Shown here: one piece after another, positions 1-64,000 of the stretch
Position numbering within the stretch: the stretch's first letter is position 1
Layout of the letters: every line of letters starts with the position of its first letter
Source of the DNA: Synechococcus sp. WH 8109
Lineage (GTDB): Bacteria; Cyanobacteriota; Cyanobacteriia; PCC-6307; Cyanobiaceae
NCBI RefSeq assembly: GCF_000161795.2
Contig: NZ_CP006882.1
Coordinates: 558,001-622,000, forward strand
Reading direction: 5' to 3'
Length of the DNA: 64,000 nt
The notes under the pieces: model-generated
Database searches by the model: none
The model's input: only the letters and a program-made list of their open reading frames with translations
Told to the model about the DNA's origin: nothing
Position numbers and translations under genes: made by a program

Positions 1-1
1 G

Positions 2-1471
2 GCCGAAAAGGCCACCACGCGTTTGGGGGAGCGTGATCCTGAGACCGGTGAGCTGACCGAGGCGGCGATGCAACGGGGGCTGGAAACCCTCCGCCAGTTC
101 AGAGATCTCGCCGCCAGTAACCGGGTTGAGCAGATCGTCACAGCGGCGACGAGTGCCGTTCGTGAAGCACCCAATGGTCGCGATTTCCTCCAGGCCATCC
201 TCGAAGAGCCGGGGATGGAGGTGGATTTGGTCAGCGGCCCCGAGGAGGCCCGGCTGATCTATCTGGGCGTCCTCTCAGGAATGCCGTTTGGAGATCGTCC
301 GCATCTTCTGCTCGACATCGGCGGTGGCTCCACGGAACTGATCCTTGCCGATGGTCGTGATGCCCGCGCCCTGACCAGCACCCGTGTGGGGGCTGTGCGA
401 CTCCAGCGGGACTTTGTTCGGGATGATCCGATGCCCCCTCAACGTCGATCGTTCCTGCAGGCCTTCATTCAGGGGTCGCTTGAACCTGCGGTCGACAAAG
501 TGCGTCGCAGGATCAAACCCGGTGAAACCCCTGTTTTGGTGGCCACCAGCGGTACGGCAATGGCGATTGGCTCCCTTGCGGCGAGTGAGGAGGAGCGCCC
601 ACCCCGCAAATTGCATGGGTACCGCGTCACCCAGCGGCGCCTGAACAAGGTGGTTGATCGTCTGATCACGATGACCCCTGCGCAGCGACGGGCGTTGGCT
701 CCCATCAATGACCGTCGGGCCGAAATCATCGTTCCCGGTGCGCTGATCCTGCAAACCACCATGAAGATGCTGGGTGTGGAGGACTTCCTGCTCAGTGAGC
801 GGGCGCTCAGGGAAGGTTTGATCGTTGATTGGATGCTTCGCCAGGGTCTTCTGGAAGACCGCTTCAGCTTCCAAAGCAGCATCAGGCAACGCACCGTGAT
901 TCATCAAGTGCAGCGCTTTGCGGTGAACCAGAGCAGGGCTGAACGGGTCGCCAGCCATGCCCTAAGCCTCTACGACGCCACGCGAGGCGTGATGCATGAC
1001 GACAGTGGCGAAGGGCGCGAACTGCTTTGGGCTGCCGCCATGCTCCATACCTGTGGCCAGCACATCAACATCAGCGCTTACCACAAGCACACCTGGTACT
1101 TGATTCGTCATGGTGAGCTGCTGGGCTATTCCGAGGCGGAGCACCTGATGGTGGCGGCCATTGCTCGTTATCACCGCCGCAGCCTGCCGAAGAAACGCCA
1201 TGAGTCCTGGCAGCTTGTGGCCTCCCGAGACAACCGTCGTTGTGTTAATCAGATGGCCCTGCTGCTGCGCTTGGCCGCGGCTCTGGATCGCAGGCCTGAG
1301 CCGGTGATCTCAGCACTCCGCATTCATGCGGTGAAGGGATCTCTGGATCTGGAGATCGTCCCTGAGCGGGTCAACCAGAACGTCAGCCTTGAACAGTGGA
1401 GTTTGGAAAGCTGCGCTGAGATGGTGAAGGAGGCGGTTGGCGTGAATCTGTGCGTCAGGGTGCAGGGCTGA
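2..1471 (+). CDS. ppx: Exopolyphosphatase, Ppx/GppA family (5' partial)
   Basis: Ppx/GppA enzymes remove terminal phosphate from inorganic polyphosphate in the cytoplasm. The frame is already open at the left edge, so the true start lies outside the window and about 489 residues are visible. The actin-like phosphate-binding motif DIGGGSTEL lies near visible residue 105. A C-terminal HD-like region (AAMLHTCGQHIN, about residue 345) matches the long two-domain Ppx form. The final 17 nt overlap the end of the convergent HTH gene. The family is confident; a choice between Ppx and GppA activity cannot be made from sequence, although cyanobacterial members are usually called Ppx. Confidence 0.93.
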   Translation, partial: AEKATTRLGERDPETGELTEAAMQRGLETLRQFRDLAASNRVEQIVTAATSAVREAPNGRDFLQAILEEPGMEVDLVSGPEEARLIYLGVLSGMPFGDRPHLLLDIGGGSTELILADGRDARALTSTRVGAVRLQRDFVRDDPMPPQRRSFLQAFIQGSLEPAVDKVRRRIKPGETPVLVATSGTAMAIGSLAASEEERPPRKLHGYRVTQRRLNKVVDRLITMTPAQRRALAPINDRRAEIIVPGALILQTTMKMLGVEDFLLSERALREGLIVDWMLRQGLLEDRFSFQSSIRQRTVIHQVQRFAVNQSRAERVASHALSLYDATRGVMHDDSGEGRELLWAAAMLHTCGQHINISAYHKHTWYLIRHGELLGYSEAEHLMVAAIARYHRRSLPKKRHESWQLVASRDNRRCVNQMALLLRLAAALDRRPEPVISALRIHAVKGSLDLEIVPERVNQNVSLEQWSLESCAEMVKEAVGVNLCVRVQG

Positions 1472-2231
1472 GAGGGATCCAGCGGATGTCATCCACAGCG
1501 CCAAGAGTTCGTGTCTCGGCGTTGGGAGAACTCAGCTGGACCAGATCAGGCCGACCGGCGTAGATCTCCACCAGATCGGGATTGTCAATCCTGCGCTCAC
1601 CGTTCAGCAGCCCTTCGAATTCCACAATTCCCTCACGCCGTAGGGCGATCCAGCTGGGTTCGCTGCTGCTGATCGTGAGGCCCAGGTCTCCGGTTGGTGG
1701 CGCTGGAACGATGAGGGCATCGCGCTCATCTGCAACCTTGGTCACCTCCAGATCGGTTTCGCTTGGCTCAAGGGTTGGATTGGAAGACTTCAACCCCTGG
1801 GGGAAGCGCGTCTGCTCGTAGGCGTTGCTCCACACAACAAAGCCAAGGCCAGCAAGCCCAGCGAGGGCCACAAGGGGAAGCGGATTGAATTTTCTCTGTT
1901 TATGAGGGGTGATGCCCCGCGTTGTTGCCAGGGAAGTCGCCCGTTTGGGCGGCATCGTGGTTAGGGGGCCGAGGGTCTGAACCATGGCGTCAGCATCCAA
2001 ACCCAGATGCGAACTGATCCGGCGCACCATGGCCTTGATGAACACAGGTTCAGGCAGTTCGGCTTGATCGCCCCGTTCCAATGCTGCCAGCTGCTCCTCG
2101 CCCATGTGCAGCTGGCTGGCGAGCTGGTTCTGGGTCAGGCCTGAAGCAGACCGTGACTCGGCCAACTGTCGCCCTGCTTCAACCAGGCCCGTGGCTTTGC
2201 CTTGGTCGTCCGCAAGACTCCGCTCGTTCAT
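1455..2231 (-). CDS. RodZ-like membrane-anchored helix-turn-helix protein
   Basis: This is a 258-residue protein with an N-terminal Cro/RodZ-type HTH (about residues 17-60, with the segment SGLTQNQLASQLHMGEEQL), a proline/lysine linker, one membrane segment (about residues 117-135) and a C-terminal periplasmic domain resembling DUF4115. This is the layout of RodZ, which links the membrane to the cell-shape machinery, but cyanobacterial relatives are poorly characterised. The ATG at 2231 was preferred over the TTG one codon upstream. It is convergent with ppx, and the next gene rightward on the same strand is tRNA-Val. A sensory or regulatory role is possible; the function is inferred from architecture only. 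Confidence 0.85.
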   Translation of the reverse strand: MNERSLADDQGKATGLVEAGRQLAESRSASGLTQNQLASQLHMGEEQLAALERGDQAELPEPVFIKAMVRRISSHLGLDADAMVQTLGPLTTMPPKRATSLATTRGITPHKQRKFNPLPLVALAGLAGLGFVVWSNAYEQTRFPQGLKSSNPTLEPSETDLEVTKVADERDALIVPAPPTGDLGLTISSSEPSWIALRREGIVEFEGLLNGERRIDNPDLVEIYAGRPDLVQLSSPNAETRTLGAVDDIRWIPLSPAP

Positions 2232-2331
2232 CAAGGGATCAATCGACCTAGTTCAAAACCGAACTTAGGGCCATAACACAGTGCAGTCAGCGCCTGATGA
2301 ATACCGAAGGATTAAATCCCACCAAAAAATA

Positions 2332-2403
<72 letters not shown>

Positions 2404-2428
2404 GCATAAATTGATCTTAAACCACCGC

Positions 2429-3190
2429 CTATTGGGGTTTTGGACGGAACAGATGGTCGTGGTCAGGCGAGTAAAGCCGTGAGCGCTGAGGACCACCGGC
2501 AAGGGCCGGACTCACCACATATAGCGTTGTGCGAATAAATTTGCGCTCTCGACTAACCGCAGCCATCTCCCTGAGAGGGACCACGGTGAGCATCTGATCA
2601 GGCCAGCTCACCCGATGTCCGATGGCTACTGGCGTGTCGGCGGGGTAGTGCTCCAGAAGGGTGGTTTGCACCTCTTCAACGTGTCGTGCACTCAGATAGA
2701 TGCAAAGGCTGGCGCGTAGGGCGGCTAGCCGATCCAGCTGTTCCCGTTCCGGCACGCCGGTGCGACCTCCAGCGCGACTGAGAACAATGGTTTGCACCAC
2801 GCCTGGAAGGGTGAGTTCGCTGGCGAGTCCGGCGGCTGCCGCTTGGTAAGCGCTGATCCCGGGGATCACTTCCACGGGGATTTCGGCGTCGCTTAGGGCG
2901 CAGATCTGTTCATTGATGGCGCTGTACAGCGCAGTGTCTCCATCGTGGAGCCGCACCACCCGTTTGCCCTGACGCTGCCGATCGATTAGCAGCGGGATCA
3001 GCTCTTCGAGCGTGGTCATGCTGGTACGGATGCGTTCGCAATCCGCCGGCGCCAGATCGGCGATGGCTGGACATACGAGTGAATCGGTCCAGATCAGCAC
3101 TTCGGCCTTGTTGAGGCGTTCAGCCGCGCGAAGAGTGAGAAGGTCTGGAGCACCGGGGCCTGCGCCTACGAAACTGACAACGTGACTCAA
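2429..3190 (-). CDS. cobM: Precorrin-4 C11-methyltransferase (CobM/CbiF)
   Basis: This SAM-dependent enzyme methylates C-11 of (cobalt-)precorrin-4 in corrin-ring synthesis. The 253-residue product opens with the tetrapyrrole-methylase loop [15 protein letters not shown]. It also has the family segments [12 protein letters not shown] (about 80-91), [14 protein letters not shown] (about 108-121) and [11 protein letters not shown]. The only usable start is TTG at 3190, and it overlaps the lgt stop (TTGA), which suggests translational coupling. It is the last gene of the petC-petA-lgt-cobM run. cobK, another enzyme of the pathway, lies at 51956. Confidence 0.93.
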
Positions 3191-4065
3191 CTGCGTTGGC
3201 CTGACGGATCAGGCAGGGGTCGCTTCCGTTGATATAGCCACCAAAGCCCCAGTACGCCGAGCGCGACCAGGGTGCAACTCATCAATTGGGCGATGCGGAT
3301 TCCTCCATCGCAAGCCGGTGGAAGCGAACCGATGCAGAGAGGATCAATGCGCAGACCTTCGATCCAGACACGGCCAAGGCTGTATCCCACCAAATACACA
3401 CAACTCATGGCGCCCGATGGGAGCATCCCAGGAGCTTTGAGTCCGCGGCGAAAGAGCAGCATCAGCAGTCCGAAGAGCAGCAGGTTCCAGATCGATTCGT
3501 AGAGGAACGTCGGGTGGAAAAACTCCGACGTGCTGTACATCACAGGACGGCTCTGCAACGGGATGAACAGCTTCCATGGCAGGTCAGTTGGGACCCCGAA
3601 GGCCTCTGAATTGAAGAAATTCCCCCAGCGACCGATGGCCTGTCCCAAGGCCACGGAGGGAACCAACACATCCAGCACATCCCAGAAAGGTTGCCGGCGC
3701 CAGCGGCAGAACAGGATCAGCGTGATTGTTCCCGCCAGCAAAGCACCGTGGATGGCAATCCCTCCTTCCCAGATGGCCAGGGCCTTGAGCGGGTTGGAGG
3801 CGTAGTTGTGCCACTCGAATGCCACGTAGTAAATCCGTGCTCCGATCACGGCAAACAGCACGAGCACGGGCAAGAGATCGCTGATCAGGCCGTTCTCAAG
3901 CTGTCGAAGCTTGGCCAGTCGGCTGGAGAGGTTCAGTCCAATCAAGACGGCTGTTGCAATCAGCAGCCCATACCAACGCAGGGGAAGGAACCAGTTTTGG
4001 GTGTGAGGCAAAAATTCCCCTGGCGACTGGAAGGTCGCCAGGGGAAACAGGGCTTCAACAGCCAT
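3187..4065 (-). CDS. lgt: Prolipoprotein diacylglyceryl transferase
   Basis: Lgt transfers diacylglycerol from phosphatidylglycerol to the lipobox cysteine of prolipoproteins in the plasma membrane. The 292-residue product has about seven hydrophobic segments and the Lgt signature [13 protein letters not shown] (about 146-158), plus [11 protein letters not shown] near residue 185. The ATG at 4065 lies 5 nt after the petA stop, and the 3' end overlaps the cobM start. Possible clients in this window include the lipoprotein Psb27. Length and motifs are normal. Confidence 0.96.
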
Positions 4066-4070
4066 AGCGA

Positions 4071-5006
4071 TCAGAAGTTGCCTTCAGCTGCCTGAACTTT
4101 CTCGATCTGCTTCTTCTTCAGCACCAGCATGATCTGAGCCAGAGCCACAGCCGCGAAGAAGGCGAGCAGGCCATAGATCCGAACAGGGTTCTGCAGAACA
4201 ATCTCTGCGTCCACCTGGCCGAAGCCGCCCACGTTGGGGTCGTTGGTCAGGGCAGCACCGGCTTCGATGCTGTCGCCAACGCTGAACAGAACCTCAGGAC
4301 CAACCGGAATGGTCTCACTCACGCTGCTGCCGTCAGCGGCCTTGATGCTGACCACGCTGGCGCCGTTGTCGCCGGGTTCGATGGAGGCAATGGTGCCGCT
4401 GGCAGGAGCCGTGTAGACGGTGTTGTTGCTCTTCTCACCGGTGGGATACACCTGGCCACGGCCGCGGTTACCACCCACGTGGATTTGGTATTTGCCGAAG
4501 TGGATGTTGCTGTCGGTGGCGGGATCAGGCGACAGGACAGGGAAGACGATCTCTTGGTGCTCGTCACCAGGAATCGGTCCCACCAGCAGGATGTTGGGCT
4601 GGTCGTCGCTGTACTGCGTGAAATAGACGCCTTCCGTTTCTTCCTTGATCTCTTCGGTCCAGCGGTCCTGAGGAGCCAGGGTAAAGCCATCAGGAAGCAT
4701 CACAACAGCGCCCACCTGCAGACCCACATCGCTGCCGTCCGCACCGATCTCCTTAAGGTCCTTTTCGTAAGGAACCTTGACACTGGCGGTGAAGACGCTG
4801 TCGGGGAGGACCGATTGGGGAACTTCAGCCTGGGTCAGCTTTTTGGCTAGGTGGCAGTTGGCGCATACAATCTTGCCGGTGGCTTCACGTGGGCTGTCGT
4901 AGTTCTGTTGAGCCCAGAAGGGGTATGCCCAGCTGGCAGACGGAGCGATCAGCAGAGCCAGTCCGATGACCAGCGATCCAAGGAAAAGCGAAAGGTGACG
5001 ACGCAT
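4071..5006 (-). CDS. petA: Cytochrome f of the cytochrome b6f complex
   Basis: Cytochrome f takes electrons from the Rieske protein and passes them to plastocyanin or cytochrome c6 on the lumenal side of the thylakoid. The precursor is 311 residues. The start chosen is ATG 5006, giving a signal peptide that ends ASWA before mature [10 protein letters not shown], whose N-terminal Tyr is a haem iron ligand. The haem motif CANCH follows about 20 residues later. One C-terminal membrane helix is followed by a Lys-rich stromal tail. An upstream extension of the frame to 5249 overlaps petC in another frame and is rejected. petC lies 38 nt upstream. Confidence 0.97.
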
Positions 5007-5044
5007 GGGACGGTGAGGGGATGCAGGCGTAGGGAAGGGAAAGA

Positions 5045-5581
5045 TCAGGCCCACCAGGGCTTGTCGCCAGTTCGGAAGTCGGTCTCGGTCCACTGGCTCA
5101 CGAACACGTTGTCGTTCTCCACGCTGACGTTCGCCAGGGCCAGGGAGAGAGGTGCAGGGCCACGGACCACTTTGCCGGTGGCGTCGTACTGACTGCCATG
5201 GCAAGGGCACATGAACTTGTTGGCGCCGCTGTTCCAGGGAACAACGCAACCGAGGTGGGTGCAGATGGCGTTGATGCCGTAGCTGCCGATGGCGTCTTCA
5301 CCTTCGACGATCAAGTAAGTGGGATCACCCTTGAGGCCCTGCACCAGGCTGCGATCGCCCTCGGGGTGGCTGGAGAGCCAACCGCTGGCTGTAATCGGGT
5401 TGCCCAGCTCATCCTTGGCACTGGTGCCTCCGCCACTGCCCGCGGCCTTGGGGGGGATGAAGTAATTCGCCACCGGGTAGAGAGCCCCCAGGGCCACCCC
5501 GGTGACAGAGCCGAACGTCAGCAGATTCATGAACTGCCGACGACCCATTCCGGGCACATCGCTCGAGGAGAGTTGGGTCAT
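5045..5581 (-). CDS. petC: Rieske iron-sulfur protein of the cytochrome b6f complex
   Basis: PetC carries the high-potential 2Fe-2S centre that accepts electrons from plastoquinol. The 178-residue product has an N-terminal signal-anchor with a twin-arginine-like [14 protein letters not shown] (about residues 13-26). It also has both cluster-binding boxes: CTHLGC (about 107-112) and CPCHGSQY (about 125-132). ATG 5581 is the natural start. It heads a leftward run with petA, lgt and cobM. The twin-arginine anchor implies export by the Tat pathway, and tatC is encoded about 0.5 kb away. Confidence 0.97.
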
Positions 5582-5628
5582 GGCGGACGTTCATCCAGCT
5601 CGGATTGCCGACCATTATGGATGCTTAA

Positions 5629-6045
5629 GTGCCTGTCAAGCTTTGCAACGACAGGCGTCTTCCTGCCCCTGCCGCTCCTGCTTCTGTGCTTGATATCGCC
5701 AATGCCCTGCCCGAGCCGCCGCTCAGTGTCGACGAGGTGATGGCCTGTCTACGCCAGCGCTGGAGGGCGACTTACGACCTTCAGCTGGTGGTTCGACGTC
5801 GTCGTTTGTACCTCCAGGTGATGTGGGCCTATCTCGAGCAACAGTCGTTTCCGATGGACCTTGAGGCCTATCGGCAGCATCTCGGTGAAGTGCTGGATGT
5901 TGTGAATCGTCTTGGTTTGGCGAGTGAGGTGCGCCAATGGCTTGATTCCACCCGTGACAAACCCCGTCTTGGTAAGGCGTTGAGTCTTCCGCTGGAGGCG
6001 ACAGGGCCGGAGGCGGAAACGCTGATCAAGGAGTTTCTGGTCTGA
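5629..6045 (+). CDS. DUF3067 family protein, conserved in cyanobacteria
   Basis: The product is 138 residues, mostly helical, with the conserved core CLRQRWRATYDLQLVVRRRR followed by LYLQVMWAYLEQQSFP. I recognise this as the DUF3067 family of cyanobacteria and plastid-bearing eukaryotes; its function is not known to me. The start is uncertain. GTG 5629 gives the longest form, but GTG 5686 leaves a more reasonable gap from the divergent petC and fits the conserved region better. The last 20 nt overlap the end of convergent tatC. Confidence 0.8.
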   Translation: MPVKLCNDRRLPAPAAPASVLDIANALPEPPLSVDEVMACLRQRWRATYDLQLVVRRRRLYLQVMWAYLEQQSFPMDLEAYRQHLGEVLDVVNRLGLASEVRQWLDSTRDKPRLGKALSLPLEATGPEAETLIKEFLV

Positions 6046-6829
6046 AGGATTCGGTCAGGGCCACCAGGCCGACGCCGATCAGGAATAGTGCCGTGATCGC
6101 TCCAGCTAGCAGCAGCATCGTGATCGGATCGGTGGATGGCGTCAGCACAGCTCCAGCCAGGGCGGAACCCAGCACCACCCAGCGCCAGGCCCCAAGCATC
6201 GGCCTCCAGCGCACCAGCCCCAGGGCCCCGAGGAGCAGTTGCAGAACAGGGAGCTGAAACGCCAGCCCGGTGGCCAGCATCAGTAGCAGAACAAAATCCA
6301 GATAACGCTCGATTGACCAGAGCGGCTCCACCACATCTGCGCCGTAGCTCACCAAAAAACGAAGGGCTGCTGGCACCAGGGCCCACCAGGCAAAGGCCAG
6401 GCCCGCCATGAACAGAACCGCTGAGCCGGCGACGGCAGGGGCAATTAGGCGTCGTTCGCGGATCGTCAGGCCCGGCAGCACGAAGGCCAGGATCTGAAAC
6501 AGCACGTAGGGCAGGGCCAGGGTGAGGCCGGCGTAGCCGGCCACCTTCAGCGAGACGAATAAAAACTCGCCCGGCGCGAGTTGAAGAAAATGAATTCCGC
6601 TGGCTGGCGCTTCCAGCAGGCGCACCAGCGGTTTAACCCCCAGCAGGCAGGTCAGCGCTGCAACAACAACGGCCAACAAGCTGCGCAAAACACGTTGACG
6701 CAGTTCCTCTAGGTGATCCACCAGAGGCATCTCCACCTCATTGGGCAGATCGGCATCGCCAGGTGCCCTCCCAATGCGAATGGGTGGTGGTGGTTGCAGA
6801 GCTGGGGGACCTTCGGGGCGCTCAGACAC
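6026..6829 (-). CDS. tatC: Sec-independent (Tat) translocase subunit TatC
   Basis: TatC is the multispanning receptor of the twin-arginine pathway, which exports folded proteins such as the Rieske subunit across plasma and thylakoid membranes. The 267-residue product contains the N-terminal signature MPLVDHLEELRQRVLRS (about 34-50) and six hydrophobic segments. The annotated start is GTG 6829. About 33 proline-rich residues precede the conserved region, so a start nearer the core is possible. The 3' end overlaps the DUF3067 gene on the other strand. Confidence 0.95.
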   Translation of the reverse strand: MSERPEGPPALQPPPPIRIGRAPGDADLPNEVEMPLVDHLEELRQRVLRSLLAVVVAALTCLLGVKPLVRLLEAPASGIHFLQLAPGEFLFVSLKVAGYAGLTLALPYVLFQILAFVLPGLTIRERRLIAPAVAGSAVLFMAGLAFAWWALVPAALRFLVSYGADVVEPLWSIERYLDFVLLLMLATGLAFQLPVLQLLLGALGLVRWRPMLGAWRWVVLGSALAGAVLTPSTDPITMLLLAGAITALFLIGVGLVALTESFRPETP

Positions 6830-6855
6830 GGACGCAGGGCGGGCGGCGCAACAGG

Positions 6856-8535
6856 TCAGCCCGAATGTGGGCTCAGGCTAGGGGCAAGCAGCCGCTCTTC
6901 CGCGCCCTGGGGATCCCCCCAGCGGATTTCAGCTTGTCCATGGCGCACGGTTCCCGGGCCGGCACCGGGAATGCGCTGCAGCTGATCGGTGGGCACCATC
7001 ACCACCGCCACCCGCGTGTTGCCCCGAGCGCGGCTGAAATAAGCCGCTAGATCCGTTGCCATCGCCAGGTCGGATTCCTCGGCTAGCCCGTTGGAGCTCT
7101 TCAACACCACGTGACTGCCCGGGCATTCCTGGGCGTGAAACCAGAGGTCACCACTGCGGGCCTGGCGCAGCGAGATCCAGTCGTTCTGGCGGTGATTCCG
7201 CCCCACCTGCACCTTGAGGCCTCCAGGAGTGTTCAGTTCCAGCGGCTTGGGCTGGTCCCGTTGACGCTGCTGTCGCATGCTGCGACGGCGTTCCTTGGGC
7301 TGCAACAGCTCATCGAGTTCCTCCCGCAGATCATTCAGGGCGGCGAGGCGCGCCGGGCCGTCCTGCCAGGTTGCGCTCAGTTGATCCTCGATGAAGGTTT
7401 CGCTCGCGCTGATCAGCTCAAGACGTTGCTGATGGTGCTCCAGCCGCTGCTCAAGGATCGGGCGCGATCTACGCAGTTTTTTGGCCCGGCGATAGAGCGA
7501 CTGGGCTTCATCGACCTGGTCGCGACTTGGGTTGCCAAGGCAGAGGAGGGCATCCGCCTGGCGTTGAAGAGCCCCGTGCCCGTCGGTGGCCTTCAGGCGC
7601 TGGCGTTGGTCCTGCTGGGCTGCATGTTCTTTGCTCCGCCAACGCTCCAGGCGTTGACGCAGGTCTTGGCTGACCCGTGCCAGGGCCCGTTGCTCTTGGC
7701 ATTGTTGGTGCAGGGATCCCAGGGTGAGCGCCAGAGCGGGCTGTGGATGCACTTCACCCCGGGGAGACCCCCAGACTCGGTAACGACCGTCGTTCTCCAC
7801 CACTAGTGCGAACTGTTCACGCTCGAGCTGGTCCAACCAGAGTGACCAGCGCTCAAAGAGGTGGCACCAGTGACGTGCATCCAGGCTGTCCACCGGGGTG
7901 TTCAGATGGTCACCGGCGAGCTGTAGAGCAAGGGCTGGGCTGATCCCCTGATAGGTCTGCTGCAGGGCCTTGCGCAGGGGGATCGGGACGAGAGAGAGCC
8001 GCTCCTTCCAGCGTTCAAAGCCCTCCGTTGGATCCGGTGCCAACCCCTGCAGCATCGGGGGGGGGCTGTAGGAATCACCGGTGGAGAGAGGGCGCACGCG
8101 GGACTGATGGTCCCGGACCTGTCGCCCCAGGGCAATGATCCCGCGCTGCTCATCCAGCAGCAGCAGGTTGCTGTGCCGTCCCATCAGCTCCAGCACGAGG
8201 ACCCGCTGGATCGGTTCCCCAGGGCGTTGGGCAAACCGGAATTCCACCACCCGTTCAAAACCGCTCTGGTGGAGCTCCACCAGAGCCAGCTGGCGGAGGC
8301 TGTGTTGCAACTGTTGGGCGAAGGTGCTGCCGCTGCCGCTACGAGGGGGAGGGTTGACCTCCACCAGCCGAGGTGCTTCTGCTTGCCAGCTCAGTTCCAG
8401 CCACACCATCCCCTTGAGGCTGCGGCATCCCAGTTGAATCGTCGCCGGGTCCGGTTGTTGGGCCTTCTCAAAGCGGCTGGGCACCAGCTTTGGGCGCAGA
8501 TCCCAGAGCACCGCGCGAAGCGTGGTGAGATCCAT
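6856..8535 (-). CDS. NFACT-family protein (RqcH/fibronectin-binding-like)
   Basis: NFACT proteins include bacterial RqcH, which binds stalled 50S subunits carrying peptidyl-tRNA and adds C-terminal tails that mark nascent chains for degradation. The 559-residue product has an N-terminal NFACT-N domain (about 1-200), a long charged coiled-coil middle rich in Gln, Arg and Leu (about 250-420), and a C-terminal NFACT-R/DUF814 domain with [18 protein letters not shown] (about 460-477). ATG 8535 ([15 protein letters not shown]) was chosen because it matches where the family begins; ATG 8583 would add 16 residues. It is divergent from gmk. Confidence 0.88.
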
Positions 8536-8621
8536 TGGCTGCAGGCTGGTGGAGGCGATCACCTGGAGCACCGGGCGGGGCATTGGGGCTTCCTACTCTG
8601 CTGACCCACGCAGACGCCGCG

Positions 8622-9179
8622 ATGTCCACCAGTGGAAAGCTCACCTTGATCACCGGCCCCAGTGGAGTCGGCAAGGGAACGCTGGTGAAGCAGCTGCTGG
8701 AACGGCATCCCCAGATTTGGCTGTCGGTGTCGGCCACCACCCGTTCTCCGCGTCAGGGGGAGCAGGACGGCATCAACTACTTCTTCCAAAGCCGTGCGGG
8801 GTTTGAGGCCTTGGTGGAGCAGGGAGGTTTTCTCGAGTGGGCGGAATTCGCGGGGAATTGCTACGGCACGCCCCGAGGTCCTGTTGAAGAACAGATGGCG
8901 GCGGGGCGCCCCGTGCTTCTGGAGATTGAGTTGGAAGGTGCCCGCCAGGTCCGTCGCAGTTTTCCGGACGGTTTTCAGATTTTTCTTGCTCCCCCCAGCT
9001 TTGAAGAATTGGAGCGCAGGATCCGTGGGCGCGGAACCGATGCGGAGGACGCCATTCAGCGCCGCTTGACTCGCGCTCGCGAGGAACTCAAGGCCCAACA
9101 GGAATTCGACGCTGTCGTGATCAATGACGATCTCGAATCAGCGTTGAACCAGGTGGAGAAGCTGATGGGGCTGAGATGA
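8622..9179 (+). CDS. gmk: Guanylate kinase
   Basis: Gmk phosphorylates GMP to GDP with ATP. The 185-residue product starts at ATG 8622 and has the P-loop GPSGVGKGT at about residues 11-19. The GMP-binding part follows, with [14 protein letters not shown] and YFF, and then the acidic [13 protein letters not shown] segment. The frame is open upstream to 8535 but only ATG 8622 gives a family-length protein. The 86-nt gap to the divergent NFACT gene should hold both promoters. A terminator separates it from psaJ. Confidence 0.96.
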
Positions 9180-9212
9180 CTCGGAGCTGAGTTTCGCAAC
9201 GGGGGGCAGGCA

Positions 9213-9240
9213 CAAAAAAAGGGAACCCGAAGGTTCCCTT
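9213..9240 (-). terminator. Rho-independent terminator of psaF-psaJ
   Basis: A perfect 9-bp stem, AAGGGAACC with GGTTCCCTT around a CGAA loop (9219-9240), is preceded on the top strand by a run of A. Read on the minus strand it becomes a T run after the hairpin, as expected for termination of psaJ transcripts. It may also slow gmk transcription arriving from the other side, but no T run follows on the plus strand. Confidence 0.85.
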
Positions 9241-9263
9241 GCCTCTAGAAGATCAACCCAGAA

Positions 9264-9380
9264 TCACATCGGGTGGAAGAGAAGATCGGGGAAGAACCGG
9301 TTCCACTCGATCAGGATTCCTGCAGTGGCGGTGAACCAGATGGCTGCAACCACTGGAGCTGCGGTCAGAAACTTGTTCAT
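9264..9380 (-). CDS. psaJ: Photosystem I reaction centre subunit IX (PsaJ)
   Basis: This is a 38-residue single-helix thylakoid protein, starting [20 protein letters not shown] and ending [10 protein letters not shown]. This is the family pattern: one helix followed by an EWNRFFPD motif. PsaJ helps position PsaF at the edge of photosystem I. It lies 32 nt downstream of psaF, with the terminator directly after it, so the two form a short operon. Confidence 0.96.
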
Positions 9381-9412
9381 TGTTGAGGGAGCAATAGATG
9401 AAGTCGTTTGAA

Positions 9413-9889
9413 TCAGCGTGGTGAAACGGTCACCTTGCTGTCGTCTTCGAGCAGCTTGCCGCTGGTGAATTCACCGAAAGCAGCTAGAGGCCAGGTGGCA
9501 GCAGCCAGAAGGCTCTTGATGGCGATACTGCGATCAATAAAGATTTCGTACTGGGCAGCATTCTTGCCGCGAGTTGCTTTCAGGTACTCACGACCGGCCC
9601 AGCCGATGCAGCCGGCGACGTACAGGAACATGATCCCGGGATACACAAAATCACCGGCATGGCTCCAGCGGCCATCGACGATCAGGTGGGGAAGGCCATC
9701 CTCACCACAGGAGGCCTGGCTGTACATCTCGAAGCGGGCTTTGGCCTGAGGCGTGGTGGCAGCGGCAGCACGCTGCTGGAAGCGGGCGCTTTCTGAGCAG
9801 GGTGTGAGGCCAGCCACATCCGCCTTGACGACGGGGGCGAAGCCGAACACCAGGAGTGCTGAAAGCACGACGGCGAAGAGACGACGCAT
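9413..9889 (-). CDS. psaF: Photosystem I reaction centre subunit III (PsaF)
   Basis: PsaF is a lumen-exposed photosystem I subunit near the plastocyanin/cytochrome c6 docking side. The 158-residue precursor starts at ATG 9889, with a cleavable signal ([20 protein letters not shown], cleavage near VKA-DVAG). The mature part has the conserved opening [11 protein letters not shown], a [19 protein letters not shown]-like segment and one membrane helix ([20 protein letters not shown]). An in-frame extension upstream to 10072 overlaps tsaD and is rejected. psaJ follows 32 nt downstream. Confidence 0.97.
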
Positions 9890-9966
9890 CGGAACAATTC
9901 CTCTGAACGGTGCCCCGAAAGGGCAAGATGTCACAAGTCGGACAGTAGGGGAGGCGCATCGCTTCG

Positions 9967-11040
9967 ATGCATGCAGTGCTTGCCCTCGAAACAAGTTGTG
10001 ACGAGTCCGCTGCAGCGGTCCTGCGCCGTCACGCGGATGGGCGAATCGACGTTCTGGGGTCGCAAATTGCATCTCAGGTGGAGGAGCATGCCCGCTGGGG
10101 TGGTGTGGTGCCCGAAATCGCTTCGCGCCGCCATGTCGAGGCCCTGCCGGGGCTTGTGGATGCCGTTGTTCACGAGGCGGGTGTCGCTCTGGCGCAAATG
10201 GATGCCATCGCGGCCACGATCACTCCAGGTCTGGCCGGGGCTCTGATGGTGGCCTCGGTGACTGGCCGCACCCTTGCCGCGCTGCATCAGCGTCCCTTTC
10301 TCGGCGTTCATCATCTGGAGGGCCATCTGGCCTCGGTGATGCTTGGAGATGCTCCACCGCAAGCTCCTTATCTAGTTTTGCTGGTGAGCGGGGGCCACAC
10401 GGAGCTGATCCTGGTGGCTGACGACGGCGGGATGACGCGCCTTGGCCGAAGCCATGACGATGCCGCTGGAGAAGCTTTCGACAAGGTGGCGCGCCTGCTT
10501 GGTCTGGGATATCCAGGAGGTCCTGCCATCCAGGCTGTTGCCGAAACGGGTGATGCAACGCGCTTCAGCCTGCCCAAGGGGCGGATTTCATTGCCGGGCG
10601 GTGGGTTTCATCCCTACGACTTCTCCTTCAGTGGTCTGAAGACTGCCATGCTCCGAACCGTGGAAACCCTGCGGCAAAACCCCGATCCGCTGCCTCTTGC
10701 CGACCTGGCCGCCAGTTTCGAACAGGTGGTGGCTGATGTTCTGGTGCAGCGCAGCCTTCGCTGTGCTGAAGACAATGGTGTTCAGCAACTGGTGATGGTC
10801 GGCGGCGTCGCAGCGAACCGTCGTTTGCGCCAAAGCATGCTCGAACAGGGGAAGCAGCGCGGCATAGCTGTCTCTATCGCTCCCCTGGCCTTCTGCACCG
10901 ACAACGCCGCCATGATCGGAGCTGCGGCCTTGCTGCGTCTGGGCCAGAACACGGCTTGCACCTCTCTTGAATCAGGCGTTGCCGCCCGCTGGCCCTTGGA
11001 TCAGGCCAATGCGCTTTACACACCAGACCCACCCTTTTAG
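9967..11040 (+). CDS. tsaD: tRNA N6-adenosine threonylcarbamoyltransferase TsaD
   Basis: TsaD transfers the threonylcarbamoyl group to A37 of tRNAs that read ANN codons. The 357-residue product starts [15 protein letters not shown] and carries the metal-binding HHLEGH motif (about residues 116-121), with the ASKHA-fold segments VSGGHTELI (about 139) and [16 protein letters not shown] late [10 protein letters not shown] box is also present (about 279). Its length is normal. It diverges from psaF with a 77-nt intergenic region. The hli gene starts 18 nt after its stop. Confidence 0.97.
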
Positions 11041-11058
11041 GAAAGCCTTTTAGGCTTG

Positions 11059-11259
11059 ATGGAGCTCTTCGGTCTCTGCGTCGTGGACCAACCGGAAACC
11101 AGATCAGAAGCTCCAGAGCCCGTGGAGGCAGAAGAGCTGAACGCCTGGAAGCGTGGCTTCACTCCACAGGCCGAAATCTGGAACGGCCGTTTGGCGATGA
11201 TCGGCCTCTCCGCAGGCATTGCTGTAGTTCTTTTGGTGCGTGTGTTCAGCGGTGGCTGA
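11059..11259 (+). CDS. hli: High-light-inducible protein (HLIP, LHC-like)
   Basis: This is a 66-residue, single-helix member of the chlorophyll a/b-binding superfamily. HLIPs bind chlorophyll and carotenoid and protect photosystem assembly under excess light. The Chl-binding signature EIWNGRLAMIG (about 41-51) starts the membrane helix. ATG 11059 is preferred over a TTG codon just before it. It lies 18 nt downstream of tsaD. Its stop TGA abuts the complementary stop of the decayed pilT, giving TGATCA. Confidence 0.92.
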   Translation: MELFGLCVVDQPETRSEAPEPVEAEELNAWKRGFTPQAEIWNGRLAMIGLSAGIAVVLLVRVFSGG

Positions 11260-12030
11260 TCAGCTTCGGCCCCGCAGGGCCTGAGCCAGGTCATTGGGTT
11301 TAAGGCTGACGGCCAACGCTTAATCGCCGTCCGTGCGACCCGTTTCCACCAGGGCCAGCAGCGATTGATTGGTGGTCACCATCCCATCGAACCCTTTGCG
11401 TTACATGATTTCCTCAACCTCATCGAGCGCCCCCCGCTGGATGTAGTCCTTGCAGGCATCGGTGTTGATCAGGATGTCGTGATAGGCCGTTCGTTTTGCA
11501 TCTGTTGTCTTGATCAATCCCTGGGCGATCACCCCCAGCAGCGACTCGGACAACGAACGGCGCACACTCTCCTGCTCTTCAGGCGAATACATGCCGAGGA
11601 CCTGTTCCACGGTCTTCACCGCAATTGGTGTGCAGGGCTCGAACACCAGGTGGCCGGTCTGGGCCGCTTCGAGGGCCGTGGAGAGGGTTTCCTGATCCCG
11701 GATTTCGCCCACCAGAATCACATCGGGGTCTTCCCGCAGGGCAGCCTTCAGCGCGTTGTGGAATCTGAGGGTGTGCAACCCCACTTCCCGGCGCCGGATG
11801 AGGGACTTGCGGCTCTAGTGCACGAACTCGACGGGATCCTCGATCGTGAGGATGTTGCGTGCCTCGTTGCGGTTGATCCAATCGATCATGGCCGCCAGGG
11901 TTGTGCTTTTGCCGGAGGTCACTAGGGTCAGTCCCATCGGACGGGCCGCGAGGCTCTCCAGCACGCTGGGGAGATTCAGCTGCTCCATGGTGAGGATCGT
12001 CTCGCTGCTGGGACTGGCAAGGATTTCTCA
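11260..12030 (-). pseudogene. pilT: pilT-like type IV pilus retraction ATPase, degraded
   Basis: Conceptual translation gives a recognisable PilT core: ILTMEQLNLPSVLES, then [54 protein letters not shown] and SLLALVE. It is dead for several reasons. The Walker A loop lacks four residues (VT directly followed by SGKSTT). In-frame stops occur at 11815-11817 (TAG), 11401-11403 (TAA) and 11320-11322 (TAA). A pair of small deletions scrambles the region after HLVF. Roughly the N-terminal third is missing, upstream of about 12030. The natural stop is still visible at 11260-11262. No other pilus gene is in the window. Confidence 0.93.
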
Positions 12031-12081
12031 CTGTTCTCTCCGGGTGTACGCCCGTAAACTCCAGCGGTCCGTCTGGATGGA

Positions 12082-13194
12082 ATGGCTGAACAGCCTCGCG
12101 TCACGATCGTTCTGGGAACGCGTCCCGAGGCGATCAAGCTGGCTCCGGTCATCCGGACGTTCCAAGCCTGTGATGCATTGCAGATCCGTGTTGTCTTGAC
12201 CGGTCAGCACCGAGAAATGGTGGGCCAGGTGATGGATCTGTTCCATCTCCAGGCGGATCAGGATCTCAATCTGATGGCACCCCGTCAGACCCTGACGCAT
12301 GTCACCTGTGCTGCGTTGCAAGGGCTGCGGGAAGACTTTCAGGCCTATCCGCCGCAATTGGTTCTAGTGCAGGGCGACACCACCACGGCGTTTGCCGCTG
12401 GTTTGGCTGCGTTTTACGAGCAGATCCCGGTTGGTCACGTGGAGGCCGGTCTGCGTACCGACAATCTTCTTGATCCCTTCCCGGAAGAAGCCAACCGTCG
12501 GCTCCTTTCTCAGATCGCAACCCTTCATTTCGCGCCGACGCTCAAGGCCGAATCCAACCTGCGAGCATCCGGTGTAGTCGGGGAGATCGCCGTGACTGGT
12601 AACACCGTGATCGATGCCTTGTTGTTGATGGTCGAATCGGCGCCGGATGTTCACTTTGATGGCCTCGACTGGGATCAACAGAGGGTGATCCTCGCCACGG
12701 TGCATCGGCGTGAAAACTGGGGTGAGCGGCTGCACTACATCGCTGCAGGAATGCTGCAGGTGCTTGAGCGCTACCCCGACACGGCGCTTCTTCTGCCGAT
12801 GCACCGCAACCCGACGGTGCGTGAACCGCTGCAGGCTCTGCTTGCAAGCCATCCCCGTGTCGTTCTGACAGAACCTCTGGACTACGACCGTCTCGTCGCA
12901 GCTATGAAGGGCTGCTTCCTGTTGCTCACCGATTCCGGTGGTCTCCAGGAGGAGGCCCCTGCGCTAGGCAAACCCGTGCTGGTTCTGCGGCGAACCACAG
13001 AGCGGCCGGAGGCCGTTGATGCGGGTACAGCCCGGCTAGTGGGCACCGATCCCGATGTGATCCTGGAGGAGACCTCGCGGCTGCTCGGTGATGCCACGGC
13101 CTATCAAGAGATGTCCCGCGCCGTTAACCCCTTTGGCGATGGTCACGCCAGCGAACGCATCCTTGAGTGCTGTCGGCGACAGCTCAGGGTCTGA
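12082..13194 (+). CDS. wecB: UDP-N-acetylglucosamine 2-epimerase (non-hydrolysing)
   Basis: WecB interconverts UDP-GlcNAc and UDP-ManNAc, a precursor for surface polysaccharides. The 370-residue product has the N-terminal GTRPEAIKLAPVI (about 12-24), the HVEAGLRTDN region (about 119), the HRRENWG catalytic segment (about 209) and the C-terminal TDSGGLQEEAPALGKPVLVLR block (in pieces, about 275-296). These are typical of the family. It stands directly beside the decayed pilT on the other strand and leads a rightward overlapping cluster, but no other polysaccharide genes are adjacent. Confidence 0.95.
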   Translation: MAEQPRVTIVLGTRPEAIKLAPVIRTFQACDALQIRVVLTGQHREMVGQVMDLFHLQADQDLNLMAPRQTLTHVTCAALQGLREDFQAYPPQLVLVQGDTTTAFAAGLAAFYEQIPVGHVEAGLRTDNLLDPFPEEANRRLLSQIATLHFAPTLKAESNLRASGVVGEIAVTGNTVIDALLLMVESAPDVHFDGLDWDQQRVILATVHRRENWGERLHYIAAGMLQVLERYPDTALLLPMHRNPTVREPLQALLASHPRVVLTEPLDYDRLVAAMKGCFLLLTDSGGLQEEAPALGKPVLVLRRTTERPEAVDAGTARLVGTDPDVILEETSRLLGDATAYQEMSRAVNPFGDGHASERILECCRRQLRV

Positions 13195-13765
13195 AGCGTC
13201 CCTCAGCAGCGATTGCTGTTACCGCTGGTGGCTGCGGCGCTGCCTGGGTGCCGGCGACGGGTGCCTGCTTTTTGTGGGTCTGAATCCCTCGAGAGCTGAT
13301 GGCCAGCGTGATGATCCGACCCTGCGCCGTTTGATCGGCTTCGCCAGGCAATGGGGATATCGGGAGTTGCGGGTGCTGAATCTGTTCGCTCGGATGTCGC
13401 CATCTCCAGCGGCGCTGCTGCGGGTGAAGGACCCCATCGGTGAGCAGAACGACGCGATCTTGAACCGCTGGTTCAACCACTGGTCCCGAACATCTGGGGT
13501 CGATCTCTGGTGTGGATGGGGGGCCAATGGGGGGCGATGGGACCGGGCTCAGCTGGTTCTTGGAAACATTCAGTGTTTGCTGCCGCAACGCCGACGCTCC
13601 GTTCCCGACTCGCCGCATCCTCTGATGCTGGGGCAGACGGCCTCGGGGCAACCGCGCCATCCGCTTTATGCCCCGCGTAACGCCTGTCTTCGCCCTTTTC
13701 TCTGGGCAGACCCGGAACCGATCCGTCATCCTGTGGGGACCGTGATGGATGTCTTTCCGCGCTGA
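13139..13765 (+). CDS. DUF1643 domain-containing protein
   Basis: The product is about 208 residues, with family features LLFVGLNPSRAD (about 43-54), DDPTLRRLIGFARQWGY (about 58-74) and DLWCGWGANGG near residue 122. DUF1643 proteins are widespread and of unknown biochemical role; the fold may resemble that of nucleotide-processing enzymes, but I cannot support a function. The start is unclear. ATG 13139 overlaps the wecB end by 56 nt, and no good start lies between the wecB stop and the conserved region. It overlaps the next gene (TGATG at 13763-13767). Confidence 0.8.
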   Translation: MVTPANASLSAVGDSSGSEASLSSDCCYRWWLRRCLGAGDGCLLFVGLNPSRADGQRDDPTLRRLIGFARQWGYRELRVLNLFARMSPSPAALLRVKDPIGEQNDAILNRWFNHWSRTSGVDLWCGWGANGGRWDRAQLVLGNIQCLLPQRRRSVPDSPHPLMLGQTASGQPRHPLYAPRNACLRPFLWADPEPIRHPVGTVMDVFPR

Positions 13766-14010
13766 TGTCCCCTACGCCCCGTCGTTACGCCGTCGATCTC
13801 CACCTTGTGGGAGGGCAAACCGAACGGGTGTTTTTTCCGAAACTCGAGACCTTCCAGGTGTGGTACCAAGGGGTGGTCAATGCCGAGAACCAGGGCGGTT
13901 TCGTCAACGTTCCCCTCAGTGATCTGGAGGGCGAGTATCTGGTCGTACGCCCCCAAGCGGTGATCGGCTTGCGCGTGGAACCTCAGTTCTCCTCTGTCGA
14001 TGACGCCTGA
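13765..14010 (+). CDS. Conserved small cyanobacterial protein of unknown function
   Basis: The product is 81 residues, soluble, and rich in beta-strand-like segments (YAVDLHLVGGQTERVFFPKL, then VNVPLSDLEGEYLVVRP). The ATG overlaps the DUF1643 stop (TGATG) and the 3' end overlaps the antiporter start by 11 nt, so it sits inside a tightly coupled cluster. No catalytic motif is visible. Codon use matches its neighbours. Confidence 0.75.
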   Translation: MSPTPRRYAVDLHLVGGQTERVFFPKLETFQVWYQGVVNAENQGGFVNVPLSDLEGEYLVVRPQAVIGLRVEPQFSSVDDA

Positions 14011-15265
14011 GCGTCTGGGCCTCCTCTGGGGCGTCACGGTTTCCTCGGGTGCTGCAGCCCGTTTTCTGGCGGCCAAGTCGGAATTTCCTGGGGTGGTGTT
14101 GCTGCTCCTGTCGGGTCTGCTGATCGGTCGCTCTGGTCTGGGTTGGGTGGAACCCCTTGATCTCGGCTCCGGGCTTGGAACCGTGGTGGGTCTTCTTGTC
14201 AGCCTGGTGCTGTTCGACGGTGGACTGAATCTGCGTCTGCCTGGAGACACGATCAAGGCCACGGTGCAGCGCATCGCAGCTCTGCGTCTGTTGATCTCCC
14301 TGGGAGGCGGTCTGTTGGCGGCCCATTGGCTTGCGGGCCTCAGCTGGTCGCTTGCGGCTGTGTTCAGTGCAATCGTGCTGGCCACGGGGCCAACGGTGGT
14401 CACACCCCTGGTGCGTCAAATTCGGCTCGCACCTCCTCTGGGCGAAGTCCTGGAGGCTGAGGGACTGGTGCTTGAGCCCATCGGTGCCGTTTTAGCCCTG
14501 CTGCTGTTGGAGCTTGTCCTTGGCAACCTGCACGGCTGGCGTGAGGTGATGCTCGGCCTGCTGTATCGATTGGGCGGTGGTGTGCTGATTGGCGCGAGCG
14601 TCGGCTGGCTGCTTTCAGAGCTGCTGCGACGGCTCAAACCCGATCAGTTGAAGGGACTGCCGCTTCAGCTCAGTCTGGGTTTGCTATTTCTGATGTATGG
14701 CGTCAGTGAGTGGCTGCTGCCGGAATCCGCCCTGCCTGCTTCAGTGGCGGCGGGCATCGTTGTGGGTCGACGTCCAGGCCCTCACACCGCTGAATTGGAT
14801 GGTTTGATTCAGGAACTCGCGCAGTTGGCGATCACGATGCTGTTTCCGCTGCTGGCTGCTGACGTCTCCTGGGCTGAACTCAGTCCGCTGGGTTGGGGCG
14901 GCATTCTCTGCGTGCTGTCGTTGATGCTTGTGGTGCGTCCGATCGGCGTGGGTTTGGCCACCATCGGTTTGCCCTACAAGCTTGAGCAACGACTCTTTCT
15001 GGGTTGGCTCGCTCCGCGAGGCATCGTCACCGCAGCGGTGGCCTCTCTCTTCGCGATTCGCTTGGAGCAGGCCGGCATCCTGGGGGCAGGACGCCTACAG
15101 GGGTTGGTGTTCCTGACCATCCTGATGACAGTTGGTCTCCAGGGCCTCACTGCCCAGCCGTTGGCTCAGGCTCTTGACCTGGTCAAAGCTAATGATGACG
15201 AGCCTGCCTCAGCCGAGGCAGCGGCGCAGACGCGGCAGGTCCTCACCGATTCGGGCCAGCAATGA
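14000..15265 (+). CDS. Cation/proton antiporter, CPA (NhaP-like) family
   Basis: The product is 421 residues with about 12 membrane segments. It resembles cyanobacterial Na+(K+)/H+ exchangers that control internal Na+ and pH. Recognisable segments are [15 protein letters not shown] (about 126-140), [20 protein letters not shown] (about 153-172) and [19 protein letters not shown] (about 334-352). The acidic residue expected in the EGLxxDP-type ion-site motif is Glu here. A short polar C-terminal tail follows the last helix. The last 57 nt overlap the 3' end of gltX on the other strand. Ion specificity cannot be told from sequence. Confidence 0.88.
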
Positions 15266-16642
15266 CCAGGTGGTGATCAGATCAGGGCCTTGAAGACGCC
15301 CCAGCAGAGCGGCGCGCAGGGATTTCATCACAACCCCTTTCTTCACACCGGCTGCTTTGGCGGCGTCCCCCAGCCAAGCTTTGGCTTGATCGACATCGCT
15401 GCCGTCCCAAGGGTTGTTCTCGAGCCGCTGAAGCAGGTCGGCAATAGCTTCCTTGGCTCCTTCGATCGCGAGTTGCTCGAGCGCATCTTCCTGGAGCTCC
15501 GGACGATCAAAGAACGGTTCCGCCTGATCGACGCCATCTTTGAGCAGGGTGAGCGATGGCCCCAGCAAGGCGCAGAGGTCCAGGCACCAGCTCTTGTCGC
15601 TGGCAGGGGTCCAACCCCGTTCGGTCCAAAGCTGCGTCAGTTCCTCCAGAAGATGTTCCGCCGTCCAGCCGTGCAGAACCTGGGCATTCAGCCAGTTGAG
15701 CTTGTCCCAGTCGAAACGCGCCCCGGCTTTGTTGACGCGGTCGAAACCAAAAACGGCTGCGGCCTCACTCAAGCTGAACCGTTCCTCCATGCCCTCCGGT
15801 ACGGACCACCCCAACAAGGTCATGTAGTTGGCGATGGCGTCAGGGGTGTAGCCCATGGCGCGGAAGTCGTTGATGGAGGTCACCCCATCCCGTTTGGAGA
15901 GCTTGCGTCCCTCGGCATTGAGGATGAGAGGAGCGTGGGCAAAGGTCGGCAGGGGCAGGCCCAGCGCTTCGTAGAGGAGCAGTTGCTTGGCGGTGTTGGC
16001 AATGTGATCTTCACCGCGGATTACATGTGTGATTTCCATCGCGGCGTCATCCACCACCACAACAAGGTTGTAGAGGGGATAGCCGATTTGATCCGCCGGG
16101 GCGCGACGGGCAATCACCATGTCTCCGCCAAGGTCTGAGCCCCGCCAGCTCATGTCGCCACGCACCAAATCATTCCAGTGAATTTCGGCAGCGTCATCAA
16201 TGCGAAAGCGAATCACCGCTTCACGGCCTTCTGCCTGAAACTCCTGCTCTTGATCGGGCGTCAGAGACCTGTGGCGATTGTCGTAGCGCGGCGCTTGATT
16301 GGCCGCTTTCTGCGCATCGCGCATGGCCGTGAGTTCCGTTTCGCTGGCGTAGCAGCGGTAGGCCAATCCCCGATCGAGCAGGGTCTGTATGGCTTGACGG
16401 TGCTGACCCACCCGTTCGCTCTGGATGACGGGTTCCTCGTCCCAGTTGATCCCGAGCCACTGCAAGCCTTCGAGAATGTTTTGGGTGTACTCGGGCTTGG
16501 ACCGCTCCTTGTCGGTGTCTTCAATGCGCAGCAAGAATGCTCCTTGCTCGTGCTTGGCGTAAAGCCAGTTGAAAACAGCGGTTCGCGCCGTTCCAATATG
16601 AAGCGTGCCCGTCGGGCTTGGGGCCAATCGAACGCGCACCAT
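15209..16642 (-). CDS. gltX: Glutamyl-tRNA synthetase
   Basis: GltX charges tRNA-Glu; in cyanobacteria the product also feeds 5-aminolevulinate synthesis, in which hemL (this window) acts. The 477-residue product starts [12 protein letters not shown] and has the class I HIGH-type motif (HIGT, about 14-17) and KMSKS-type motif KLSKRDG (about 244-250). An in-frame extension to 16690 would run into the tRNA-Asp gene upstream, so ATG 16642 is chosen. tRNA-Asp lies 21 nt upstream on the same strand. Confidence 0.97.
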
Positions 16643-16663
16643 CGTGGCTCTTGGTGGTGAGAA

Positions 16664-16737
16664 CGGGACCGACGGGATTCGAACCCGCAACTTCCGCCGT
16701 GACAGGGCGGTGCTCTAACCGGTTGAACTACGGTCCC
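16664..16737 (-). tRNA. tRNA-Asp (anticodon GTC)
   Basis: This is a 74-nt cloverleaf on the minus strand. The acceptor GGGACCG pairs with CGGTCCC, followed by discriminator G. The anticodon arm CCGCC-CTGTCAC-GGCGG places GTC at positions 34-36. The T loop GGTTCGAATCC is standard and no CCA is encoded. It lies just upstream of gltX and could be transcribed with it. Confidence 0.96.
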
Positions 16738-16883
16738 AGATCCGATTCAGAACTCGCGAGACGCGCTCCGAAGAATCTGATCTGAGTCGCTTGCGCGACC
16801 TGATCAGTATCAACTGTCGCCCTGCCCCCCGTCAACAACTAAGCGATGGATCAGCCTGGTTTTGTAATCGGGGAGTTTCCACA

Positions 16884-16911
16884 AAAAATCCCGACGACAA
16901 AGTCGCCGGGA
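16884..16911 (-). terminator. Rho-independent terminator of the hyper-conserved protein gene
   Basis: Read on the minus strand, TCCCGGCGAC-TTT-GTCGTCGGGA forms a 10-bp stem with one G-T wobble, followed by a run of T (16889 down to 16884). It lies about 40 nt after the stop of the 62-residue gene at 16953 and would end the rplS/tRNA-Trp/hcp transcript before tRNA-Asp. Confidence 0.85.
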
Positions 16912-16952
16912 CATAAGGGAAAACTTCGGCATAACGCCAAATGTTCACTGAG

Positions 16953-17141
16953 TCAGGGACGGAATCCTGCAGGTTCGATAAGCCGAACCTGATTGCCGCG
17001 GGCTGTGAATTCACGCCCTTGATCGCTCTGAACGACCACACGGCCGCCTGACTTGACGCGTATCACTCGGGCACGGACCCAGCCGAGGGCGGCTGACTCC
17101 AACACCTTCACAACATCACCAGGTTGAAGATCCAACTCCAT
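16953..17141 (-). CDS. hcp: Hyper-conserved protein (Hcp-type) of marine picocyanobacteria
   Basis: This is a 62-residue basic protein starting MELDLQPGDVVKVLESAALG, with a compact beta-rich pattern resembling an SH3/KOW-like fold (GWVRARVIRVKSGGRVVVQS). The length and the neighbourhood (between tRNA-Asp and tRNA-Trp, next to rplS and gltX) match the 62-residue hyper-conserved protein described in Prochlorococcus and marine Synechococcus; I recall this from the literature and have not checked an alignment. Its role is unproven, and the context suggests translation. ATG 17141 was chosen over an extension to 17174 that would nearly reach tRNA-Trp. Confidence 0.85.
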   Translation of the reverse strand: MELDLQPGDVVKVLESAALGWVRARVIRVKSGGRVVVQSDQGREFTARGNQVRLIEPAGFRP

Positions 17142-17178
17142 GCTCAGAACCGGGAAACTGCACGAGGGGAACATCGGA

Positions 17179-17251
17179 CGCGCCGTGGAGGACTCGAACC
17201 CCCGACATCAGGTTTTGGAGACCTGCGTTCTACCAACTGAACTAACGGCGC
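17179..17251 (-). tRNA. tRNA-Trp (anticodon CCA)
   Basis: This is a 73-nt cloverleaf on the minus strand. The acceptor GCGCCGT pairs with ACGGCGC, with discriminator G. The anticodon arm CAGGT-CTCCAAA-ACCTG places CCA at 34-36. The T arm contains GGTTCGAGTCC. It lies between rplS and the hyper-conserved protein gene, all on the minus strand. Confidence 0.96.
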
Positions 17252-17311
17252 AAGGCGATGTACCCCTCAGCCAACGTTGAAGTTGGCAACTGATTGAACG
17301 AGGTCGAAACC

Positions 17312-17788
17312 TCAGCGATCGAAGCGCTGCTTCACGCGGGTGGCCTTGCCCACCCGTTCCCGCAGATAGAAAAGCTTCGCCCTACGCACTTTACCGCGCC
17401 GTTCCACCTTGATGGAAGCCACCTGAGGGCTATGCAGCATGAACACCCGCTCAACGCCGATGCCCTGGAAAATCCGGCGCACGGTGATGGTCTGGTTGAG
17501 GCCACCATGGCGCTTGGAAATCACCACTCCTTCGTAGGGCTGAACACGCTCCTTGTTGCCCTCGCTGATGCGAACACCAACGCGCACGGTGTCGCCCACG
17601 TAGATCTCAGGGAGATCATCCTTCTGCTGTGACGACTCAAAGGAGCGAATCAGAGCTTCAGGGCTCAGTTTCTTGGCAGGGGCATCGGAAGCCTTGCTGG
17701 ACTTCGCCGCTGTGGCCTCAGGTGCTGTTTCCACAGCCGTTTCGGTGTTGTCGTCGGTCACCGCTGTGTCCTTCGAATCGGCTGCCAT
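17312..17788 (-). CDS. rplS: 50S ribosomal protein L19 with N-terminal extension
   Basis: L19 binds at the 30S-50S interface of the ribosome. The 158-residue product contains a normal L19 core from about residue 43 ([48 protein letters not shown]) to the end ([16 protein letters not shown]). Ahead of it are about 40 residues rich in Ala, Thr, Asp and Glu. Bacterial L19 is usually about 115 residues, so the extension is notable. ATG 17788 is the first good start; an upstream TTG exists at 17812. Confidence 0.96.
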
Positions 17789-17813
17789 CCCAGCTCCGCG
17801 TTGAATCGCCAAA

Positions 17814-18101
17814 CTATGAGTGTACCTTTCGACGCCATCGCTCTACCAGGAGCCCTGTGCCTGTGATCAGCATCCACAGCAGGCCGATTGCGTTGAGAAG
17901 AACGACGACCGGTTCCAGGGTGGACCCGAGCCATTCCCCCTCGTGCACCACCATTAACCAGTGAACCTGGTCCCGGCTGGCTCCGAACCAGTCCCGAGCC
18001 AGGCGGTAAAAGACACCGGAGAACACCGTCACCAGCAAGGGTGTCAGAACGAAGGGTGCAACGCTTCGATGCAGTTCCCGCAAGCGCACAAGCAGCGACA
18101 T
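17814..18101 (-). CDS. Small membrane protein (PepSY-like), conserved in cyanobacteria
   Basis: The product is about 95 residues with two hydrophobic segments ([20 protein letters not shown] and [20 protein letters not shown]) and a conserved central [15 protein letters not shown]. The pattern recalls PepSY-associated membrane proteins with a His-containing second helix region; no enzymatic role can be assigned. Starts are possible at 18101 (ATG, chosen) or further upstream to 18182, but the longer versions collide with map on the other strand. It is 25 nt upstream of rplS on the same strand. Confidence 0.75.
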
Positions 18102-18154
18102 GACCGGCATCAATTCGGTTGCTGTTGATAGCGTGACGGATATTGGGCTGAGCC

Positions 18155-19000
18155 ATGAATCTCTTTGCTGATCTTCTGGCATCCACTCAGGCAGCGCAGG
18201 GGCAAGTGACGGCGACGGGCCCTCGCATTCAGAAGCGTCGCGGTGTTGAGATCAAATCAGCCCGTGAAGTGAAGATCATGCGCCAGGCCAGTCACATCGT
18301 TGCCACCGTGCTGCGGGAGGTGATGGGAATGGTGGAGCCCGGCCAGACGACGGGAGATATTGATGCCTATGCGGAAAAACGCATTCGAGAGATGGGGGCG
18401 ACCCCAAGTTTCAAGGGATATCACGGTTTTCCGGCGAGCATCTGCGCCAGCATCAACAACGAAGTGGTGCATGGCATCCCCAGTCCAAAGCGTGTGATCC
18501 GCCAGGGCGATCTGCTGAAGGTGGATACCGGCGCCTACTTCGAGGGCTACCACGGCGACAGCTGCATCACGATCTGCGTGGGAGATGCGCCCCAGGAAGC
18601 ACAGACCTTGAGCCGTGTTGCCAAGGAAGCCTTGATGGCTGGTCTGAGCCAAGTCAAAGCAGGCAACACCCTGCTGGATATCGCTGGAGCCGTTGAAGAC
18701 CACGTCAAGGCCAACGGTTTCAGTGTTGTGGAGGATTACACCGGCCATGGTGTCGGCCGGAACCTGCACGAAGAACCTTCCGTATTCAATTTCCGCACCG
18801 ACGAGCTTCCCAACGTCACCTTGCGTCCTGGCATGACCCTGGCGATTGAGCCCATCCTCAATGCCGGCAGCAAGGCCTGCCGCACCTTGCGGGATCAGTG
18901 GACTGTCGTCACCCGCGACGGCTCTCTCTCGGCGCAGTGGGAGCACACCGTTCTGGTGACCAGTGATGGATGCGAGATCCTTACCGATCGGGGCGACTGA
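18155..19000 (+). CDS. map: Methionine aminopeptidase, type I
   Basis: Map removes the initiator Met from nascent proteins. The 281-residue product has the dimetal site residues in [20 protein letters not shown] (about 90-109), [15 protein letters not shown] (about 125-139), [16 protein letters not shown] (about 197-212), and a final E in AIEPIL (about 232) and WEHTVLVT. An N-terminal extension of about 35 residues precedes the family core. ATG 18155 is the only clear start. The 3' end overlaps the convergent SDR gene by 20 nt. Confidence 0.97.
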
Positions 19001-19700
19001 GGATCCGGCTGTAGGTCCGCCGTCCAAGCTCGGTCAGAGGCATCAAGACATAAGTCAATGGGTTTGGTGTCACGATCACCAGGCGAAATCCCCAGCTCGC
19101 CTGGCGCAGCACCTGGTTGGCGACGAAATCGGCGCCCATAATCCCAATCGGATTGAGCGACGAGCGAAAGGGGCCGAGCACCAGCTTGCGCAGTATCAGG
19201 GCTTCGCGTCCGGTGGCATCAAGCGCCGCACCGCGGATGCTCACCAGTTGCCCCAGCAATCGCTTGGTGAGTTCATACACGGGACTGACGGCAGGCTGAA
19301 TTTCAGCCTCTGAGGTGTTGATCCACACCTCCTTCGGATAACCCTGCGGTGATGCTCTGCTGATGGCCTCAAATCGCTGCATCAGCCTCCAGCTGCTCAA
19401 GGTGTTGATCTCCAGCGCCTGATTGATCACTTCAGGGCTTTGGCCGCCCTGAGGATTGATCCCGTGGTTCAGCACCAGAACATCGAGCTCCTTCAGATCG
19501 GCGTCCAAGCTGGCTTCGTCTCCACAGCTCCAGCTCACCCAACAGTGTGGGCCGTCCGCTTGCTCTGGAGGTATGGATCCGTGGGTGAAACCGATGACGT
19601 AGGCGCCTGCGGAACGGAAGCAACGGGCCAGGGCTGCGCCAAGGGCTCCACGAGCGCCTGTGATGCCGATCCGTTTGCCGAGAAAGGGGGACTGGGCCAT
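18981..19700 (-). CDS. Short-chain dehydrogenase/reductase family protein
   Basis: The product is 239 residues with the nucleotide-binding glycine motif [14 protein letters not shown] (about 12-25), a LVLNHGIN segment (NAG-like, about 78) and the catalytic-type YELTK (YxxxK, about 164-168). These are classic SDR features for an NAD(P)-dependent oxidoreductase. The substrate is unknown. ATG 19700 ([15 protein letters not shown]) is preferred over upstream codons because it sits just before the dinucleotide-binding strand. It overlaps the end of map on the other strand. Confidence 0.88.
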
Positions 19701-19761
19701 GGGGCCAGCTTGGGGCATCCTTGAAACGAGCGGAGCACGAATCAAGCACTAGCCGTGTCAG

Positions 19762-20076
19762 ATGCCGCCCAACTGGTTCTGTTCGCTCTCTACTGCAGTG
19801 CGTGGCGCACTGCAGGGGCGGCGTCCGGTGTCCGGAAGCCATGGACACCTCTACGAACTCCGCTGGAATGAGGTTGCTGCAGCGATGGAGAGGCTGGACT
19901 GTCAGCTTGGTTTTCCCTGTCATCCCGAGGTAGATCTTGATTTGGCCGTCACCCCCCATCAGCTGGGGGTCTGGTTGATGGATTGTTCCCATCTGCAGCC
20001 AACGGAGACCGATTTGCCCAATGGGTTCTGGCAATGGTTGTTGATCGAGCGCGGAGATGCTCCTGAACAGGCCTAG
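19762..20076 (+). CDS. Conserved hypothetical protein
   Basis: The product is 104 residues starting MPPNWFCSLSTAVRGALQG and rich in Trp and acidic residues (ELRWNEVAAAMERLDCQ, VWLMDCSHLQPTETDLPNGF). There is no signal, membrane helix or known motif. It lies 26 nt upstream of the phosphotransacetylase-family gene on the same strand, so the two are probably co-transcribed. A shorter ORF in another frame (19721-19933) looks like a shadow. I do not recognise the family. Confidence 0.68.
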   Translation: MPPNWFCSLSTAVRGALQGRRPVSGSHGHLYELRWNEVAAAMERLDCQLGFPCHPEVDLDLAVTPHQLGVWLMDCSHLQPTETDLPNGFWQWLLIERGDAPEQA

Positions 20077-20102
20077 ATTCAGTGGTGTCAGGCATCACCT
20101 CC

Positions 20103-21200
20103 ATGGGAACGACACTGTTGATCGGATCGTGTGAGCCGTTCAGCGGGAAGTCGGCCCTTGTTCTTGGAATTGCCCAGCAGCTTGCCCGTGCCGGACAGCA
20201 GATCAGGTTCGGAAAGCCCCTGGCCACAAGCCTGGATTGGGATCCGAACCAGGGTCCGTTGCCCCAACCACTCATCGACGACGACGTTCGCTTTGTTGGT
20301 GAAACTCTCAATCTGCCGCCTGAGTGTTTGATTCCTTCGATGCATCTGCTGTCGTCGACAACAGCTGCCCAGCGTCTTGGCCAAGGCGAGTTGGACGCTG
20401 GCCAAGGTTTCGCGGAGTTGCGTCAGCGCATTCACTCTGATGACGGACTCACTCTCTTGGAATGTGCGGGAAGCCTCCAGGAGGGATTGCTGTACGGCCT
20501 CAGCCTTCCGCAGCTGGCCACAGGTCTCGATGCCAAGGTCGTTTTGGTGCACCTTTGGCAGGACAGCCGCAGTGTGGATGCGCTGCTGTCGGCCAAGCAG
20601 ACCCTGGGTGACCGTCTGGTTGGAGTGGTGCTGAATGCCGTCACTCCCGAAGAGGTCGACAGCTTGGAGCGACAGGTGGTTCCTGCCTTGCAGGGCCTGG
20701 GCTTGCAGGTGTTTGGCGTCATGCCCCGATCCCCTTTACTGCGCAGCGTCACGGTCGGCGAGTTGGTGCGGCGCCTCAATGCCCGGGTGATCTGCTGCCA
20801 GGAACGGCAGGAACTGCTGGTGGAAACCCTGAGCATCGGCGCGATGAATGTGAATTCGGCCATGGAGTTCTTCCGCAAACGGCGCAACATGGCCGTTGTG
20901 ACAGGAGCTGATCGCACCGACATCCAGCTTGCCGCCCTCGAGGCTTCAACCCAATGTTTGATTCTCACTGGGGCTGGGGAACCTCTACCTCAATTGATCA
21001 ATCGCGCGGAAGAATTGGACGTGCCCTTGCTCAAGGTGGAGCACGACACCCTGGCCACGGTGGGAGTGATTGAGCAGGCCTTCGGCCATGTGCGCCTGCA
21101 TGAAGCCGTGAAGGCAACCTACGCCTTCCGTCTTGTGGAGGAGCATTGCAAGCTTGATCAGCTCTTCAATGCATTGAATCTGACGGTTCAGCACGCCTGA
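20103..21200 (+). CDS. Phosphotransacetylase-family protein (BioD-like plus DRTGG)
   Basis: The product is 365 residues. The N-terminal part is a P-loop domain of the dethiobiotin-synthetase/CobQ type (LLIGSCEPFSGKSALVLGIA, about 5-24), followed by a DRTGG-type ligand-binding domain (about 215-330) with MAVVTGADRTDIQLAALE. The same N-terminal pair is found in front of phosphotransacetylase in long Pta enzymes. The catalytic Pta domain is absent, so it is unlikely to make acetyl-CoA itself. A regulatory or sensing role is an inference. ATG 20103 fits better than GTG 20082. The next gene starts 16 nt downstream. Confidence 0.85.
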   Translation: MGTTLLIGSCEPFSGKSALVLGIAQQLARAGQQIRFGKPLATSLDWDPNQGPLPQPLIDDDVRFVGETLNLPPECLIPSMHLLSSTTAAQRLGQGELDAGQGFAELRQRIHSDDGLTLLECAGSLQEGLLYGLSLPQLATGLDAKVVLVHLWQDSRSVDALLSAKQTLGDRLVGVVLNAVTPEEVDSLERQVVPALQGLGLQVFGVMPRSPLLRSVTVGELVRRLNARVICCQERQELLVETLSIGAMNVNSAMEFFRKRRNMAVVTGADRTDIQLAALEASTQCLILTGAGEPLPQLINRAEELDVPLLKVEHDTLATVGVIEQAFGHVRLHEAVKATYAFRLVEEHCKLDQLFNALNLTVQHA

Positions 21201-21216
21201 TGGTTGCTAACTTCCG

Positions 21217-21753
21217 ATGAAATCAGGCGGCAAGTTTTCCTTGGGTCAGTCACTGGATCTGCCGGCTCTTGATCGGGTTGACACGCTTGCGCAGGAACTC
21301 GCTCTTTTGCAGGACAAAAGCCAACGAAGGATTGCCATTCTCGGTAGCCGCCATGTGCCTGTTGTGGCGGTTCACCTGATCGAATTGGTGGCTCGCTCAC
21401 TGGTGCAGGAAGGCCATTCTCTGATCACATCCGGATCTCAGGGGGTGAATGCTGCAGTGATTCGCGGGTGTCTTGAGGTGGATCCCTCCAAGCTCACCGT
21501 GCTTTTGCCCCAGAGCCTCGATCGACAGGTGCCTGAAATCCGAGATCTCTTGGATCGGGTGTTGCACCTTGTGGACAAGCCCGAGCAGGACGACCTGCCC
21601 TTGCCGATGGCCAGCAGTTTGTGCAACCAAGAGATCATCAACCGCTGTGATCAGTTGATCTGTCTCGCATTTCACGACAGTGAAACCCTGCTGGCGAGTG
21701 CACGAACTGCTGAGGACATGGGGAAGGTGGTGAGCCTTTTGTATTTCGACTGA
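21217..21753 (+). CDS. DNA recombination-mediator (DprA/SLOG-like) family protein
   Basis: The product is 178 residues with a Rossmann-type SLOG core: RIAILGSRHVPVVAVHLIEL (about 38-57), SLITSGSQGVNAAVIRGCLE (about 69-88) and LTVLLPQSLDRQVPEI (about 94-109). It resembles the small cyanobacterial proteins annotated as DNA recombination-mediator protein A. Full DprA loads RecA during natural transformation; this shorter form lacks extra domains, so the same job is not certain. Its stop abuts the MAPEG stop in TGATCA. It is 16 nt downstream of the phosphotransacetylase-family gene. Confidence 0.8.
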   Translation: MKSGGKFSLGQSLDLPALDRVDTLAQELALLQDKSQRRIAILGSRHVPVVAVHLIELVARSLVQEGHSLITSGSQGVNAAVIRGCLEVDPSKLTVLLPQSLDRQVPEIRDLLDRVLHLVDKPEQDDLPLPMASSLCNQEIINRCDQLICLAFHDSETLLASARTAEDMGKVVSLLYFD

Positions 21754-22170
21754 TCAGCCGGCGGCGCTGATCACGGCCCGCAGTCCCTCCACGTAGCAGA
21801 TGCCAACGGCAGTCACCCCCGTAGCCCAACAAAGTCCCCTCAGGGGTGGGATGTTGCCGAGATAGGCAAACAGATAGATAAATCGGATGCCTGGCCAGAT
21901 CCACGCTGCTGCGATGGCCGTGGGGCTGCTGACTCCGCTGATCAGACACAACAGCATGGCCGGTGCCCCCAGGGTCAGTGCTTCCCAGCTGTTCTCCTGT
22001 GCCCACACGGCGCGCTGCCCGAAGGCGGGCAGCCGTTCAAACATCGCCCGAGGCGCCTGAAGATCCGCCATGGTGAAGTCGGCTTTGGCCCGTCCGGCCC
22101 CGGTGAGCACGATGCTCACCATGACGACGGCTCCCATCAGGCAAAGGGCCCAGGCAAACGCAGGAGTCAT
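21754..22170 (-). CDS. MAPEG family membrane protein
   Basis: The product is 138 residues with four hydrophobic segments and the MAPEG-type pattern: FERLPAFGQRAVWAQENSWEAL (split at about 45-66; an Asn/Glu-containing second-helix start), then an Arg-rich loop (GIRFIYLFAYLGNIPPLRG). MAPEG proteins include membrane glutathione-dependent enzymes, but bacterial members are mostly uncharacterised. ATG 22170 is chosen; the TTG 3 codons upstream is less likely. It is directly abutted tail to tail with the SLOG gene and divergent from yajQ. Confidence 0.85.
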   Translation of the reverse strand: MTPAFAWALCLMGAVVMVSIVLTGAGRAKADFTMADLQAPRAMFERLPAFGQRAVWAQENSWEALTLGAPAMLLCLISGVSSPTAIAAAWIWPGIRFIYLFAYLGNIPPLRGLCWATGVTAVGICYVEGLRAVISAAG

Positions 22171-22269
22171 GACATCCAATAAATCCCCGGGACCCTAACG
22201 GGCTCGGGTGGACCACACCCTGCTGGTGATCGATGGGTTTCTAAACTGGAGGATCGACAGGTTTGCGAC

Positions 22270-22767
22270 ATGGCTAGCACTTATTCCTTCGATGTGGTCT
22301 CTGACTTTGATCGTCAGGAGCTGGTGAACACTCTTGATCAGGTTCGTCGTGATGTTGGCAACCGTTATGACCTCAAGGATTCCGGCACCGAGATCGATCT
22401 TGAGGAAACGGAGCTGGTGATCACCACGGCCAGTGATATGACGCTTCAGGCGGTGGAGGATGTGCTGCGAACCAAAGCGACCAAACGCAACCTCTCCCTC
22501 AAGATTTTCGATTTTCAAACACCTGAAACCGTCGGAGGTAATCGGGTGAAGCAGGTGGTGAAGCTGCGTAAGGGCCTCAGTCAGGAGATTGCGAAGAAGT
22601 TGAGCAAGATGGTGCGCGATGAGCTCAAAAAGGTGACGGTGGCGATTCAGGGTGAAAGTGTGCGGATCACGGGTAAGAGCAAAGATGACTTGCAAGCCGC
22701 GATTCAGCTCGTCAAGAGTAAGGAGGATGACCTTGATGTTCCTCTGCAGTTTGAGAACTATCGCTGA
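22270..22767 (+). CDS. yajQ: YajQ family nucleotide-binding protein
   Basis: The product is 165 residues and full length for the family, starting with TYSFDVVSDFDRQELVN and containing RYDLKDSGTEIDLEE, LSLKIFDFQTPE and RITGKSKDDLQAAIQ. YajQ proteins consist of two ferredoxin-like domains; some homologues bind cyclic di-GMP, but this has not been shown for cyanobacterial ones as far as I know. It stands alone on the plus strand. A T8 tract about 90 nt downstream (22854-22861), after a weak 4-bp stem, could end the transcript. Confidence 0.93.
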   Translation: MASTYSFDVVSDFDRQELVNTLDQVRRDVGNRYDLKDSGTEIDLEETELVITTASDMTLQAVEDVLRTKATKRNLSLKIFDFQTPETVGGNRVKQVVKLRKGLSQEIAKKLSKMVRDELKKVTVAIQGESVRITGKSKDDLQAAIQLVKSKEDDLDVPLQFENYR

Positions 22768-22876
22768 TTAAAAGAAAGACTGGTCGGTGATCAACAACGA
22801 GTTTTGAAATTGCTCCGGCAGGATGTTCAGTCTCGTCGATCATGGTTGGGACGTTTTTTTTGCTGAGGGGCGACGT

Positions 22877-23131
22877 TTAAGCACTCAGGTCCCGGGCTCG
22901 TCGGGCATCGATGATCTTTGCCAGTTCCAGCACATAGCCGGCGGTGCACCAGCGCCCATGACTGCGGGATCGGTTTTCAGGGTCCGAACGGATCTCAGCG
23001 GTCTCTGCCATTACTAAATCCAGCTCTCCCTGCGGCAGGTCATAGAGCTCCTGTAATTCCAGTTCGCGGTTGAGCAGATGGCTGCGAAACCATTTGCGAT
23101 TTTGTTCTTGGGGCGGGATATCTCGGCTCAA
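22877..23131 (-). CDS. Conserved hypothetical protein
   Basis: The product is 84 residues, charged and helical, starting at TTG 23131 with SRDIPPQEQNRKWFRSHLLN and ending RRARDLSA. A TGA lies in frame three codons upstream, so TTG is the first available start. The sequence has a Cys/Trp-containing segment, HGRWCTAGYVLELAKIID (about 58-75), and no signal or membrane helix. It diverges from the phosphoribosyltransferase gene with a gap of about 35 nt. It is unrecognised and could be specific to marine picocyanobacteria. Confidence 0.62.
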   Translation of the reverse strand: MSRDIPPQEQNRKWFRSHLLNRELELQELYDLPQGELDLVMAETAEIRSDPENRSRSHGRWCTAGYVLELAKIIDARRARDLSA

Positions 23132-23166
23132 GGGGCATCACAGCGTGGATGTGTCATTCTCCGGCT

Positions 23167-23559
23167 ATGCGGGTACTGAGCTGGGCCCAATTCGATCAGG
23201 CGGTGCAGCAGTTGGCTTCACGCTTTGCCGGTTCTGCGGTGACCGGCGTTTATGGGGTCCCCCGTGGGGGCCTGTGCCTTGCCGTAGCCCTCAGCCATGC
23301 CATCGATCGCCCCTTGCTCTCAGCACCCGAGCCATCAGCCCTGATTGTGGATGATGTCTATGAAACGGGACGCACCTTGCAGGCATTGAAAGCTGAGGTG
23401 CCGCAGGCGTCCTTTGCGGTTTGGGTCAGCAAGGGGCATCCTGATTGGTGGGTGGCAGTCGAGGTTGCTGAGTCGTCGGAATGGCTGGTGTTTCCTTGGG
23501 AAAACCTGGAGCTGGCCCGTGCCGATGAGCAGGAGTATCGCGCCTCCCGATGCCTGTGA
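23167..23559 (+). CDS. Phosphoribosyltransferase-family protein
   Basis: The product is 130 residues. The PRPP-binding loop of type I phosphoribosyltransferases is visible as ALIVDDVYETGRTL (about 59-72), with an upstream GVYGVPRGGLCLA segment (about 26-38). The base substrate cannot be told. The start is ATG 23167 (MRVLSWAQF). The stop overlaps the next gene, a nucleoside 2-deoxyribosyltransferase, by 10 nt, so the two are translationally coupled and probably act in nucleobase or nucleoside salvage. Confidence 0.87.
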   Translation: MRVLSWAQFDQAVQQLASRFAGSAVTGVYGVPRGGLCLAVALSHAIDRPLLSAPEPSALIVDDVYETGRTLQALKAEVPQASFAVWVSKGHPDWWVAVEVAESSEWLVFPWENLELARADEQEYRASRCL

Positions 23560-24029
23560 TGTACAACAGTGCACGCACCATTTATCTGGCGTCTCCGTAC
23601 GGCTTTTCTGAGCAGTGGAAGCGGCTGTTGTTGCCGGAGTTCATCGCGGCATTGGAAGCCCTCGGGTTGGAGGTCTGGGAGCCCTTTGCGCGCAACGGTC
23701 AGGTGAATCTGGCGGAACCGGGATGGGCCTATCGCGTCGCGCAGCGGGACCTGCAGGATGTGCGTGATGCTGATGCGCTGTTCGCCATCGTGAATGGAAC
23801 GCCTCCCGATGAGGGGGTCATGGTGGAGCTTGGTGCCGCCATTGCCCTGGGTAAACCCACCTTCCTGTTTCGGGATGATTTCCGCAGGTGCACCGATTCC
23901 GAGCAGTATCCGCTCAACTTGATGGTGTTTGCCGGTCTCCCTGAAAGGGAATGGCAGAAGTACGTCTACAGCGATGTCTCTGACATCAATGATCCCGACA
24001 AAGCCTTGGCTTGTTGGGCGCGATCCTGA
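23550..24029 (+). CDS. Nucleoside 2-deoxyribosyltransferase
   Basis: This enzyme class moves 2-deoxyribose between bases or hydrolyses the N-glycosidic bond. The 159-residue product has the family opening TIYLASPYGFSEQWKRLLLP (about 10-29), LEVWEPFARNG (about 41-51), an ADALFAIVNG segment and the catalytic-region PDEGVMVELGAAIALGKPTF (about 90-109), which contains the conserved Glu. ATG 23550 overlaps the phosphoribosyltransferase stop. It is convergent with cdd 73 nt away, giving a small salvage neighbourhood. Confidence 0.9.
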   Translation: MPVMYNSARTIYLASPYGFSEQWKRLLLPEFIAALEALGLEVWEPFARNGQVNLAEPGWAYRVAQRDLQDVRDADALFAIVNGTPPDEGVMVELGAAIALGKPTFLFRDDFRRCTDSEQYPLNLMVFAGLPEREWQKYVYSDVSDINDPDKALACWARS

Positions 24030-24101
24030 TGTTCGGGTGAATCGTGGTCTGTTGATGCTGCTCGCTCTTGGATGAGTGCTTCAGGGTTGTGATGGTGACG
24101 A

Positions 24102-24521
24102 TCAGTCGATGTTTGGTTGTGTCAGCTCAAAGGGAGCAGGAAGGAGTTGTTCGAGTTGCTTTGTGCCCACACCATCGATGCTCACCTTGGCCTTGCTTGG
24201 CAGAAGTTCCTGCATCACCTGACGGCAGGCGCCACATGGCATGCGGGACCCTGGGACTGCATCGCTCTGGGTATCGATGCAGCTCACGGCCAGTTCAAGC
24301 GGTTTTTTGCCCTGGCTGATCGCCGAGAAAAGGGCGACCCTCTCTGCACAGATGCTCAGGCCATAACTGGCACTTTCCACATTGCAGCCTTCGATCACAC
24401 TGCCGTCATCACACCGCACTGCGGCCCCCACGTGGAAGTTCGAGTAGGGGCAATGGGCACGTTCGGCGGCCTGGCGCGCTCGAACCAGTAAAGACTCAGC
24501 GTTGTTCTCGGCAGGAGCCAT
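24102..24521 (-). CDS. cdd: Cytidine deaminase
   Basis: Cdd converts (deoxy)cytidine to (deoxy)uridine. The 139-residue product has the zinc-site motifs HVGAAVRCDDGSVIEGCNVE (about 31-50), CAERVALFSAIS (about 59-70; the Cys-Ala-Glu active site) and PCGACRQVMQEL (about 95-106). ATG 24521 was chosen. It overlaps the preceding hypothetical gene by 26 nt and so may be co-transcribed with hemL. The normal length is about 130-140 residues. Confidence 0.95.
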   Translation of the reverse strand: MAPAENNAESLLVRARQAAERAHCPYSNFHVGAAVRCDDGSVIEGCNVESASYGLSICAERVALFSAISQGKKPLELAVSCIDTQSDAVPGSRMPCGACRQVMQELLPSKAKVSIDGVGTKQLEQLLPAPFELTQPNID

Positions 24522-24960
24522 GGGCCGTTTCAAAAAGACTGCTCAGGGTTTTCGTCCCAGCCGATTGGGTCAGCCGGGATTGCTGGCTGAGTTCAAATCC
24601 CTTTTGAACATCAATGACCAGATCTCCGCTGTCAGCGACACGAGTCTCCTGGGCAGTTCTGCTGGAGTTGCCCGAGTCATTGAATGCCAGCGCTCCTAAT
24701 GAGGCTTTATGGGACCAGTGATAGGTCATGCGAGAACCCGCGATCTGCTTGACACCGGAACTGCTGAAGAGCTCCACCAGGGGGGTGAGTCTGCTGTCGA
24801 TCACCGTCTCCGGTTCAATAGCAGGGTTCTCACCCCGCTCAACCCGAAACTGCTGCTGCTCGAGCTGTCGGATACCTGCAATCGGGCGGCCAGACCACCG
24901 AGCCTCCACTCTCTGAATGGTGCAGACCAGTGGATGTAGAGGAGGTGCTGAGGCCAGCAC
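24496..24960 (-). CDS. Hypothetical protein between hemL and cdd
   Basis: This is an uninterrupted frame of 154 residues starting at GTG 24960, seven nt after the hemL stop, and running into the cdd start. The sequence is rich in Ser, Gln and Glu with balanced composition (for example RWSGRPIAGIRQLEQQQF, SRMTYHWSHKASLGALAF), not like a typical shadow frame. There is no membrane helix or known motif. No other frame here is convincing, and leaving it unfilled would make an unusual 450-nt gap in this compact genome. Moderate confidence; the start is uncertain. Confidence 0.5.
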   Translation of the reverse strand: MLASAPPLHPLVCTIQRVEARWSGRPIAGIRQLEQQQFRVERGENPAIEPETVIDSRLTPLVELFSSSGVKQIAGSRMTYHWSHKASLGALAFNDSGNSSRTAQETRVADSGDLVIDVQKGFELSQQSRLTQSAGTKTLSSLFETAHGSCREQR

Positions 24961-24967
24961 GGAATGA

Positions 24968-26269
24968 TCAGGCCACAGCCGCGAAGCTTTCGCGGAAGGC
25001 GTTGATCGTGGCTTCGATGTCGGCGTCGGAGTGAGCCAGGGACGTAAAACCGGCTTCGAAGGCTGACGGTGCGAGGTAGATGCCCCGCTCGAGCATGGCC
25101 CGATGCAGTTTGCCGAAGCGTTCTGAATCCGTGCTCTTGGCTTCTTCAAAATTGCGCACGGGGCCCTCGCAGAGGAAGAAGCCGAACATGGCGCTGACGC
25201 TGGCCGCGGTGATCGGCATGCCAGCGGATTGGGCGGCGTCCTTGATGCCCGCCACAAGCTTCTGGGTTGTTGCCGTCAGCTTCTCGTAGGTGCCGGGCTG
25301 CTTGAGCAGTTCCAGGGTCTTGATGCCGGCGGTCATCGCCAGGGGGTTGCCACTGAGAGTCCCGGCCTGATACATCGGGCCAGCGGGGGCCACCATTCCC
25401 ATGATGTCGGCGCGGCCGCCGTAGGCGCCGACGGGAAGTCCGCCACCGATCACCTTGCCCATGGTCGTGAGATCTGGGGTGACCCCGAAATGTGCCTGGG
25501 CACCGCCGTAACTGATCCGGAAGCCGGTCATCACCTCGTCAAACACCAGCAGAGCGCCGTGCTCTTTGGTGAGTTCCCGCAGACCCTCAAGGAAGCCGGG
25601 TTCGGGTTGAATGAAGCCGGCGTTGCCGACGATCGGCTCGAGGATTACGCCCGCGATGGCGTCGGGGTTCTCGGCGAACAGGGCCTTAACGGCTTCGAGG
25701 TCGTTGTAAGGCGCCGTGAGGGTGTTGGCCGTGGTGCTGCGCGGGACACCGGGGGAGTCGGGCAGGCCGAGTGTGGCCACACCGGAACCGGCTTTCACCA
25801 GGAACATGTCCGCATGGCCGTGATAGCAGCCCTCGAACTTGATCACCTTGTCGCGGCCCGTGTAAGCACGGATCAGGCGCAACACAGCCATGCAGGCTTC
25901 GGTACCGCTGTTGACGAAGCGCACCATCTCAACGCTGGGTACAGCGTCGATCACCATTTCGGCCAGGGTGTTTTCCAGGGCACAAGGTGCTCCGAAGCTG
26001 GTGCCCTTCTCGATCGCTTCCTGCAGTGCTGCGATCACCTCGGGGTGGGCGTGGCCGCAGATGGCCGGTCCCCAGCTGCCGATGTAGTCGATGTACTTAT
26101 TGCCATCCACGTCCCAGGCATAGGGACCCTTCACCCGATCGAACACGATCGGCTGACCGCCAACCGACTTGAACGCCCGCACAGGGGAGCTGACACCTCC
26201 GGGCATCAGGGCCTGTGCTGCGCCGAAGATGGCCTGGGAGTGGCTGGTGTTCAACGCGGGAGCTGTCAC
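24968..26269 (-). CDS. hemL: Glutamate-1-semialdehyde 2,1-aminomutase
   Basis: HemL makes 5-aminolevulinate from glutamate-1-semialdehyde, the committed precursor of chlorophyll, haem and corrins. The product of about 433 residues has the family opening [15 protein letters not shown], the [16 protein letters not shown] region (about 148), DEVMTGFR (about 243) and the PLP-lysine segment [18 protein letters not shown] (about 264-281). The start is GTG 26269 ([11 protein letters not shown]); TTG 26284 is an alternative. No ATG is available. It leads a leftward run with a hypothetical gene and cdd and is divergent from glcD. Confidence 0.96.
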
Positions 26270-26318
26270 TGGAACCGACGCCAAAGGGCTGATGCAAACC
26301 GTGCAACATCCTGACTCA

Positions 26319-26380
26319 GGAACGACCGGTTCCGTTTGCTGTGTTTCTTAATTGCCCACTTCGCACGCATTTTGATGCGT
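26319..26380. promoter_or_regulatory. Two inverted repeats in the hemL-glcD divergent promoter region
   Basis: Two short hairpin-capable sequences lie between the two start codons. GGAAC-GACCG-GTTCC is at 26319-26333. ACGCAT-TTTG-ATGCGT is at 26365-26380, about 25 nt before the glcD GTG. Their placement fits operators for one or both genes. No factor is suggested by the sequence, and short repeats of this size also occur by chance. Confidence 0.35.
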
Positions 26381-26405
26381 AGTCTTTGATCAGATCGAGA
26401 TCGAT

Positions 26406-27857
26406 GTGGCCCACGACTGGTCAGTGCTGGAGAGGGATCTGCGCCGATGTCTGCCCCCTCGGGCCATCGTGGCGAAGCGTCAGGAACTGCTCAGTTACGA
26501 CTGTGACGGACTGACGCTTGAGCGCCACTGTCCGCCCCTGGCGGTGCTGCCGGAGACCACCGAACAGGTCGCTGCGGTGTTGCAGTGCTGCCATCAACAC
26601 GGTGTGCCGTTTGTGGCTCGTGGAAGCGGCACCGGCCTCTCGGGGGGAGCGTTGGTGGATCAGCAGGCGCTTCTGGTGGTGACCAGTCGCATGCGTCGTG
26701 TGCTCGACCTTGATCTTGCCAATCAGCGGGTCACGGTGCAGCCCGGGGTCATCAACAGCTGGGTGACGCGCGCCGTTGCAGGAGAGGGGTTCTATTACGC
26801 CCCGGATCCCTCCAGCCAGGTGGTTTGCAGCATCGGCGGCAATGTGGCGGAAAATTCCGGCGGGGTGCACTGCCTCAAATACGGCGTGACCAGCAATCAC
26901 GTTCTGGGGCTTGAGGTGGTCCTGCCCGACGGAACCATCACGCAGTTGGGCAACGGGCTGGCCGAATCCTCCGAACTGGACCTACGTGGTGCGTTCATCG
27001 GCAGCGAAGGAACGCTGGGCATCGCGACGGCCATCACCCTTCGCCTGCTTCGGGCTCCAGAGTGCGTGAACGTGCTCTTGGCGGATTTCGCCACGATGGA
27101 AGCGGCAGGGGAAGCGGTGCGATCGGTCACCGCGAGCGGCCTCCTGCCGGCGGGGATGGAAATCATGGATAACGTCACCATCAACGCCGTCAATGATTTC
27201 TTCGGCTACGACGAGTACCCCCGTGATGCCGCGGCTGTCCTTCTTATTGAGATTGATGGGCAAGAGGCTGAGGTTCAGGCCTCTTCTGAGCGGGCCGAGG
27301 CGCTTTGTCGCGCGGCAGGTACCCGTGGGCTGCGTCGGGCCCAAGACCCCACGGAATGCGCGGTGCTCTGGAAAGGCCGCAAATCTGCGTTTTCAGCGGT
27401 GGGAAAAATCACGCCGACCTATTACGTTCAAGACGGTGTCGTTCCCCGCAGCAGCCTTCCGTCGGTGCTTGCGGCGATTGAACGGCTCAGCCAAGAGCAC
27501 GGCCTGCCTGTGGCCAATGTTTTCCATGCCGGCGATGGCAACCTCCATCCGCTGATCCTGTATTCACTGGACCAGCCCAACGTGGAGCGGAGCGTGAAGG
27601 AGCTCGGTGCTGCCATCCTGCGGGTGTGTCTTGATGCCGGTGGCAGCATCAGTGGAGAGCACGGCGTCGGCGCCGACAAGCGCTGCTATCTCGACTGGAT
27701 GTTCACCCCCGACGACCTGGAAACGATGGGGCTGTTGCGGTCTGCTTTTGATCCAGACAACCGTGCCAATCCCGGCAAGGTGCTGCCCACGCCGCGCACC
27801 TGCGGTGAATCGGCGAAACGGATGGTGACGCTCCCCGTCAGCGTCGATGTCTACTGA
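26406..27857 (+). CDS. glcD: FAD-linked oxidase, glycolate oxidase subunit GlcD-like
   Basis: GlcD-type flavoproteins oxidise glycolate or D-lactate; in cyanobacteria glycolate comes from photorespiration. The 483-residue product has the PCMH FAD-binding signature VARGSGTGLSGGAL (about 70-83), then DPSSQVVCSIGGNVAENSGG (about 137-156) and GSEGTLGIATAITLRL. A C-terminal segment with FHAGDGNLHPLILY (about 375) and ISGEHGVGADKR completes the pattern. The GTG start at 26406 lies about 25 nt after an inverted repeat. The Fe-S partner glcF is not adjacent, so the choice of glycolate over D-lactate is open. Confidence 0.92.
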   Translation: MAHDWSVLERDLRRCLPPRAIVAKRQELLSYDCDGLTLERHCPPLAVLPETTEQVAAVLQCCHQHGVPFVARGSGTGLSGGALVDQQALLVVTSRMRRVLDLDLANQRVTVQPGVINSWVTRAVAGEGFYYAPDPSSQVVCSIGGNVAENSGGVHCLKYGVTSNHVLGLEVVLPDGTITQLGNGLAESSELDLRGAFIGSEGTLGIATAITLRLLRAPECVNVLLADFATMEAAGEAVRSVTASGLLPAGMEIMDNVTINAVNDFFGYDEYPRDAAAVLLIEIDGQEAEVQASSERAEALCRAAGTRGLRRAQDPTECAVLWKGRKSAFSAVGKITPTYYVQDGVVPRSSLPSVLAAIERLSQEHGLPVANVFHAGDGNLHPLILYSLDQPNVERSVKELGAAILRVCLDAGGSISGEHGVGADKRCYLDWMFTPDDLETMGLLRSAFDPDNRANPGKVLPTPRTCGESAKRMVTLPVSVDVY

Positions 27858-27863
27858 AAAGGA

Positions 27864-28697
27864 TCAGAAGAACGGTTCATCCCCTTCGTCGTCGTCGGTT
27901 GGAGGCCAGTCGACGACGACGCTGACAGGGGCGTGGTCGCTGGGTTGTTGGTTGCCGCGCATGCGTTTGTGGATGACGCAGCTGCGGGCGAGTCCCAACA
28001 GCTCGTCGCACAAATAGACGTGGTCGATGCGCCAACCTCGGTCCCGATCCCAGGCACCGCTGCGGTAGTCCCACCAGCTCCAGTGACCGGAGTCTGGTTC
28101 GAACACGCGGAACACGTCCTGAAGCCGTTCACCGAGTGCGTCACGAAGGGCCTGGCGTTCGGCATCGCTTGCCATGATTCCGCCGGTCTGGCGGTCGGGG
28201 TCAGGAAGATCGCGTGCTTCAAGGCCGATGTTGAAGTCGCCGACCATGCAGAGCGGCTCGCCGCGTTGCTCTTGAGCATCGAGATAACGCTTCAGGCAGC
28301 CGAGCCAGGCCAATTTGTAGGGGTATTTCTCCGACTTCAGGCTCGATCCATTCGGGACATAGAGGTTGAGCACGCGAACGCCATTCAGCATTGCGCTGAT
28401 CACGCGCTTCTGTGCGCCGAGATCGTTCGCTTCCGCATCATTCGGGAGCTCCCCAGCAAAGCCGCAGCGCACATCCTCCAAGGGCTCGCGGCTGATCAGG
28501 GCAACGCCGTTGTAGGCCTTCTGGCCATGGATGTGCACGTGCCAACCAGCAGATTTGAAGGCTTCCAGCGGGAACAGGGGGTCATCCACCTTGGTTTCCT
28601 GCAGACAGAGCAGATCCGGTTGCTCGCTCTCCAGCCAGCTGAGCACCTGATCCAATCGCGTGCGGACCGAGTTCACGTTCCAGGTGGCGATCTGCAC
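27864..28697 (-). CDS. xth: Exodeoxyribonuclease III
   Basis: Exonuclease III is an AP endonuclease and 3' exonuclease in base-excision repair. The product is about 277 residues from GTG 28697 (QIATWNVNSVRTRLDQVLSW). It has catalytic boxes LLCLQETKVDD (about 31-41), VLNLYVPNGSS (about 110), VGDFNIGLEARD (about 152) and a C-terminal SDHAPVSVVVDW (about 255). ATG 28730 would add 11 residues not usual in the family. It is convergent with glcD with a 6-nt gap. The C-terminus ends in an acidic tail. Confidence 0.95.
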   Translation of the reverse strand: MQIATWNVNSVRTRLDQVLSWLESEQPDLLCLQETKVDDPLFPLEAFKSAGWHVHIHGQKAYNGVALISREPLEDVRCGFAGELPNDAEANDLGAQKRVISAMLNGVRVLNLYVPNGSSLKSEKYPYKLAWLGCLKRYLDAQEQRGEPLCMVGDFNIGLEARDLPDPDRQTGGIMASDAERQALRDALGERLQDVFRVFEPDSGHWSWWDYRSGAWDRDRGWRIDHVYLCDELLGLARSCVIHKRMRGNQQPSDHAPVSVVVDWPPTDDDEGDEPFF

Positions 28698-28752
28698 GGC
28701 TGATCCAGTGGCGTCAAAGACCCTTAGCATCAGAGAACTCCGGGTTCCGCTG

Positions 28753-29037
28753 ATGTCTCGCCGGCTTGCGGCTATCGCTCAGGTTGTGCTGTCTTTCCTG
28801 GTGGCGACGGCCATTCCCATGGGTGTAGAGGCCCAGGTTGAAGCTCCCTTTCAGAACCGTGAGGAACGCGAGATCTACGGCAACACCAATGGCAGCGGCT
28901 CAATTCTGGATGCCGCCAACCCCATGGATTTTTTGAACCAGATCCGTCGGGCGACGGCCATGGATGACGCAACGCCACCCTCCGATGCCATTGATGCGGC
29001 CCTCAAGGCCTACCAGAACCCTCCGGCGACGCAGTAG
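28753..29037 (+). CDS. Conserved secreted small protein
   Basis: The product is 94 residues with a clear signal peptide (RRLAAIAQVVLSFLVATAIP, cleavage near VEA-QVEAP) followed by a polar, Asn- and Asp-rich mature part (EEREIYGNTNGSGSILDAAN, then MDFLNQIRRATAMDDATPPS). It may be periplasmic or lumenal. ATG 28753 matches the signal peptide start; the longer frame upstream overlaps xth. Its 3' end overlaps the TPR gene on the other strand by 35 nt. I do not recognise a named family. Confidence 0.72.
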   Translation: MSRRLAAIAQVVLSFLVATAIPMGVEAQVEAPFQNREEREIYGNTNGSGSILDAANPMDFLNQIRRATAMDDATPPSDAIDAALKAYQNPPATQ

Positions 29038-29815
29038 CGCTGGAGGGTTCTGATCTGGTTCTGCGGGCTGCGCTCAATCCCAGTTGTGCTGCTACAACCT
29101 CGATCAGGGGGTTGATCCTCCCGTTGGCGTCCCGTCGTTGTCGGGCCTGCTTGAGCAGGGTGTGAACCGACTCCGAATCACCTCGCTCTTGCCGCAATAG
29201 GGCCAAGGCCAGCAGGGGCCTTGCATCAGCTTTGTTCTCTGTGGCCAGCTGGCCGTAGAACCTCATCGCGATCTGATCGAACCCATTTTGTCGCAGCAGA
29301 TCAGCCAAAGGCAAACCGATCTCCAAACTCTGGCCAGGCTCCAGGCCCTTGAACCGGGCAGTGAGCTCTGCTGTCACCTGACGCTGACGTCCCTGCTCTT
29401 GGTCCAGGAGCACCAGCTGTTGCAGAGCCTGCAGATCATTCGGATGCAGCCGCAGCAGATGTTGGAGGCTGCGCCGGGCGGCCTCGGGCTGGCCATTCCG
29501 ACGTTGCAGATCGGCTTTAAACAGGGTGAGTTCGCGCGGCGTGGAGCGGCCAGACAGCCACGGTTGCAGCACCACTTCGGCCTCTTGCAGGCGGTCCAGT
29601 GTCACCAAGCGTTCCGGTAGCAGGCCCGGTTCTGCTTCGCTGAGTTCGTCCTGGTCCTGGAGCTGCTGCATCAGCAGCTCAACCTGCAGATCTTCAGCCT
29701 GGCGACTGCTGCGCGCTCGCGTTTCCGGGGCCATGGAGGCCGCGGCGATTCAACCGACCAGTGCAGCACCCACCATGGACGCCAGCAGCAACAGAATCCG
29801 GCGCGGGCTGGGCAT
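29003..29815 (-). CDS. TPR-type membrane-anchored protein with an in-frame TGA in its anchor
   Basis: The main frame (29734 to 29003) encodes about 243 residues of helical, TPR-like repeats (TLFKADLQRRNGQPEAARRS, LLRLHPNDLQALQQLVLLDQ, ADARPLLALALLRQERGDSE). Upstream in the same frame, ATG 29815 opens a signal-anchor: MPSPRRILLLLASMVGAALV, then Gly, then TGA (29750-29752), then IAAASMAPETRARS. The stop falls inside what should be one hydrophobic helix. Either the codon is a recent mutation or sequence error, or translation restarts at ATG 29734 and yields a soluble form. It overlaps the convergent secreted-protein gene. Confidence 0.72.
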
Positions 29816-29854
29816 CCGATCTCGAATCAGCCACTTCAGTCTGAGGAGATTGCA

Positions 29855-30529
29855 GTGGGCTGGCTACAGTCTTTACAAGGGCTTTTGACTCCGCCCGGAT
29901 CAGCATCAATGCGCGCCCATCCGATTCCCCCGGTTACAGAGCCGTTGCAGTACCGGGCCATCGGTCTTGTGCGCGGCACTTACGCCCCAACCGACCTCGA
30001 GCAACTCACCCGTGGCACCTTGACCGATGCCAATGGGGTTCCCCTGGAAACCGTCGTGCTCGGTCGGGTGCTCACCCTGATGCGGCGGCATCTGCCCCTG
30101 GATCAACCCCACCTCTGGGTCGTGTACCCCAGAAGCCGTGAAAGTGATCATCTGCATCTCCAGATCGCTGGGGTCTGGGAACCCAGCACCCTGGCTCCAG
30201 ACCAAGCCGATGCCTCCGACACCCTGCCGGAGGGGGACGACTTCTTCTCCGTTCGAGGCGAATTGATCTTCACCAAGCCTGAAACCGGCGAAATGGTGGT
30301 GAAGGTGCGGCAGCAGGCTCGTGCCGACGGCCACCGTCCGCTTCCCTTCAAACTCCAGATCAAGGGAGAGCTCCCCCTCGAAAACCTGCGTCACTTCGTC
30401 AGTCTTGACCTGCGCCGTCAGGGCCAGGAACTGCACCTCGAAAATCACGAAGTGATTGCTCCTATGCCGACGCGTGGCGGCAAATCCAAGGGAGGTCGTG
30501 GCCGTGCCACCTCCCGCGCTCGCAGCTGA
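29855..30529 (+). CDS. Conserved cyanobacterial protein of unknown function
   Basis: The product is 224 residues. The centre has a beta-rich pattern (LQYRAIGLVRGTYAPTDLEQ, HLWVVYPRSRESDHLHLQIA, FFSVRGELIFTKPETGEMVV), and the C-terminus is a basic Gly/Arg/Lys tail (RGGKSKGGRGRATSRARS). This resembles a cyanobacterial family without assigned function; the basic tail could contact nucleic acid or ribosomes, which is a guess. The start is GTG 29855 or ATG 29909 (MRAHPIPPVTEPLQYRA). The stop overlaps the next start (TGATG). It heads the five-gene run to 34301. Confidence 0.78.
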   Translation: MGWLQSLQGLLTPPGSASMRAHPIPPVTEPLQYRAIGLVRGTYAPTDLEQLTRGTLTDANGVPLETVVLGRVLTLMRRHLPLDQPHLWVVYPRSRESDHLHLQIAGVWEPSTLAPDQADASDTLPEGDDFFSVRGELIFTKPETGEMVVKVRQQARADGHRPLPFKLQIKGELPLENLRHFVSLDLRRQGQELHLENHEVIAPMPTRGGKSKGGRGRATSRARS

Positions 30530-31176
30530 TGGCCGAGAGGGGGCAGGGCTCCACGGGGGCACTTCGGGCCGGCGTTGCCGTTGCCGGCATCACCGCCCTC
30601 GGCGCTTTTGGTCCTGCCCTGGGGCTGTCTGCTGCCTGGATCGTGGTGGCGGTTGGGGGTGCCCTGGTCACCCTCAGCGTTGATGCCGCCACCTGGGAAG
30701 GCAGGGGGGGGCACATCCTTGCCGAAGCTTTGCCCGGTGGGCAGGAGCGTCTGCGTCGGATTGCGGTGCATGAGGCGGGCCATGTTCTGATCGCGGAAGC
30801 GGAACAACTTCCGGTTCAGCAGGTGCTGGTGGGAACTCTGGCCTGTGTGCGTGCAGGACTGCGCAGCAGCGGCGCCACGGAGTTCGCCGTGCCGGACAGC
30901 GTCCGCATGCCGCTTGAGGATCTACGCCGTTGGAGCCGGGTGCTTCAGGCCGGTATCGCCGCTGAGACCGTGGTCTTTGGCAAGGCCCGTGGAGGGGCCG
31001 ATGACCGCGCTTTGCTGGGACGGCTTTGGGGAATGTCAGGCCATGACGTGGCCACCGCCCAGCGGGAGCAGCGACGCGCCCGGCGGGAGATTGAGCAGAA
31101 GTTGCGTCAGCAGCGTGAGGTGCTTGACCAGCAGGCCGGTGTTCTGTTGGAGGCGGCTCCGCGTCTTGGGAGATGA
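30529..31176 (+). CDS. Membrane protein with stand-alone M41 (FtsH-type) peptidase domain
   Basis: The product is 215 residues. Two N-terminal hydrophobic segments (AGVAVAGITALGAFGPALGL, SAAWIVVAVGGALVTLSVDA) are followed by the zinc motif HEAGH (about residue 81-85) and a later acidic GGADDR (about 162-167), the pattern of the M41 peptidase domain of FtsH. The AAA+ ATPase domain that normally feeds FtsH is absent. It might be a small membrane protease, or a partner of full-length FtsH. Starts and stops overlap both neighbours (TGATG before, ATGA after), so translation is coupled to larC. Confidence 0.82.
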   Translation: MAERGQGSTGALRAGVAVAGITALGAFGPALGLSAAWIVVAVGGALVTLSVDAATWEGRGGHILAEALPGGQERLRRIAVHEAGHVLIAEAEQLPVQQVLVGTLACVRAGLRSSGATEFAVPDSVRMPLEDLRRWSRVLQAGIAAETVVFGKARGGADDRALLGRLWGMSGHDVATAQREQRRARREIEQKLRQQREVLDQQAGVLLEAAPRLGR

Positions 31177-32381
31177 GCGCTCTTTGGATTGATGCACCAA
31201 CAGGGTTGGCAGGAGACATGCTCCTGGCCGCACTGCTTGATCTGGGTGTGGACCAGGCCGTGGTGGAGTCGCCTCTGGCGGCCCTCGGTTTGGCGGGGCG
31301 CTATCGCCTCACCCGGCACGAGGCGCGCAGTGCTGGTCTCCGAGGGGTACGCATTGATGTGGAGGGTCTTGAGGATCAGCCGCCCCACCGCCATTGGTCG
31401 GGGATCCGTGATCAGATCAATGCAGCTGCTCTGGCGCCATCGCTGAAGCAACGTGTGCTCGCCGTTTTCACCCGTCTGGCGGAAGCCGAAGCCACCGTGC
31501 ATGGAACTCCCATGGAGTCCGTTCACTTCCATGAGGTTGGAGCCATCGATGCCCTCGTGGATGTGGTGGGTGTCTGTGCGGCGATTGACGACCTCAATCC
31601 AGCCAGTGTCGTCTGTTCCCCGTTGCCTGCGGGGAGCGGAACGGTGGCAACCGCCCATGGCCTGTTGCCCGTGCCCGCTCCCGCCGTGCTTGAACTGGCA
31701 CGACGTCACCGCATTCCTCTGCTTCAGGGCGGAGATCTGCCCACAGGAGAGTTGGTGACACCCACGGGCCTCGCCCTGGTGTCGGTTCTGGCAGATCAGT
31801 TTGTCGCTCCTGAACGTTTGGTGGCTGAAAAGGTGGGTGTTGGCCTCGGCCACCGCCAACTGGATCGCCCCAACCTGGTGCGCCTGGTGCTGCACACCCC
31901 AGCCGTTACTGCGGAGGCAGGTCCCCGTTGGGAGTCGTTGGTGGTGCAGGAAGCCTGGATCGATGACGCCACTCCAGAGGAGGTTGCGGTGTTGACGAAT
32001 CGCTTGCGTGATGCGGGAGCGATCGATGTGGCGGTGCAGCCGTTGCTGATGAAAAAGGGCCGCAGTGGCCAGTTGCTGACGGCGCTGGTGCGGGATGGGG
32101 ATGCCGACCAGCTCCGCAGCCTCTGGCTCAGTGCTGGCAGCAGCATCGGCCTGCGGGAGCGGCGCCAGGGACGCTGGGTGTTGCCGAGGCGGCAGGGTGT
32201 GCTCGAAACGCCCTGGGGTCCCGTCGCGGCCAAACAGGTGCGTCGCCCCGATGGCCGCTCCACCGTCAAAGCCGAGGCGGATGCCCTTGAGGCTCTTCAG
32301 GCCAGCACCGGGTGTTCTTTTGATGAGCTTCGGGCTGCTGTTGCATTAGCGCCGTTCGTCAGCTCGGAGGATTGGGCCTGA
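31173..32381 (+). CDS. larC: Nickel-pincer cofactor biosynthesis protein LarC (DUF111)
   Basis: LarC inserts nickel into the pyridinium-dithiocarboxylate mononucleotide to complete the nickel-pincer cofactor of lactate racemase and related racemases. The 402-residue product has the N-terminal DAPTGLAGDMLLAALLDLGV (about 7-26), the HFHEVGAIDALVDVVGVCAA metal-region segment (about 118-137) and SPLPAGSGTVATAHG (about 149). Length and order are normal. larB and larE are not in the window, so the target enzyme is unknown. The ATG overlaps the peptidase gene stop, and its own stop overlaps the next start. Confidence 0.93.
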   Translation: MSALWIDAPTGLAGDMLLAALLDLGVDQAVVESPLAALGLAGRYRLTRHEARSAGLRGVRIDVEGLEDQPPHRHWSGIRDQINAAALAPSLKQRVLAVFTRLAEAEATVHGTPMESVHFHEVGAIDALVDVVGVCAAIDDLNPASVVCSPLPAGSGTVATAHGLLPVPAPAVLELARRHRIPLLQGGDLPTGELVTPTGLALVSVLADQFVAPERLVAEKVGVGLGHRQLDRPNLVRLVLHTPAVTAEAGPRWESLVVQEAWIDDATPEEVAVLTNRLRDAGAIDVAVQPLLMKKGRSGQLLTALVRDGDADQLRSLWLSAGSSIGLRERRQGRWVLPRRQGVLETPWGPVAAKQVRRPDGRSTVKAEADALEALQASTGCSFDELRAAVALAPFVSSEDWA

Positions 32382-33295
32382 TGGGCAAGGTTCTCCGTCA
32401 ACCTAAGCTCTGGATCACGCTGGCCAGCGTGATCTTCATCGCTGTGGCTCTGGCCCAGCAGGCGGGCCAACTTCGCCAGCTGAGCTTGGTGGCCAACGGT
32501 TGTTGGTGGCTGGTGCTGGGGCTGGGGCTCACCTGGCTCAGCATCCTGATCAATGGTCTGGCCTGGCGCGATCTTCTGATCTGGTTGAGACATCCTCCCC
32601 AGGGGGTTGCCGTAGTGCCGTTGTTTGTGCGGAGCAACCTGCTCAAGTACCTGCCGGGAGGGATCTGGCATCTGGTGGAGCGGGTCCGGGTGCTGCGTCC
32701 GGCGATTGGCGGCGGCCCTGCCCTGGCCGGGGCGATCCTTGATCCGCTCCTGATCGTGGCGGCGTCCGTTCTTGTTGTGGTTGCTGGTGGATGGCAGCAG
32801 GGCCTTGCCCTGCTGGCTCCATGGCCCGCGCTGTTGATGATTTCCCGCTGGCGCGAGCCCCTTCTGCGTCGACTCGAGCGTTCCAAGGCGGCGCAATTGC
32901 AGTCGGTTGGCAGTGGGCCCCTGGAAAGTGAGGGAACCTGCCGCGGCGGCTATCCCTGGCGGCCCCTCAGCCTTCAGCTGCTTTTTGTGCTCTGCCGCTT
33001 TGCCGGGTTCTGGTGCAGCGTGCAGGCCTTTGGCATTCAAAGTCCGGCACCGTTTACCTGGCTTGCGGCCTTTGGTCTGGCCTACGCCGTTGGGCTGGTG
33101 GTGCCTGGTGCCCCCGGGGGGCTCGGGGTGTTTGAGGCCACCCTGCTGCTGCGTTTGGGTGCTGCCGTGCCAGAGGCGCAGTTGCTCGCGGTTGTTCTCA
33201 GCTACCGACTCCTCTCCACCCTGGCCGATGTTGTTGCCAGCGGGGCACTGGTGGCCGATCGGATGCTGGGCCAACGTTTGAAACGCCACCGCTGA
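32381..33295 (+). CDS. Flippase-like membrane protein (LPG synthase TM domain family)
   Basis: The product is 304 residues with about eight membrane segments. It resembles the lysylphosphatidylglycerol synthase transmembrane/UPF0104 family, with SNLLKYLPGGIWHLVERVRV (about 87-106) and VVPGAPGGLGVFEATLLLRL (about 246-265). Members act in lipid-linked transport; the substrate is unknown. ATG 32381 lies in the TGATG overlap with the larC stop, and a TTG at 32372 is less likely. The next gene starts 13 nt downstream. Confidence 0.87.
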   Translation: MGKVLRQPKLWITLASVIFIAVALAQQAGQLRQLSLVANGCWWLVLGLGLTWLSILINGLAWRDLLIWLRHPPQGVAVVPLFVRSNLLKYLPGGIWHLVERVRVLRPAIGGGPALAGAILDPLLIVAASVLVVVAGGWQQGLALLAPWPALLMISRWREPLLRRLERSKAAQLQSVGSGPLESEGTCRGGYPWRPLSLQLLFVLCRFAGFWCSVQAFGIQSPAPFTWLAAFGLAYAVGLVVPGAPGGLGVFEATLLLRLGAAVPEAQLLAVVLSYRLLSTLADVVASGALVADRMLGQRLKRHR

Positions 33296-33308
33296 CCCCC
33301 GTGCTGTT

Positions 33309-34301
33309 GTGTTGCTGAGTCGTCGCCGGATGCTGCAGTTGGTGATTGGCACCGGTCTTACGGCAGCGGCCCTGCCCTTGAGCGCCGCCAGGCGAGTTGT
33401 TCAACGGGTTGGGTTGATCAGCGATCTCAACAGCAGCTATGGCTCCATCCGCTACATCCCTGCCGTTGATCAGGGGCTGGATCAGCTCATTGGCCTGCAG
33501 CCGGATCTGGTGGTGTGTGCTGGCGACATGGTCGCTGGTCAGATGCGAGGCCTTAGTGGTCAGCAGCTGGATGCCATGTGGCGGGGCTTTGAAACGTCTG
33601 TTCTGCAACGGCTTCAGGCGGCGAACATTCCACTGCTGCCAGCGATCGGGAACCATGACGGTTCACTGGGGTTCCCCGCGGATCGTGCCGCTGTGCGTCG
33701 GTTCTGGACACCGATCCGTTCACGGATGGGATTGGCCTTTGTGGATGCCTCACAGTTCCCGTTTCGCTATTCGGTGCTGCAGGACGGGATCTTCTGGCTG
33801 GTCTGGGATGCCAGCTCAGCCCGTGTTCCTGAGGATCAGCTGCTCTGGGCACAACAGCAGTTGGCCAGCACCGAGGCACAAAAGGCTCGTGCTCGGTTTG
33901 TGGTGGGTCATCTCCCCTTGGCTGGGGTTGGTCTGGGCAAGGATCGCCCCGGTGAGGTGTTGGAGCGAGGACGTGCGCTTGAGGCCTTGATGGATGCCGC
34001 CGGCGTGCAGGCCTACATCAGTGGTCATCACCACACCTGGTTTTCCAGCCGTCGTGGCCAGCTTGATCTGATCCAGCTCGGCGCCTTGGGCAGCGGCCCC
34101 CGGCGGCTGTTGCATGGTGAAGCGCCAGCACAGCAGACCTTCACCTTGTTGGAGATCGATGGGGGCAGGGGCACCCTCCGAGAGACCACCTACGCCGTGT
34201 TCCCAGGACGGCCGCTCTCCTGGTCAACACTCCCGCTCCGTCTCAACACCCGTGCTGGCTTGCTCCAGCGCAATGCATCAGAGCGGTTGCTGCGGGGATG
34301 A
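33309..34301 (+). CDS. Exported metallophosphoesterase, Tat-type signal
   Basis: The product is 330 residues. The N-terminus LSRRRMLQLVIGTGLTAAAL is a twin-arginine-type export signal. The calcineurin-like metal motifs follow: GLISDLN (about 35), VVCAGDMVAG (about 68), AIGNHDGS (about 114-121), VVGHLP (about 198) and ISGHHHTWF (about 238-246). Substrate unknown; purple-acid-phosphatase-like use in phosphorus scavenging is possible in the phosphate-poor ocean. The start is GTG 33309. The 3' end overlaps the permease gene on the other strand by 24 nt. Confidence 0.88.
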   Translation: MLLSRRRMLQLVIGTGLTAAALPLSAARRVVQRVGLISDLNSSYGSIRYIPAVDQGLDQLIGLQPDLVVCAGDMVAGQMRGLSGQQLDAMWRGFETSVLQRLQAANIPLLPAIGNHDGSLGFPADRAAVRRFWTPIRSRMGLAFVDASQFPFRYSVLQDGIFWLVWDASSARVPEDQLLWAQQQLASTEAQKARARFVVGHLPLAGVGLGKDRPGEVLERGRALEALMDAAGVQAYISGHHHTWFSSRRGQLDLIQLGALGSGPRRLLHGEAPAQQTFTLLEIDGGRGTLRETTYAVFPGRPLSWSTLPLRLNTRAGLLQRNASERLLRG

Positions 34302-35849
34302 CGAGCCCTCTCGTCTGGAGGCGTGATCCAGCGTTGGCACCAAGGCCATGGCGGCGATCAGCCCCAGAACGAGGATCATCAGGGCCGGCAACATCGCTTC
34401 GGCCAATCGTTCATCGCCGGCGTACTGGAACACGCGCACCGAGAGCGTGTCGAAGTCAAAAGGCCGCAGAGCGAAGGTGAGGGGAAGCTCTTTCACCGTG
34501 TCCACGAACACCAGCAGTAGTCCGACGGTGATCGGTCCGCGCAACAGAGGCAGATGCACCCGTTGGAGCACGCGCTGCCACGGTGATCCCATCCCCGTCG
34601 CCGCCTCATCGAGGCTCGGGCTGATCCGTTCCAGGGCTGCGTCCAGGCCTCCTTTCGCCACCGCCAGAAAACGATCGCTGTAGCCCCACAGCAGCAGGAG
34701 CAATGGGGCGACCTGCCATGGGGCGCCAGTGAGCAAAAGCGCCAGAGCTAGCACCGTACCGGGGATGGCGTAGCCCGTTCCGGCCAGGAAGGTGAGGCTT
34801 TTCAGCCATGGGGCGCTGGACCAGCGTTTGGCGATGGCCAGCACCAGCGCTGCCGTTACCGCCAAAACAGCAGCGACTAGCGCCAGCAAAAGACTGCGGC
34901 CGCTCAGGCTGATCAGATCGTCGTTCCAGCTGCTTTGGAGCTGATCCAAGTTGCTGGCGGCCCACAGCAATGGGGTGCCCAGGCTCACGATCGGAGGGAT
35001 GACTGCAAGCAGTTGCGCCACCCCCGCACGGAATCCATGCAGGTGCCAAGCGGTTGCGTCCCCGCCGGCCACGCCATCGCTCCAGCGCCGACTGCGCCTG
35101 CGCAGGCTGCGTTCACACACCACCAACGTCAACACGATCACCAGCGTGATCAAGGCCAAGCTGATGGCGCCTGCGGGATCGCCGTTTGACTGCCAGGTTT
35201 CCAGGATGCCCGCGGAGAGACTTGGGATGCCGAGAAGCTGCACGGCACCCAGCTCATTGACCACTTCCATTCCCATGAGAGCGACGCCGGCTCCGATCGC
35301 GGGCAGTGCAATGGGTAAGGCCACACGCCGGAAGGCTGACCAGGGACCGACCCCCAGGCTCCGGCATGCCTCCAGCTGACGCTGGCCGCTGACGGAGAAA
35401 CTTTCAGTGCTCAGCAGGAACACATAGGGGTAGGTGGTCAGGGCCATCACAGCGATCCCCCACCCCATGCCGTGAATGGTCCAGCTGTGGCGACTGCCTA
35501 GATCAACGAGGATCGCCGAGAGGAGATAGGCCGGCGTTGCTAGGGGAATCAGCTGGGCGATCCGCAGCCATTGCCGACCAGGAAAACGGCAGTTGCACAG
35601 CAGCCAACCGTTCGCTGTGCCAAGCAAGGTGCCCAGCGTTGCTGTTCCGATCAGCAGCTGGATGGTGCCAACGATCTGGCGCATGCCATCGGGGCCAAGT
35701 TCGCTGAAGCCGCTGTGCAAAGACGTCAGGGCCTCCCTCACCAGCGTCAGCACCGGCCAGATCGCAACCAGGCCAGTGATGGAGGCGATCAGGATCAGGG
35801 CCAGCCGGCTTGGGCTTGGAACAACACTCCGGTTGGGCAGCAACTTCAC
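34278..35849 (-). CDS. Fe(III)-type ABC transporter permease, fused double domain
   Basis: The product is about 523 residues with around 12 membrane helices arranged as two tandem binding-protein-dependent permease domains, the FbpB/FutB layout for ferric iron uptake. The EAA-type loops are visible as LEACRSLGVGPWSAFRRVALP in the first half and LDEAATGMGSPWQRVLQRVH in the second. GTG 35849 is chosen; ATG 35972 would add 41 poorly hydrophobic residues and leave only 46 nt to the divergent ATPase. No periplasmic binding protein (FutA) is nearby. Thiamine or sulfate substrates cannot be excluded. Confidence 0.85.
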   Translation of the reverse strand: MKLLPNRSVVPSPSRLALILIASITGLVAIWPVLTLVREALTSLHSGFSELGPDGMRQIVGTIQLLIGTATLGTLLGTANGWLLCNCRFPGRQWLRIAQLIPLATPAYLLSAILVDLGSRHSWTIHGMGWGIAVMALTTYPYVFLLSTESFSVSGQRQLEACRSLGVGPWSAFRRVALPIALPAIGAGVALMGMEVVNELGAVQLLGIPSLSAGILETWQSNGDPAGAISLALITLVIVLTLVVCERSLRRRSRRWSDGVAGGDATAWHLHGFRAGVAQLLAVIPPIVSLGTPLLWAASNLDQLQSSWNDDLISLSGRSLLLALVAAVLAVTAALVLAIAKRWSSAPWLKSLTFLAGTGYAIPGTVLALALLLTGAPWQVAPLLLLLWGYSDRFLAVAKGGLDAALERISPSLDEAATGMGSPWQRVLQRVHLPLLRGPITVGLLLVFVDTVKELPLTFALRPFDFDTLSVRVFQYAGDERLAEAMLPALMILVLGLIAAMALVPTLDHASRREGSSSPQQPL

Positions 35850-36018
35850 TTCAGCGATGGGCCGGACACCGTTGTCGCGACGTGGCGTTGCGACATTGCC
35901 ATGGAACGAGTCTGGCGATGAACGATGGGGATCTGATTCAGGGCGTGCAAACCGCACACCGGCTTCGATCATTTGTCACACTCATAAGGTCGGTCGGTTC
36001 CCAAGCTTCATCTGATCT

Positions 36019-37107
36019 GTGGAACAGCTGCTCCCGATGGAGCCAACGGTTGCTTTAGACGGGGTCTGGCACAGCTACGGCGATGCCTCTGACGGGTGGA
36101 CCCTGAAGGGGGTGGATCTCCAGGTGGAGCCAGGTGAGCTGCTGGGCTTGCTGGGCCCCTCCGGCTGTGGCAAGACCACTCTGCTTCGCTTGATCGCCGG
36201 CTTTGAACGCCCTCGGCGCGGCACGGTGCAGCTGGATCAGCGCATGGTGGCTGGAGATGGGATCTGGATGGAACCAGAACGTCGGGGCGTTGGCATGGTG
36301 TTCCAGGATTACGCCCTATTCCCTCACCTAAACGCTTGGCAGAACGCCAGTTTCGGTTTGCCCCGGCGGAATCCCAACCGTGAGCGCGTGGCCTGGTTGT
36401 TTGCGTTGCTGGGGCTGAAGGGGCTCGAGCAGCGCTACCCGCACCAGCTCTCGGGTGGCCAGCGGCAGCGGCTGGCGTTGGCACGCGCTTTGGCTCCAGC
36501 ACCCAGGGTGGTTCTGCTGGATGAGCCTTTTTCAAGTCTGGATGTGGAGGTGAGGCTCCGCCTGCGCAGCGAGCTCGCCTCCGTGCTCGATGCCTGCGGT
36601 GCGAGCGGCGTGATCGTCACCCATGACCCCGGAGAAGCTCTGGCGATTTGCGATCGCGTTGCCGTCATGCGGGATGGCGTGCTGCATCAATGTGCATCGC
36701 CTCCCGAGATCGTGAGGTCACCGGCGACGCCTTTTGTTGGATCCTTTGCGCTCCAGCGCAATTTGATTCCGGTTCAGACCCATGGCCAAGGCCATCTGTC
36801 CTGTCTGCTGGGAGACCTGGATGCTTCCGCCTCATGGGTTCAGGCGGACCGCGAGGCCTCCGGTGACTGTTGTTTGCTGGTGGATCCGCACGACATCAAT
36901 GTCGTCGCCGATGCCGAAGGAGAGGCCAGCGTCCTGGGCCGTGAATTTCTGGGGGATGCATGGGAGTACCGAATCCGTGTCGCGGATGTGCTGGTGCGGG
37001 CCCACTGTCCGATCGAACTGGAGCATCCTCCCCACACCCGTTGTCGCCTCAGCTTCAGGGATGGGGCCAGAGTCACGCTGCTTCCGCTTGGCCAGGCGTC
37101 GGCATAA
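36019..37107 (+). CDS. ABC transporter ATPase, Fe(III)/FbpC-type
   Basis: The product is 362 residues with Walker A GPSGCGKTT (about 49-57), Q-loop MVFQDYALFPHLN (about 93-105), signature LSGGQRQRLALARAL (about 143-157), Walker B VVLLDEPFSSLD (about 163-174) and H-loop VTHD (about 197). A C-terminal TOBE-like domain follows, as in FbpC/PotA-type ATPases. It is divergent from the permease, its likely partner. The start is GTG 36019, or ATG 36037 six codons later. A hairpin terminator lies directly downstream. Confidence 0.88.
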   Translation: MEQLLPMEPTVALDGVWHSYGDASDGWTLKGVDLQVEPGELLGLLGPSGCGKTTLLRLIAGFERPRRGTVQLDQRMVAGDGIWMEPERRGVGMVFQDYALFPHLNAWQNASFGLPRRNPNRERVAWLFALLGLKGLEQRYPHQLSGGQRQRLALARALAPAPRVVLLDEPFSSLDVEVRLRLRSELASVLDACGASGVIVTHDPGEALAICDRVAVMRDGVLHQCASPPEIVRSPATPFVGSFALQRNLIPVQTHGQGHLSCLLGDLDASASWVQADREASGDCCLLVDPHDINVVADAEGEASVLGREFLGDAWEYRIRVADVLVRAHCPIELEHPPHTRCRLSFRDGARVTLLPLGQASA

Positions 37108-37133
37108 AAAATCCTCCGCCGCAGCGGAGGATT
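37105..37133 (-). terminator. Bidirectional hairpin terminator between ABC ATPase and small protein gene
   Basis: A 10-bp stem (AATCCTCCGC with GCGGAGGATT, 37110-37133) around a CGCA loop lies between two convergent genes. The A run before it on the top strand gives a T tract when read on the minus strand, so it mainly ends the small membrane protein transcript, and it may also end the ATPase transcript. Confidence 0.82.
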
Positions 37134-37154
37134 GAGGAAAAAGAGTTGAATTCT

Positions 37155-37316
37155 TCAGCGTTGGTGATGACGCACCGGGATCGGCACAAGGACCGGCTGG
37201 CGTAAGCCACCACCGCCGTTGTCATCATCGGAATCAGCCAGAAGCCACAGCAGCAGGCTGGCGAGAATAAAAACCGTTCCGAGCAGCAGTGGTTCGACCA
37301 TTGAGGTTTCTCCCAT
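37155..37316 (-). CDS. Small membrane protein, conserved hypothetical
   Basis: This is a 53-residue product with one membrane helix (PLLLGTVFILASLLLWLLAD), then an acidic and Gly-rich DSDDDNGGGG and a basic C-terminal PVRHHQR. The start is ATG 37316 (MGETSMVEPL) or ATG 37301. It sits 38 nt after the cobW gene on the same strand and is followed by a strong terminator, which supports it as the last gene of that transcript. It superficially resembles small cytochrome b6f or photosystem subunits but matches none that I know. Confidence 0.62.
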   Translation of the reverse strand: MGETSMVEPLLLGTVFILASLLLWLLADSDDDNGGGGLRQPVLVPIPVRHHQR

Positions 37317-37354
37317 GGCACGCACAATAAGCACCATTCCGTGGTTCTGCTGAA

Positions 37355-38464
37355 TCAGCTGAAACCTTTTCCTGCATCCGGTGCCACACACGCTTGGAGT
37401 TGCTTCCGCAGTGTGGTGTGGTCGATGTCGCGGCCGATCAGCACCAATTGATTTTTCCGATCACCGGTCCAGTCGGTGTCGTCGATGGAAAAGCGTTTGC
37501 CTGCCAGATGGAACACATGGCGGCGTTCGCTTTCGTTGAACCAGAGGATTCCCTTGGCCCGGAACACCTCCTGGGGCATCTGGTTGTCGAGGAAGTTCTG
37601 GAACTTGCGTAGGGAGAAGGGGCCATCACTTTGGAAGGACACGGAGGTGAATCCCTCGATGTCCTGATGGTCACCGTGCTCATGGCTGTGGTGATGATGT
37701 CCGTGGTCATGACCGTCCCCATGGCTGTGGCCGTGACCGTGCCCATGGCTGTGATCGTGCTCATGGTCATGGCTGCAGTGGCCATGGTCGTGGTCGCAGT
37801 CGCTGTGATCCAGGCTCGGATCGTCGGCGGGAGAACTCACCTTGTCGGATTCGAACAGTCCAACGCTGAGCAACAGGGCAAGAGGCACCTCCCCTTTCAC
37901 CGACCGCAGGATCCGCGCATCGTTCTTGACGGCTCTGAGTTGCTGTTCGACGCTCTCAAGCCGCTCCTCTGAGACGAGGTCGCACTTGTTCAGCAGCAGG
38001 ATGTCGCCATAAATAACCTGGGCCCGGCCAACTTCCGTGTCCAGAACGACGTCGTCGAAGTTTTCTGCATCGATCAAGGTGATGATCGAATCGAGGCGGG
38101 TTTGGTCCCGCAGCTCACTGCCAAGGAAGGTCATCGCAACTGGCAGGGGATCGGCCAGACCGGTGGTTTCGACGACGATGTAATCGAGTGGTTCTGGGCG
38201 TTCAATCACCCGTTCCACCGCCTCCATCAGCTCGTCGTTGATTGAGCAGCAGATGCAACCGTTGCTCAGCTCCACCATGTCTTCATCGGTGGTGACGACC
38301 AGATCGTTGTCGATTCCGATTTCACCGAACTCATTCACCAGCACCGCGGTCTTCACCCCCTGCTGATTGCTCAGGATGTGATTCAGCAGCGTGGTTTTTC
38401 CCGCTCCGAGAAAGCCGCTGAGAATGGTGACGGGGATGTTGGCGGTGACTGGTGCGGTGGTCAT
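37355..38464 (-). CDS. CobW/COG0523 GTP-binding metal chaperone with His-rich loop
   Basis: COG0523 GTPases are metal chaperones, often for zinc or cobalt. The 369-residue product has the P-loop SGFLGAGKTTLLN (about 15-27), a Glu-rich LVNEFGEIGIDN (about 41-52), the CICC metal motif (NGCICC, about 69-74), NKCDL (about 158) and a CobW C-terminal domain. Between the two domains lies a loop of about 50 residues with 22 His and many Asp, an obvious metal store. ATG 38464 fits the core. phhB lies 19 nt upstream and yjbQ before that, all on the minus strand. Confidence 0.93.
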   Translation of the reverse strand: MTTAPVTANIPVTILSGFLGAGKTTLLNHILSNQQGVKTAVLVNEFGEIGIDNDLVVTTDEDMVELSNGCICCSINDELMEAVERVIERPEPLDYIVVETTGLADPLPVAMTFLGSELRDQTRLDSIITLIDAENFDDVVLDTEVGRAQVIYGDILLLNKCDLVSEERLESVEQQLRAVKNDARILRSVKGEVPLALLLSVGLFESDKVSSPADDPSLDHSDCDHDHGHCSHDHEHDHSHGHGHGHSHGDGHDHGHHHHSHEHGDHQDIEGFTSVSFQSDGPFSLRKFQNFLDNQMPQEVFRAKGILWFNESERRHVFHLAGKRFSIDDTDWTGDRKNQLVLIGRDIDHTTLRKQLQACVAPDAGKGFS

Positions 38465-38483
38465 GCGCAAGGACCCACTCGAC

Positions 38484-38774
38484 TCATGCTGGCAGCAGAG
38501 CGTCAATGGCGCTGGCCAGCTCTACATCCAGGCTGCTGAGGCCGCCGAGATCATGGGTGGTCAGTTCGATTGAAACGCGGTTGTAGACGTTGCTCCAGTT
38601 CGGGTGGTGATTTTTGGATTCGGCCAGCAAGGCCACCTGTGCCATGAATCCAAAGGCCTCTACGAAGCTGTTGAACTGCAGATCGCGGTGCAGCCTGTCT
38701 CCGTTAACAACCCAATTGGGAAGGGTTGTGCTGAGTGCCGACTTCTGGGCGGCATCGAGACGTTCAACTGGCAT
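38484..38774 (-). CDS. phhB: Pterin-4a-carbinolamine dehydratase
   Basis: PCD/DCoH enzymes dehydrate 4a-hydroxy-tetrahydropterin; bacterial members are also linked to other pterin reactions. The 96-residue product has the family motif [20 protein letters not shown] (about 54-73), with the active-site His residues, then [13 protein letters not shown]. The genome has no phenylalanine hydroxylase in this window, so the partner reaction is unclear. It lies 19 nt upstream of the COG0523 gene; the pairing of COG0523 with pterin enzymes is a recurring theme in the family. Confidence 0.93.
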
Positions 38775-38816
38775 GGAAGCCCTGAATCACCCCTCCATCG
38801 TGGCTGGAGCCGGTCG

Positions 38817-39428
38817 TCAGTCGCTCAGGTCATGCAATCGATCAATCATCAGATCGGTGTCGGTATCGATGCCGTCATCGGTTTCCCAGGCGTTGGGGTT
38901 GTGGCGGGCCTGAATGGCTTGATTGATCCGTTCGCCATTTCGCAGGCTCAACAGGGTTTGCGGCGTGGCTGAAGTGTTCAGCGTGGTGCTCTCAGGGGTG
39001 GAGCGGCTGGAGGATTCACCGAACAGGTGGCAGGCGATCGTTCTGGTGTGAGCAGCGCTCCGGTGCTCCCAGAGGTAAACGGCTTGCCAGGTTCCCAGCA
39101 GCAGTTGCCCCCTGCTGACGCTCAGGTTCAGGGTTTGGCTGGTGAGCGCGGTTCGGATGTGGGCCGGCATGTCATCAGCTCCTTCGTCGTCATGGAGATA
39201 ACGGCGGTGTTCTGGAACGGCATCGGCCATCCATGCATCCAGGTCCTGCAGTACCCGTGGATCAGCGTTCTCGTTGATGGTGAGGCTGGCGCTGGTGTGC
39301 AGACAGGTGAGATGCAGAACGCCCTGGTCCATACCCGTGCTGCGGATCCAGGTGTTCAACCGCCCGTTCAACCGGGTGAAGCCCCTTCCCGGGGTTGGAA
39401 CTGTGATCTGATGCAGGATCTGCTGCAC
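38817..39428 (-). CDS. yjbQ: YjbQ family (UPF0047) protein with C-terminal extension
   Basis: The product is about 203 residues. The YjbQ core (about 1-140) has LHLTCLHTSASLTINENADP (about 38-57), YLHDDEGADDMPAHIR (about 79) and an RGQLLLGTWQAVYLWEHR block. YjbQ homologues can show thiamine-phosphate synthase activity. After the core are about 65 extra polar residues rich in Thr, Asn and Asp, not part of the usual family. The start is uncertain: ATG 39488 overlaps the ATG of the gene on the other strand, so GTG 39428 (QQILHQITVPTP) was chosen. Confidence 0.85.
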   Translation of the reverse strand: MQQILHQITVPTPGRGFTRLNGRLNTWIRSTGMDQGVLHLTCLHTSASLTINENADPRVLQDLDAWMADAVPEHRRYLHDDEGADDMPAHIRTALTSQTLNLSVSRGQLLLGTWQAVYLWEHRSAAHTRTIACHLFGESSSRSTPESTTLNTSATPQTLLSLRNGERINQAIQARHNPNAWETDDGIDTDTDLMIDRLHDLSD

Positions 39429-39486
39429 GCCCACCGCTCTCCAGCGTTCTTTCCTTACTTTGCGTTCTGCAGCACCGTCTGAGTCC

Positions 39487-39894
39487 ATGGCCAGCCCATC
39501 TGCCCCCGATCTGACCCTGCTGTTTGACGGGGGTTGTCCGTTGTGTGTGCGCGAAGTTCGGTTTCTGCAGCGGCGTAACCGTCAGGCCCGGCTGGCTTTT
39601 GTCGACATCGACGCCTCTGATTACGACGAAGCGGCCCATGCCGGCATCAGTTACAGGGTGGCCATGGGCCGCATTCATGCCATCACAGGCTCCGGGGAGG
39701 TGCTGCGTGATGTGGCCGTCTTCCGTGAGGCGTATCGCCTGATTGGTCTGGGGTGGCTTTACGCACCGACCCGCTGGCCCTTGATCGGCAGCGTGGTCGA
39801 TTGGGTCTATGGGATTTGGGCCGTCCGGCGGCTTCAGATCACCGGGCGCGCCGACCTTGAGACCCTGTGCCAAGGCCGCTGTGAGATGAACTGA
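39487..39894 (+). CDS. DUF393/DCC thiol-disulfide oxidoreductase-like protein
   Basis: The product is 135 residues with the DxxCxxC motif DGGCPLCVREVRFLQRRN (about 15-32) that defines DCC proteins, plus VDIDASDYDEAAHAGISY (about 42). Members have a thioredoxin-like fold and a putative redox-active pair; the target is unknown. The start is ATG 39487, immediately opposite the yjbQ region. The C-terminal half has one modestly hydrophobic stretch (RLIGLGWLYAPTRWPLIG). Confidence 0.87.
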   Translation: MASPSAPDLTLLFDGGCPLCVREVRFLQRRNRQARLAFVDIDASDYDEAAHAGISYRVAMGRIHAITGSGEVLRDVAVFREAYRLIGLGWLYAPTRWPLIGSVVDWVYGIWAVRRLQITGRADLETLCQGRCEMN

Positions 39895-39901
39895 AAGGTT
39901 C

Positions 39902-40039
39902 CTATCGAACGGTCTGAGGTTGTCGGTAGATCAGCTTCAGCGGCCAGAGAGCAATGGGCAGGGCGATCCCCAGGGTCACCTGCAGCATCAATCGGCGCAT
40001 GGGCCCAGAACGTCTGAACCGCTTCACCATGGCCTGCAT
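39902..40039 (-). CDS. Possible 45-residue small membrane protein
   Basis: The 45-codon frame runs from ATG 40039 (QAMVKRFRRSGPMRRLMLQV) to a TAG at 39902-39904. A basic N-terminal patch is followed by one hydrophobic helix (LMLQVTLGIALPIALWPLKL) and a short tail. It fills the gap between the DCC gene and the M32 peptidase gene. No homologue is recognised; the composition is what a real small membrane protein would show, but chance cannot be excluded. Confidence 0.35.
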   Translation of the reverse strand: MQAMVKRFRRSGPMRRLMLQVTLGIALPIALWPLKLIYRQPQTVR

Positions 40040-40092
40040 CGCTGCTTCGATGCCACTCCAGGTGTCGTTAAGGTGATGGAAAAGGGATCAAG

Positions 40093-41601
40093 ATGGCTTC
40101 TGCCGCAACGGCTTGGGGGCAGCTGGGAGCCCATCTAAGAGAGACGCAGCTGCTTGGTTCGATTCAGAGCACCTTGTACTGGGACCAGAACACCCGTATG
40201 CCCTCTGCCGGGGCGTCCTGGCGGGGTGAGCAGCTCACGCTGCTGGCAACCCAGCTTCATGCTCGTCAGAGCTCTGCGGCCTATGCGGATCTGCTGGCCG
40301 CAGCGCGTCAGCACTGGAACTCCGCTGAGCGATGCCCTGAGCAAGGCCGCAACCTGGATCTGCTGGAACAGGACCTGCAGCGGCAGCAGTCCCTCGATCC
40401 AGCCCTCGTCGCCGCCTTGGCCAAGGCCAAGGCCGAGGGTTACAACCGGTGGCAGCAGGCTCGATCGGCCTCTGATTTCAGCCTCTTTGCACCGGCGCTT
40501 CAGACCCTGATTGACTTGCGTCAGGAGCAGGCCAAACAGCTGGATGAGCCGCGCTCTTGTTGGGAGACCCTGGCACAACCCTTCGAACCGGATCTTCGCC
40601 TGGAGCGTCTCGAGGCCTTGTTTGCTCCTTTGCGGCAACGGTTGCCGCAATTGGTCGCTCAGGCATCCACCCGGCCACGCCCACGATCAGCGGACTGGGA
40701 TCTCGAGGAGTCCAGCCAGCAAGATCTCTGTGATGAGCTGCTCGGTGCATGGGGCCGCAATCCCGCTATCACCTGCATGGCACGCTCGCCTCACCCCTTT
40801 TCGATCACGCTGGGACCGGCGGATTACCGCATCACCACGCGTGTTGTGACAGGGCAGCCGTTGTCGTGTTTCCTCGCCACCGCCCATGAATGGGGCCATT
40901 CCCTTTACGAACAGGGGTTGCCCGACCAGAGCCATCAATGGTTTGCCTGGCCGTTAGGCCAGGCCACCTCGATGGCGGTGCATGAAAGTCAGTCGCTGTT
41001 CTGGGAGAACCGTGTTGCCCGGAGCCGTCCTTTCGCAGAGCAGTGGTGGAAGCGTTTTGCGCAGGTGGGGGCTCCCTTCAGCGGCACCCAGGACATGTGG
41101 CAGGCGATGAATCCGATGGCGCCTGGTTTGAATCGGGTTGAGGCCGATGAACTCAGCTATGGCTTGCACATCCTGATCCGCACGGATCTCGAGATTGCTC
41201 TGCTGGAGCAGGGTTTGGCGGTGAAGGATCTCCCTTACGAATGGAACCGGCGCTATCAGGAGCTCCTGGGGGTGCGGCCGATGAACGATGCCGAGGGATG
41301 CCTTCAAGATGTGCACTGGAGTGAAGGCCTGTTTGGCTATTTCCCCTCGTATCTGTTGGGGCACTTGATCAGTGCACAGTTGAGCGAAGCGATGTCGGAG
41401 GCCATCGGGTCTCCTGAAGAGCATGTGGAGCGCGGCGATGTCACGTTCTTGCTGGCTTGGCTGCGTGAGCACGTTCACCCGCTCGGACGCAGTGTGAATG
41501 CCGATCAACTGGTGGAGAGGGTCACCGGTCGGCCCCTGAGTACCGATGCCTTCCTCGACTATCTGGAGAACAAGCTTGATCGGCTGCAACCGGCCACCTA
41601 G
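40093..41601 (+). CDS. Carboxypeptidase, M32 family
   Basis: M32 metallocarboxypeptidases trim C-terminal residues from peptides. The 502-residue product has the early STLYWDQNTRMPS segment, the zinc motif HEWGH (about 272-276) and the downstream AVHESQSLFWENRVAR (about 300-315) with the third ligand Glu. A late DVHWSEGLFGYFPSYLLGHL block is also typical. Length is normal. It is monocistronic on the plus strand, 63 nt before ppa. Confidence 0.92.
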   Translation: MASAATAWGQLGAHLRETQLLGSIQSTLYWDQNTRMPSAGASWRGEQLTLLATQLHARQSSAAYADLLAAARQHWNSAERCPEQGRNLDLLEQDLQRQQSLDPALVAALAKAKAEGYNRWQQARSASDFSLFAPALQTLIDLRQEQAKQLDEPRSCWETLAQPFEPDLRLERLEALFAPLRQRLPQLVAQASTRPRPRSADWDLEESSQQDLCDELLGAWGRNPAITCMARSPHPFSITLGPADYRITTRVVTGQPLSCFLATAHEWGHSLYEQGLPDQSHQWFAWPLGQATSMAVHESQSLFWENRVARSRPFAEQWWKRFAQVGAPFSGTQDMWQAMNPMAPGLNRVEADELSYGLHILIRTDLEIALLEQGLAVKDLPYEWNRRYQELLGVRPMNDAEGCLQDVHWSEGLFGYFPSYLLGHLISAQLSEAMSEAIGSPEEHVERGDVTFLLAWLREHVHPLGRSVNADQLVERVTGRPLSTDAFLDYLENKLDRLQPAT

Positions 41602-41663
41602 CCGCGTGCAACTCGACGGGCTGAGGAGGCCCGTAGGATGCGCCGCGCTGTCCATCGCCGTTT

Positions 41664-42251
41664 ATGGCCAACCTCGATCAGGCACCCAGCCGCAGCATGC
41701 CCAATCTGCTGCACGTGCTGCCGGCCTTCGCTGATGAAGCCGAACTTCGTCTCAACACGATCGTGGAGCTCAACTCCAACACGATCAACAAGTACGAGCT
41801 GATCACGGAAACCGGCCATCTCAAGCTGGACCGCGTTGGTTACTCCTCGCTGGCTTACCCCTTCGCCTACGGATGCATCCCCCGCACCTGGGATGAAGAT
41901 GGGGATCCCCTCGACATCGAAATCGTTGGTGTCACCGAGCCCCTGATTCCCGGTTCGATTGTGGAAGCCCGCATCATCGGAGTGATGACTTTTGATGATG
42001 GTGGTGAAGTCGACGACAAGGTGATCGCTGTACTTGCCGACGACAAGCGCATGGATCACATCAAGAGCTGGGAAAATCTCGGTGAGCACTGGAAGAAAGA
42101 GACCACCTACTACTGGGAGCACTACAAGGATCTGAAGAAGCCTGGCACCTGCTCGGTGAACGGTTTCTTCGGCACTGAAAAGGCCGTTGAGATCATCAAG
42201 AGCTGCGAGGCTCGCTACATGGCTGAGATTGATCCGAAGTTGGTTGACTGA
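41664..42251 (+). CDS. ppa: Inorganic pyrophosphatase (primary copy)
   Basis: This is the family I soluble PPase that pulls biosynthetic reactions by hydrolysing pyrophosphate. The 195-residue product has the complete active site: NKYELITETG (about 42-51), DEDGDPLDIEIVG (about 78-90; the DxDPxD motif), and DDKVIAVLADD (about 117-127). The extra N-terminal 20-odd residues are usual for cyanobacteria. A strong terminator follows. A second, altered PPase gene lies at 58643. Confidence 0.96.
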   Translation: MANLDQAPSRSMPNLLHVLPAFADEAELRLNTIVELNSNTINKYELITETGHLKLDRVGYSSLAYPFAYGCIPRTWDEDGDPLDIEIVGVTEPLIPGSIVEARIIGVMTFDDGGEVDDKVIAVLADDKRMDHIKSWENLGEHWKKETTYYWEHYKDLKKPGTCSVNGFFGTEKAVEIIKSCEARYMAEIDPKLVD

Positions 42252-42276
42252 ATGCGTCTGCGATCGACTGCTGATC

Positions 42277-42301
42277 AGGCGGGGGACTGTCCCCCGCCTT
42301 T
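42277..42301 (+). terminator. Hairpin terminator of ppa
   Basis: A 10-bp GC-rich stem, AGGCGGGGGA with TCCCCCGCCT around a CTG loop, starts 26 nt after the ppa stop and is followed by TTTGTC. It is a good Rho-independent terminator. The remaining sequence to 42512 shows no convincing gene, only a T7 tract near 42470. Confidence 0.82.
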
Positions 42302-42512
42302 GTCACGGCTCAGAGTCCAGCTCAGCAGCATCGAACATCCTTTGATTGGGAAGGAGACCTCTAGCGAGACAACAGAGCTGAAGGAGGACAAAGTCAGCCA
42401 TGTCGTCTCAACAATGAGATCAAAGAGATTCTGAAGAATTCAGCTCCGAGGCTGCTGCTGTTTTTTTCTCGCAGCAATGAATGCGCTGAGACCAGTAAGT
42501 CTTGTGCGTCTC

Positions 42513-43014
42513 ATGAAGTGGTCATTGATGCCTGCGCTGTTGGCTGGCGTGTTGGGGGGCCGTTTCTCCATGTCTTGGTTCTGAACTTGTTGAGCTGGCC
42601 TTGCGGAAACCCGCTCGTCAGTCGCGCATTGTTCTTGACCTCAGCGAGAGACAGACCACCCGCATGCGGGGCGAGCAGCAGCTTGGCGCCTGGCCTGTGG
42701 CGATCGGAGATCCCAAAACCCGCACCCCAAAAGGGGAATTCGCCATGCTCAATAACAAGGTCAATCCGACCTATGTGACCCACAAGTCGGGTCAGCGGCT
42801 GGAGCTGCGCGGACCTAGCAGCCCGATTGGTGATCGCTACATGGCTTTTCACCGCAATGGCCGCGGCGAGTTTGGGATTCATGGAACGGCGTGGCCGCAG
42901 TGGGTTCAGATTCGCGCGGCCACCAGCCTGGGCTGCGTGCGCATGCTCAACAGACACATCCGGCAGCTGTTTGACGCTGTGGATGTGGGAACGCGCCTTG
43001 AAATTCGCAGTTGA
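42513..43014 (+). CDS. L,D-transpeptidase (YkuD) with frameshift after the signal peptide
   Basis: The catalytic part is open from 42601 to 43014 and has SRIVLDLSERQTTR, DPKTRTPKGEFAML, FGIHGTAWPQW and the active-site SLGCVRM (about 20 residues from the last motif). This is the YkuD fold, which makes 3-3 peptidoglycan cross-links or anchors lipoproteins. The only start in that frame is a weak TTG. One frame away, ATG 42513 gives a signal peptide, MKWSLMPALLAGVLGG, which ends in a G6 run (42554-42559). Removing one G joins the two into a single exported protein. The lesion may be a sequence error or a slippage-prone tract. Confidence 0.8.
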
Positions 43015-43968
43015 TCAGGCTTCTGGGCGGACTGTGTCGAAAATCTCTTTGAGGATCTCGCCAGCACCCTGACCCTTGAGGGTGTTGGCGAGAGCGATGC
43101 CGATGGCTTCGGCGTCGCTTGCTGCGCCACTGGCCTGGTCGCGGATCAGACGTTTGCCATCAAGGCTGGCCACCATCCCGGTGAGGATCAGTTGATCACC
43201 TTCAAAGCGGGTGTTCACGCCGATGGGTACCTGGCAGCCACCTTCCAGTTCCCGCAGGAAAGCGCGTTCGGCCAGGCAGCGCTGGGAGGTGGGGGTGTGC
43301 TCTAGCACTTTGATCGCCTCAAGCACTTCGGGCTTGCCCTCCACGCATTCAATCCCCAGGGCGCCCTGGCCAACGGCGTGCAGAGAGATGTCGCCGGGGA
43401 TCAGCTGGTGGATCCGATCGCCAAAGCCAAGCCGGCCCAGGCCTGCCGCAGCCAGGATCAGGCAGTCGTAATCACCGTTATCCAATTTCTCAAGCCGTGT
43501 AATCACGTTCCCCCGAACGTCCTTGAAGATCAGGTGGGGGTAGTGGTGACGAAGCTGAGCCAGACGGCGCAGTGAACTCGTCCCCACCACAGAGCCTTCG
43601 GGAAGGGTGTCGAGCTTGTAGGCATGGTTCTTGGTATTCACCACCAGCGCATCGGCCGGGTCTTCCCGTTCGGTGATGCAGCCGAGCATCAGCCCCTCGG
43701 GAAGGTTGGTGGGCAGGTCTTTCAGAGAGTGGACGGCGATGTCCGCACGGTCCACCAGCATCTGGGCTTCCAGTTCCTTGGTGAACAGGCCTTTGTCGCC
43801 GATCTTCGCCAGGGCAACGTCCAGGATCTTGTCGCCCTGGGTGGCCATGGCTTCCACAGTGATCTTCAGGCCGGGATGGGCCTTCTCCAGTTCCGCTTTC
43901 ACCCAGTTGGTTTGCACCATGGCCAGCTGGCTGCGTCGTGAGGCGATGCGCAGTTCGGTGAGGGCCAT
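43015..43968 (-). CDS. hemC: Porphobilinogen deaminase (hydroxymethylbilane synthase)
   Basis: HemC joins four porphobilinogens into hydroxymethylbilane on the way to chlorophyll, haem and bilins. The 317-residue product has the opening [20 protein letters not shown], the [10 protein letters not shown] region (about 85), [12 protein letters not shown] (about 124-135), [13 protein letters not shown] (about 145) and the dipyrromethane cofactor Cys in [11 protein letters not shown] (about 242). Its stop abuts the L,D-transpeptidase stop as TGATCA. It is divergent from the gene at 44106. Confidence 0.97.
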
Positions 43969-44105
43969 GGAAAGGGCGAATCAGCCGCCCAGCCTACGCT
44001 TTTGGCCTTGGATTCTTTGGTTCGCCTTCACGAGGTTGTGAAGCTTCGAAAGGGAAGATCTCTTTATGAAGAACGCTTAACATTTGCGAGTATCGCAGCA
44101 CAGTC

Positions 44106-44573
44106 ATGCCCGGACCCGTCGTCAATGGCGTTCGTCAGGCCGGAGCAATTGGCTCTGTTACCCCCGACTCCCAAGAGCAGGAGGCGATGCTCCCCTTGGT
44201 GGCTGAGGGTTCCATCCGTCTCATCCTGTTGTGCAGTGGCGATGTCCTGATGGCGCGGCTGCGCCACACCACCGATCGCGATGGAGATCATGCTTATCAA
44301 CTGCTGAGGCCCCGTCTGGTGCGTTCAGCGGCAGATGCCTCACAAGATGCTCAGCCCAGTTGGGTGCTTCAGCCTTACCTGGAGGGGCTGACGTCGCAGC
44401 ACAATCTGGTGCTTTTCAAGGGGGCGGTTGCTTCAGTGCTTGAACCGGATGCTCGCCTGCTTCAGGCCTATGCGCTTGAAACACGCCAGGAGTGTCCTTT
44501 GGAGGAAACTCCGGTGGAGCGCTTGAAGCGTGCTTTTCAGGAATTCACGGAGACCTTTGAGGGAAACCCTTGA
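44106..44573 (+). CDS. Conserved cyanobacterial hypothetical protein
   Basis: The product is 155 residues, soluble, with an acidic C-terminal half. It contains EAMLPLVAEGSIRLILLCSG (about 26-45), a YQLLRPRLVRSAADAS segment and PVERLKRAFQEFTETFEGNP at the end. No catalytic motif or membrane segment is seen. It lies between hemC (divergent) and rpoD (convergent). I recognise only that it looks conserved; no function can be given. Confidence 0.75.
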   Translation: MPGPVVNGVRQAGAIGSVTPDSQEQEAMLPLVAEGSIRLILLCSGDVLMARLRHTTDRDGDHAYQLLRPRLVRSAADASQDAQPSWVLQPYLEGLTSQHNLVLFKGAVASVLEPDARLLQAYALETRQECPLEETPVERLKRAFQEFTETFEGNP

Positions 44574-44597
44574 ACCTGTCACACAGTTTCTTTTACT

Positions 44598-44627
44598 AAA
44601 GGAAAACCCCAGTCTATGACTGGGGTT
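44598..44627 (-). terminator. Terminator downstream of rpoD (and of the candidate small RNA)
   Basis: A perfect 10-bp stem, AACCCCAGTC with GACTGGGGTT around TAT (44605-44627), is followed on the minus strand by a TTTTCCTTT tail. It is suited to end rpoD transcription 134 nt after the stop. No T run follows on the plus strand, so it is weaker for the convergent gene ending at 44573. Confidence 0.82.
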
Positions 44628-44665
44628 CGATCTCTTCCGTGTGAGGAGGGCGTCTCAATTCCCTC
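44598..44665 (-). ncRNA. Candidate Yfr1-like small RNA downstream of rpoD
   Basis: On the minus strand a TATAAG box (44673-44678) is placed about 8 nt before a G at 44665. From there about 68 nt lead to a terminator. The sequence has a GAGGG/CCCTC pairing at its 5' end (44661-44665 with 44646-44650), then CTCCTCACAC, then a 12-nt spacer and a strong hairpin with a T-rich tail. Yfr1, a cyanobacterial regulator, is a 54-70 nt RNA with an unpaired ACUCCUCACAC and a terminator hairpin. Here the first base differs and the gene neighbours are not those I recall for Yfr1 (guaB-trxA). It may equally be the rpoD 3' untranslated region. Confidence 0.35.
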
Positions 44666-44760
44666 AAGCTCTCTTATAGGAGCGCTTCACTCCATTCAGC
44701 TAGGGGGAATGTACTTATGTATTACTCCCGTGACCATTTGGTGACGGGCCCAGTGCGGGC

Positions 44761-46137
44761 TTACTTGATGTATTCCTTGAGGACCCCATTGCGGTTGGGG
44801 TGGCGCAATTTGCGCAGGGCCTTGGCTTCGATCTGACGGATCCGTTCACGGGTCACATCAAAAATCTGACCAATTTCCTCGAGGGTCTTCATCCGCCCGT
44901 CGTCCAAGCCGTAGCGCAGGCGCAGCACATCGCGCTCGCGGGGGCTGAGGGTGGCCAAAACTCCTTCCAGGTCTTCACGAAGCAGGTTTTTGGCGACGTC
45001 CTGCTCGGGATTCTCGATGTCGGCTTCGATGAAATCGCCCAGGCGGGAATCCTCTTCCTTGCCGATGGGGGTCTCCAGGGAGATCGGCAGCTGGGCACTC
45101 TTGGCGATGAAGCGCAGTTTTTCGATGGTCATTTCCATCGATTCCGCGATTTCCTCTTCCGTTGGCTTGCGGCCGAATTCCTGGGAGAGAACCTTGGTGG
45201 TCTTCTTGATCCTGGAGATAGTTTCGTAGAGGTGGACTGGCAGGCGGATGGTGCGGCTCTGGTCGGCGATGGCGCGTGTGATGGCCTGGCGAATCCACCA
45301 TGTGGCGTAGGTGGAGAACTTGTAGCCCTTTTCGTGGTCGAACTTCTCGGCTGCACGAATCAGGCCAAGGCTTCCTTCCTGAATCAGGTCTTGGAAGCTC
45401 AGGCCCCGATTCATGTACTTCTTGGCAATCGAGACCACCAGGCGCAAGTTGGATTGCACCATTTTTTCCTTGGCCCGTCTGCCCAGCATCAAGCGCCGGC
45501 GGAAGCGGATGAGCGGCATTTCCACCAGGGCCGCCCACTCCTTGTTGTCGGGTTCCCGCCCGTTGTCGCTTTCAAATTGAGCGGCCAGTTCCTCGAGATA
45601 AAGAAGATCGGCAATTTTGCGGGCCAGTTCGATCTCTTCGTCGGGACGCAGCAGGCGGATCCGACCGATTTCCTGCAGATAAACCCGGATGGAGTCTTCG
45701 GTGTAAACGCCTTTGGGGCCGATCTTGATGCTGGCCAGGGCTTTTGCCTTGGCTTCCTTCTCAGCGGCTGCTGTTTTGGCTTTCTCCTCGGCGGTTGGTT
45801 TCGCTGCTGCTGCTTTGGCTGTTGATGCCTTGGTGGCGCTCTTCTTGGCGGTGGCTGCCTTCTTGGTTGTGGTGGACTTTTTCGTTGTGGTTTTGGTCTT
45901 GGTTGTTTTCGCTGCAGCCTTTTTGGTGGTTCCCGAAGCTTTGGCTTGATCTGCAGCGGCGAGAAGTTCGTCGGCTGCGGCGCTGAGGTCTTTGGCGCTC
46001 GCCTTGCTGGTTCGTCGGCGTGCAGGGGTTTTCTTGGCCTCTTCGTCGGAACCCTTGGCGACTTCCTTCACCTTGCCGTCAGCATTGGCCAGAAGAACGA
46101 TGTCCGGCTTGGCAGCTTTGGTGGCAGCAGGGGTCAT
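44761..46137 (-). CDS. rpoD: Principal RNA polymerase sigma factor (group 1, sigma-70)
   Basis: The 458-residue housekeeping sigma factor has region 1.2 ([16 protein letters not shown], about 148), region 2 ([58 protein letters not shown]), region 3, and region 4 ([40 protein letters not shown]). Before region 1.2, about residues 25-130 form a low-complexity stretch of Ala, Lys and Thr repeats (for example [17 protein letters not shown]), resembling a histone-tail-like linker. ATG 46137 is chosen; the longer frame to 46362 has a non-protein-like N-terminus. Confidence 0.97.
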
Positions 46138-46440
46138 GGTGTTAGTCGAAGTCGGATAAGGGGGAAAGCAACAGCGGCAGCAACGCATCAACGGCAATGG
46201 CCGAAACCAAGAACTTCCGCTCAAACGAAGAGAACGACGCAGCTTTCGCTGAGACGGAGTACATGGGCTGATGGTGGTGTCCGCGAGTCGACGAAACGCT
46301 TGGACTGATTGTGTCTGTGCTGTCCGGGGTGGTCTCAGACCGGTCAAAGTGGCAAGGAACAAGACCTTGACTTCAGACTCTGTGTCTTCCCTCTGGATCG
46401 AGCGCAGGGTTGGCAGAAACTGTCCAACCTGTCCACGTTA
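46138..46440. other. rpoD-priA divergent intergenic region, no gene seen
   Basis: This stretch of about 303 nt separates the starts of rpoD and priA. Frames crossing it (to 46362 leftward, from 46309 rightward) are only upstream extensions of those genes with unnatural composition. It should contain both promoters. A TTGACTT (46377-46383) could serve as a -35 element for priA, but no convincing -10 box follows at the right distance. I see no RNA gene or repeat. Confidence 0.5.
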
Positions 46441-48690
46441 ATGAAGTCTTCCGAAGTTTGCAAGGTCCTGTCGCATTCGCGGCGACGCGTTGAGGTCTGG
46501 CTGGAGGCTGGGCGGGAAGGACGCTCCTTCAGTTATGCCGCAGATCCCAGCATGGGATTGATGCCGGGAGATCTGGTGCGAGTGCGCCTCCGGGGTCGAG
46601 CCATGCATGGACTGGTGGTGGCGGAGCGGGAGTGGGCTGAGCAGGATCCTCAGGAGCTGCAACCGGTGGAATCGCTCCTGCAGCGAGCTGCTGTCGATTC
46701 GGATTGGTACAGCTGGCTGGAGCGGGTGGCGGACCGTTGCTATCTCAGTGTCTTCCGCACCTTGAAGGCGGCTCTGCCGTCGGGCTGGATTGGCCAGGCC
46801 GGCCAGCGTTCCCTGGCAGGCGGGCGTCAGATGTGGTGGATCCAGGCCCAGGTCCCTCCTGATGCTGTGGACCCACCCACCCCTCGTCAGCAGGAGCTTT
46901 TGGGTTGGTTGGAGGGCCAGGGGGAAGGCGCTTGGCAACGGGACCTGGTTGCCAGTGGGTTTGGGGCGCAATTGCTGCCGCCCCTGATCCGGCAGGGCTA
47001 CCTGGTGCGTGAGCAGCGTCGTTGTGAGGACAAGGTTTCCTCAGCTGGTTCTGGCCCCAAGGAGCTTCCCCAGGCCTTGACCGCTGAGCAGCAGGACGTG
47101 GTTAAGGCCTACCAACACCTTTCTCCGGGGAGAGGACTACTGCTTTGGGGAATCACCGGCTCCGGCAAGACCGAGGTGTACCTCCAACTGGCTGCACAGG
47201 AGCTGGAGCGGGGCCGGCACGTCCTGCTGCTCACCCCCGAGATCGGATTGATCCCCCAACTCGTTGACCGTTGCCGCAAACGCTTCGGCTCGCGCGTCGT
47301 GGAATACCACAGCGGTTGTGGTGACGCCGAACGGGTTCGAACCTGGCGCCGCTGTCTTGCTGCCGAACAGGCGTTGGTGGTGGTGGGAACCCGCTCCGCT
47401 GTGTTCGTGCCTTTGAAGCCGCTGGGGCTGGTCGTTCTGGATGAGGAGCACGACAGCTCTTACAAGCAAGACGCACCCATGCCCTGTTATCACGCCCGGG
47501 ACCTGGCTTTGGACCGGGTTGTGATGCAACAGGCACGGCTTGTGCTGGGTAGCGCTACGCCGTCGCTCGAGAGCTGGATTCAATCGGGCCCGGAAGGTGC
47601 CTTGACCTTGGTGCGCCTGACCGAGCGGATTTCCCGGCAGTCCCTACCTCCTGTGCATGTGATCGACATGCGCCATGAGCTGGCCGAAGGACATAAGCGT
47701 CTGGTCAGTCGCGCCTTGATGGATCGTCTTGCGGCGCTGCCGGAGCAGGGCGAACAGGCAGTGGTTTTGGTGCCTCGTCGTGGGTACAGCCCCTTTTTGA
47801 GCTGCCGCAGCTGCGGCGAGGTGGTGATGTGCCCCCACTGTGATGTGGCGCTCACCGTTCACCGCGGTCAGGCCGGACGTCAGTGGCTGCGCTGCCATTG
47901 GTGTGACCATCGTGAAGACCTGGAGAACCGTTGCAGTCACTGTGGTTCCACGGCTTTCAAACCCTTTGGGGCTGGGACGCAGAAGGTGTTGGAACTGCTC
48001 TCTCAGGAGCTCGAAGGCCTTCGTTTGCTCCGCTTTGACCGCGATTCCACCGGGGGGCGTGATGGCCATCGACGCCTGTTGGACCGTTTTGCTGCCGGAG
48101 AAGCCGACGTCTTGATCGGCACGCAGATGCTGGCCAAGGGCATGGATCTGCCGCGGGTCACCCTGGCGGCAGTGCTCGCGGCGGATGGGCTTCTGCATCG
48201 CCCCGATCTCCGCGCAGGAGAGCAGGCCCTGCAGTTGCTGTTGCAGTTGGCGGGCCGTGCCGGGCGGGGTGAGCGACCGGGGCAGGTGTTGGTGCAGACC
48301 TACACCCCAGAGCACCCGGTGATTCAACACCTGGTGGATGGTCGGTATGAAGCGTTCCTATCCCAGGAAGTGGCCCTCCGCAAGGAAGCTGGTCTGGTGC
48401 CCTTCAGTCGCGCCTGTTTGCTGCGACTATCTGGAGATTCCGCTAGCAAAACAGCAACGGCTGCAGCGGTGCTGGCGGAGCGAATCCGGCCGATTTGTCA
48501 GCGCCAGAGCTGGTGGTTGTTGGGTCCTGCTCCGGCACCTGTGGCCCGGGTTGCTGGCCGAAGCCGATGGCAGCTGTTGTTGCATGGTCCGGTCGGCTCT
48601 CCGCTGCCTCTGCCTCCAGGGCAGGCCCTTTGGGATGGCTTGCCCAAGGGTGTGGCACTAACTGTGGATCCCGACCCGCAGCAGCTTTGA
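46441..48690 (+). CDS. priA: Primosomal protein N' (PriA helicase)
   Basis: PriA reloads the replication fork after stalling. The 749-residue product has the N-terminal DNA-binding domain (about 1-170), Walker A GITGSGKTEVYLQLA (about 238), LVVLDEEHDSSYKQD (DEAH-type box, about 335-349), the zinc-binding Cys pairs CRSCGEVVMCPHC and CHWCDH and CSHCGS (about 458-505), and helicase motif VI-like QLAGRAGRGERPGQVLVQTY (about 602). ATG 46441 fits the family; the longer frame to 46309 is rejected. The stop abuts the DUF3153 gene stop as TGATCA. Confidence 0.96.
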   Translation: MKSSEVCKVLSHSRRRVEVWLEAGREGRSFSYAADPSMGLMPGDLVRVRLRGRAMHGLVVAEREWAEQDPQELQPVESLLQRAAVDSDWYSWLERVADRCYLSVFRTLKAALPSGWIGQAGQRSLAGGRQMWWIQAQVPPDAVDPPTPRQQELLGWLEGQGEGAWQRDLVASGFGAQLLPPLIRQGYLVREQRRCEDKVSSAGSGPKELPQALTAEQQDVVKAYQHLSPGRGLLLWGITGSGKTEVYLQLAAQELERGRHVLLLTPEIGLIPQLVDRCRKRFGSRVVEYHSGCGDAERVRTWRRCLAAEQALVVVGTRSAVFVPLKPLGLVVLDEEHDSSYKQDAPMPCYHARDLALDRVVMQQARLVLGSATPSLESWIQSGPEGALTLVRLTERISRQSLPPVHVIDMRHELAEGHKRLVSRALMDRLAALPEQGEQAVVLVPRRGYSPFLSCRSCGEVVMCPHCDVALTVHRGQAGRQWLRCHWCDHREDLENRCSHCGSTAFKPFGAGTQKVLELLSQELEGLRLLRFDRDSTGGRDGHRRLLDRFAAGEADVLIGTQMLAKGMDLPRVTLAAVLAADGLLHRPDLRAGEQALQLLLQLAGRAGRGERPGQVLVQTYTPEHPVIQHLVDGRYEAFLSQEVALRKEAGLVPFSRACLLRLSGDSASKTATAAAVLAERIRPICQRQSWWLLGPAPAPVARVAGRSRWQLLLHGPVGSPLPLPPGQALWDGLPKGVALTVDPDPQQL

Positions 48691-49749
48691 TCAGGAGGGC
48701 AGTTCCGGGAAGCCAAAGCCCAGCTTCCGCCGCACCACCTGCAGCACCATGCTGCTGATCAGCAGCATCAGGATCACCACTCCCCCAAGGCCAAGCGGAT
48801 TCCAGCGCCAGCCCTGCCAGCTGACTTCGGTGGTGGTGCCGGAAAGAGCCTTGCGCTTCACCCGCCCGTGGTTGAGGCTCAGATGAACGTCGAGCCCAGG
48901 GATCTCGGGGAGATCGCTGAGGTCCACCATCAGCTGCACGTGCTGCTGCACCCCCAGCAGCCAGTTGCGTTCTTCGAGCTTGAGCGTCGGTGCCGGGAGT
49001 GAGACTCCAGCCGCACGACCAGCCACGGCAACCACCGCCGCCATCTGTTGCGCCAGCTCGTGCGATGAGGCAACACGGCTGCTGATCTGTTGGCGTCCTG
49101 GGCCTGTTTGTTCGATCTTCACCCCGGGCACCTCCCGTTGCAGGTCTCGCCCAAATTGCTCCTGCCAGGGCAGCGGGCGTTCCTGGGTGCTCCGCACGTC
49201 CCAGGTGAGGGCCAGTCGATCCGGGCCGCGAACGTCAAGATCAGCGTCGATTCGGACGCAACCACTCAGCAACAGCGTGATCCCCAGCAGAACCGCCATC
49301 ACCAGTACGGCGAAACCCGCCGCCGGTGAACGCGTTGGCCCCGTGGGTGGTGGGGGCGGGGGCTCTGGGCGCCGCGACCGCCGCCGTCGCATGGTGGAGG
49401 TCTGCCCGCTGCCGGAGCCATTCAGCTCCAGTTGCGGCATCCGCATCGACCAGCGTTCCGGACGATCCAGGCTTGGGGCTTCAAGAACCCCGAGCAGTTG
49501 TTTGGCTTGCTGGCGCAACTTGGGATTGCGGCAGCGACTCAACAGCCTGCATGTGGCGATGGCTTTGTCGTCCTGCCCCTGGCCCATCCAGGCGGTGATC
49601 ATCAGGAGCCGAAGGCCCGGCCCCTCCGGACTATTGAGCGGGTGTTGCTCCACTAGGGGGAGAAGCAGCTCCAGGCCCTGGCCATAGTCCCCGCGCTCCA
49701 GGGCTGCCTCCGCTTCAGAGAGGTCCAGTGCTGCGTCCTGCTCGCTCAC
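48691..49749 (-). CDS. DUF3153 family membrane protein
   Basis: The product is 352 residues with three parts. The N-terminal 100 residues look like TPR-type helical repeats (AALERGDYGQGLELLLPLVE). A proline/arginine-rich linker (RRRRSRRPEPPPPPPTGP, about 120-137) follows. The C-terminal DUF3153 lipoprotein-like domain starts at a hydrophobic segment with a lipobox-like LLSGC (about 160-164) and ends with one membrane helix (about 323-340). The function is unknown. The start is GTG 49749, three nt after the argB stop, making a DUF2854-argB-DUF3153 operon. It is convergent with priA. Confidence 0.82.
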   Translation of the reverse strand: MSEQDAALDLSEAEAALERGDYGQGLELLLPLVEQHPLNSPEGPGLRLLMITAWMGQGQDDKAIATCRLLSRCRNPKLRQQAKQLLGVLEAPSLDRPERWSMRMPQLELNGSGSGQTSTMRRRRSRRPEPPPPPPTGPTRSPAAGFAVLVMAVLLGITLLLSGCVRIDADLDVRGPDRLALTWDVRSTQERPLPWQEQFGRDLQREVPGVKIEQTGPGRQQISSRVASSHELAQQMAAVVAVAGRAAGVSLPAPTLKLEERNWLLGVQQHVQLMVDLSDLPEIPGLDVHLSLNHGRVKRKALSGTTTEVSWQGWRWNPLGLGGVVILMLLISSMVLQVVRRKLGFGFPELPS

Positions 49750-49752
49750 CCT

Positions 49753-50634
49753 CTAGCCGCGTCCCACCACCATGGTGCCGATGCCGGCGTCGGTGAAGAC
49801 TTCGAGCAAGAGGGCATGGGGAACCCTGCCATCAATGATGTGGGCGGCTGAAACGCCCTGAGCCAGGGCGCGGATGCAACATTCTGTTTTGGGGGTCATG
49901 CCCCCCGCGACCACGCCGTCTCCGATCAGTTGTCGCGCCTCCGAGAGGCGCAGTTTGCGGATCAGCGAGTCGGGGTCATCGCGATCTTCAAGGATGCCGG
50001 GGGTGTCGGTCAGCAGTATCAGTTTTTCGGCTTCCAGGGCCGCCGCCAGCTCTCCCGCCACCGTGTCGGCATTGATGTTGTGGGCTCGCCCGTCATCGGG
50101 GGTTGCGGCAACGCTGGAAATGACGGGCACATACCCCTTCTCCAGCAGCGGTTCGAGCACATCGGGGTTGACGCGGGCAACATCCCCCACCAGCCCATGG
50201 CTGCCATTCCCCCAGGGGCGTGCTTCCACAAGACTGCCGTCACTTCCGCTCAAGCCAACCGCACGGGTGCCGAGCTGATTGAGGCCATTCACGATCTGCT
50301 TGTTGACGCGGCCCACCAGCACCATCTCCACCACGTCCATGGTGTCGGCGTCGGTGACGCGCAGTCCGTCGCGGAATTCGGCGGGGATTTCCAGGCGTTG
50401 AAGCCACTGGTTGATTTCGGGCCCGCCGCCATGAACCACCACGGGTTGGACGCCGACGCAGGCCAGCAAAGCCAGGTCGCGAAAGACGGCAGCCCGCAGC
50501 TTGGCATGGGCCATGGCGGCCCCGCCGTACTTAATCACGATGCGCCGACCGGCGAAGCGCTGGATGTAGGGGAGGGCTTCGCTGAGCACCGACACCCTGA
50601 GGGCGTCATCGTTGTTCTGAGTGGATTGGGCCAT
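49753..50634 (-). CDS. argB: Acetylglutamate kinase
   Basis: ArgB phosphorylates N-acetylglutamate in arginine synthesis; in cyanobacteria it is the target of the PII signalling protein. The 293-residue product has [14 protein letters not shown] (about 30-43), [10 protein letters not shown] (about 67-76), [20 protein letters not shown] (about 181-200) and LLTDTPGIL (about 201). An N-terminal helix ([11 protein letters not shown]) as in arginine-regulated, PII-binding hexameric enzymes is present. It lies 3 nt after DUF2854 and 3 nt before DUF3153. Confidence 0.96.
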
Positions 50635-50637
50635 GGC

Positions 50638-51180
50638 TTAGGCCTCACCGGCCGGAAGCAGAACAACGTCCAGCCGTTGTTCATCTAGTTCCTTGAGTTC
50701 CGCTCGCATCCCCTTGGCGAAGAAGCGCCCCAGCCGCTCCTGCCGCTCTTGCCAGCGTTCGAGGGGAACGGCTCCCAGCAGGAAACGCATCCGCAGGCCA
50801 TAGCCATTGTCGGAATGCAGCTCTTCGATCTCTTCCAACTGCGGTGGGGTGTCTTCATCCCAGAGTTTGAGCGCTTCCAGCGACGACTCCAGGTGGGCTT
50901 TCTGGCCGTAGCGCCAGCGCGTCACATCGCCGAGCAATTTGCCCAGTTCTGGGGGCGCAGCTTCGCGTTCCTTCTGAAAAGTCTTGATCGGTGTCACCCG
51001 GATTGCTGGTGGCAGCTCCGACGATTTCAGGGCCAGCCCCCCCAATAAGATCGGGATTCCGTAGAAAATCGTGGGCAGGCTGAGGTTGGCGCTTCCGGTG
51101 GCGTAAGCGGTGGCACCCACCACGGTCAGCACGCCTCCGGCGATGGTGACGAGGCTGCCTGGGGAGAAGAAATCCTTCAT
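50638..51180 (-). CDS. DUF2854 family protein
   Basis: The product is 180 residues with two N-terminal hydrophobic segments (SLVTIAGGVLTVVGATAYAT, LPTIFYGIPILLGGLALKSS) followed by a soluble, charged domain (TRWRYGQKAHLESSLEALKL, RFLLGAVPLERWQERQERLG). I place it in DUF2854, found in cyanobacteria and chloroplasts. Function unknown. ATG 51180 heads an operon with argB (3-nt gap). It is divergent from the small gene at 51250. Confidence 0.85.
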   Translation of the reverse strand: MKDFFSPGSLVTIAGGVLTVVGATAYATGSANLSLPTIFYGIPILLGGLALKSSELPPAIRVTPIKTFQKEREAAPPELGKLLGDVTRWRYGQKAHLESSLEALKLWDEDTPPQLEEIEELHSDNGYGLRMRFLLGAVPLERWQERQERLGRFFAKGMRAELKELDEQRLDVVLLPAGEA

Positions 51181-51249
51181 GAAGGCCTTGGCTTGATCGT
51201 CATTTTGACCTCTAGGCCATCAGGATGGTGATCCACTGCCTCGAGCTAG

Positions 51250-51438
51250 ATGCCTGATCCATCGTCGTCCGGCATGGATGATCTGCTCCAGCAGCTCGAC
51301 CGTGATCGCAGCTGGTTGCTGCAGCAGATTGACGGGGGTCGCTGGCCCGAGCTGCGGCTGGATCTTGCCGCCCTTGAACGGGAACTCGGGCAACTAATCA
51401 CCCGAGCTTCAGAGCTGCAGGACGAAGCGGGTCGTTAA
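51250..51438 (+). CDS. Small conserved hypothetical protein
   Basis: This is a 62-residue helical protein with a coiled-coil-like pattern (DDLLQQLDRDRSWLLQQIDG, LRLDLAALERELGQLITRAS). ATG 51250 lies in a 69-nt gap from the divergent DUF2854 gene, and the stop is 29 nt before the ssb end. No function is recognised. Confidence 0.72.
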   Translation: MPDPSSSGMDDLLQQLDRDRSWLLQQIDGGRWPELRLDLAALERELGQLITRASELQDEAGR

Positions 51439-51467
51439 GCGGCTACGAATCGTGCGTGTCCGGTGAT

Positions 51468-51926
51468 TCAGAAGGGGATGTCGTCGGTGTCGGGCACGAG
51501 AGGCGCAGCATTCCAGCTGGCAGGTTCAGGCTCTTTTGCCACCTTGGTCGGCGCAGCCGCGGGGGCCTGGCGGCTGGGGGCCGGGGCTGAGGGGTTGCCG
51601 GAAGGAGCTGCACCCGTGGCTGCCGCGCCGATCGGATGAAGCCGAGCCAGGGTGAATTCAGCCCGTTTTTCCTTCATGCCATCGCCCCGGGGCATGGTGT
51701 TCATCCGCAGCCGTCCTTCGATCAGCAGCCGCTGCCCGGTCTGCACACGGTTCTGCAGTTCCTGGGCCAGGTTGCCCCAGCCCACCACTTTCAATTCACC
51801 TGGCGGATCACCCTCCCGAAGGGGGTCAAAGCGCACGGCCATCTCCGCAATGGGAGTCTGGTTGTCCTGGGTGTATCGAACCGTCGGTGCGTCGATCACC
51901 TCCACTTCGAGCACGCAATGGTTCAT
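51468..51926 (-). CDS. ssb: Single-stranded DNA-binding protein
   Basis: SSB coats single-stranded DNA in replication and repair. The 152-residue product has an OB-fold N-terminal part (NHCVLEVEVIDAPTVRYTQD, AEMAVRFDP, LKVVGWGNLAQELQNRVQTG, IEGRLRMNTM), then an Ala/Pro-rich linker and an acidic tip ending DTDDIPF. It resembles the short cyanobacterial SSB forms. ATG 51926 was chosen; the open frame upstream to 52124 overlaps cobK on the other strand. Confidence 0.93.
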   Translation of the reverse strand: MNHCVLEVEVIDAPTVRYTQDNQTPIAEMAVRFDPLREGDPPGELKVVGWGNLAQELQNRVQTGQRLLIEGRLRMNTMPRGDGMKEKRAEFTLARLHPIGAAATGAAPSGNPSAPAPSRQAPAAAPTKVAKEPEPASWNAAPLVPDTDDIPF

Positions 51927-51955
51927 GGCTTCAGCTGGTGTCGGCGCACATCCTG

Positions 51956-52747
51956 ATGCAAGGCCCCGCGAATGACCAGCGTCGCGTCCTGCTGCTGGCT
52001 GGAACCGGTGATGGGCCGCGCTTGGTGAAGGAGCTCTCCCGCCGCAATTGGCGTGTGAGCGTGAGTGTGGTGACGGCAACTGCAGCGAAGGCCTACGCGG
52101 GATTGCCTGTGGAGCGCATCTCAATTGGTGCTCTGCTGGGCATTGGCGGAATCAAGGCAGCTCTTCATCAGGCCGGCCCTTTCCGTTGGGTGGTGGATGC
52201 CACGCATCCTTTTGCGGCTCGAATCAGCCATGACCTAGTCACGGCCTGTGCGGATCTCGGCCAACCGCTGCTGCGTTATGAGCGTCTCCTTGAACCGCTG
52301 GGAGCGGCCTCTCTCCTGGCTGATGCCGATGCATTGGCGGCCCAATCACTCCAGGGCCAACGCCTGTTGCTGGCCATTGGAGGTCGTCATTTACCGGCCT
52401 TGACTGCTGCTGTGCGCCGCGCCGGAGCCATCCCCTATGGCCGTGCGCTTCCGGCTGTCGATGGATTGCGCGCAGCCTTGCGGGCAGGTCTGCCCCCGGA
52501 TCACCTGGCCGTGGTGCGCCCTCTGCAAGGGGAGGTGCTGGGGGCGATCGAGCGGTCTCTTTGCCGTCGCTGGGGCATTGGGGTGGTGCTCTGCCGCCAG
52601 TCCGGTGGTGTGACGGAACAGCTCTGGCATCAACTCACCACAGATCTCGGGCTGAGCTTGCTGCTGTTGCAGCGTCCCTCCCCCCCCGACGGGATGGATT
52701 GTGTCGAGGATGTCTGCAGCCTGATGAATCGGCTTGAGCGTGATTGA
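51956..52747 (+). CDS. cobK: Precorrin-6A reductase (CobK/CbiJ)
   Basis: CobK reduces the macrocycle of precorrin-6A in cobalamin synthesis. The 263-residue product has LLLAGTGDGPRLVKEL (about 12-27), the family motif VDATHPFAARIS (about 80-91), RYERLLEP (about 106) and LLAIGGRHLPAL (about 137). cobM lies 49 kb away. ATG 51956 sits 29 nt from the divergent ssb start. The 3' end overlaps cutA by 8 nt (GTG 52740), implying coupled translation. Confidence 0.92.
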   Translation: MQGPANDQRRVLLLAGTGDGPRLVKELSRRNWRVSVSVVTATAAKAYAGLPVERISIGALLGIGGIKAALHQAGPFRWVVDATHPFAARISHDLVTACADLGQPLLRYERLLEPLGAASLLADADALAAQSLQGQRLLLAIGGRHLPALTAAVRRAGAIPYGRALPAVDGLRAALRAGLPPDHLAVVRPLQGEVLGAIERSLCRRWGIGVVLCRQSGGVTEQLWHQLTTDLGLSLLLLQRPSPPDGMDCVEDVCSLMNRLERD

Positions 52748-53084
52748 AGCGAGTGGGCTCGTGCTGGCCCTCACCACGGAAGCGAATGCTGAGCGCGCCC
52801 AAGAGCTGGCAGAGGCCTTGCTGGAGCTCCATCTCGTGGCCTGTGTGTCCATCCACCCCGTTCAGTCGTTTTATCACTGGGAGGGGGTGTTGCAGGCGTC
52901 CCATGAGGTCCAACTGCTGATGAAGACCTCGGCTCAGCATGTGGACGCCCTGCGCTCGGCCGTCTCAGAGCTGCACAGCTACGACACCCCCGAGTGGTTG
53001 TGCTGGCCGGTGACGGGATCATCGGCCTATGCGGCCTGGGCAATCGCTGAGCTCAGTTCAGATGCGTCTCCGCCAGCAGCTTGA
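52740..53084 (+). CDS. cutA: CutA divalent-cation tolerance protein
   Basis: CutA is a small trimeric protein of uncertain role, originally linked to copper tolerance. The 114-residue product has AQELAEALLELHLVACVSIH (about 20-39), the conserved YHWEGVLQASHEVQLLMKTS (about 47-66) and SYDTPEWLCWPVTGSSAYAA (about 81-100). GTG 52740 overlaps the cobK stop; TTG 52734 is possible. The 3' end overlaps the PfkB gene by 32 nt on the other strand. Confidence 0.93.
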   Translation: MIEASGLVLALTTEANAERAQELAEALLELHLVACVSIHPVQSFYHWEGVLQASHEVQLLMKTSAQHVDALRSAVSELHSYDTPEWLCWPVTGSSAYAAWAIAELSSDASPPAA

Positions 53085-54066
53085 GGGAGGCCTGGGAGCG
53101 GGCCCCCAATTGGGTAACAATCTGGCCGGCGCAGAGGGCTCCGAGCTCGCCACAGCGGTCCAGTGACTCGCCCTGGGTGAAGCCATGCAGAAATCCCCCG
53201 GCATAGAGGTCGCCTGCTCCCGTGGTGTCCACCAGATCTCCCAGGCCAAAGATGCCGATATCCCAGCGCTGGTCTCCACTCAGCACAACGGACCCCTTGG
53301 CACCACGGGTGATCGCAATCACTGAGCAGCAGCCGCGCACCCGCTCGAGGGCCTGGTCGAAATCGTCGGTCTCGTAGAGCGACTGAATTTCAACGTCATT
53401 GGCGAACAGCACGTCGACGTGGCCATTCACTAGCTCGAGAAAACTCGCTCTGTGCCGATCCACACAGAAGCCATCGGAGAGGGAAAGAGCCACCTTTCCG
53501 CCTGCTTCACGGCAGGCTTCGGCGGCGGCGATGAAGGCACGTTTGGCGGCTGGACTGTCCCAGAGGTAGCCCTCCAGGTAAAGCACCTTGGCCTGCTTGA
53601 CCATGGAGAGGTCGAGATCCTCGGGCTCCAGTTGTGTGGAAGCTCCCAGGAAGGTGCACATGGTGCGCTCGGCATCGGGCGTGACGTAAATCAGGCAGCG
53701 CGCTGTTGTGGCTCCACTGGTGGCTGCTGGGGTCTCAAAGCATGCCCCAACGGCCCGGATGTCGTGGCTGAAAATGTTGCCGAGCTGGTCGTCCCGGACG
53801 CGGCCGATGAAACCAGCGCGACCGCCGAGCTGCGCGATGCCCACCATCGTGTTGGCGACCGATCCACCGGAGGTCTCGAGGCCCGTTCCACTGGCCTTGT
53901 AGAGAGCTTCGGCTTGTTGTTCATCGATTAGCGCCATGCCCCCTTTCTGGAGGCCGTGTTCAGCGATGAAACCGTCGTCCGTCTGCACCAGAACATCAAC
54001 GATGGCGTTGCCGATGCCAACGACATCGAGACTGCAGTCGCTGGGGAAACGGGTCTCTGATGACAT
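53053..54066 (-). CDS. PfkB family sugar/adenosine kinase
   Basis: The product is 337 residues with PfkB signature 1 region GGSVANTMVGIAQLGGRAGF (about 67-86) and signature 2 DTTGAGDLYAGGFLHGF (about 281-297), containing the catalytic Asp. The N-terminus DVVGIGNAIVDVLVQ and CEVE-like spacing resemble the adenosine-kinase branch. It is 40 nt downstream of purA, which supports a purine nucleoside role, but substrates of this branch are often mis-assigned. ATG 54066 is the only good start. Confidence 0.9.
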   Translation of the reverse strand: MSSETRFPSDCSLDVVGIGNAIVDVLVQTDDGFIAEHGLQKGGMALIDEQQAEALYKASGTGLETSGGSVANTMVGIAQLGGRAGFIGRVRDDQLGNIFSHDIRAVGACFETPAATSGATTARCLIYVTPDAERTMCTFLGASTQLEPEDLDLSMVKQAKVLYLEGYLWDSPAAKRAFIAAAEACREAGGKVALSLSDGFCVDRHRASFLELVNGHVDVLFANDVEIQSLYETDDFDQALERVRGCCSVIAITRGAKGSVVLSGDQRWDIGIFGLGDLVDTTGAGDLYAGGFLHGFTQGESLDRCGELGALCAGQIVTQLGARSQASLKLLAETHLN

Positions 54067-54106
54067 CGGGGCGTGGAAGCAGCCCCGAAGTATGAACGTC
54101 AGCGGC

Positions 54107-55426
54107 TCAGGCGCTCAACAGGGCCCGCTTGGGGCCATGGATCGGATCTTCGACAACGATGGTCTGATCACGGCTGGCCCCCAGGGAGACAATGGCGATC
54201 GGCACTTCCATCAGATCGGCGAGGAAGCGCAGGTAATCCATGGCTGGCTTGGGGAGATCCTTAAGGCTCCGGCATTCCTCGGTGGAGCATTGCCAGCCAG
54301 GCAGTGTTTCGAAGATGGGTTTGCACTGGGCGAAGTCATCGGCACTGCTTGGGAAGTGCTCGATTCGCTCGCCGTTGAGTTCATAGGCCACGCAGACCTG
54401 AATTTCGTCCAGTTCGTCCAGCACATCCAGCTTGGTCACGGCCAGACAGTCCAAGCCGTTGACCTGCACGGCGTAGCGACCGATCACGCCGTCAAACCAG
54501 CCACAGCGCCTCTGGCGGCCAGTGGTGGTACCGAATTCACCCCCCCGCTCCGTGAGCTGGTCATTCAGGCTTCCGCTCAGCTCAGTGGGGAAGGGGCCTT
54601 CCCCCACGCGGGTGGTGTAGGCCTTGGCAACGCCGATGACGCGGTCAATCAGGGTTGGGCCGACGCCTGCACCGATGCAGGCCCCGCCGGAAACGGGATT
54701 GGAGGAAGTGACGTAGGGGTAGGTGCCGTGGTCCAGGTCCAACAGCGTGCCCTGGGCACCTTCGAACAGGATGTTCTTGCGATCTCGCGCTGCCTGATGA
54801 ATCGTCTGGGTGCACTCCACCACGTGGGGGGCGAGGCGCTTGCCGTATCTCAGATACTCCTGGATGACGTCTTCGGCGTTCAGGGGCGCAACGCCGTAAA
54901 TGGTTTGAAGAAGTTCGTTCTTCTCCTGAAGTGGGCCTTCAAGGCGATCCCTCAGCCGCTGTTCGTCCAGCAGGTCGATGACACGGATGCCACTGCGCTG
55001 CGACTTGTCGGCGTAGGTGGGGCCGATTCCACGGCCTGTGGTTCCGATCCGTCGTGCTCCCCGCTGCTTCTCCATGGCCTGGTCGAGCAGGCGGTGGTAA
55101 GGCATCGTCACGTGGGCAGTTGATGCCAGGCGAAGCCCTGAAATATCAATATCGTTGGCGATGAGCATGTCCAGCTCACCGAGCATCACCTTGGGATCCA
55201 CCACCGTGCCGGATCCGATCAGACAGATCGTGTCGGGATAGAGGATTCCAGAGGGAATCAGGTGCAGCTTGAGCACACGATCGTCAACAACAATCGTGTG
55301 GCCTGCATTCACACCACCCTGATAGCGGACCACCACATCGGCGGAGCGGCTTAGGAGATCGGTGATCTTTCCCTTTCCCTCGTCACCCCACTGCGCTCCG
55401 ATGACGACAACGTTGGCCAAGAACAC
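54107..55426 (-). CDS. purA: Adenylosuccinate synthetase
   Basis: PurA makes adenylosuccinate from IMP and aspartate using GTP. The 439-residue product starts [20 protein letters not shown] (phosphate-binding loop, about 6-25), then [11 protein letters not shown] (about 36), [17 protein letters not shown] (about 130-146) and [20 protein letters not shown] (about 221-240). Length is normal. The start is GTG 55426; TTG 55420 is also possible. It lies between psb27 and the PfkB kinase on the same strand. Confidence 0.96.
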
Positions 55427-55512
55427 GGCGGCCCGAAGCCGCAGATCTGCACAATCCGCGAGTATCTCAGATCTCGGGTGGCCTCGTCAAAACCGAGCCT
55501 ATTTCGGGAGGC

Positions 55513-55956
55513 TCAGCTGCCCCGGACCACTGATTTCTCGGCCTTGTTGAGTTCCTTGGCGATGCGGTCATGCAGCGCTTCCGGCAGGGGGCGATTGGCA
55601 TAGGAGGCGTAATGACCAGCCAGCGAATTCAGTGCGGTCTGCATCGTGGTGAAGGAGCTGAGTCCGTTCACACGGGGCTGGGGCCGATAACGGGACATGT
55701 AGTCGTTGATCAGGGCCCGGGCGTCGGCTTCAACTTCGGCGTGGGTGGGATCGTCCTGAGGCAGGTCGATCACCGTCAGCAGAGTGCGGGAGACCGCCAC
55801 GGTGTCTTCCACGTAGTCACCGCTCAGACGAGCTTCAGCGTCCCCACTGCAGGCCGTCAGGAGAAGGCATAACCCGAGTCCAAGGGCTACGGCGGCCCGG
55901 CTGAGGGGGCGAAGCAGGCGTGTCAGTGCGGAGAGCATGAAACCCTTCAGTGTCAT
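55513..55956 (-). CDS. psb27: Photosystem II assembly lipoprotein Psb27
   Basis: Psb27 binds CP43 on the lumenal side during photosystem II assembly and repair. The 147-residue product has a long signal with a lipobox (LLLTACSG, Cys about residue 36), then a four-helix domain: DYVEDTVAVSRTLLTVIDLP, EVEADARALINDYMSRYRPQ and FTTMQTALNSLAGHYASYAN. ATG 55956 or ATG 55938 could start it. It lies 6 nt downstream of proS, an unusual partner that suggests shared transcription. Confidence 0.93.
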   Translation of the reverse strand: MTLKGFMLSALTRLLRPLSRAAVALGLGLCLLLTACSGDAEARLSGDYVEDTVAVSRTLLTVIDLPQDDPTHAEVEADARALINDYMSRYRPQPRVNGLSSFTTMQTALNSLAGHYASYANRPLPEALHDRIAKELNKAEKSVVRGS

Positions 55957-55962
55957 TCAACT

Positions 55963-57744
55963 CTAGGGGTGGAGTGCCTTGATCAGGCAGGTCACAGCCT
56001 CAGCGTGGGGAAGCTTTTGCACCTCGCGGCTGCTGCGGCACACCAGTTCAACGGTGCCCTCGCTGGCGTCGCGTCCCACCACGATCCGCCAAGGGATGCC
56101 GATCAGATCCGCGTCTTTGAATTTGACGCCGGCGCGTTCCTTGCGGTCGTCGAGGAGCACATCGACGCCTGCAGCTTGAAGCTCCGCGTAGAGCGCTTCC
56201 CCTAGCTGGGCCTGGATGTCATCTTGAATGTTGGCAACAACCACGATGGCTTCAAAAGGGGCGATGGCGGTCGGCCAGCAGATGCCGCTGTCGTCGTGGT
56301 GCTGTTCGACAGCCGCCTGCGCCAGCCTGGAAACGCCGATTCCGTAGCAACCCATCCAGAACGGTTCGGTCTTGCCGTTCTCGTTGGTGAAACGGCTCTC
56401 CATGGCCTGGGAATATTTCCGGCCCAGCTGAAAAATGTGGCCGACTTCGATGCCTCTTTTTTCCGTCAGTCGTGATTTCGGGTTGTGTTGGCAGACGTCG
56501 CCTGCCCGTGCATTACGCAGATCCAGCCTGGTCGGCTTCTGCCCAATGGCGGTCCAGCTGGTATTGAAACGGTGCAGATCGGGCTTGTTGGCGCCACAGA
56601 TGAAGCTGCCGAGTTCGCTGGCGGTTGCATCAGCCAGACGCAGGAATGTTGGCTCCCAGGTCTTGGCTCCCTGCAGGACGTCATCGGAGAGGTCGGGCCC
56701 GATCGATCCAAAGGGGAGCGGATCAATCTGCTGGCGGTTGTTGTCCTGTGGTGTGATCGGGCTGCAATCGAGAACACCCTTGTTGAGGGTTTGGCTGACC
56801 GCGTTCACGACCTTGGTGGGATTGAGCTCCTGGTCACCACGGAGGCTCACCAAAAGCGGTTGGAGGGTCTCATCGTCCAGGGTCGCCACGAAGAGCAGCA
56901 CCTTCACTACCTGGCTCGGATCCCAGCCTTTGGCGTTGCAGAGGCTTTCGATGCTGCCCAAGCCAGGGGTTGGAATCGATTCCTCCGGGCCGTCGGGAAG
57001 AGGAGATGCGGCGGATGGGATCGAAACAGCCTTCTCTTGGTTGGCGGCGTATTGGCCGTCATCGCTGATCAGGATCAGGTCTTCACCGGCATCTGCTGTC
57101 ACCATGAACTCTTGGGAGGCGGCGCCGCCGATCGCTCCGCTATCGGCATCGACAGGGACGGCATCCAGGCCACAACGTTCAAATATGCGGCGGTAGGCCT
57201 GATCCATGGCGCCGTAGGTCTCGCGAAGATCCGCTTCGCTGGCATGGAAGGAGTACGCGTCCTTCATGATGAATTCGCGGCCTCGCATCAGGCCAAAGCG
57301 GGGACGGATCTCGTCGCGAAATTTGGTCTGGATCTGATAAAGGTTCACCGGGAGCTGCCGGTATGACCTCAGCAGCTCGCCCGCCAGGCTCGTGATCACC
57401 TCTTCATGGGTTGGACCAATCCCCAGTTCTCTGCCCTGGCGGTCTTCGAGGTGGAACATGATCCCCTCGCCAGCGGTGTAGCCCTGCCAACGCCCGCTTT
57501 TCTGCCAGAGCTCAGCAGGGTGCAGCTGCGGCAGCAGGGTTTCCTGAGCGCCTGCGCGGTTCATCTCCTCGCGGACCACGGCGGTGATCTTTTGCAGCAC
57601 CCTCCACATCAAGGGGAGGTAGGCGTAGATCCCCGATCCAACACGACGGATATACCCGGCTCTGAGAAGCAACTGATGCGAAGTGATCTCCGCTTCGGCG
57701 GGAATATCCCGAAGCGTCACCAGCAGCAGGCGGGAGACGCGCAT
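55963..57744 (-). CDS. proS: Prolyl-tRNA synthetase
   Basis: ProRS charges tRNA-Pro. The 593-residue product is the long bacterial form with class II motif 1 (VGSGIYAYLPLMWRVLQKIT, about 36-55), motif 2 region FRDEIRPRFGLMRGREFIMK (about 144), an inserted YbaK-like editing domain (about 220-380), and the C-terminal anticodon-binding domain. ATG 57744 (MRVSRLLLVTL) is preferred over TTG 57756. psb27 follows 6 nt downstream. Confidence 0.96.
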   Translation of the reverse strand: MRVSRLLLVTLRDIPAEAEITSHQLLLRAGYIRRVGSGIYAYLPLMWRVLQKITAVVREEMNRAGAQETLLPQLHPAELWQKSGRWQGYTAGEGIMFHLEDRQGRELGIGPTHEEVITSLAGELLRSYRQLPVNLYQIQTKFRDEIRPRFGLMRGREFIMKDAYSFHASEADLRETYGAMDQAYRRIFERCGLDAVPVDADSGAIGGAASQEFMVTADAGEDLILISDDGQYAANQEKAVSIPSAASPLPDGPEESIPTPGLGSIESLCNAKGWDPSQVVKVLLFVATLDDETLQPLLVSLRGDQELNPTKVVNAVSQTLNKGVLDCSPITPQDNNRQQIDPLPFGSIGPDLSDDVLQGAKTWEPTFLRLADATASELGSFICGANKPDLHRFNTSWTAIGQKPTRLDLRNARAGDVCQHNPKSRLTEKRGIEVGHIFQLGRKYSQAMESRFTNENGKTEPFWMGCYGIGVSRLAQAAVEQHHDDSGICWPTAIAPFEAIVVVANIQDDIQAQLGEALYAELQAAGVDVLLDDRKERAGVKFKDADLIGIPWRIVVGRDASEGTVELVCRSSREVQKLPHAEAVTCLIKALHP

Positions 57745-57891
57745 CAATCGCAACAAAACGGAATTCGGAAGTTATCACCGCTTCGGATGCATGCCGATCG
57801 CGGAAGTGTCTGTTTTGCCGGAATTCCTCTGTGCGCCCTGAGTCTCGGCTGCTACCGTCCAACTCAATCCAGACTGTCCTAGGCCCGTCTC

Positions 57892-58353
57892 ATGTTTCCT
57901 CGGTCTGTTGAATCTGTGGCGACAAGCGTTCAACAAGTGACCGAACTTTCGATAGATCCGGCCCATGCATCAGCCCAGGCTGAGGCCCTGGTGGGAATCG
58001 ACGATGTTCAGAAATCCCTGAACCGCTCCCGCGCTTCGGTTTATCGCTACACCAACACAGACCCCCGCAACCTCAACCCTCCGTTCAACCCCCGCAAGCT
58101 GAATTCGGAGTACCGCAGCGATCAGAAAGATCCGCTGATGTTCCACCCCAATGAGGTGGCGCGTTTCGCCAAAGATGTTCTCCGCATCAAAGAAGTCACT
58201 GTTGAGGTTCTGAACTCTCCTTCAACGGCGACGCAGCAAATCCTGGGATCGATCCTTGAGGAGCTCCGACTTATCCGAACCCATCTTGAGGGGAGTGGGG
58301 CATCACCCTCTGATCTGAGTGCACGTCTCGAGCAGGAGCGGCCAGCCGCTTAA
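57892..58353 (+). CDS. Conserved cyanobacterial protein with HTH-like segment
   Basis: The product is 153 residues, soluble. It contains ALVGIDDVQKSLNRSRASVY (about 32-51), which fits a helix-turn-helix, then RYTNTDPRNLNPPFNPRKLN, a polar PNEVARFAKDVLRIKEVTVE and a helical C-terminus (QILGSILEELRLIRTHL). Similar proteins are sometimes labelled resolvase in databases, but no recombinase catalytic Ser motif is visible. It could be a small DNA-binding regulator. It is divergent from proS with a 147-nt gap. Confidence 0.78.
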   Translation: MFPRSVESVATSVQQVTELSIDPAHASAQAEALVGIDDVQKSLNRSRASVYRYTNTDPRNLNPPFNPRKLNSEYRSDQKDPLMFHPNEVARFAKDVLRIKEVTVEVLNSPSTATQQILGSILEELRLIRTHLEGSGASPSDLSARLEQERPAA

Positions 58354-58440
58354 TGATTGGTGCGTCCTGCTTTTGGCAGTGACAGAATGGGTTGAACAAC
58401 GTTTTGATCGAAAGAGGGAGCCTTTTGAACTCCCCGTTTT

Positions 58441-58701
58441 ATGGCCTCAGATGTTCTCCACCCGTCTCACGACGACGCCATCGCGTCTTCTGAGGCGGAT
58501 GAGCCGTTCAGTCGTCGCGCCTCGTTGACGGCCATCAAAGGACTGCTGATTGCTGTTGTCAGCTTCAGCGCTCCCCTTGTGGCTGTGATCACGGACCGAA
58601 CCTTCCCTTCTCCGCGACTGATCCCCACCGCCTCGGATCGGCATGGATCTCCATCAGCTCCCCCCGTCACCTTCGCCAGGTTTGGTGAATCTCATCGTTG
58701 A
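58441..58701 (+). CDS. Possible small membrane protein upstream of the second pyrophosphatase
   Basis: The 86-residue frame from ATG 58441 has one hydrophobic segment (AIKGLLIAVVSFSAPLVAVI, about 31-50) and a Pro/Ser/Arg-rich end. It overlaps the start of the second pyrophosphatase gene by 59 nt. Composition is acceptable for a membrane protein, but nothing identifies it. Confidence 0.42.
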   Translation: MASDVLHPSHDDAIASSEADEPFSRRASLTAIKGLLIAVVSFSAPLVAVITDRTFPSPRLIPTASDRHGSPSAPPVTFARFGESHR

Positions 58702-59150
58702 GATTCCGCAGAAGCAGAAATAAATACGAGTACTCCGCCGAAGTCGGCGTGATGGTTCTCGATCGGGTGATGCACTCCTCGGGACGTTACCCGTTCGATT
58801 ACGGCTTCATCCCCAACACGCTGGCGGAGGATGGATCTCCTCTCGACGCCATGGTGATCATGGCTGAACCCACGTTCGCTGGTTGCCTGATCAAGGCTCG
58901 CCCCATCGGCGTGTTGGACCTCTACGACCGGGATGTTTACGACGGGAAGATTCTTTGCGTTCCAGACGCAGACCCCCGTCAGGACGAGATCCGCAGCATT
59001 CGTCAGATCGCTGCATCCCAGCTGGAGGATGTCGCGGAATTCTTCAGGACTTACCGCACGTTGCAGGGCAGCGTCGTATCGATTGATGGATGGCGCGACC
59101 TCGATGCGGTTCAGCCGTTGCTTGATTCCTGCATCAATGCAGCCGATTGA
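58643..59150 (+). CDS. Second inorganic pyrophosphatase-like gene, +1 frameshift near its start
   Basis: Two frames combine to one family I PPase. From ATG 58643 the first 26 codons (MDLHQLPPSP, then GLVNLIVEIPQKQK) end at TAA 58721. One frame over, NKYEYSAEVG, then GRYPFDYGFIPNTLAEDG and GCLIKARPIGVLDLYDRDVY run to 59150. An extra A in AAA at 58718-58720 accounts for the break; AAT AAA TAC would read NKY. The active-site DxDPxD motif reads DGSPLD, so the second Asp is Ser. A TTG at 58698 is the first start in the downstream frame. It is a pseudogene, a sequence error, or a restarted protein. Confidence 0.8.
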
Positions 59151-59219
59151 TCTCAGGAAAGCGCCCCTTGATCAGGCCGGATGCTTGTAAGTTGGTGCGC
59201 ACTGAGATTTGCGGAACCC

Positions 59220-59579
59220 GTGCCCACCATCCGATTCGAGCAGGAAGGCCAGCAGGTTGGTTGCATCGAGGGCGCAAATCTGCGTAAGGCTGCACTTGAC
59301 GCAGGCGTCAATCCCTACAAGAGTCTCAACAACCTCAACAACTGCAGCGGTGTTGGTCAATGCGGCACCTGCGTGATGGAGGTGCTGGAAGGGCAGGCCA
59401 ATCTTTCCCCCCGCAGCGACGTTGAAGAGGTCTATCTTGCCGACCGACCTGCAAACTTCCGCCTGAGCTGCCGCACCACCGTGAATGGCGATGTCACCGT
59501 TCGCACCCGTCCCGCTGAAGGCGTGGGCCGCGGCTCCAACAGCCTCGTTGGTGCGATCAAATCCCTTTTCGGCCGCTGA
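59220..59579 (+). CDS. 2Fe-2S ferredoxin (plant type, extended)
   Basis: The product is 119 residues with the cluster motif NNCSGVGQCGTCVMEV (CxxxxxCxxC, about 42-57) and a fourth Cys in RLSCRTTV (about 83). The fold is the beta-grasp of plant-type ferredoxins, but the spacing and the C-terminal tail (RTRPAEGVGRGSN) differ from the main photosynthetic ferredoxin PetF, so a specialised partner is likely. GTG 59220 (PTIRFEQEGQQ) is chosen. The Spx/ArsC-like gene starts 3 nt after its stop. Confidence 0.92.
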   Translation: MPTIRFEQEGQQVGCIEGANLRKAALDAGVNPYKSLNNLNNCSGVGQCGTCVMEVLEGQANLSPRSDVEEVYLADRPANFRLSCRTTVNGDVTVRTRPAEGVGRGSNSLVGAIKSLFGR

Positions 59580-59582
59580 ATC

Positions 59583-59945
59583 TTGGCCGGAACTCTCGCG
59601 GTATACAGCTACAACCGCTGCGGTACCTGTCGAAAGGCTTTGGCGTGGCTCAATGAGCGAGGTATTGCCCATAAAGTGCACGACATCACCTTGACTCCAC
59701 CGTCAAAGGAGATGTTGGTGGCCGCTCACCAATCTCTCGGTGACAGGAAGCTGTTGTTTAACACCAGCGGCCAAAGCTATCGAGCCATGGGCGCGGAGGC
59801 AGTGAAGGCTCTTACGGATGACGAGGCTCTCGAGGCCTTGGCCGCCGATGGGAAATTGATCAAACGTCCGTTCGTGGAGGTAAATTCCTCCACTTACCTC
59901 ACCGGCTTCAAGCCTGATCTTTGGGAGTCGGCATTCCAGGGTTGA
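59583..59945 (+). CDS. Spx/ArsC family protein
   Basis: The product is 120 residues with a thioredoxin-like CxxC site (YSYNRCGTCRKALAWL, about 8-23) and LTPPSKEMLVAAHQS, LIKRPFVEVNSSTYLTGFK segments typical of the ArsC/Spx/YffB group. It may be an arsenate-reductase-like protein or a thiol-redox regulator. The start is TTG 59583, the first start after an in-frame TGA, 3 nt downstream of the ferredoxin. The 3' end overlaps the 501-residue gene on the other strand by 38 nt. Confidence 0.87.
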   Translation: MAGTLAVYSYNRCGTCRKALAWLNERGIAHKVHDITLTPPSKEMLVAAHQSLGDRKLLFNTSGQSYRAMGAEAVKALTDDEALEALAADGKLIKRPFVEVNSSTYLTGFKPDLWESAFQG

Positions 59946-61413
59946 AGTTCAAGCCATCTAATTCGCTGATCAGGGCGTCCACATCGTCTTGGTCGCGGAT
60001 CTGACGGAAGCTTGAGCGTTTGATCTCTTCCAGGAGGGCAACCAGCAGATCCTGGCTGCGGCTCAGGACAGGCCCCTGTTCCAGGGTGTGAGCCAGCTCC
60101 TCCCAGAGCCGATCCAAAGCCTCGGATCCAAGCGATTCCAGAACAGAGTCCCGCTGACCGATGCGGTTTCCGGCTCCCTTGGACAGGTCGAGCACGGAAG
60201 TCACCATGCTTTCAGCCAGCTGGCGGCTGAATTCCGATTCGGCATTTTGCAGTCCAGGAAGCCGCCGCAGGGCATCCGGCACCACGTTCCGGTCCAAGCT
60301 CTGCTGCACCAGATGGCTGATGACGGCTTGCAGTTGCGGTCGCATGGCCGGGCCAATGCGGGTGAGCAGAAGGGGAAGCCACAACCGCAGCAGCTCGATC
60401 ACCTCCCGCTCATCGTTCAGATCACTGCTCTGGTAGCTGCAGAGTCCGCGAACCCTCTCCGGCAGCTGTGGTGATCGGATCAGTTGCTGCAGAGCATCGA
60501 CAACCCTGACGGCAATCACTTCAAACAGCTCCACAGCCAACAGGGCCACCACGCCGCGGCTGATCACGGCACGAAGCGGTTCGAGTTGCAGTAGGCCGGC
60601 TCCGCAAAGCCTTTCTGTGATCGGAACCACCCTGAGCCAGCGCGCAAACGGCAGCAGCAGGGGCAGGTCGATCCAGCGGCGTAACAGGGCATCGCGCCAG
60701 AAGATCGCCGGATAGCGCTGTTTCAGGCGCCAGGCACGCAGAAGAATGTCGAGCAGAAACAGCAGTTGAAATGGCGTGTCGATGCGCCAGCTCAAATCGC
60801 TGGGGCGCCCGTTTTCATCGATGCTTCGCCAGTAGTTGCTTTCCACCAGCGGAAGGATCTGCTGGCTCCAGAACTGACGCTCCTGGCTCCAGGGGGAGCG
60901 TTCCAGATGCTCGGGGCTCAGGAGAAGGTTGGCGGAGTCACGGGCTGATTCCAGGCCGGTGCGAGCGCGCAGTCGGTTCTTGAATTTTTCAAGCGCGCCG
61001 GTTTGGCCTGAACTGATGAACGGGTTGCTGTCCATCAGCGCTGTGGTGAGTACCACCTGGTGCTGCAGTAGATCGGTGCTTTCAGCCGTGCGCGAGCCGT
61101 TTTGCTGCAGGGCCCGATCCAGGGCGGTGTAGGCCTTGAGGTAAGTCTCGGTGTCGCGATGGGGTTCGATGCCTTTGAGGGGATCCAGCCATGGGGTGAT
61201 GTCCGGCAGCCAGGGCAGGGGAACCACCAGGGGAAGCGATGGCACCGGATAAAGATTGCGTTGCAGCCAGAAGTTGCGCAGGGGGATGTAGGTGAGGTCG
61301 ATGGCGACCCAGGTGAGATTGACTGCGGCGATAACAGCAATGGCCTGGTCCCACCGGCGCCAGCTGAACAGGCCGTGTTGGGGCTTGAGGGCTTGCCAGC
61401 GTGGACGGATCAT
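59908..61413 (-). CDS. Conserved cyanobacterial membrane protein of unknown function
   Basis: The product is 501 residues. A hydrophobic segment near the N-terminus (DQAIAVIAAVNLTWVAIDLT, about 22-41) is followed by two Pro-rich loop motifs (VPSLPLVVPLPWLPDITP), a middle with two more hydrophobic regions (FQLLFLLDILLRAW, LPLLLPFARWLRVV) and a long charged, helical C-terminus. This is possibly an ion-channel-like protein of the voltage-gated type, given the short hydrophobic pairs, but nothing diagnostic is visible. ATG 61413. The start lies 78 nt from the divergent lepB. Confidence 0.75.
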   Translation of the reverse strand: MIRPRWQALKPQHGLFSWRRWDQAIAVIAAVNLTWVAIDLTYIPLRNFWLQRNLYPVPSLPLVVPLPWLPDITPWLDPLKGIEPHRDTETYLKAYTALDRALQQNGSRTAESTDLLQHQVVLTTALMDSNPFISSGQTGALEKFKNRLRARTGLESARDSANLLLSPEHLERSPWSQERQFWSQQILPLVESNYWRSIDENGRPSDLSWRIDTPFQLLFLLDILLRAWRLKQRYPAIFWRDALLRRWIDLPLLLPFARWLRVVPITERLCGAGLLQLEPLRAVISRGVVALLAVELFEVIAVRVVDALQQLIRSPQLPERVRGLCSYQSSDLNDEREVIELLRLWLPLLLTRIGPAMRPQLQAVISHLVQQSLDRNVVPDALRRLPGLQNAESEFSRQLAESMVTSVLDLSKGAGNRIGQRDSVLESLGSEALDRLWEELAHTLEQGPVLSRSQDLLVALLEEIKRSSFRQIRDQDDVDALISELDGLNFNPGMPTPKDQA

Positions 61414-61491
61414 GGGGCCTGCAGGCTCCCCCTATCGTGGGTCGAAAGATTGAGCCTGCCCACATTGAACTCGGAGAGAGAACCTTCCGAT

Positions 61492-62157
61492 GTGAAGGGC
61501 AGAGTTAGCGCGATCTGGGAGTTCTGGGCCCCTTTTCTGTTCACGGTTTCGCTTTATCTCCTGCTTCGGCAGTTCGCTTTTGAAGCCCGCTACATCCCTT
61601 CGGGATCAATGCTGCCGGGTCTTCAGGTGGGCGACAAGTTGATCGTCGAGAAGCTGTCCTACCGCTCCCGACCTCCTCAGCGGGGAGAGATCGTTGTGTT
61701 TAATTCCCCCAGTGCCTTTGATCCCATCTGGAAATTGGAGGGGGGGCAACCCAATCCACTGAAGTGCGGCTTCGTCACCTTCCCGGGCATCAGCTGGGTT
61801 GTGGATCGTGTGCTGTTGCAGCGTTATCCCGAATGTGAGGCCTGGATCAAACGGGTGGTGGGTGTCCCTGGTGATGTCGTGGAGGTGAACAGCCGTGGTG
61901 CCGTGAGCATCAACGGCACGGCCTTTAACGAGCCTTACGTCACCAACTTCTGCTCTGATCGCGACGGAATGATTGGCTGCAAGGGCCTCTATGCCGTGGT
62001 CCCCGAAGGCAACGTTGTTGTCCTGGGCGACAACCGCCGCAACAGCCAGGACGCCCGTCGTTGGCCAGGCGGCCCGTTTTTGCCAGACGGTCAGATCATT
62101 GGCCGTGCCGTCTTCCGCTTCTGGCCCCCTTCGCGCATCGGTTCGCTCAGCAACTGA
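61492..62157 (+). CDS. lepB: Signal peptidase I
   Basis: LepB removes N-terminal signal peptides from exported and thylakoid proteins. The product of about 221 residues has one N-terminal membrane helix (APFLFTVSLYLLLRQFAFEA, about 12-31), the catalytic Ser motif YIPSGSMLPGLQVGDKL (about 33-49), the Lys motif IKRVVGVPGDVVEV (about 122-135) and GDNRRNSQDARRWG-type box (GDNRRNSQDAR, about 180). Starts are GTG 61492 (chosen) or TTG 61465. It overlaps the end of the dihydroorotase-like gene by 11 nt. Confidence 0.93.
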   Translation: MKGRVSAIWEFWAPFLFTVSLYLLLRQFAFEARYIPSGSMLPGLQVGDKLIVEKLSYRSRPPQRGEIVVFNSPSAFDPIWKLEGGQPNPLKCGFVTFPGISWVVDRVLLQRYPECEAWIKRVVGVPGDVVEVNSRGAVSINGTAFNEPYVTNFCSDRDGMIGCKGLYAVVPEGNVVVLGDNRRNSQDARRWPGGPFLPDGQIIGRAVFRFWPPSRIGSLSN

Positions 62158-63412
62158 GGCCACAGGCCACAACGCGTCCATGAAGCTCACGGCCCAGCCA
62201 GGGAATGTTGGCGGCACGCGGTGCGCCGGGGGTGTTGCTGCTGATGGTCCAGCGTTGATCGGGATCGAACAGCAACCAGCGCCGGCTGCCCTGCTCAAGC
62301 TGTTCAGGGGGCTGGTCGATCAGGGCCGACGGCCCAAAGCTGAGGGCCTGCCAAAGATCTTCCGCGGTCCAGCGGCCCGGCCGCACCATGGCATTCCACA
62401 GCGCAGCAAGCACCACATGGTGGCCGCTGAGGCCTGCGGGGCGCTGGTCACCCGGCAACAGCATGTCCTCCGCATCCAGAGGAACAGCATGCACAGCCAC
62501 GGCGGTGATCGTTCGCTGCTGAACGGCCTGGATCAACTGCTCGCGATCATCTGGGCCACCGAGGGAGGGGCATACGCGCGAGCCCGGATCGCTGCTGGCC
62601 AGCATGCTGCGGTCGGTCAGAAGATGCCACCAGCTCACGCTGCTCAGGGGCGGGAATTCGCAGCCTGAAATCTGCTGCACCGCTGCTGCTGTGGAGAGGT
62701 TCATCAGCCGCAGCTGTCGTTCCGGATGGCGTTGATGCAGCAGCAGCAACTGGCTGAGGGGAACGGTCTCGCTGGTGATCGGATCCGCTGGCCACCCGGC
62801 CCGCAGCGTCTCCACGCCTTCCCGCACCAGCCCCTCCCCCTGCAGCGCGGGATCCCGGGGTGCCACGAGCACTGGGCATCCCCCCATCTCTCCGAGCAGC
62901 AGTCCCCGTTCCAGCAACGGGGTTGGAACCATGGCGTCATCATCCGCCAGTCCGATGGCACCGTGTTCGAGAAGATCGCCGTGGGGGGCGAGTTCATCCG
63001 CCTTGCCGCCGCGGCTGAAGCCTGCCCAAAGGTGCAGACGAACCGATGCCATCTGATCCTGATCGAGGCTGAATCCCTGAAGCCGCTCCGGACAATCGCG
63101 CCAGCTGCTGCTGCGGGGAAGCAGACCAATCTGGCCATAGCCCCCTGCGGCGGCACAGTGGCGCAGGCTCACAGCTGTTTCTTGATCCCCGCTGAAGGGG
63201 GTCTCAAGGATGGAATGGGGATCCACCAGGCAGGGGGCGACCAGTTGATCCGGTGCTGGGCTGGCCTTGATGCCCAGGCCGAGGGCCTGCTGCCGGGCCT
63301 CGTCGTCAAAGCCGACGAGCACCCCCTGGTTGATCAGGACTGCACCGAGCTGTATTGAATGTCCGGGGCCACGCAGGACGCGCACCGGATCCAGCAGCAA
63401 GGTGTCGTTCAT
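62147..63412 (-). CDS. Dihydroorotase-like protein lacking the HxH metal site
   Basis: The product is 421 residues with an amidohydrolase (PyrC-type) outline: VAPCLVDPHSILETPFSG (about 58-75), GLADDDAMVPTPLLERGLLL and a late LSFGPSALI segment. True dihydroorotases read DxHxHLRxPG; here the second His is Ile (DPHSILETP), so the binuclear metal site is incomplete. It may be an inactive paralogue, like the pseudo-dihydroorotase that supports aspartate transcarbamoylase in other bacteria, or a different amidohydrolase. ATG 63412 (MNDTLLLDPVRVL). Four nt downstream of the phosphoglycerate-mutase-family gene. Confidence 0.82.
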   Translation of the reverse strand: MNDTLLLDPVRVLRGPGHSIQLGAVLINQGVLVGFDDEARQQALGLGIKASPAPDQLVAPCLVDPHSILETPFSGDQETAVSLRHCAAAGGYGQIGLLPRSSSWRDCPERLQGFSLDQDQMASVRLHLWAGFSRGGKADELAPHGDLLEHGAIGLADDDAMVPTPLLERGLLLGEMGGCPVLVAPRDPALQGEGLVREGVETLRAGWPADPITSETVPLSQLLLLHQRHPERQLRLMNLSTAAAVQQISGCEFPPLSSVSWWHLLTDRSMLASSDPGSRVCPSLGGPDDREQLIQAVQQRTITAVAVHAVPLDAEDMLLPGDQRPAGLSGHHVVLAALWNAMVRPGRWTAEDLWQALSFGPSALIDQPPEQLEQGSRRWLLFDPDQRWTISSNTPGAPRAANIPWLGRELHGRVVACGLSC

Positions 63413-63416
63413 GACG

Positions 63417-64000
63417 TCAGAGAGCGCCTGCTGCCGTGCGGTCAATCACGCTTCCGAAATGGGAGGTGAGGTTGAGGCAGGTCACCACTGCAGGCTGGCC
63501 TGGATCGGCGGCGATGTCGACCACCGTGACACCACCGTTGCCTTGTTTGACGGCCCAGATGTCGGCCGGGGTCAGCCCCAACAGATCGCAGAGGATCGTT
63601 TTGTTGACGGCGTCGTGGGCCACCACCAGCACCGTTTCCTCAGGCTTCAGCTCGTCAGCGATCTCCCCCCAGCTCCGGACGGAACGGGCCCACACGTCCT
63701 GGATGGTTTCCCCCTCGGGCATCTGCACGGTTTCCGGAGCCCGTTTCCAGGTGTCCAGCAGCTCCGACCAGTCCTCTCTGATTTCGGATTCGAGCTTGCC
63801 TTCCCAGACTCCGTGTCCGATCTCCACCAGTCCGTCGATCTGGGTCAGGGGCACATCGGGATGCGCCTCCAGAATGATTTGGGCCGTTTCGGTTGGACGC
63901 GACAGCGTGCTGCTCCAGGCCCGATTAATGGAGATGTCTTTGAGGAAATCGCGGGCAGCCACGGCTTGACGGCGACCGTTCTCATTCAGCGGGATATCGA
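63417..64000 (-). CDS. Phosphoglycerate mutase/histidine phosphatase family (5' partial)
   Basis: The frame is open to the right edge, so the N-terminal part lies outside. About 194 residues are visible, with DIPLNENGRRQ, AWSSTLSRPTETAQIILEAH (the SxLxRxxETA box), a GLVEIGHGVWEGK segment and the catalytic-core VLVVAHDAVNKTIL (second His, about 45 residues before the end). This is the histidine-phosphatase fold; the missing part should hold the first RHG motif. The next gene starts 4 nt downstream, so they form an operon. The substrate is unknown. Confidence 0.88.
   Translation of the reverse strand, partial: DIPLNENGRRQAVAARDFLKDISINRAWSSTLSRPTETAQIILEAHPDVPLTQIDGLVEIGHGVWEGKLESEIREDWSELLDTWKRAPETVQMPEGETIQDVWARSVRSWGEIADELKPEETVLVVAHDAVNKTILCDLLGLTPADIWAVKQGNGGVTVVDIAADPGQPAVVTCLNLTSHFGSVIDRTAAGAL

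Follow-up and report, generated by a model that had tools for sequence, protein, structure and literature searches.

The Yfr1 RNA of cyanobacteria (RF01116; PMC2190773) is a small RNA of 54-69 nt in which a hairpin is followed by CUCCUCACAC and a terminator; its gene is located between guaB and trxA, and its ultraconserved sequence, 5'-ACUCCUCACAC-3', finds a complement at the Shine-Dalgarno regions of porin genes. The motif of Yfr1 has been described also in Yfr10, Yfr12 and Yfr18, in Yfr10 and Yfr104 of Prochlorococcus and in Syr5 of Synechocystis (PMC2518516, PMC6778093). Yfr10-like RNAs are separate small RNAs that occur besides the true Yfr1, have no fixed synteny with it and are characterized as a group by induction in darkness or lowered levels in high light (PMC2518516, PMC6778093). 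In Prochlorococcus MED4, Yfr10 was reported to rise in the dark (PMC6778093), and Yfr10 has been verified in Synechococcus WH8102 as well (PMC6778093, Fig. S6). Furthermore, Yfr1 has been demonstrated in MED4 to repress a porin 5'UTR reporter, this repression is relieved by Yfr2, and UCCU mutants no longer bind the ppa mRNA (PMC6778093). Yfr2, whose family carries the name Cyano-1 in Rfam (RF01701; PMC8400943), is a partner and not a relative of these RNAs, since its 5' end bears the complementary motif.

In the window, by which we mean the whole stretch of 64,000 nt of Synechococcus sp. WH 8109 DNA that was analysed, we were able to confirm a predicted small-RNA gene near rpoD at positions 44665-44598 of the minus strand (44598..44665), referred to here as the window sRNA. 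The TATAAG box, an RNA of about 68 nt, the 10-mer, the spacer and the T-tailed terminator named in the original prediction are all in place on that strand. The transcript is predicted from sequence, fold and conservation to measure 63-68 nt, and model R1 scores 94.3 bits here. All parts lie on the minus strand. The -10 box TATAAG occupies 44673..44678, with the likely +1 predicted at G44665, 7 nt past the box. The 5' hairpin (GAGGG-AATTGAGACG-CCCTC, 44646..44665) reads GAGGGAATTGAGACGCCCTC from 44665 to 44646 and includes in its stem the first three bases of the Yfr1-type pairing motif CTCCTCACAC (44639..44648); the near-invariant linker GGAAGAGATC (44629..44638, then G at 44628) leads to an intrinsic terminator with T tail (44598..44628, stem-loop 44628-44604). 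In the predicted fold, a largely unpaired region separates a hairpin of 5 bp and a 10-nt loop from the terminator; CUC belongs to the 3' arm of this hairpin, and CUCACAC follows directly. The fold is better than that of 200 out of 200 dinucleotide shuffles (z -3.0), and the 5' hairpin by itself is predicted at -5.9 kcal/mol. The 10-mer CTCCTCACAC says little on its own, since 0.26 occurrences are expected per window and 24 of 100 shuffled versions of the window contain it; it is conservation that makes the unit more than chance.

A search with a 121-nt query detected the unit in 27 of the 34 genomes of the genus. Both the box and the motif are conserved in these relatives, which agrees with the original view of the locus as a separate small-RNA unit with the Yfr1 pairing motif. 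A block of 37 nt, GAGGGAATTGAGACGCCCTCCTCACACGGAAGAGATC, is nearly constant across the 27 genomes; its very few substitutions are confined to one hairpin-loop position (T, A or C) and a few single changes 3' of the motif. In the most diverged copy (G006) only this block is still recognisable, at 100% over exactly 37 nt. The terminator varies in sequence while its helix is kept (94.5% paired), 5 of 11 pairs being changed on both sides among the 27 orthologs, and none of the shuffles or slid controls reaches its covariation score. The genomes without a match are five incomplete ones, one nearly complete (G029) and G001, in which a decayed copy (L081, G001:C1:1626051-1626117) follows the rpoD stop, with TGTAAA as -10 box and the motif changed to CATCTCAGATG; the gene has therefore been lost in one lineage that retains the paralog described below. 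A covariance model applied to 400 genomes of the family recovered no credible copy from any other genus: the matches there are weak (24-33 bits), and those inspected have only the terminator in common. All named matches in the public genome set came from marine Synechococcus or from bins of marine cyanobacteria. Judged by these searches, the window sRNA is restricted to a single genus of marine Synechococcus. A phage origin was considered and rejected; the 18-mer is present in two IMG/VR contigs, where it lies within phage coding genes and is thus a chance match, and phage records gave no match to the window sRNA.

The window sRNA resembles Yfr1 in its size, in the order of hairpin, CUCCUCACAC and terminator and in the complement at porin Shine-Dalgarno regions, but it is not Yfr1: it has the Yfr1 pairing sequence in a different architecture. 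Its hairpin loop measures 10 nt and its motif is not fully unpaired. It reads CCTCCTCACAC and so matches the ultraconserved core at 10 of 11 positions in all 27 intact orthologs, the first base being the one already noted as different, and it is placed between rpoD and a convergent gene, not between guaB and trxA. As expected, a true yfr1 is found elsewhere, at C1:1511410-1511466, and with 67.5 bits it is the sole Rfam Yfr1 match of the genome. The idea of a second Yfr1 had to be given up as far as structure is concerned. The published RNAMotif descriptor, which places the motif in an unpaired stretch of 12-20 nt between two stem-loops, gave 0 matches on the window sRNA in its strict form, and likewise when one mismatch in the motif or a longer loop was allowed, since the 5' hairpin takes up part of the motif; a match is obtained only when overlap between helix and motif is permitted. 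Yfr1 of MED4, the genome's own Yfr1 and a third unit (see below) all pass. Covariance scoring, proposed as a check and counting scores above 38 bits as Yfr1, led to the same outcome, with no match of RF01116 at the window sRNA at E up to 10 and nothing credible from Rfam at this site under gathering or permissive thresholds.

The nearest known group are the Yfr10-like RNAs, to which the window sRNA belongs by its motif, not by the structure described for them. It shares with them that it exists besides the true Yfr1, bears the Yfr1 motif (10 of 11 bases), lacks fixed synteny with Yfr1 and has a predicted potential to pair with Yfr2. However, the Yfr10-like motif is A-CUCCUCACAC, whereas the window sRNA has C-CUCCUCACAC, and while the motif of Yfr10 is described as sitting in the loop that caps a stem, the 5' hairpin of the window sRNA takes the first three motif bases into its 3' arm. 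Moreover, yfr10 of high-light (HL) Prochlorococcus lies upstream of yfr2, in contrast to the site between rpoD and the convergent gene, and the window sRNA is almost invariant in its genus. The genome holds four CTCCTCACAC sites, all in one network of Yfr1-motif RNAs and Yfr2: the window sRNA, the true yfr1, the third unit and the antisense of a Cyano-1 RNA 5' end. The third unit (L033, C1:1196574-1196583, minus strand; homologs L036-L047) has the full ACTCCTCACAC, a hairpin and a terminator, occurs in 15 of the 34 genomes of the genus and passes the published Yfr1 descriptor, which makes it a good candidate, by sequence, for the real Synechococcus Yfr10. This bears on the question whether the window sRNA is itself the RNA already detected as 'Yfr10' in WH8102, so that the gene would be known. 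The verification of Yfr10 in that strain and the wide distribution of the window sRNA in the genus speak for this identity, but the third unit, with its full motif and its fit to the descriptor, is an equal or better candidate, and the window sRNA motif straddles the 3' arm instead of crowning a stem; we therefore consider the identity quite conceivable, if on balance doubtful.

The predicted partners of the window sRNA are one Yfr2 RNA and the Shine-Dalgarno regions of SLH/OprB porin genes, where TTTCCTGTGTGAGGA is conserved in the genus. Targets were predicted by sequence pattern, not genome-wide. Of the 11 copies of the complementary 9-mer GTGTGAGGA in the genome, three are the antisense of the three motif RNAs, one is a Cyano-1/Yfr2 5' end, and two are found five bases 5' of the ATG of two porin genes (the porin read out has SLH and OprB domains). 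The leader pattern TTCCNGTGTGAGGA yielded 42 sites in 23 of 34 genomes, and all but one of the 30 loci examined directly precede a porin ATG (29/30); the leader has the sequence TTTCCTGTGTGAGGAATTCAATG, and TTCCTGTGTGAGGA recurs in the genus. The core duplex reached -22.8 and -21.5 with two porin leaders, whereas the best value among the 61 other gene starts in the window was -19.2; of 2000 shuffled versions of the core, 8 did equally well on the porin leaders. The invariant GGAAG of the linker and adjoining base lies opposite TTTCC of the leader, with a single bulged base in between, and may lengthen the pairing, an extension that Yfr1 is without. Replacement of either UCCU or GGAAG weakens the predicted porin duplex. 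Under whole-molecule cofolding the porin leaders ranked high, not first, with 4 of 61 background starts equally good, and longer complementary sites (an 18-mer with the whole linker, up to 3 mismatches) matched, beyond the gene itself, at control level. Since the conservation of TTCC in the leaders came from a pattern that required TTCC, and since the porin genes are paralogs whose common leaders are not independent events, the porin evidence is supportive and not proof. In two genomes, porin genes 1.76 kb apart (L197/L220 in G001, L199/L222 in G003) each possess their own TTCCTGTGTGAGGA leader and are apparently tandem copies.

Concerning the control of porin mRNAs suggested in the original prediction, these messages indeed come out as the best predicted mRNA targets, while regulation itself is so far a prediction at the level of sequence. 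The findings on Yfr1 and Yfr2 in MED4 make a block of porin translation that is buffered by Yfr2 the most likely action here. Accordingly worded, the reading that we favour, and hold to be probable, is that of an autonomous trans-acting sRNA gene with its own promoter and terminator, whose product pairs with porin Shine-Dalgarno sequences, blocks translation and can be titrated by Yfr2; the window sRNA probably silences the mRNAs of outer-membrane porins and base-pairs with Yfr2. It would be transcribed from the AAGTAC box plus TATAAG, the former presumably reading the signal. The stretch (C)UCCUCACAC, extended by GGAAG, would pair with GUGUGAGGA at the Shine-Dalgarno sequence of SLH/OprB porin mRNAs and thereby may block their translation; because the 5' hairpin holds the first motif bases, this pairing must partly open the hairpin. 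The motif would also pair with the 5' end of Yfr2 (Cyano-1), which may titrate or buffer the window sRNA. The unit, its conservation, the compensatory hairpin and the complementary sites are all evident in the genomes compared. The motif is also found in Yfr1 and in one or more further RNAs of this cell, so porin control may not be a task of the window sRNA alone.

Alternatively, the window sRNA might serve chiefly as partner or decoy in the Yfr2 network, freeing or blocking Yfr2 targets, with porin pairing as a by-product. A search with the MED4 Yfr2 sequence GTGTGTAGGAG found no Yfr2 in the genome, whereas the Rfam Cyano-1 model (RF01701) revealed four such RNAs. These show the opposite motif sense, a GAAACAAGG element and no sequence relation to the window sRNA. 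One of them (L115, C1:1946749-1946817) has a perfect 5' complement, GTGTGAGGAGT, of the Yfr1 motif, comprising GTGTGAGGAG, and the strongest predicted cofolding gain with the window sRNA (-16.0, falling to -9.8 after UCCU replacement). In addition, Yfr2 of MED4 binds Yfr1 and Yfr10 more strongly than an mRNA target (PMC6778093). However, the full complement is present in only one of the four copies, the other three having shorter or imperfect matches to the motif and predicted gains of -5.6 to -8.9, and the conserved GGAAG, which fits the porin leaders and not the 5' end of L115, would be left unexplained. A role confined mainly to Yfr2 thus appears unlikely to us.

For the favoured reading of an autonomous gene, the promoter region is of importance. 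TATAA is kept in 26 of the 27 intact copies, 11-12 nt 5' of GAGGG, and AAGTAC stands 38 nt 5' of the TATA in most copies; in the window the upstream box TAAGTACA lies at 44710..44717 (minus strand, about -52 to -45), and nearly all copies keep it. The 34 genomes contain 20 matches to the pattern TAAGTACA-N29..33-TATAA, all of which precede the window sRNA gene. Since no -35-like hexamer was found upstream of the window sRNA, we infer an activator at the AAGTAC box, which is a likely binding site. The upstream neighbour rpoD (44761..46362, minus strand), an ORF with the Pfam sigma-70 regions 1.2, 2, 3 and 4, encodes the principal sigma-70 factor; its stop lies 94 nt upstream on the same strand and no strong U-tailed terminator was seen between rpoD and the unit, as would suit an RNA that is only the rpoD 3' end, read through to a terminator. 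This is very unlikely: the place beside rpoD holds here but is not constant, with distances of 628, 1050, 1110, 1360 and 3210 nt in several genomes (0.6 to over 6 kb) where other genes or whole islands intervene, and with no rpoD within about 7 kb in some, and the boxes and the full sequence of the RNA are unchanged throughout, so that the window sRNA would be its own transcription unit. Moreover, the conserved block begins exactly at the start expected from the TATAA promoter. By these comparisons the adjacency to rpoD is incidental, and the constant neighbour is the convergent ORF starting MPGPVVNGVR (44106..44573, plus strand; function unknown, weak Pfam match to DUF6561). The gap between rpoD and the sRNA (L160-L165) is an insertion hotspot that contains recombinase-like and very large variable genes in several genomes. 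A short peptide gene (NTG AGA CGC CCT CCT CAC ACG GAA GAG ATC ...) can practically be dismissed, for although the sole variable base of the first 27 nt makes the codon ATG or CTG instead of TTG, GAGGG stands just 5' of NTG and some third-position changes are silent, there is no common stop codon, the frame crosses a terminator with insertions and deletions, and paralogs shift register past CACAC.

The 5' hairpin is invariant in the 27 orthologs and therefore uninformative there; its test is supplied by a paralogous family. The pattern GGNNTTGAGACACCCCTCACAC gave one match per genome in 20 of the 34 genomes and zero with the reversed-pattern control, and a terminator-like stretch follows every copy that was read out. 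Several paralogs have the stem AGGGG/CCCCT in place of GAGGG/CCCTC: in two pairs both bases differ, around an unaltered TGAGAC loop, so at the sequence level the family conserves the hairpin through compensatory changes. The WH 8109 paralog is located at C1:732455-732476 (L121); the family (L118-L129) reads GGGG..TGAGACA..CCCCTCACAC plus terminator and has a different, CACACCTGGACA-like upstream region. That three motif bases are held in the hairpin suggests a gated seed. As a tentative extension, which we rate as possible though rather improbable, the window sRNA and its paralog (GGGG..UGAGACA..CCCCUCACAC) might form a genus-specific two-gene family. The hairpin, whose UGAGAC loop is invariant, would act in it as a further functional element that masks the Yfr1-type seed until the proper target or signal releases it, and at least four differently gated motif RNAs would then face the same set of porin mRNAs together with the four Yfr2 decoys.

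Marine Synechococcus are major primary producers of the ocean with few protein regulators. If the favoured reading is correct, their envelope porins would be under several parallel small RNAs with one seed and their own promoters, set against several Yfr2 decoys, and it would become testable why the Yfr1 motif is almost unchanged in cyanobacteria and how its copies share the work. The window sRNA also suggests that the motif may act even when partly masked, a situation that published descriptors would miss. A further unit of hairpin, TCCTCACAC and terminator was observed in two genomes (L087 in G004, L089 in G005), the former passing the Yfr1 descriptor with one motif mismatch.
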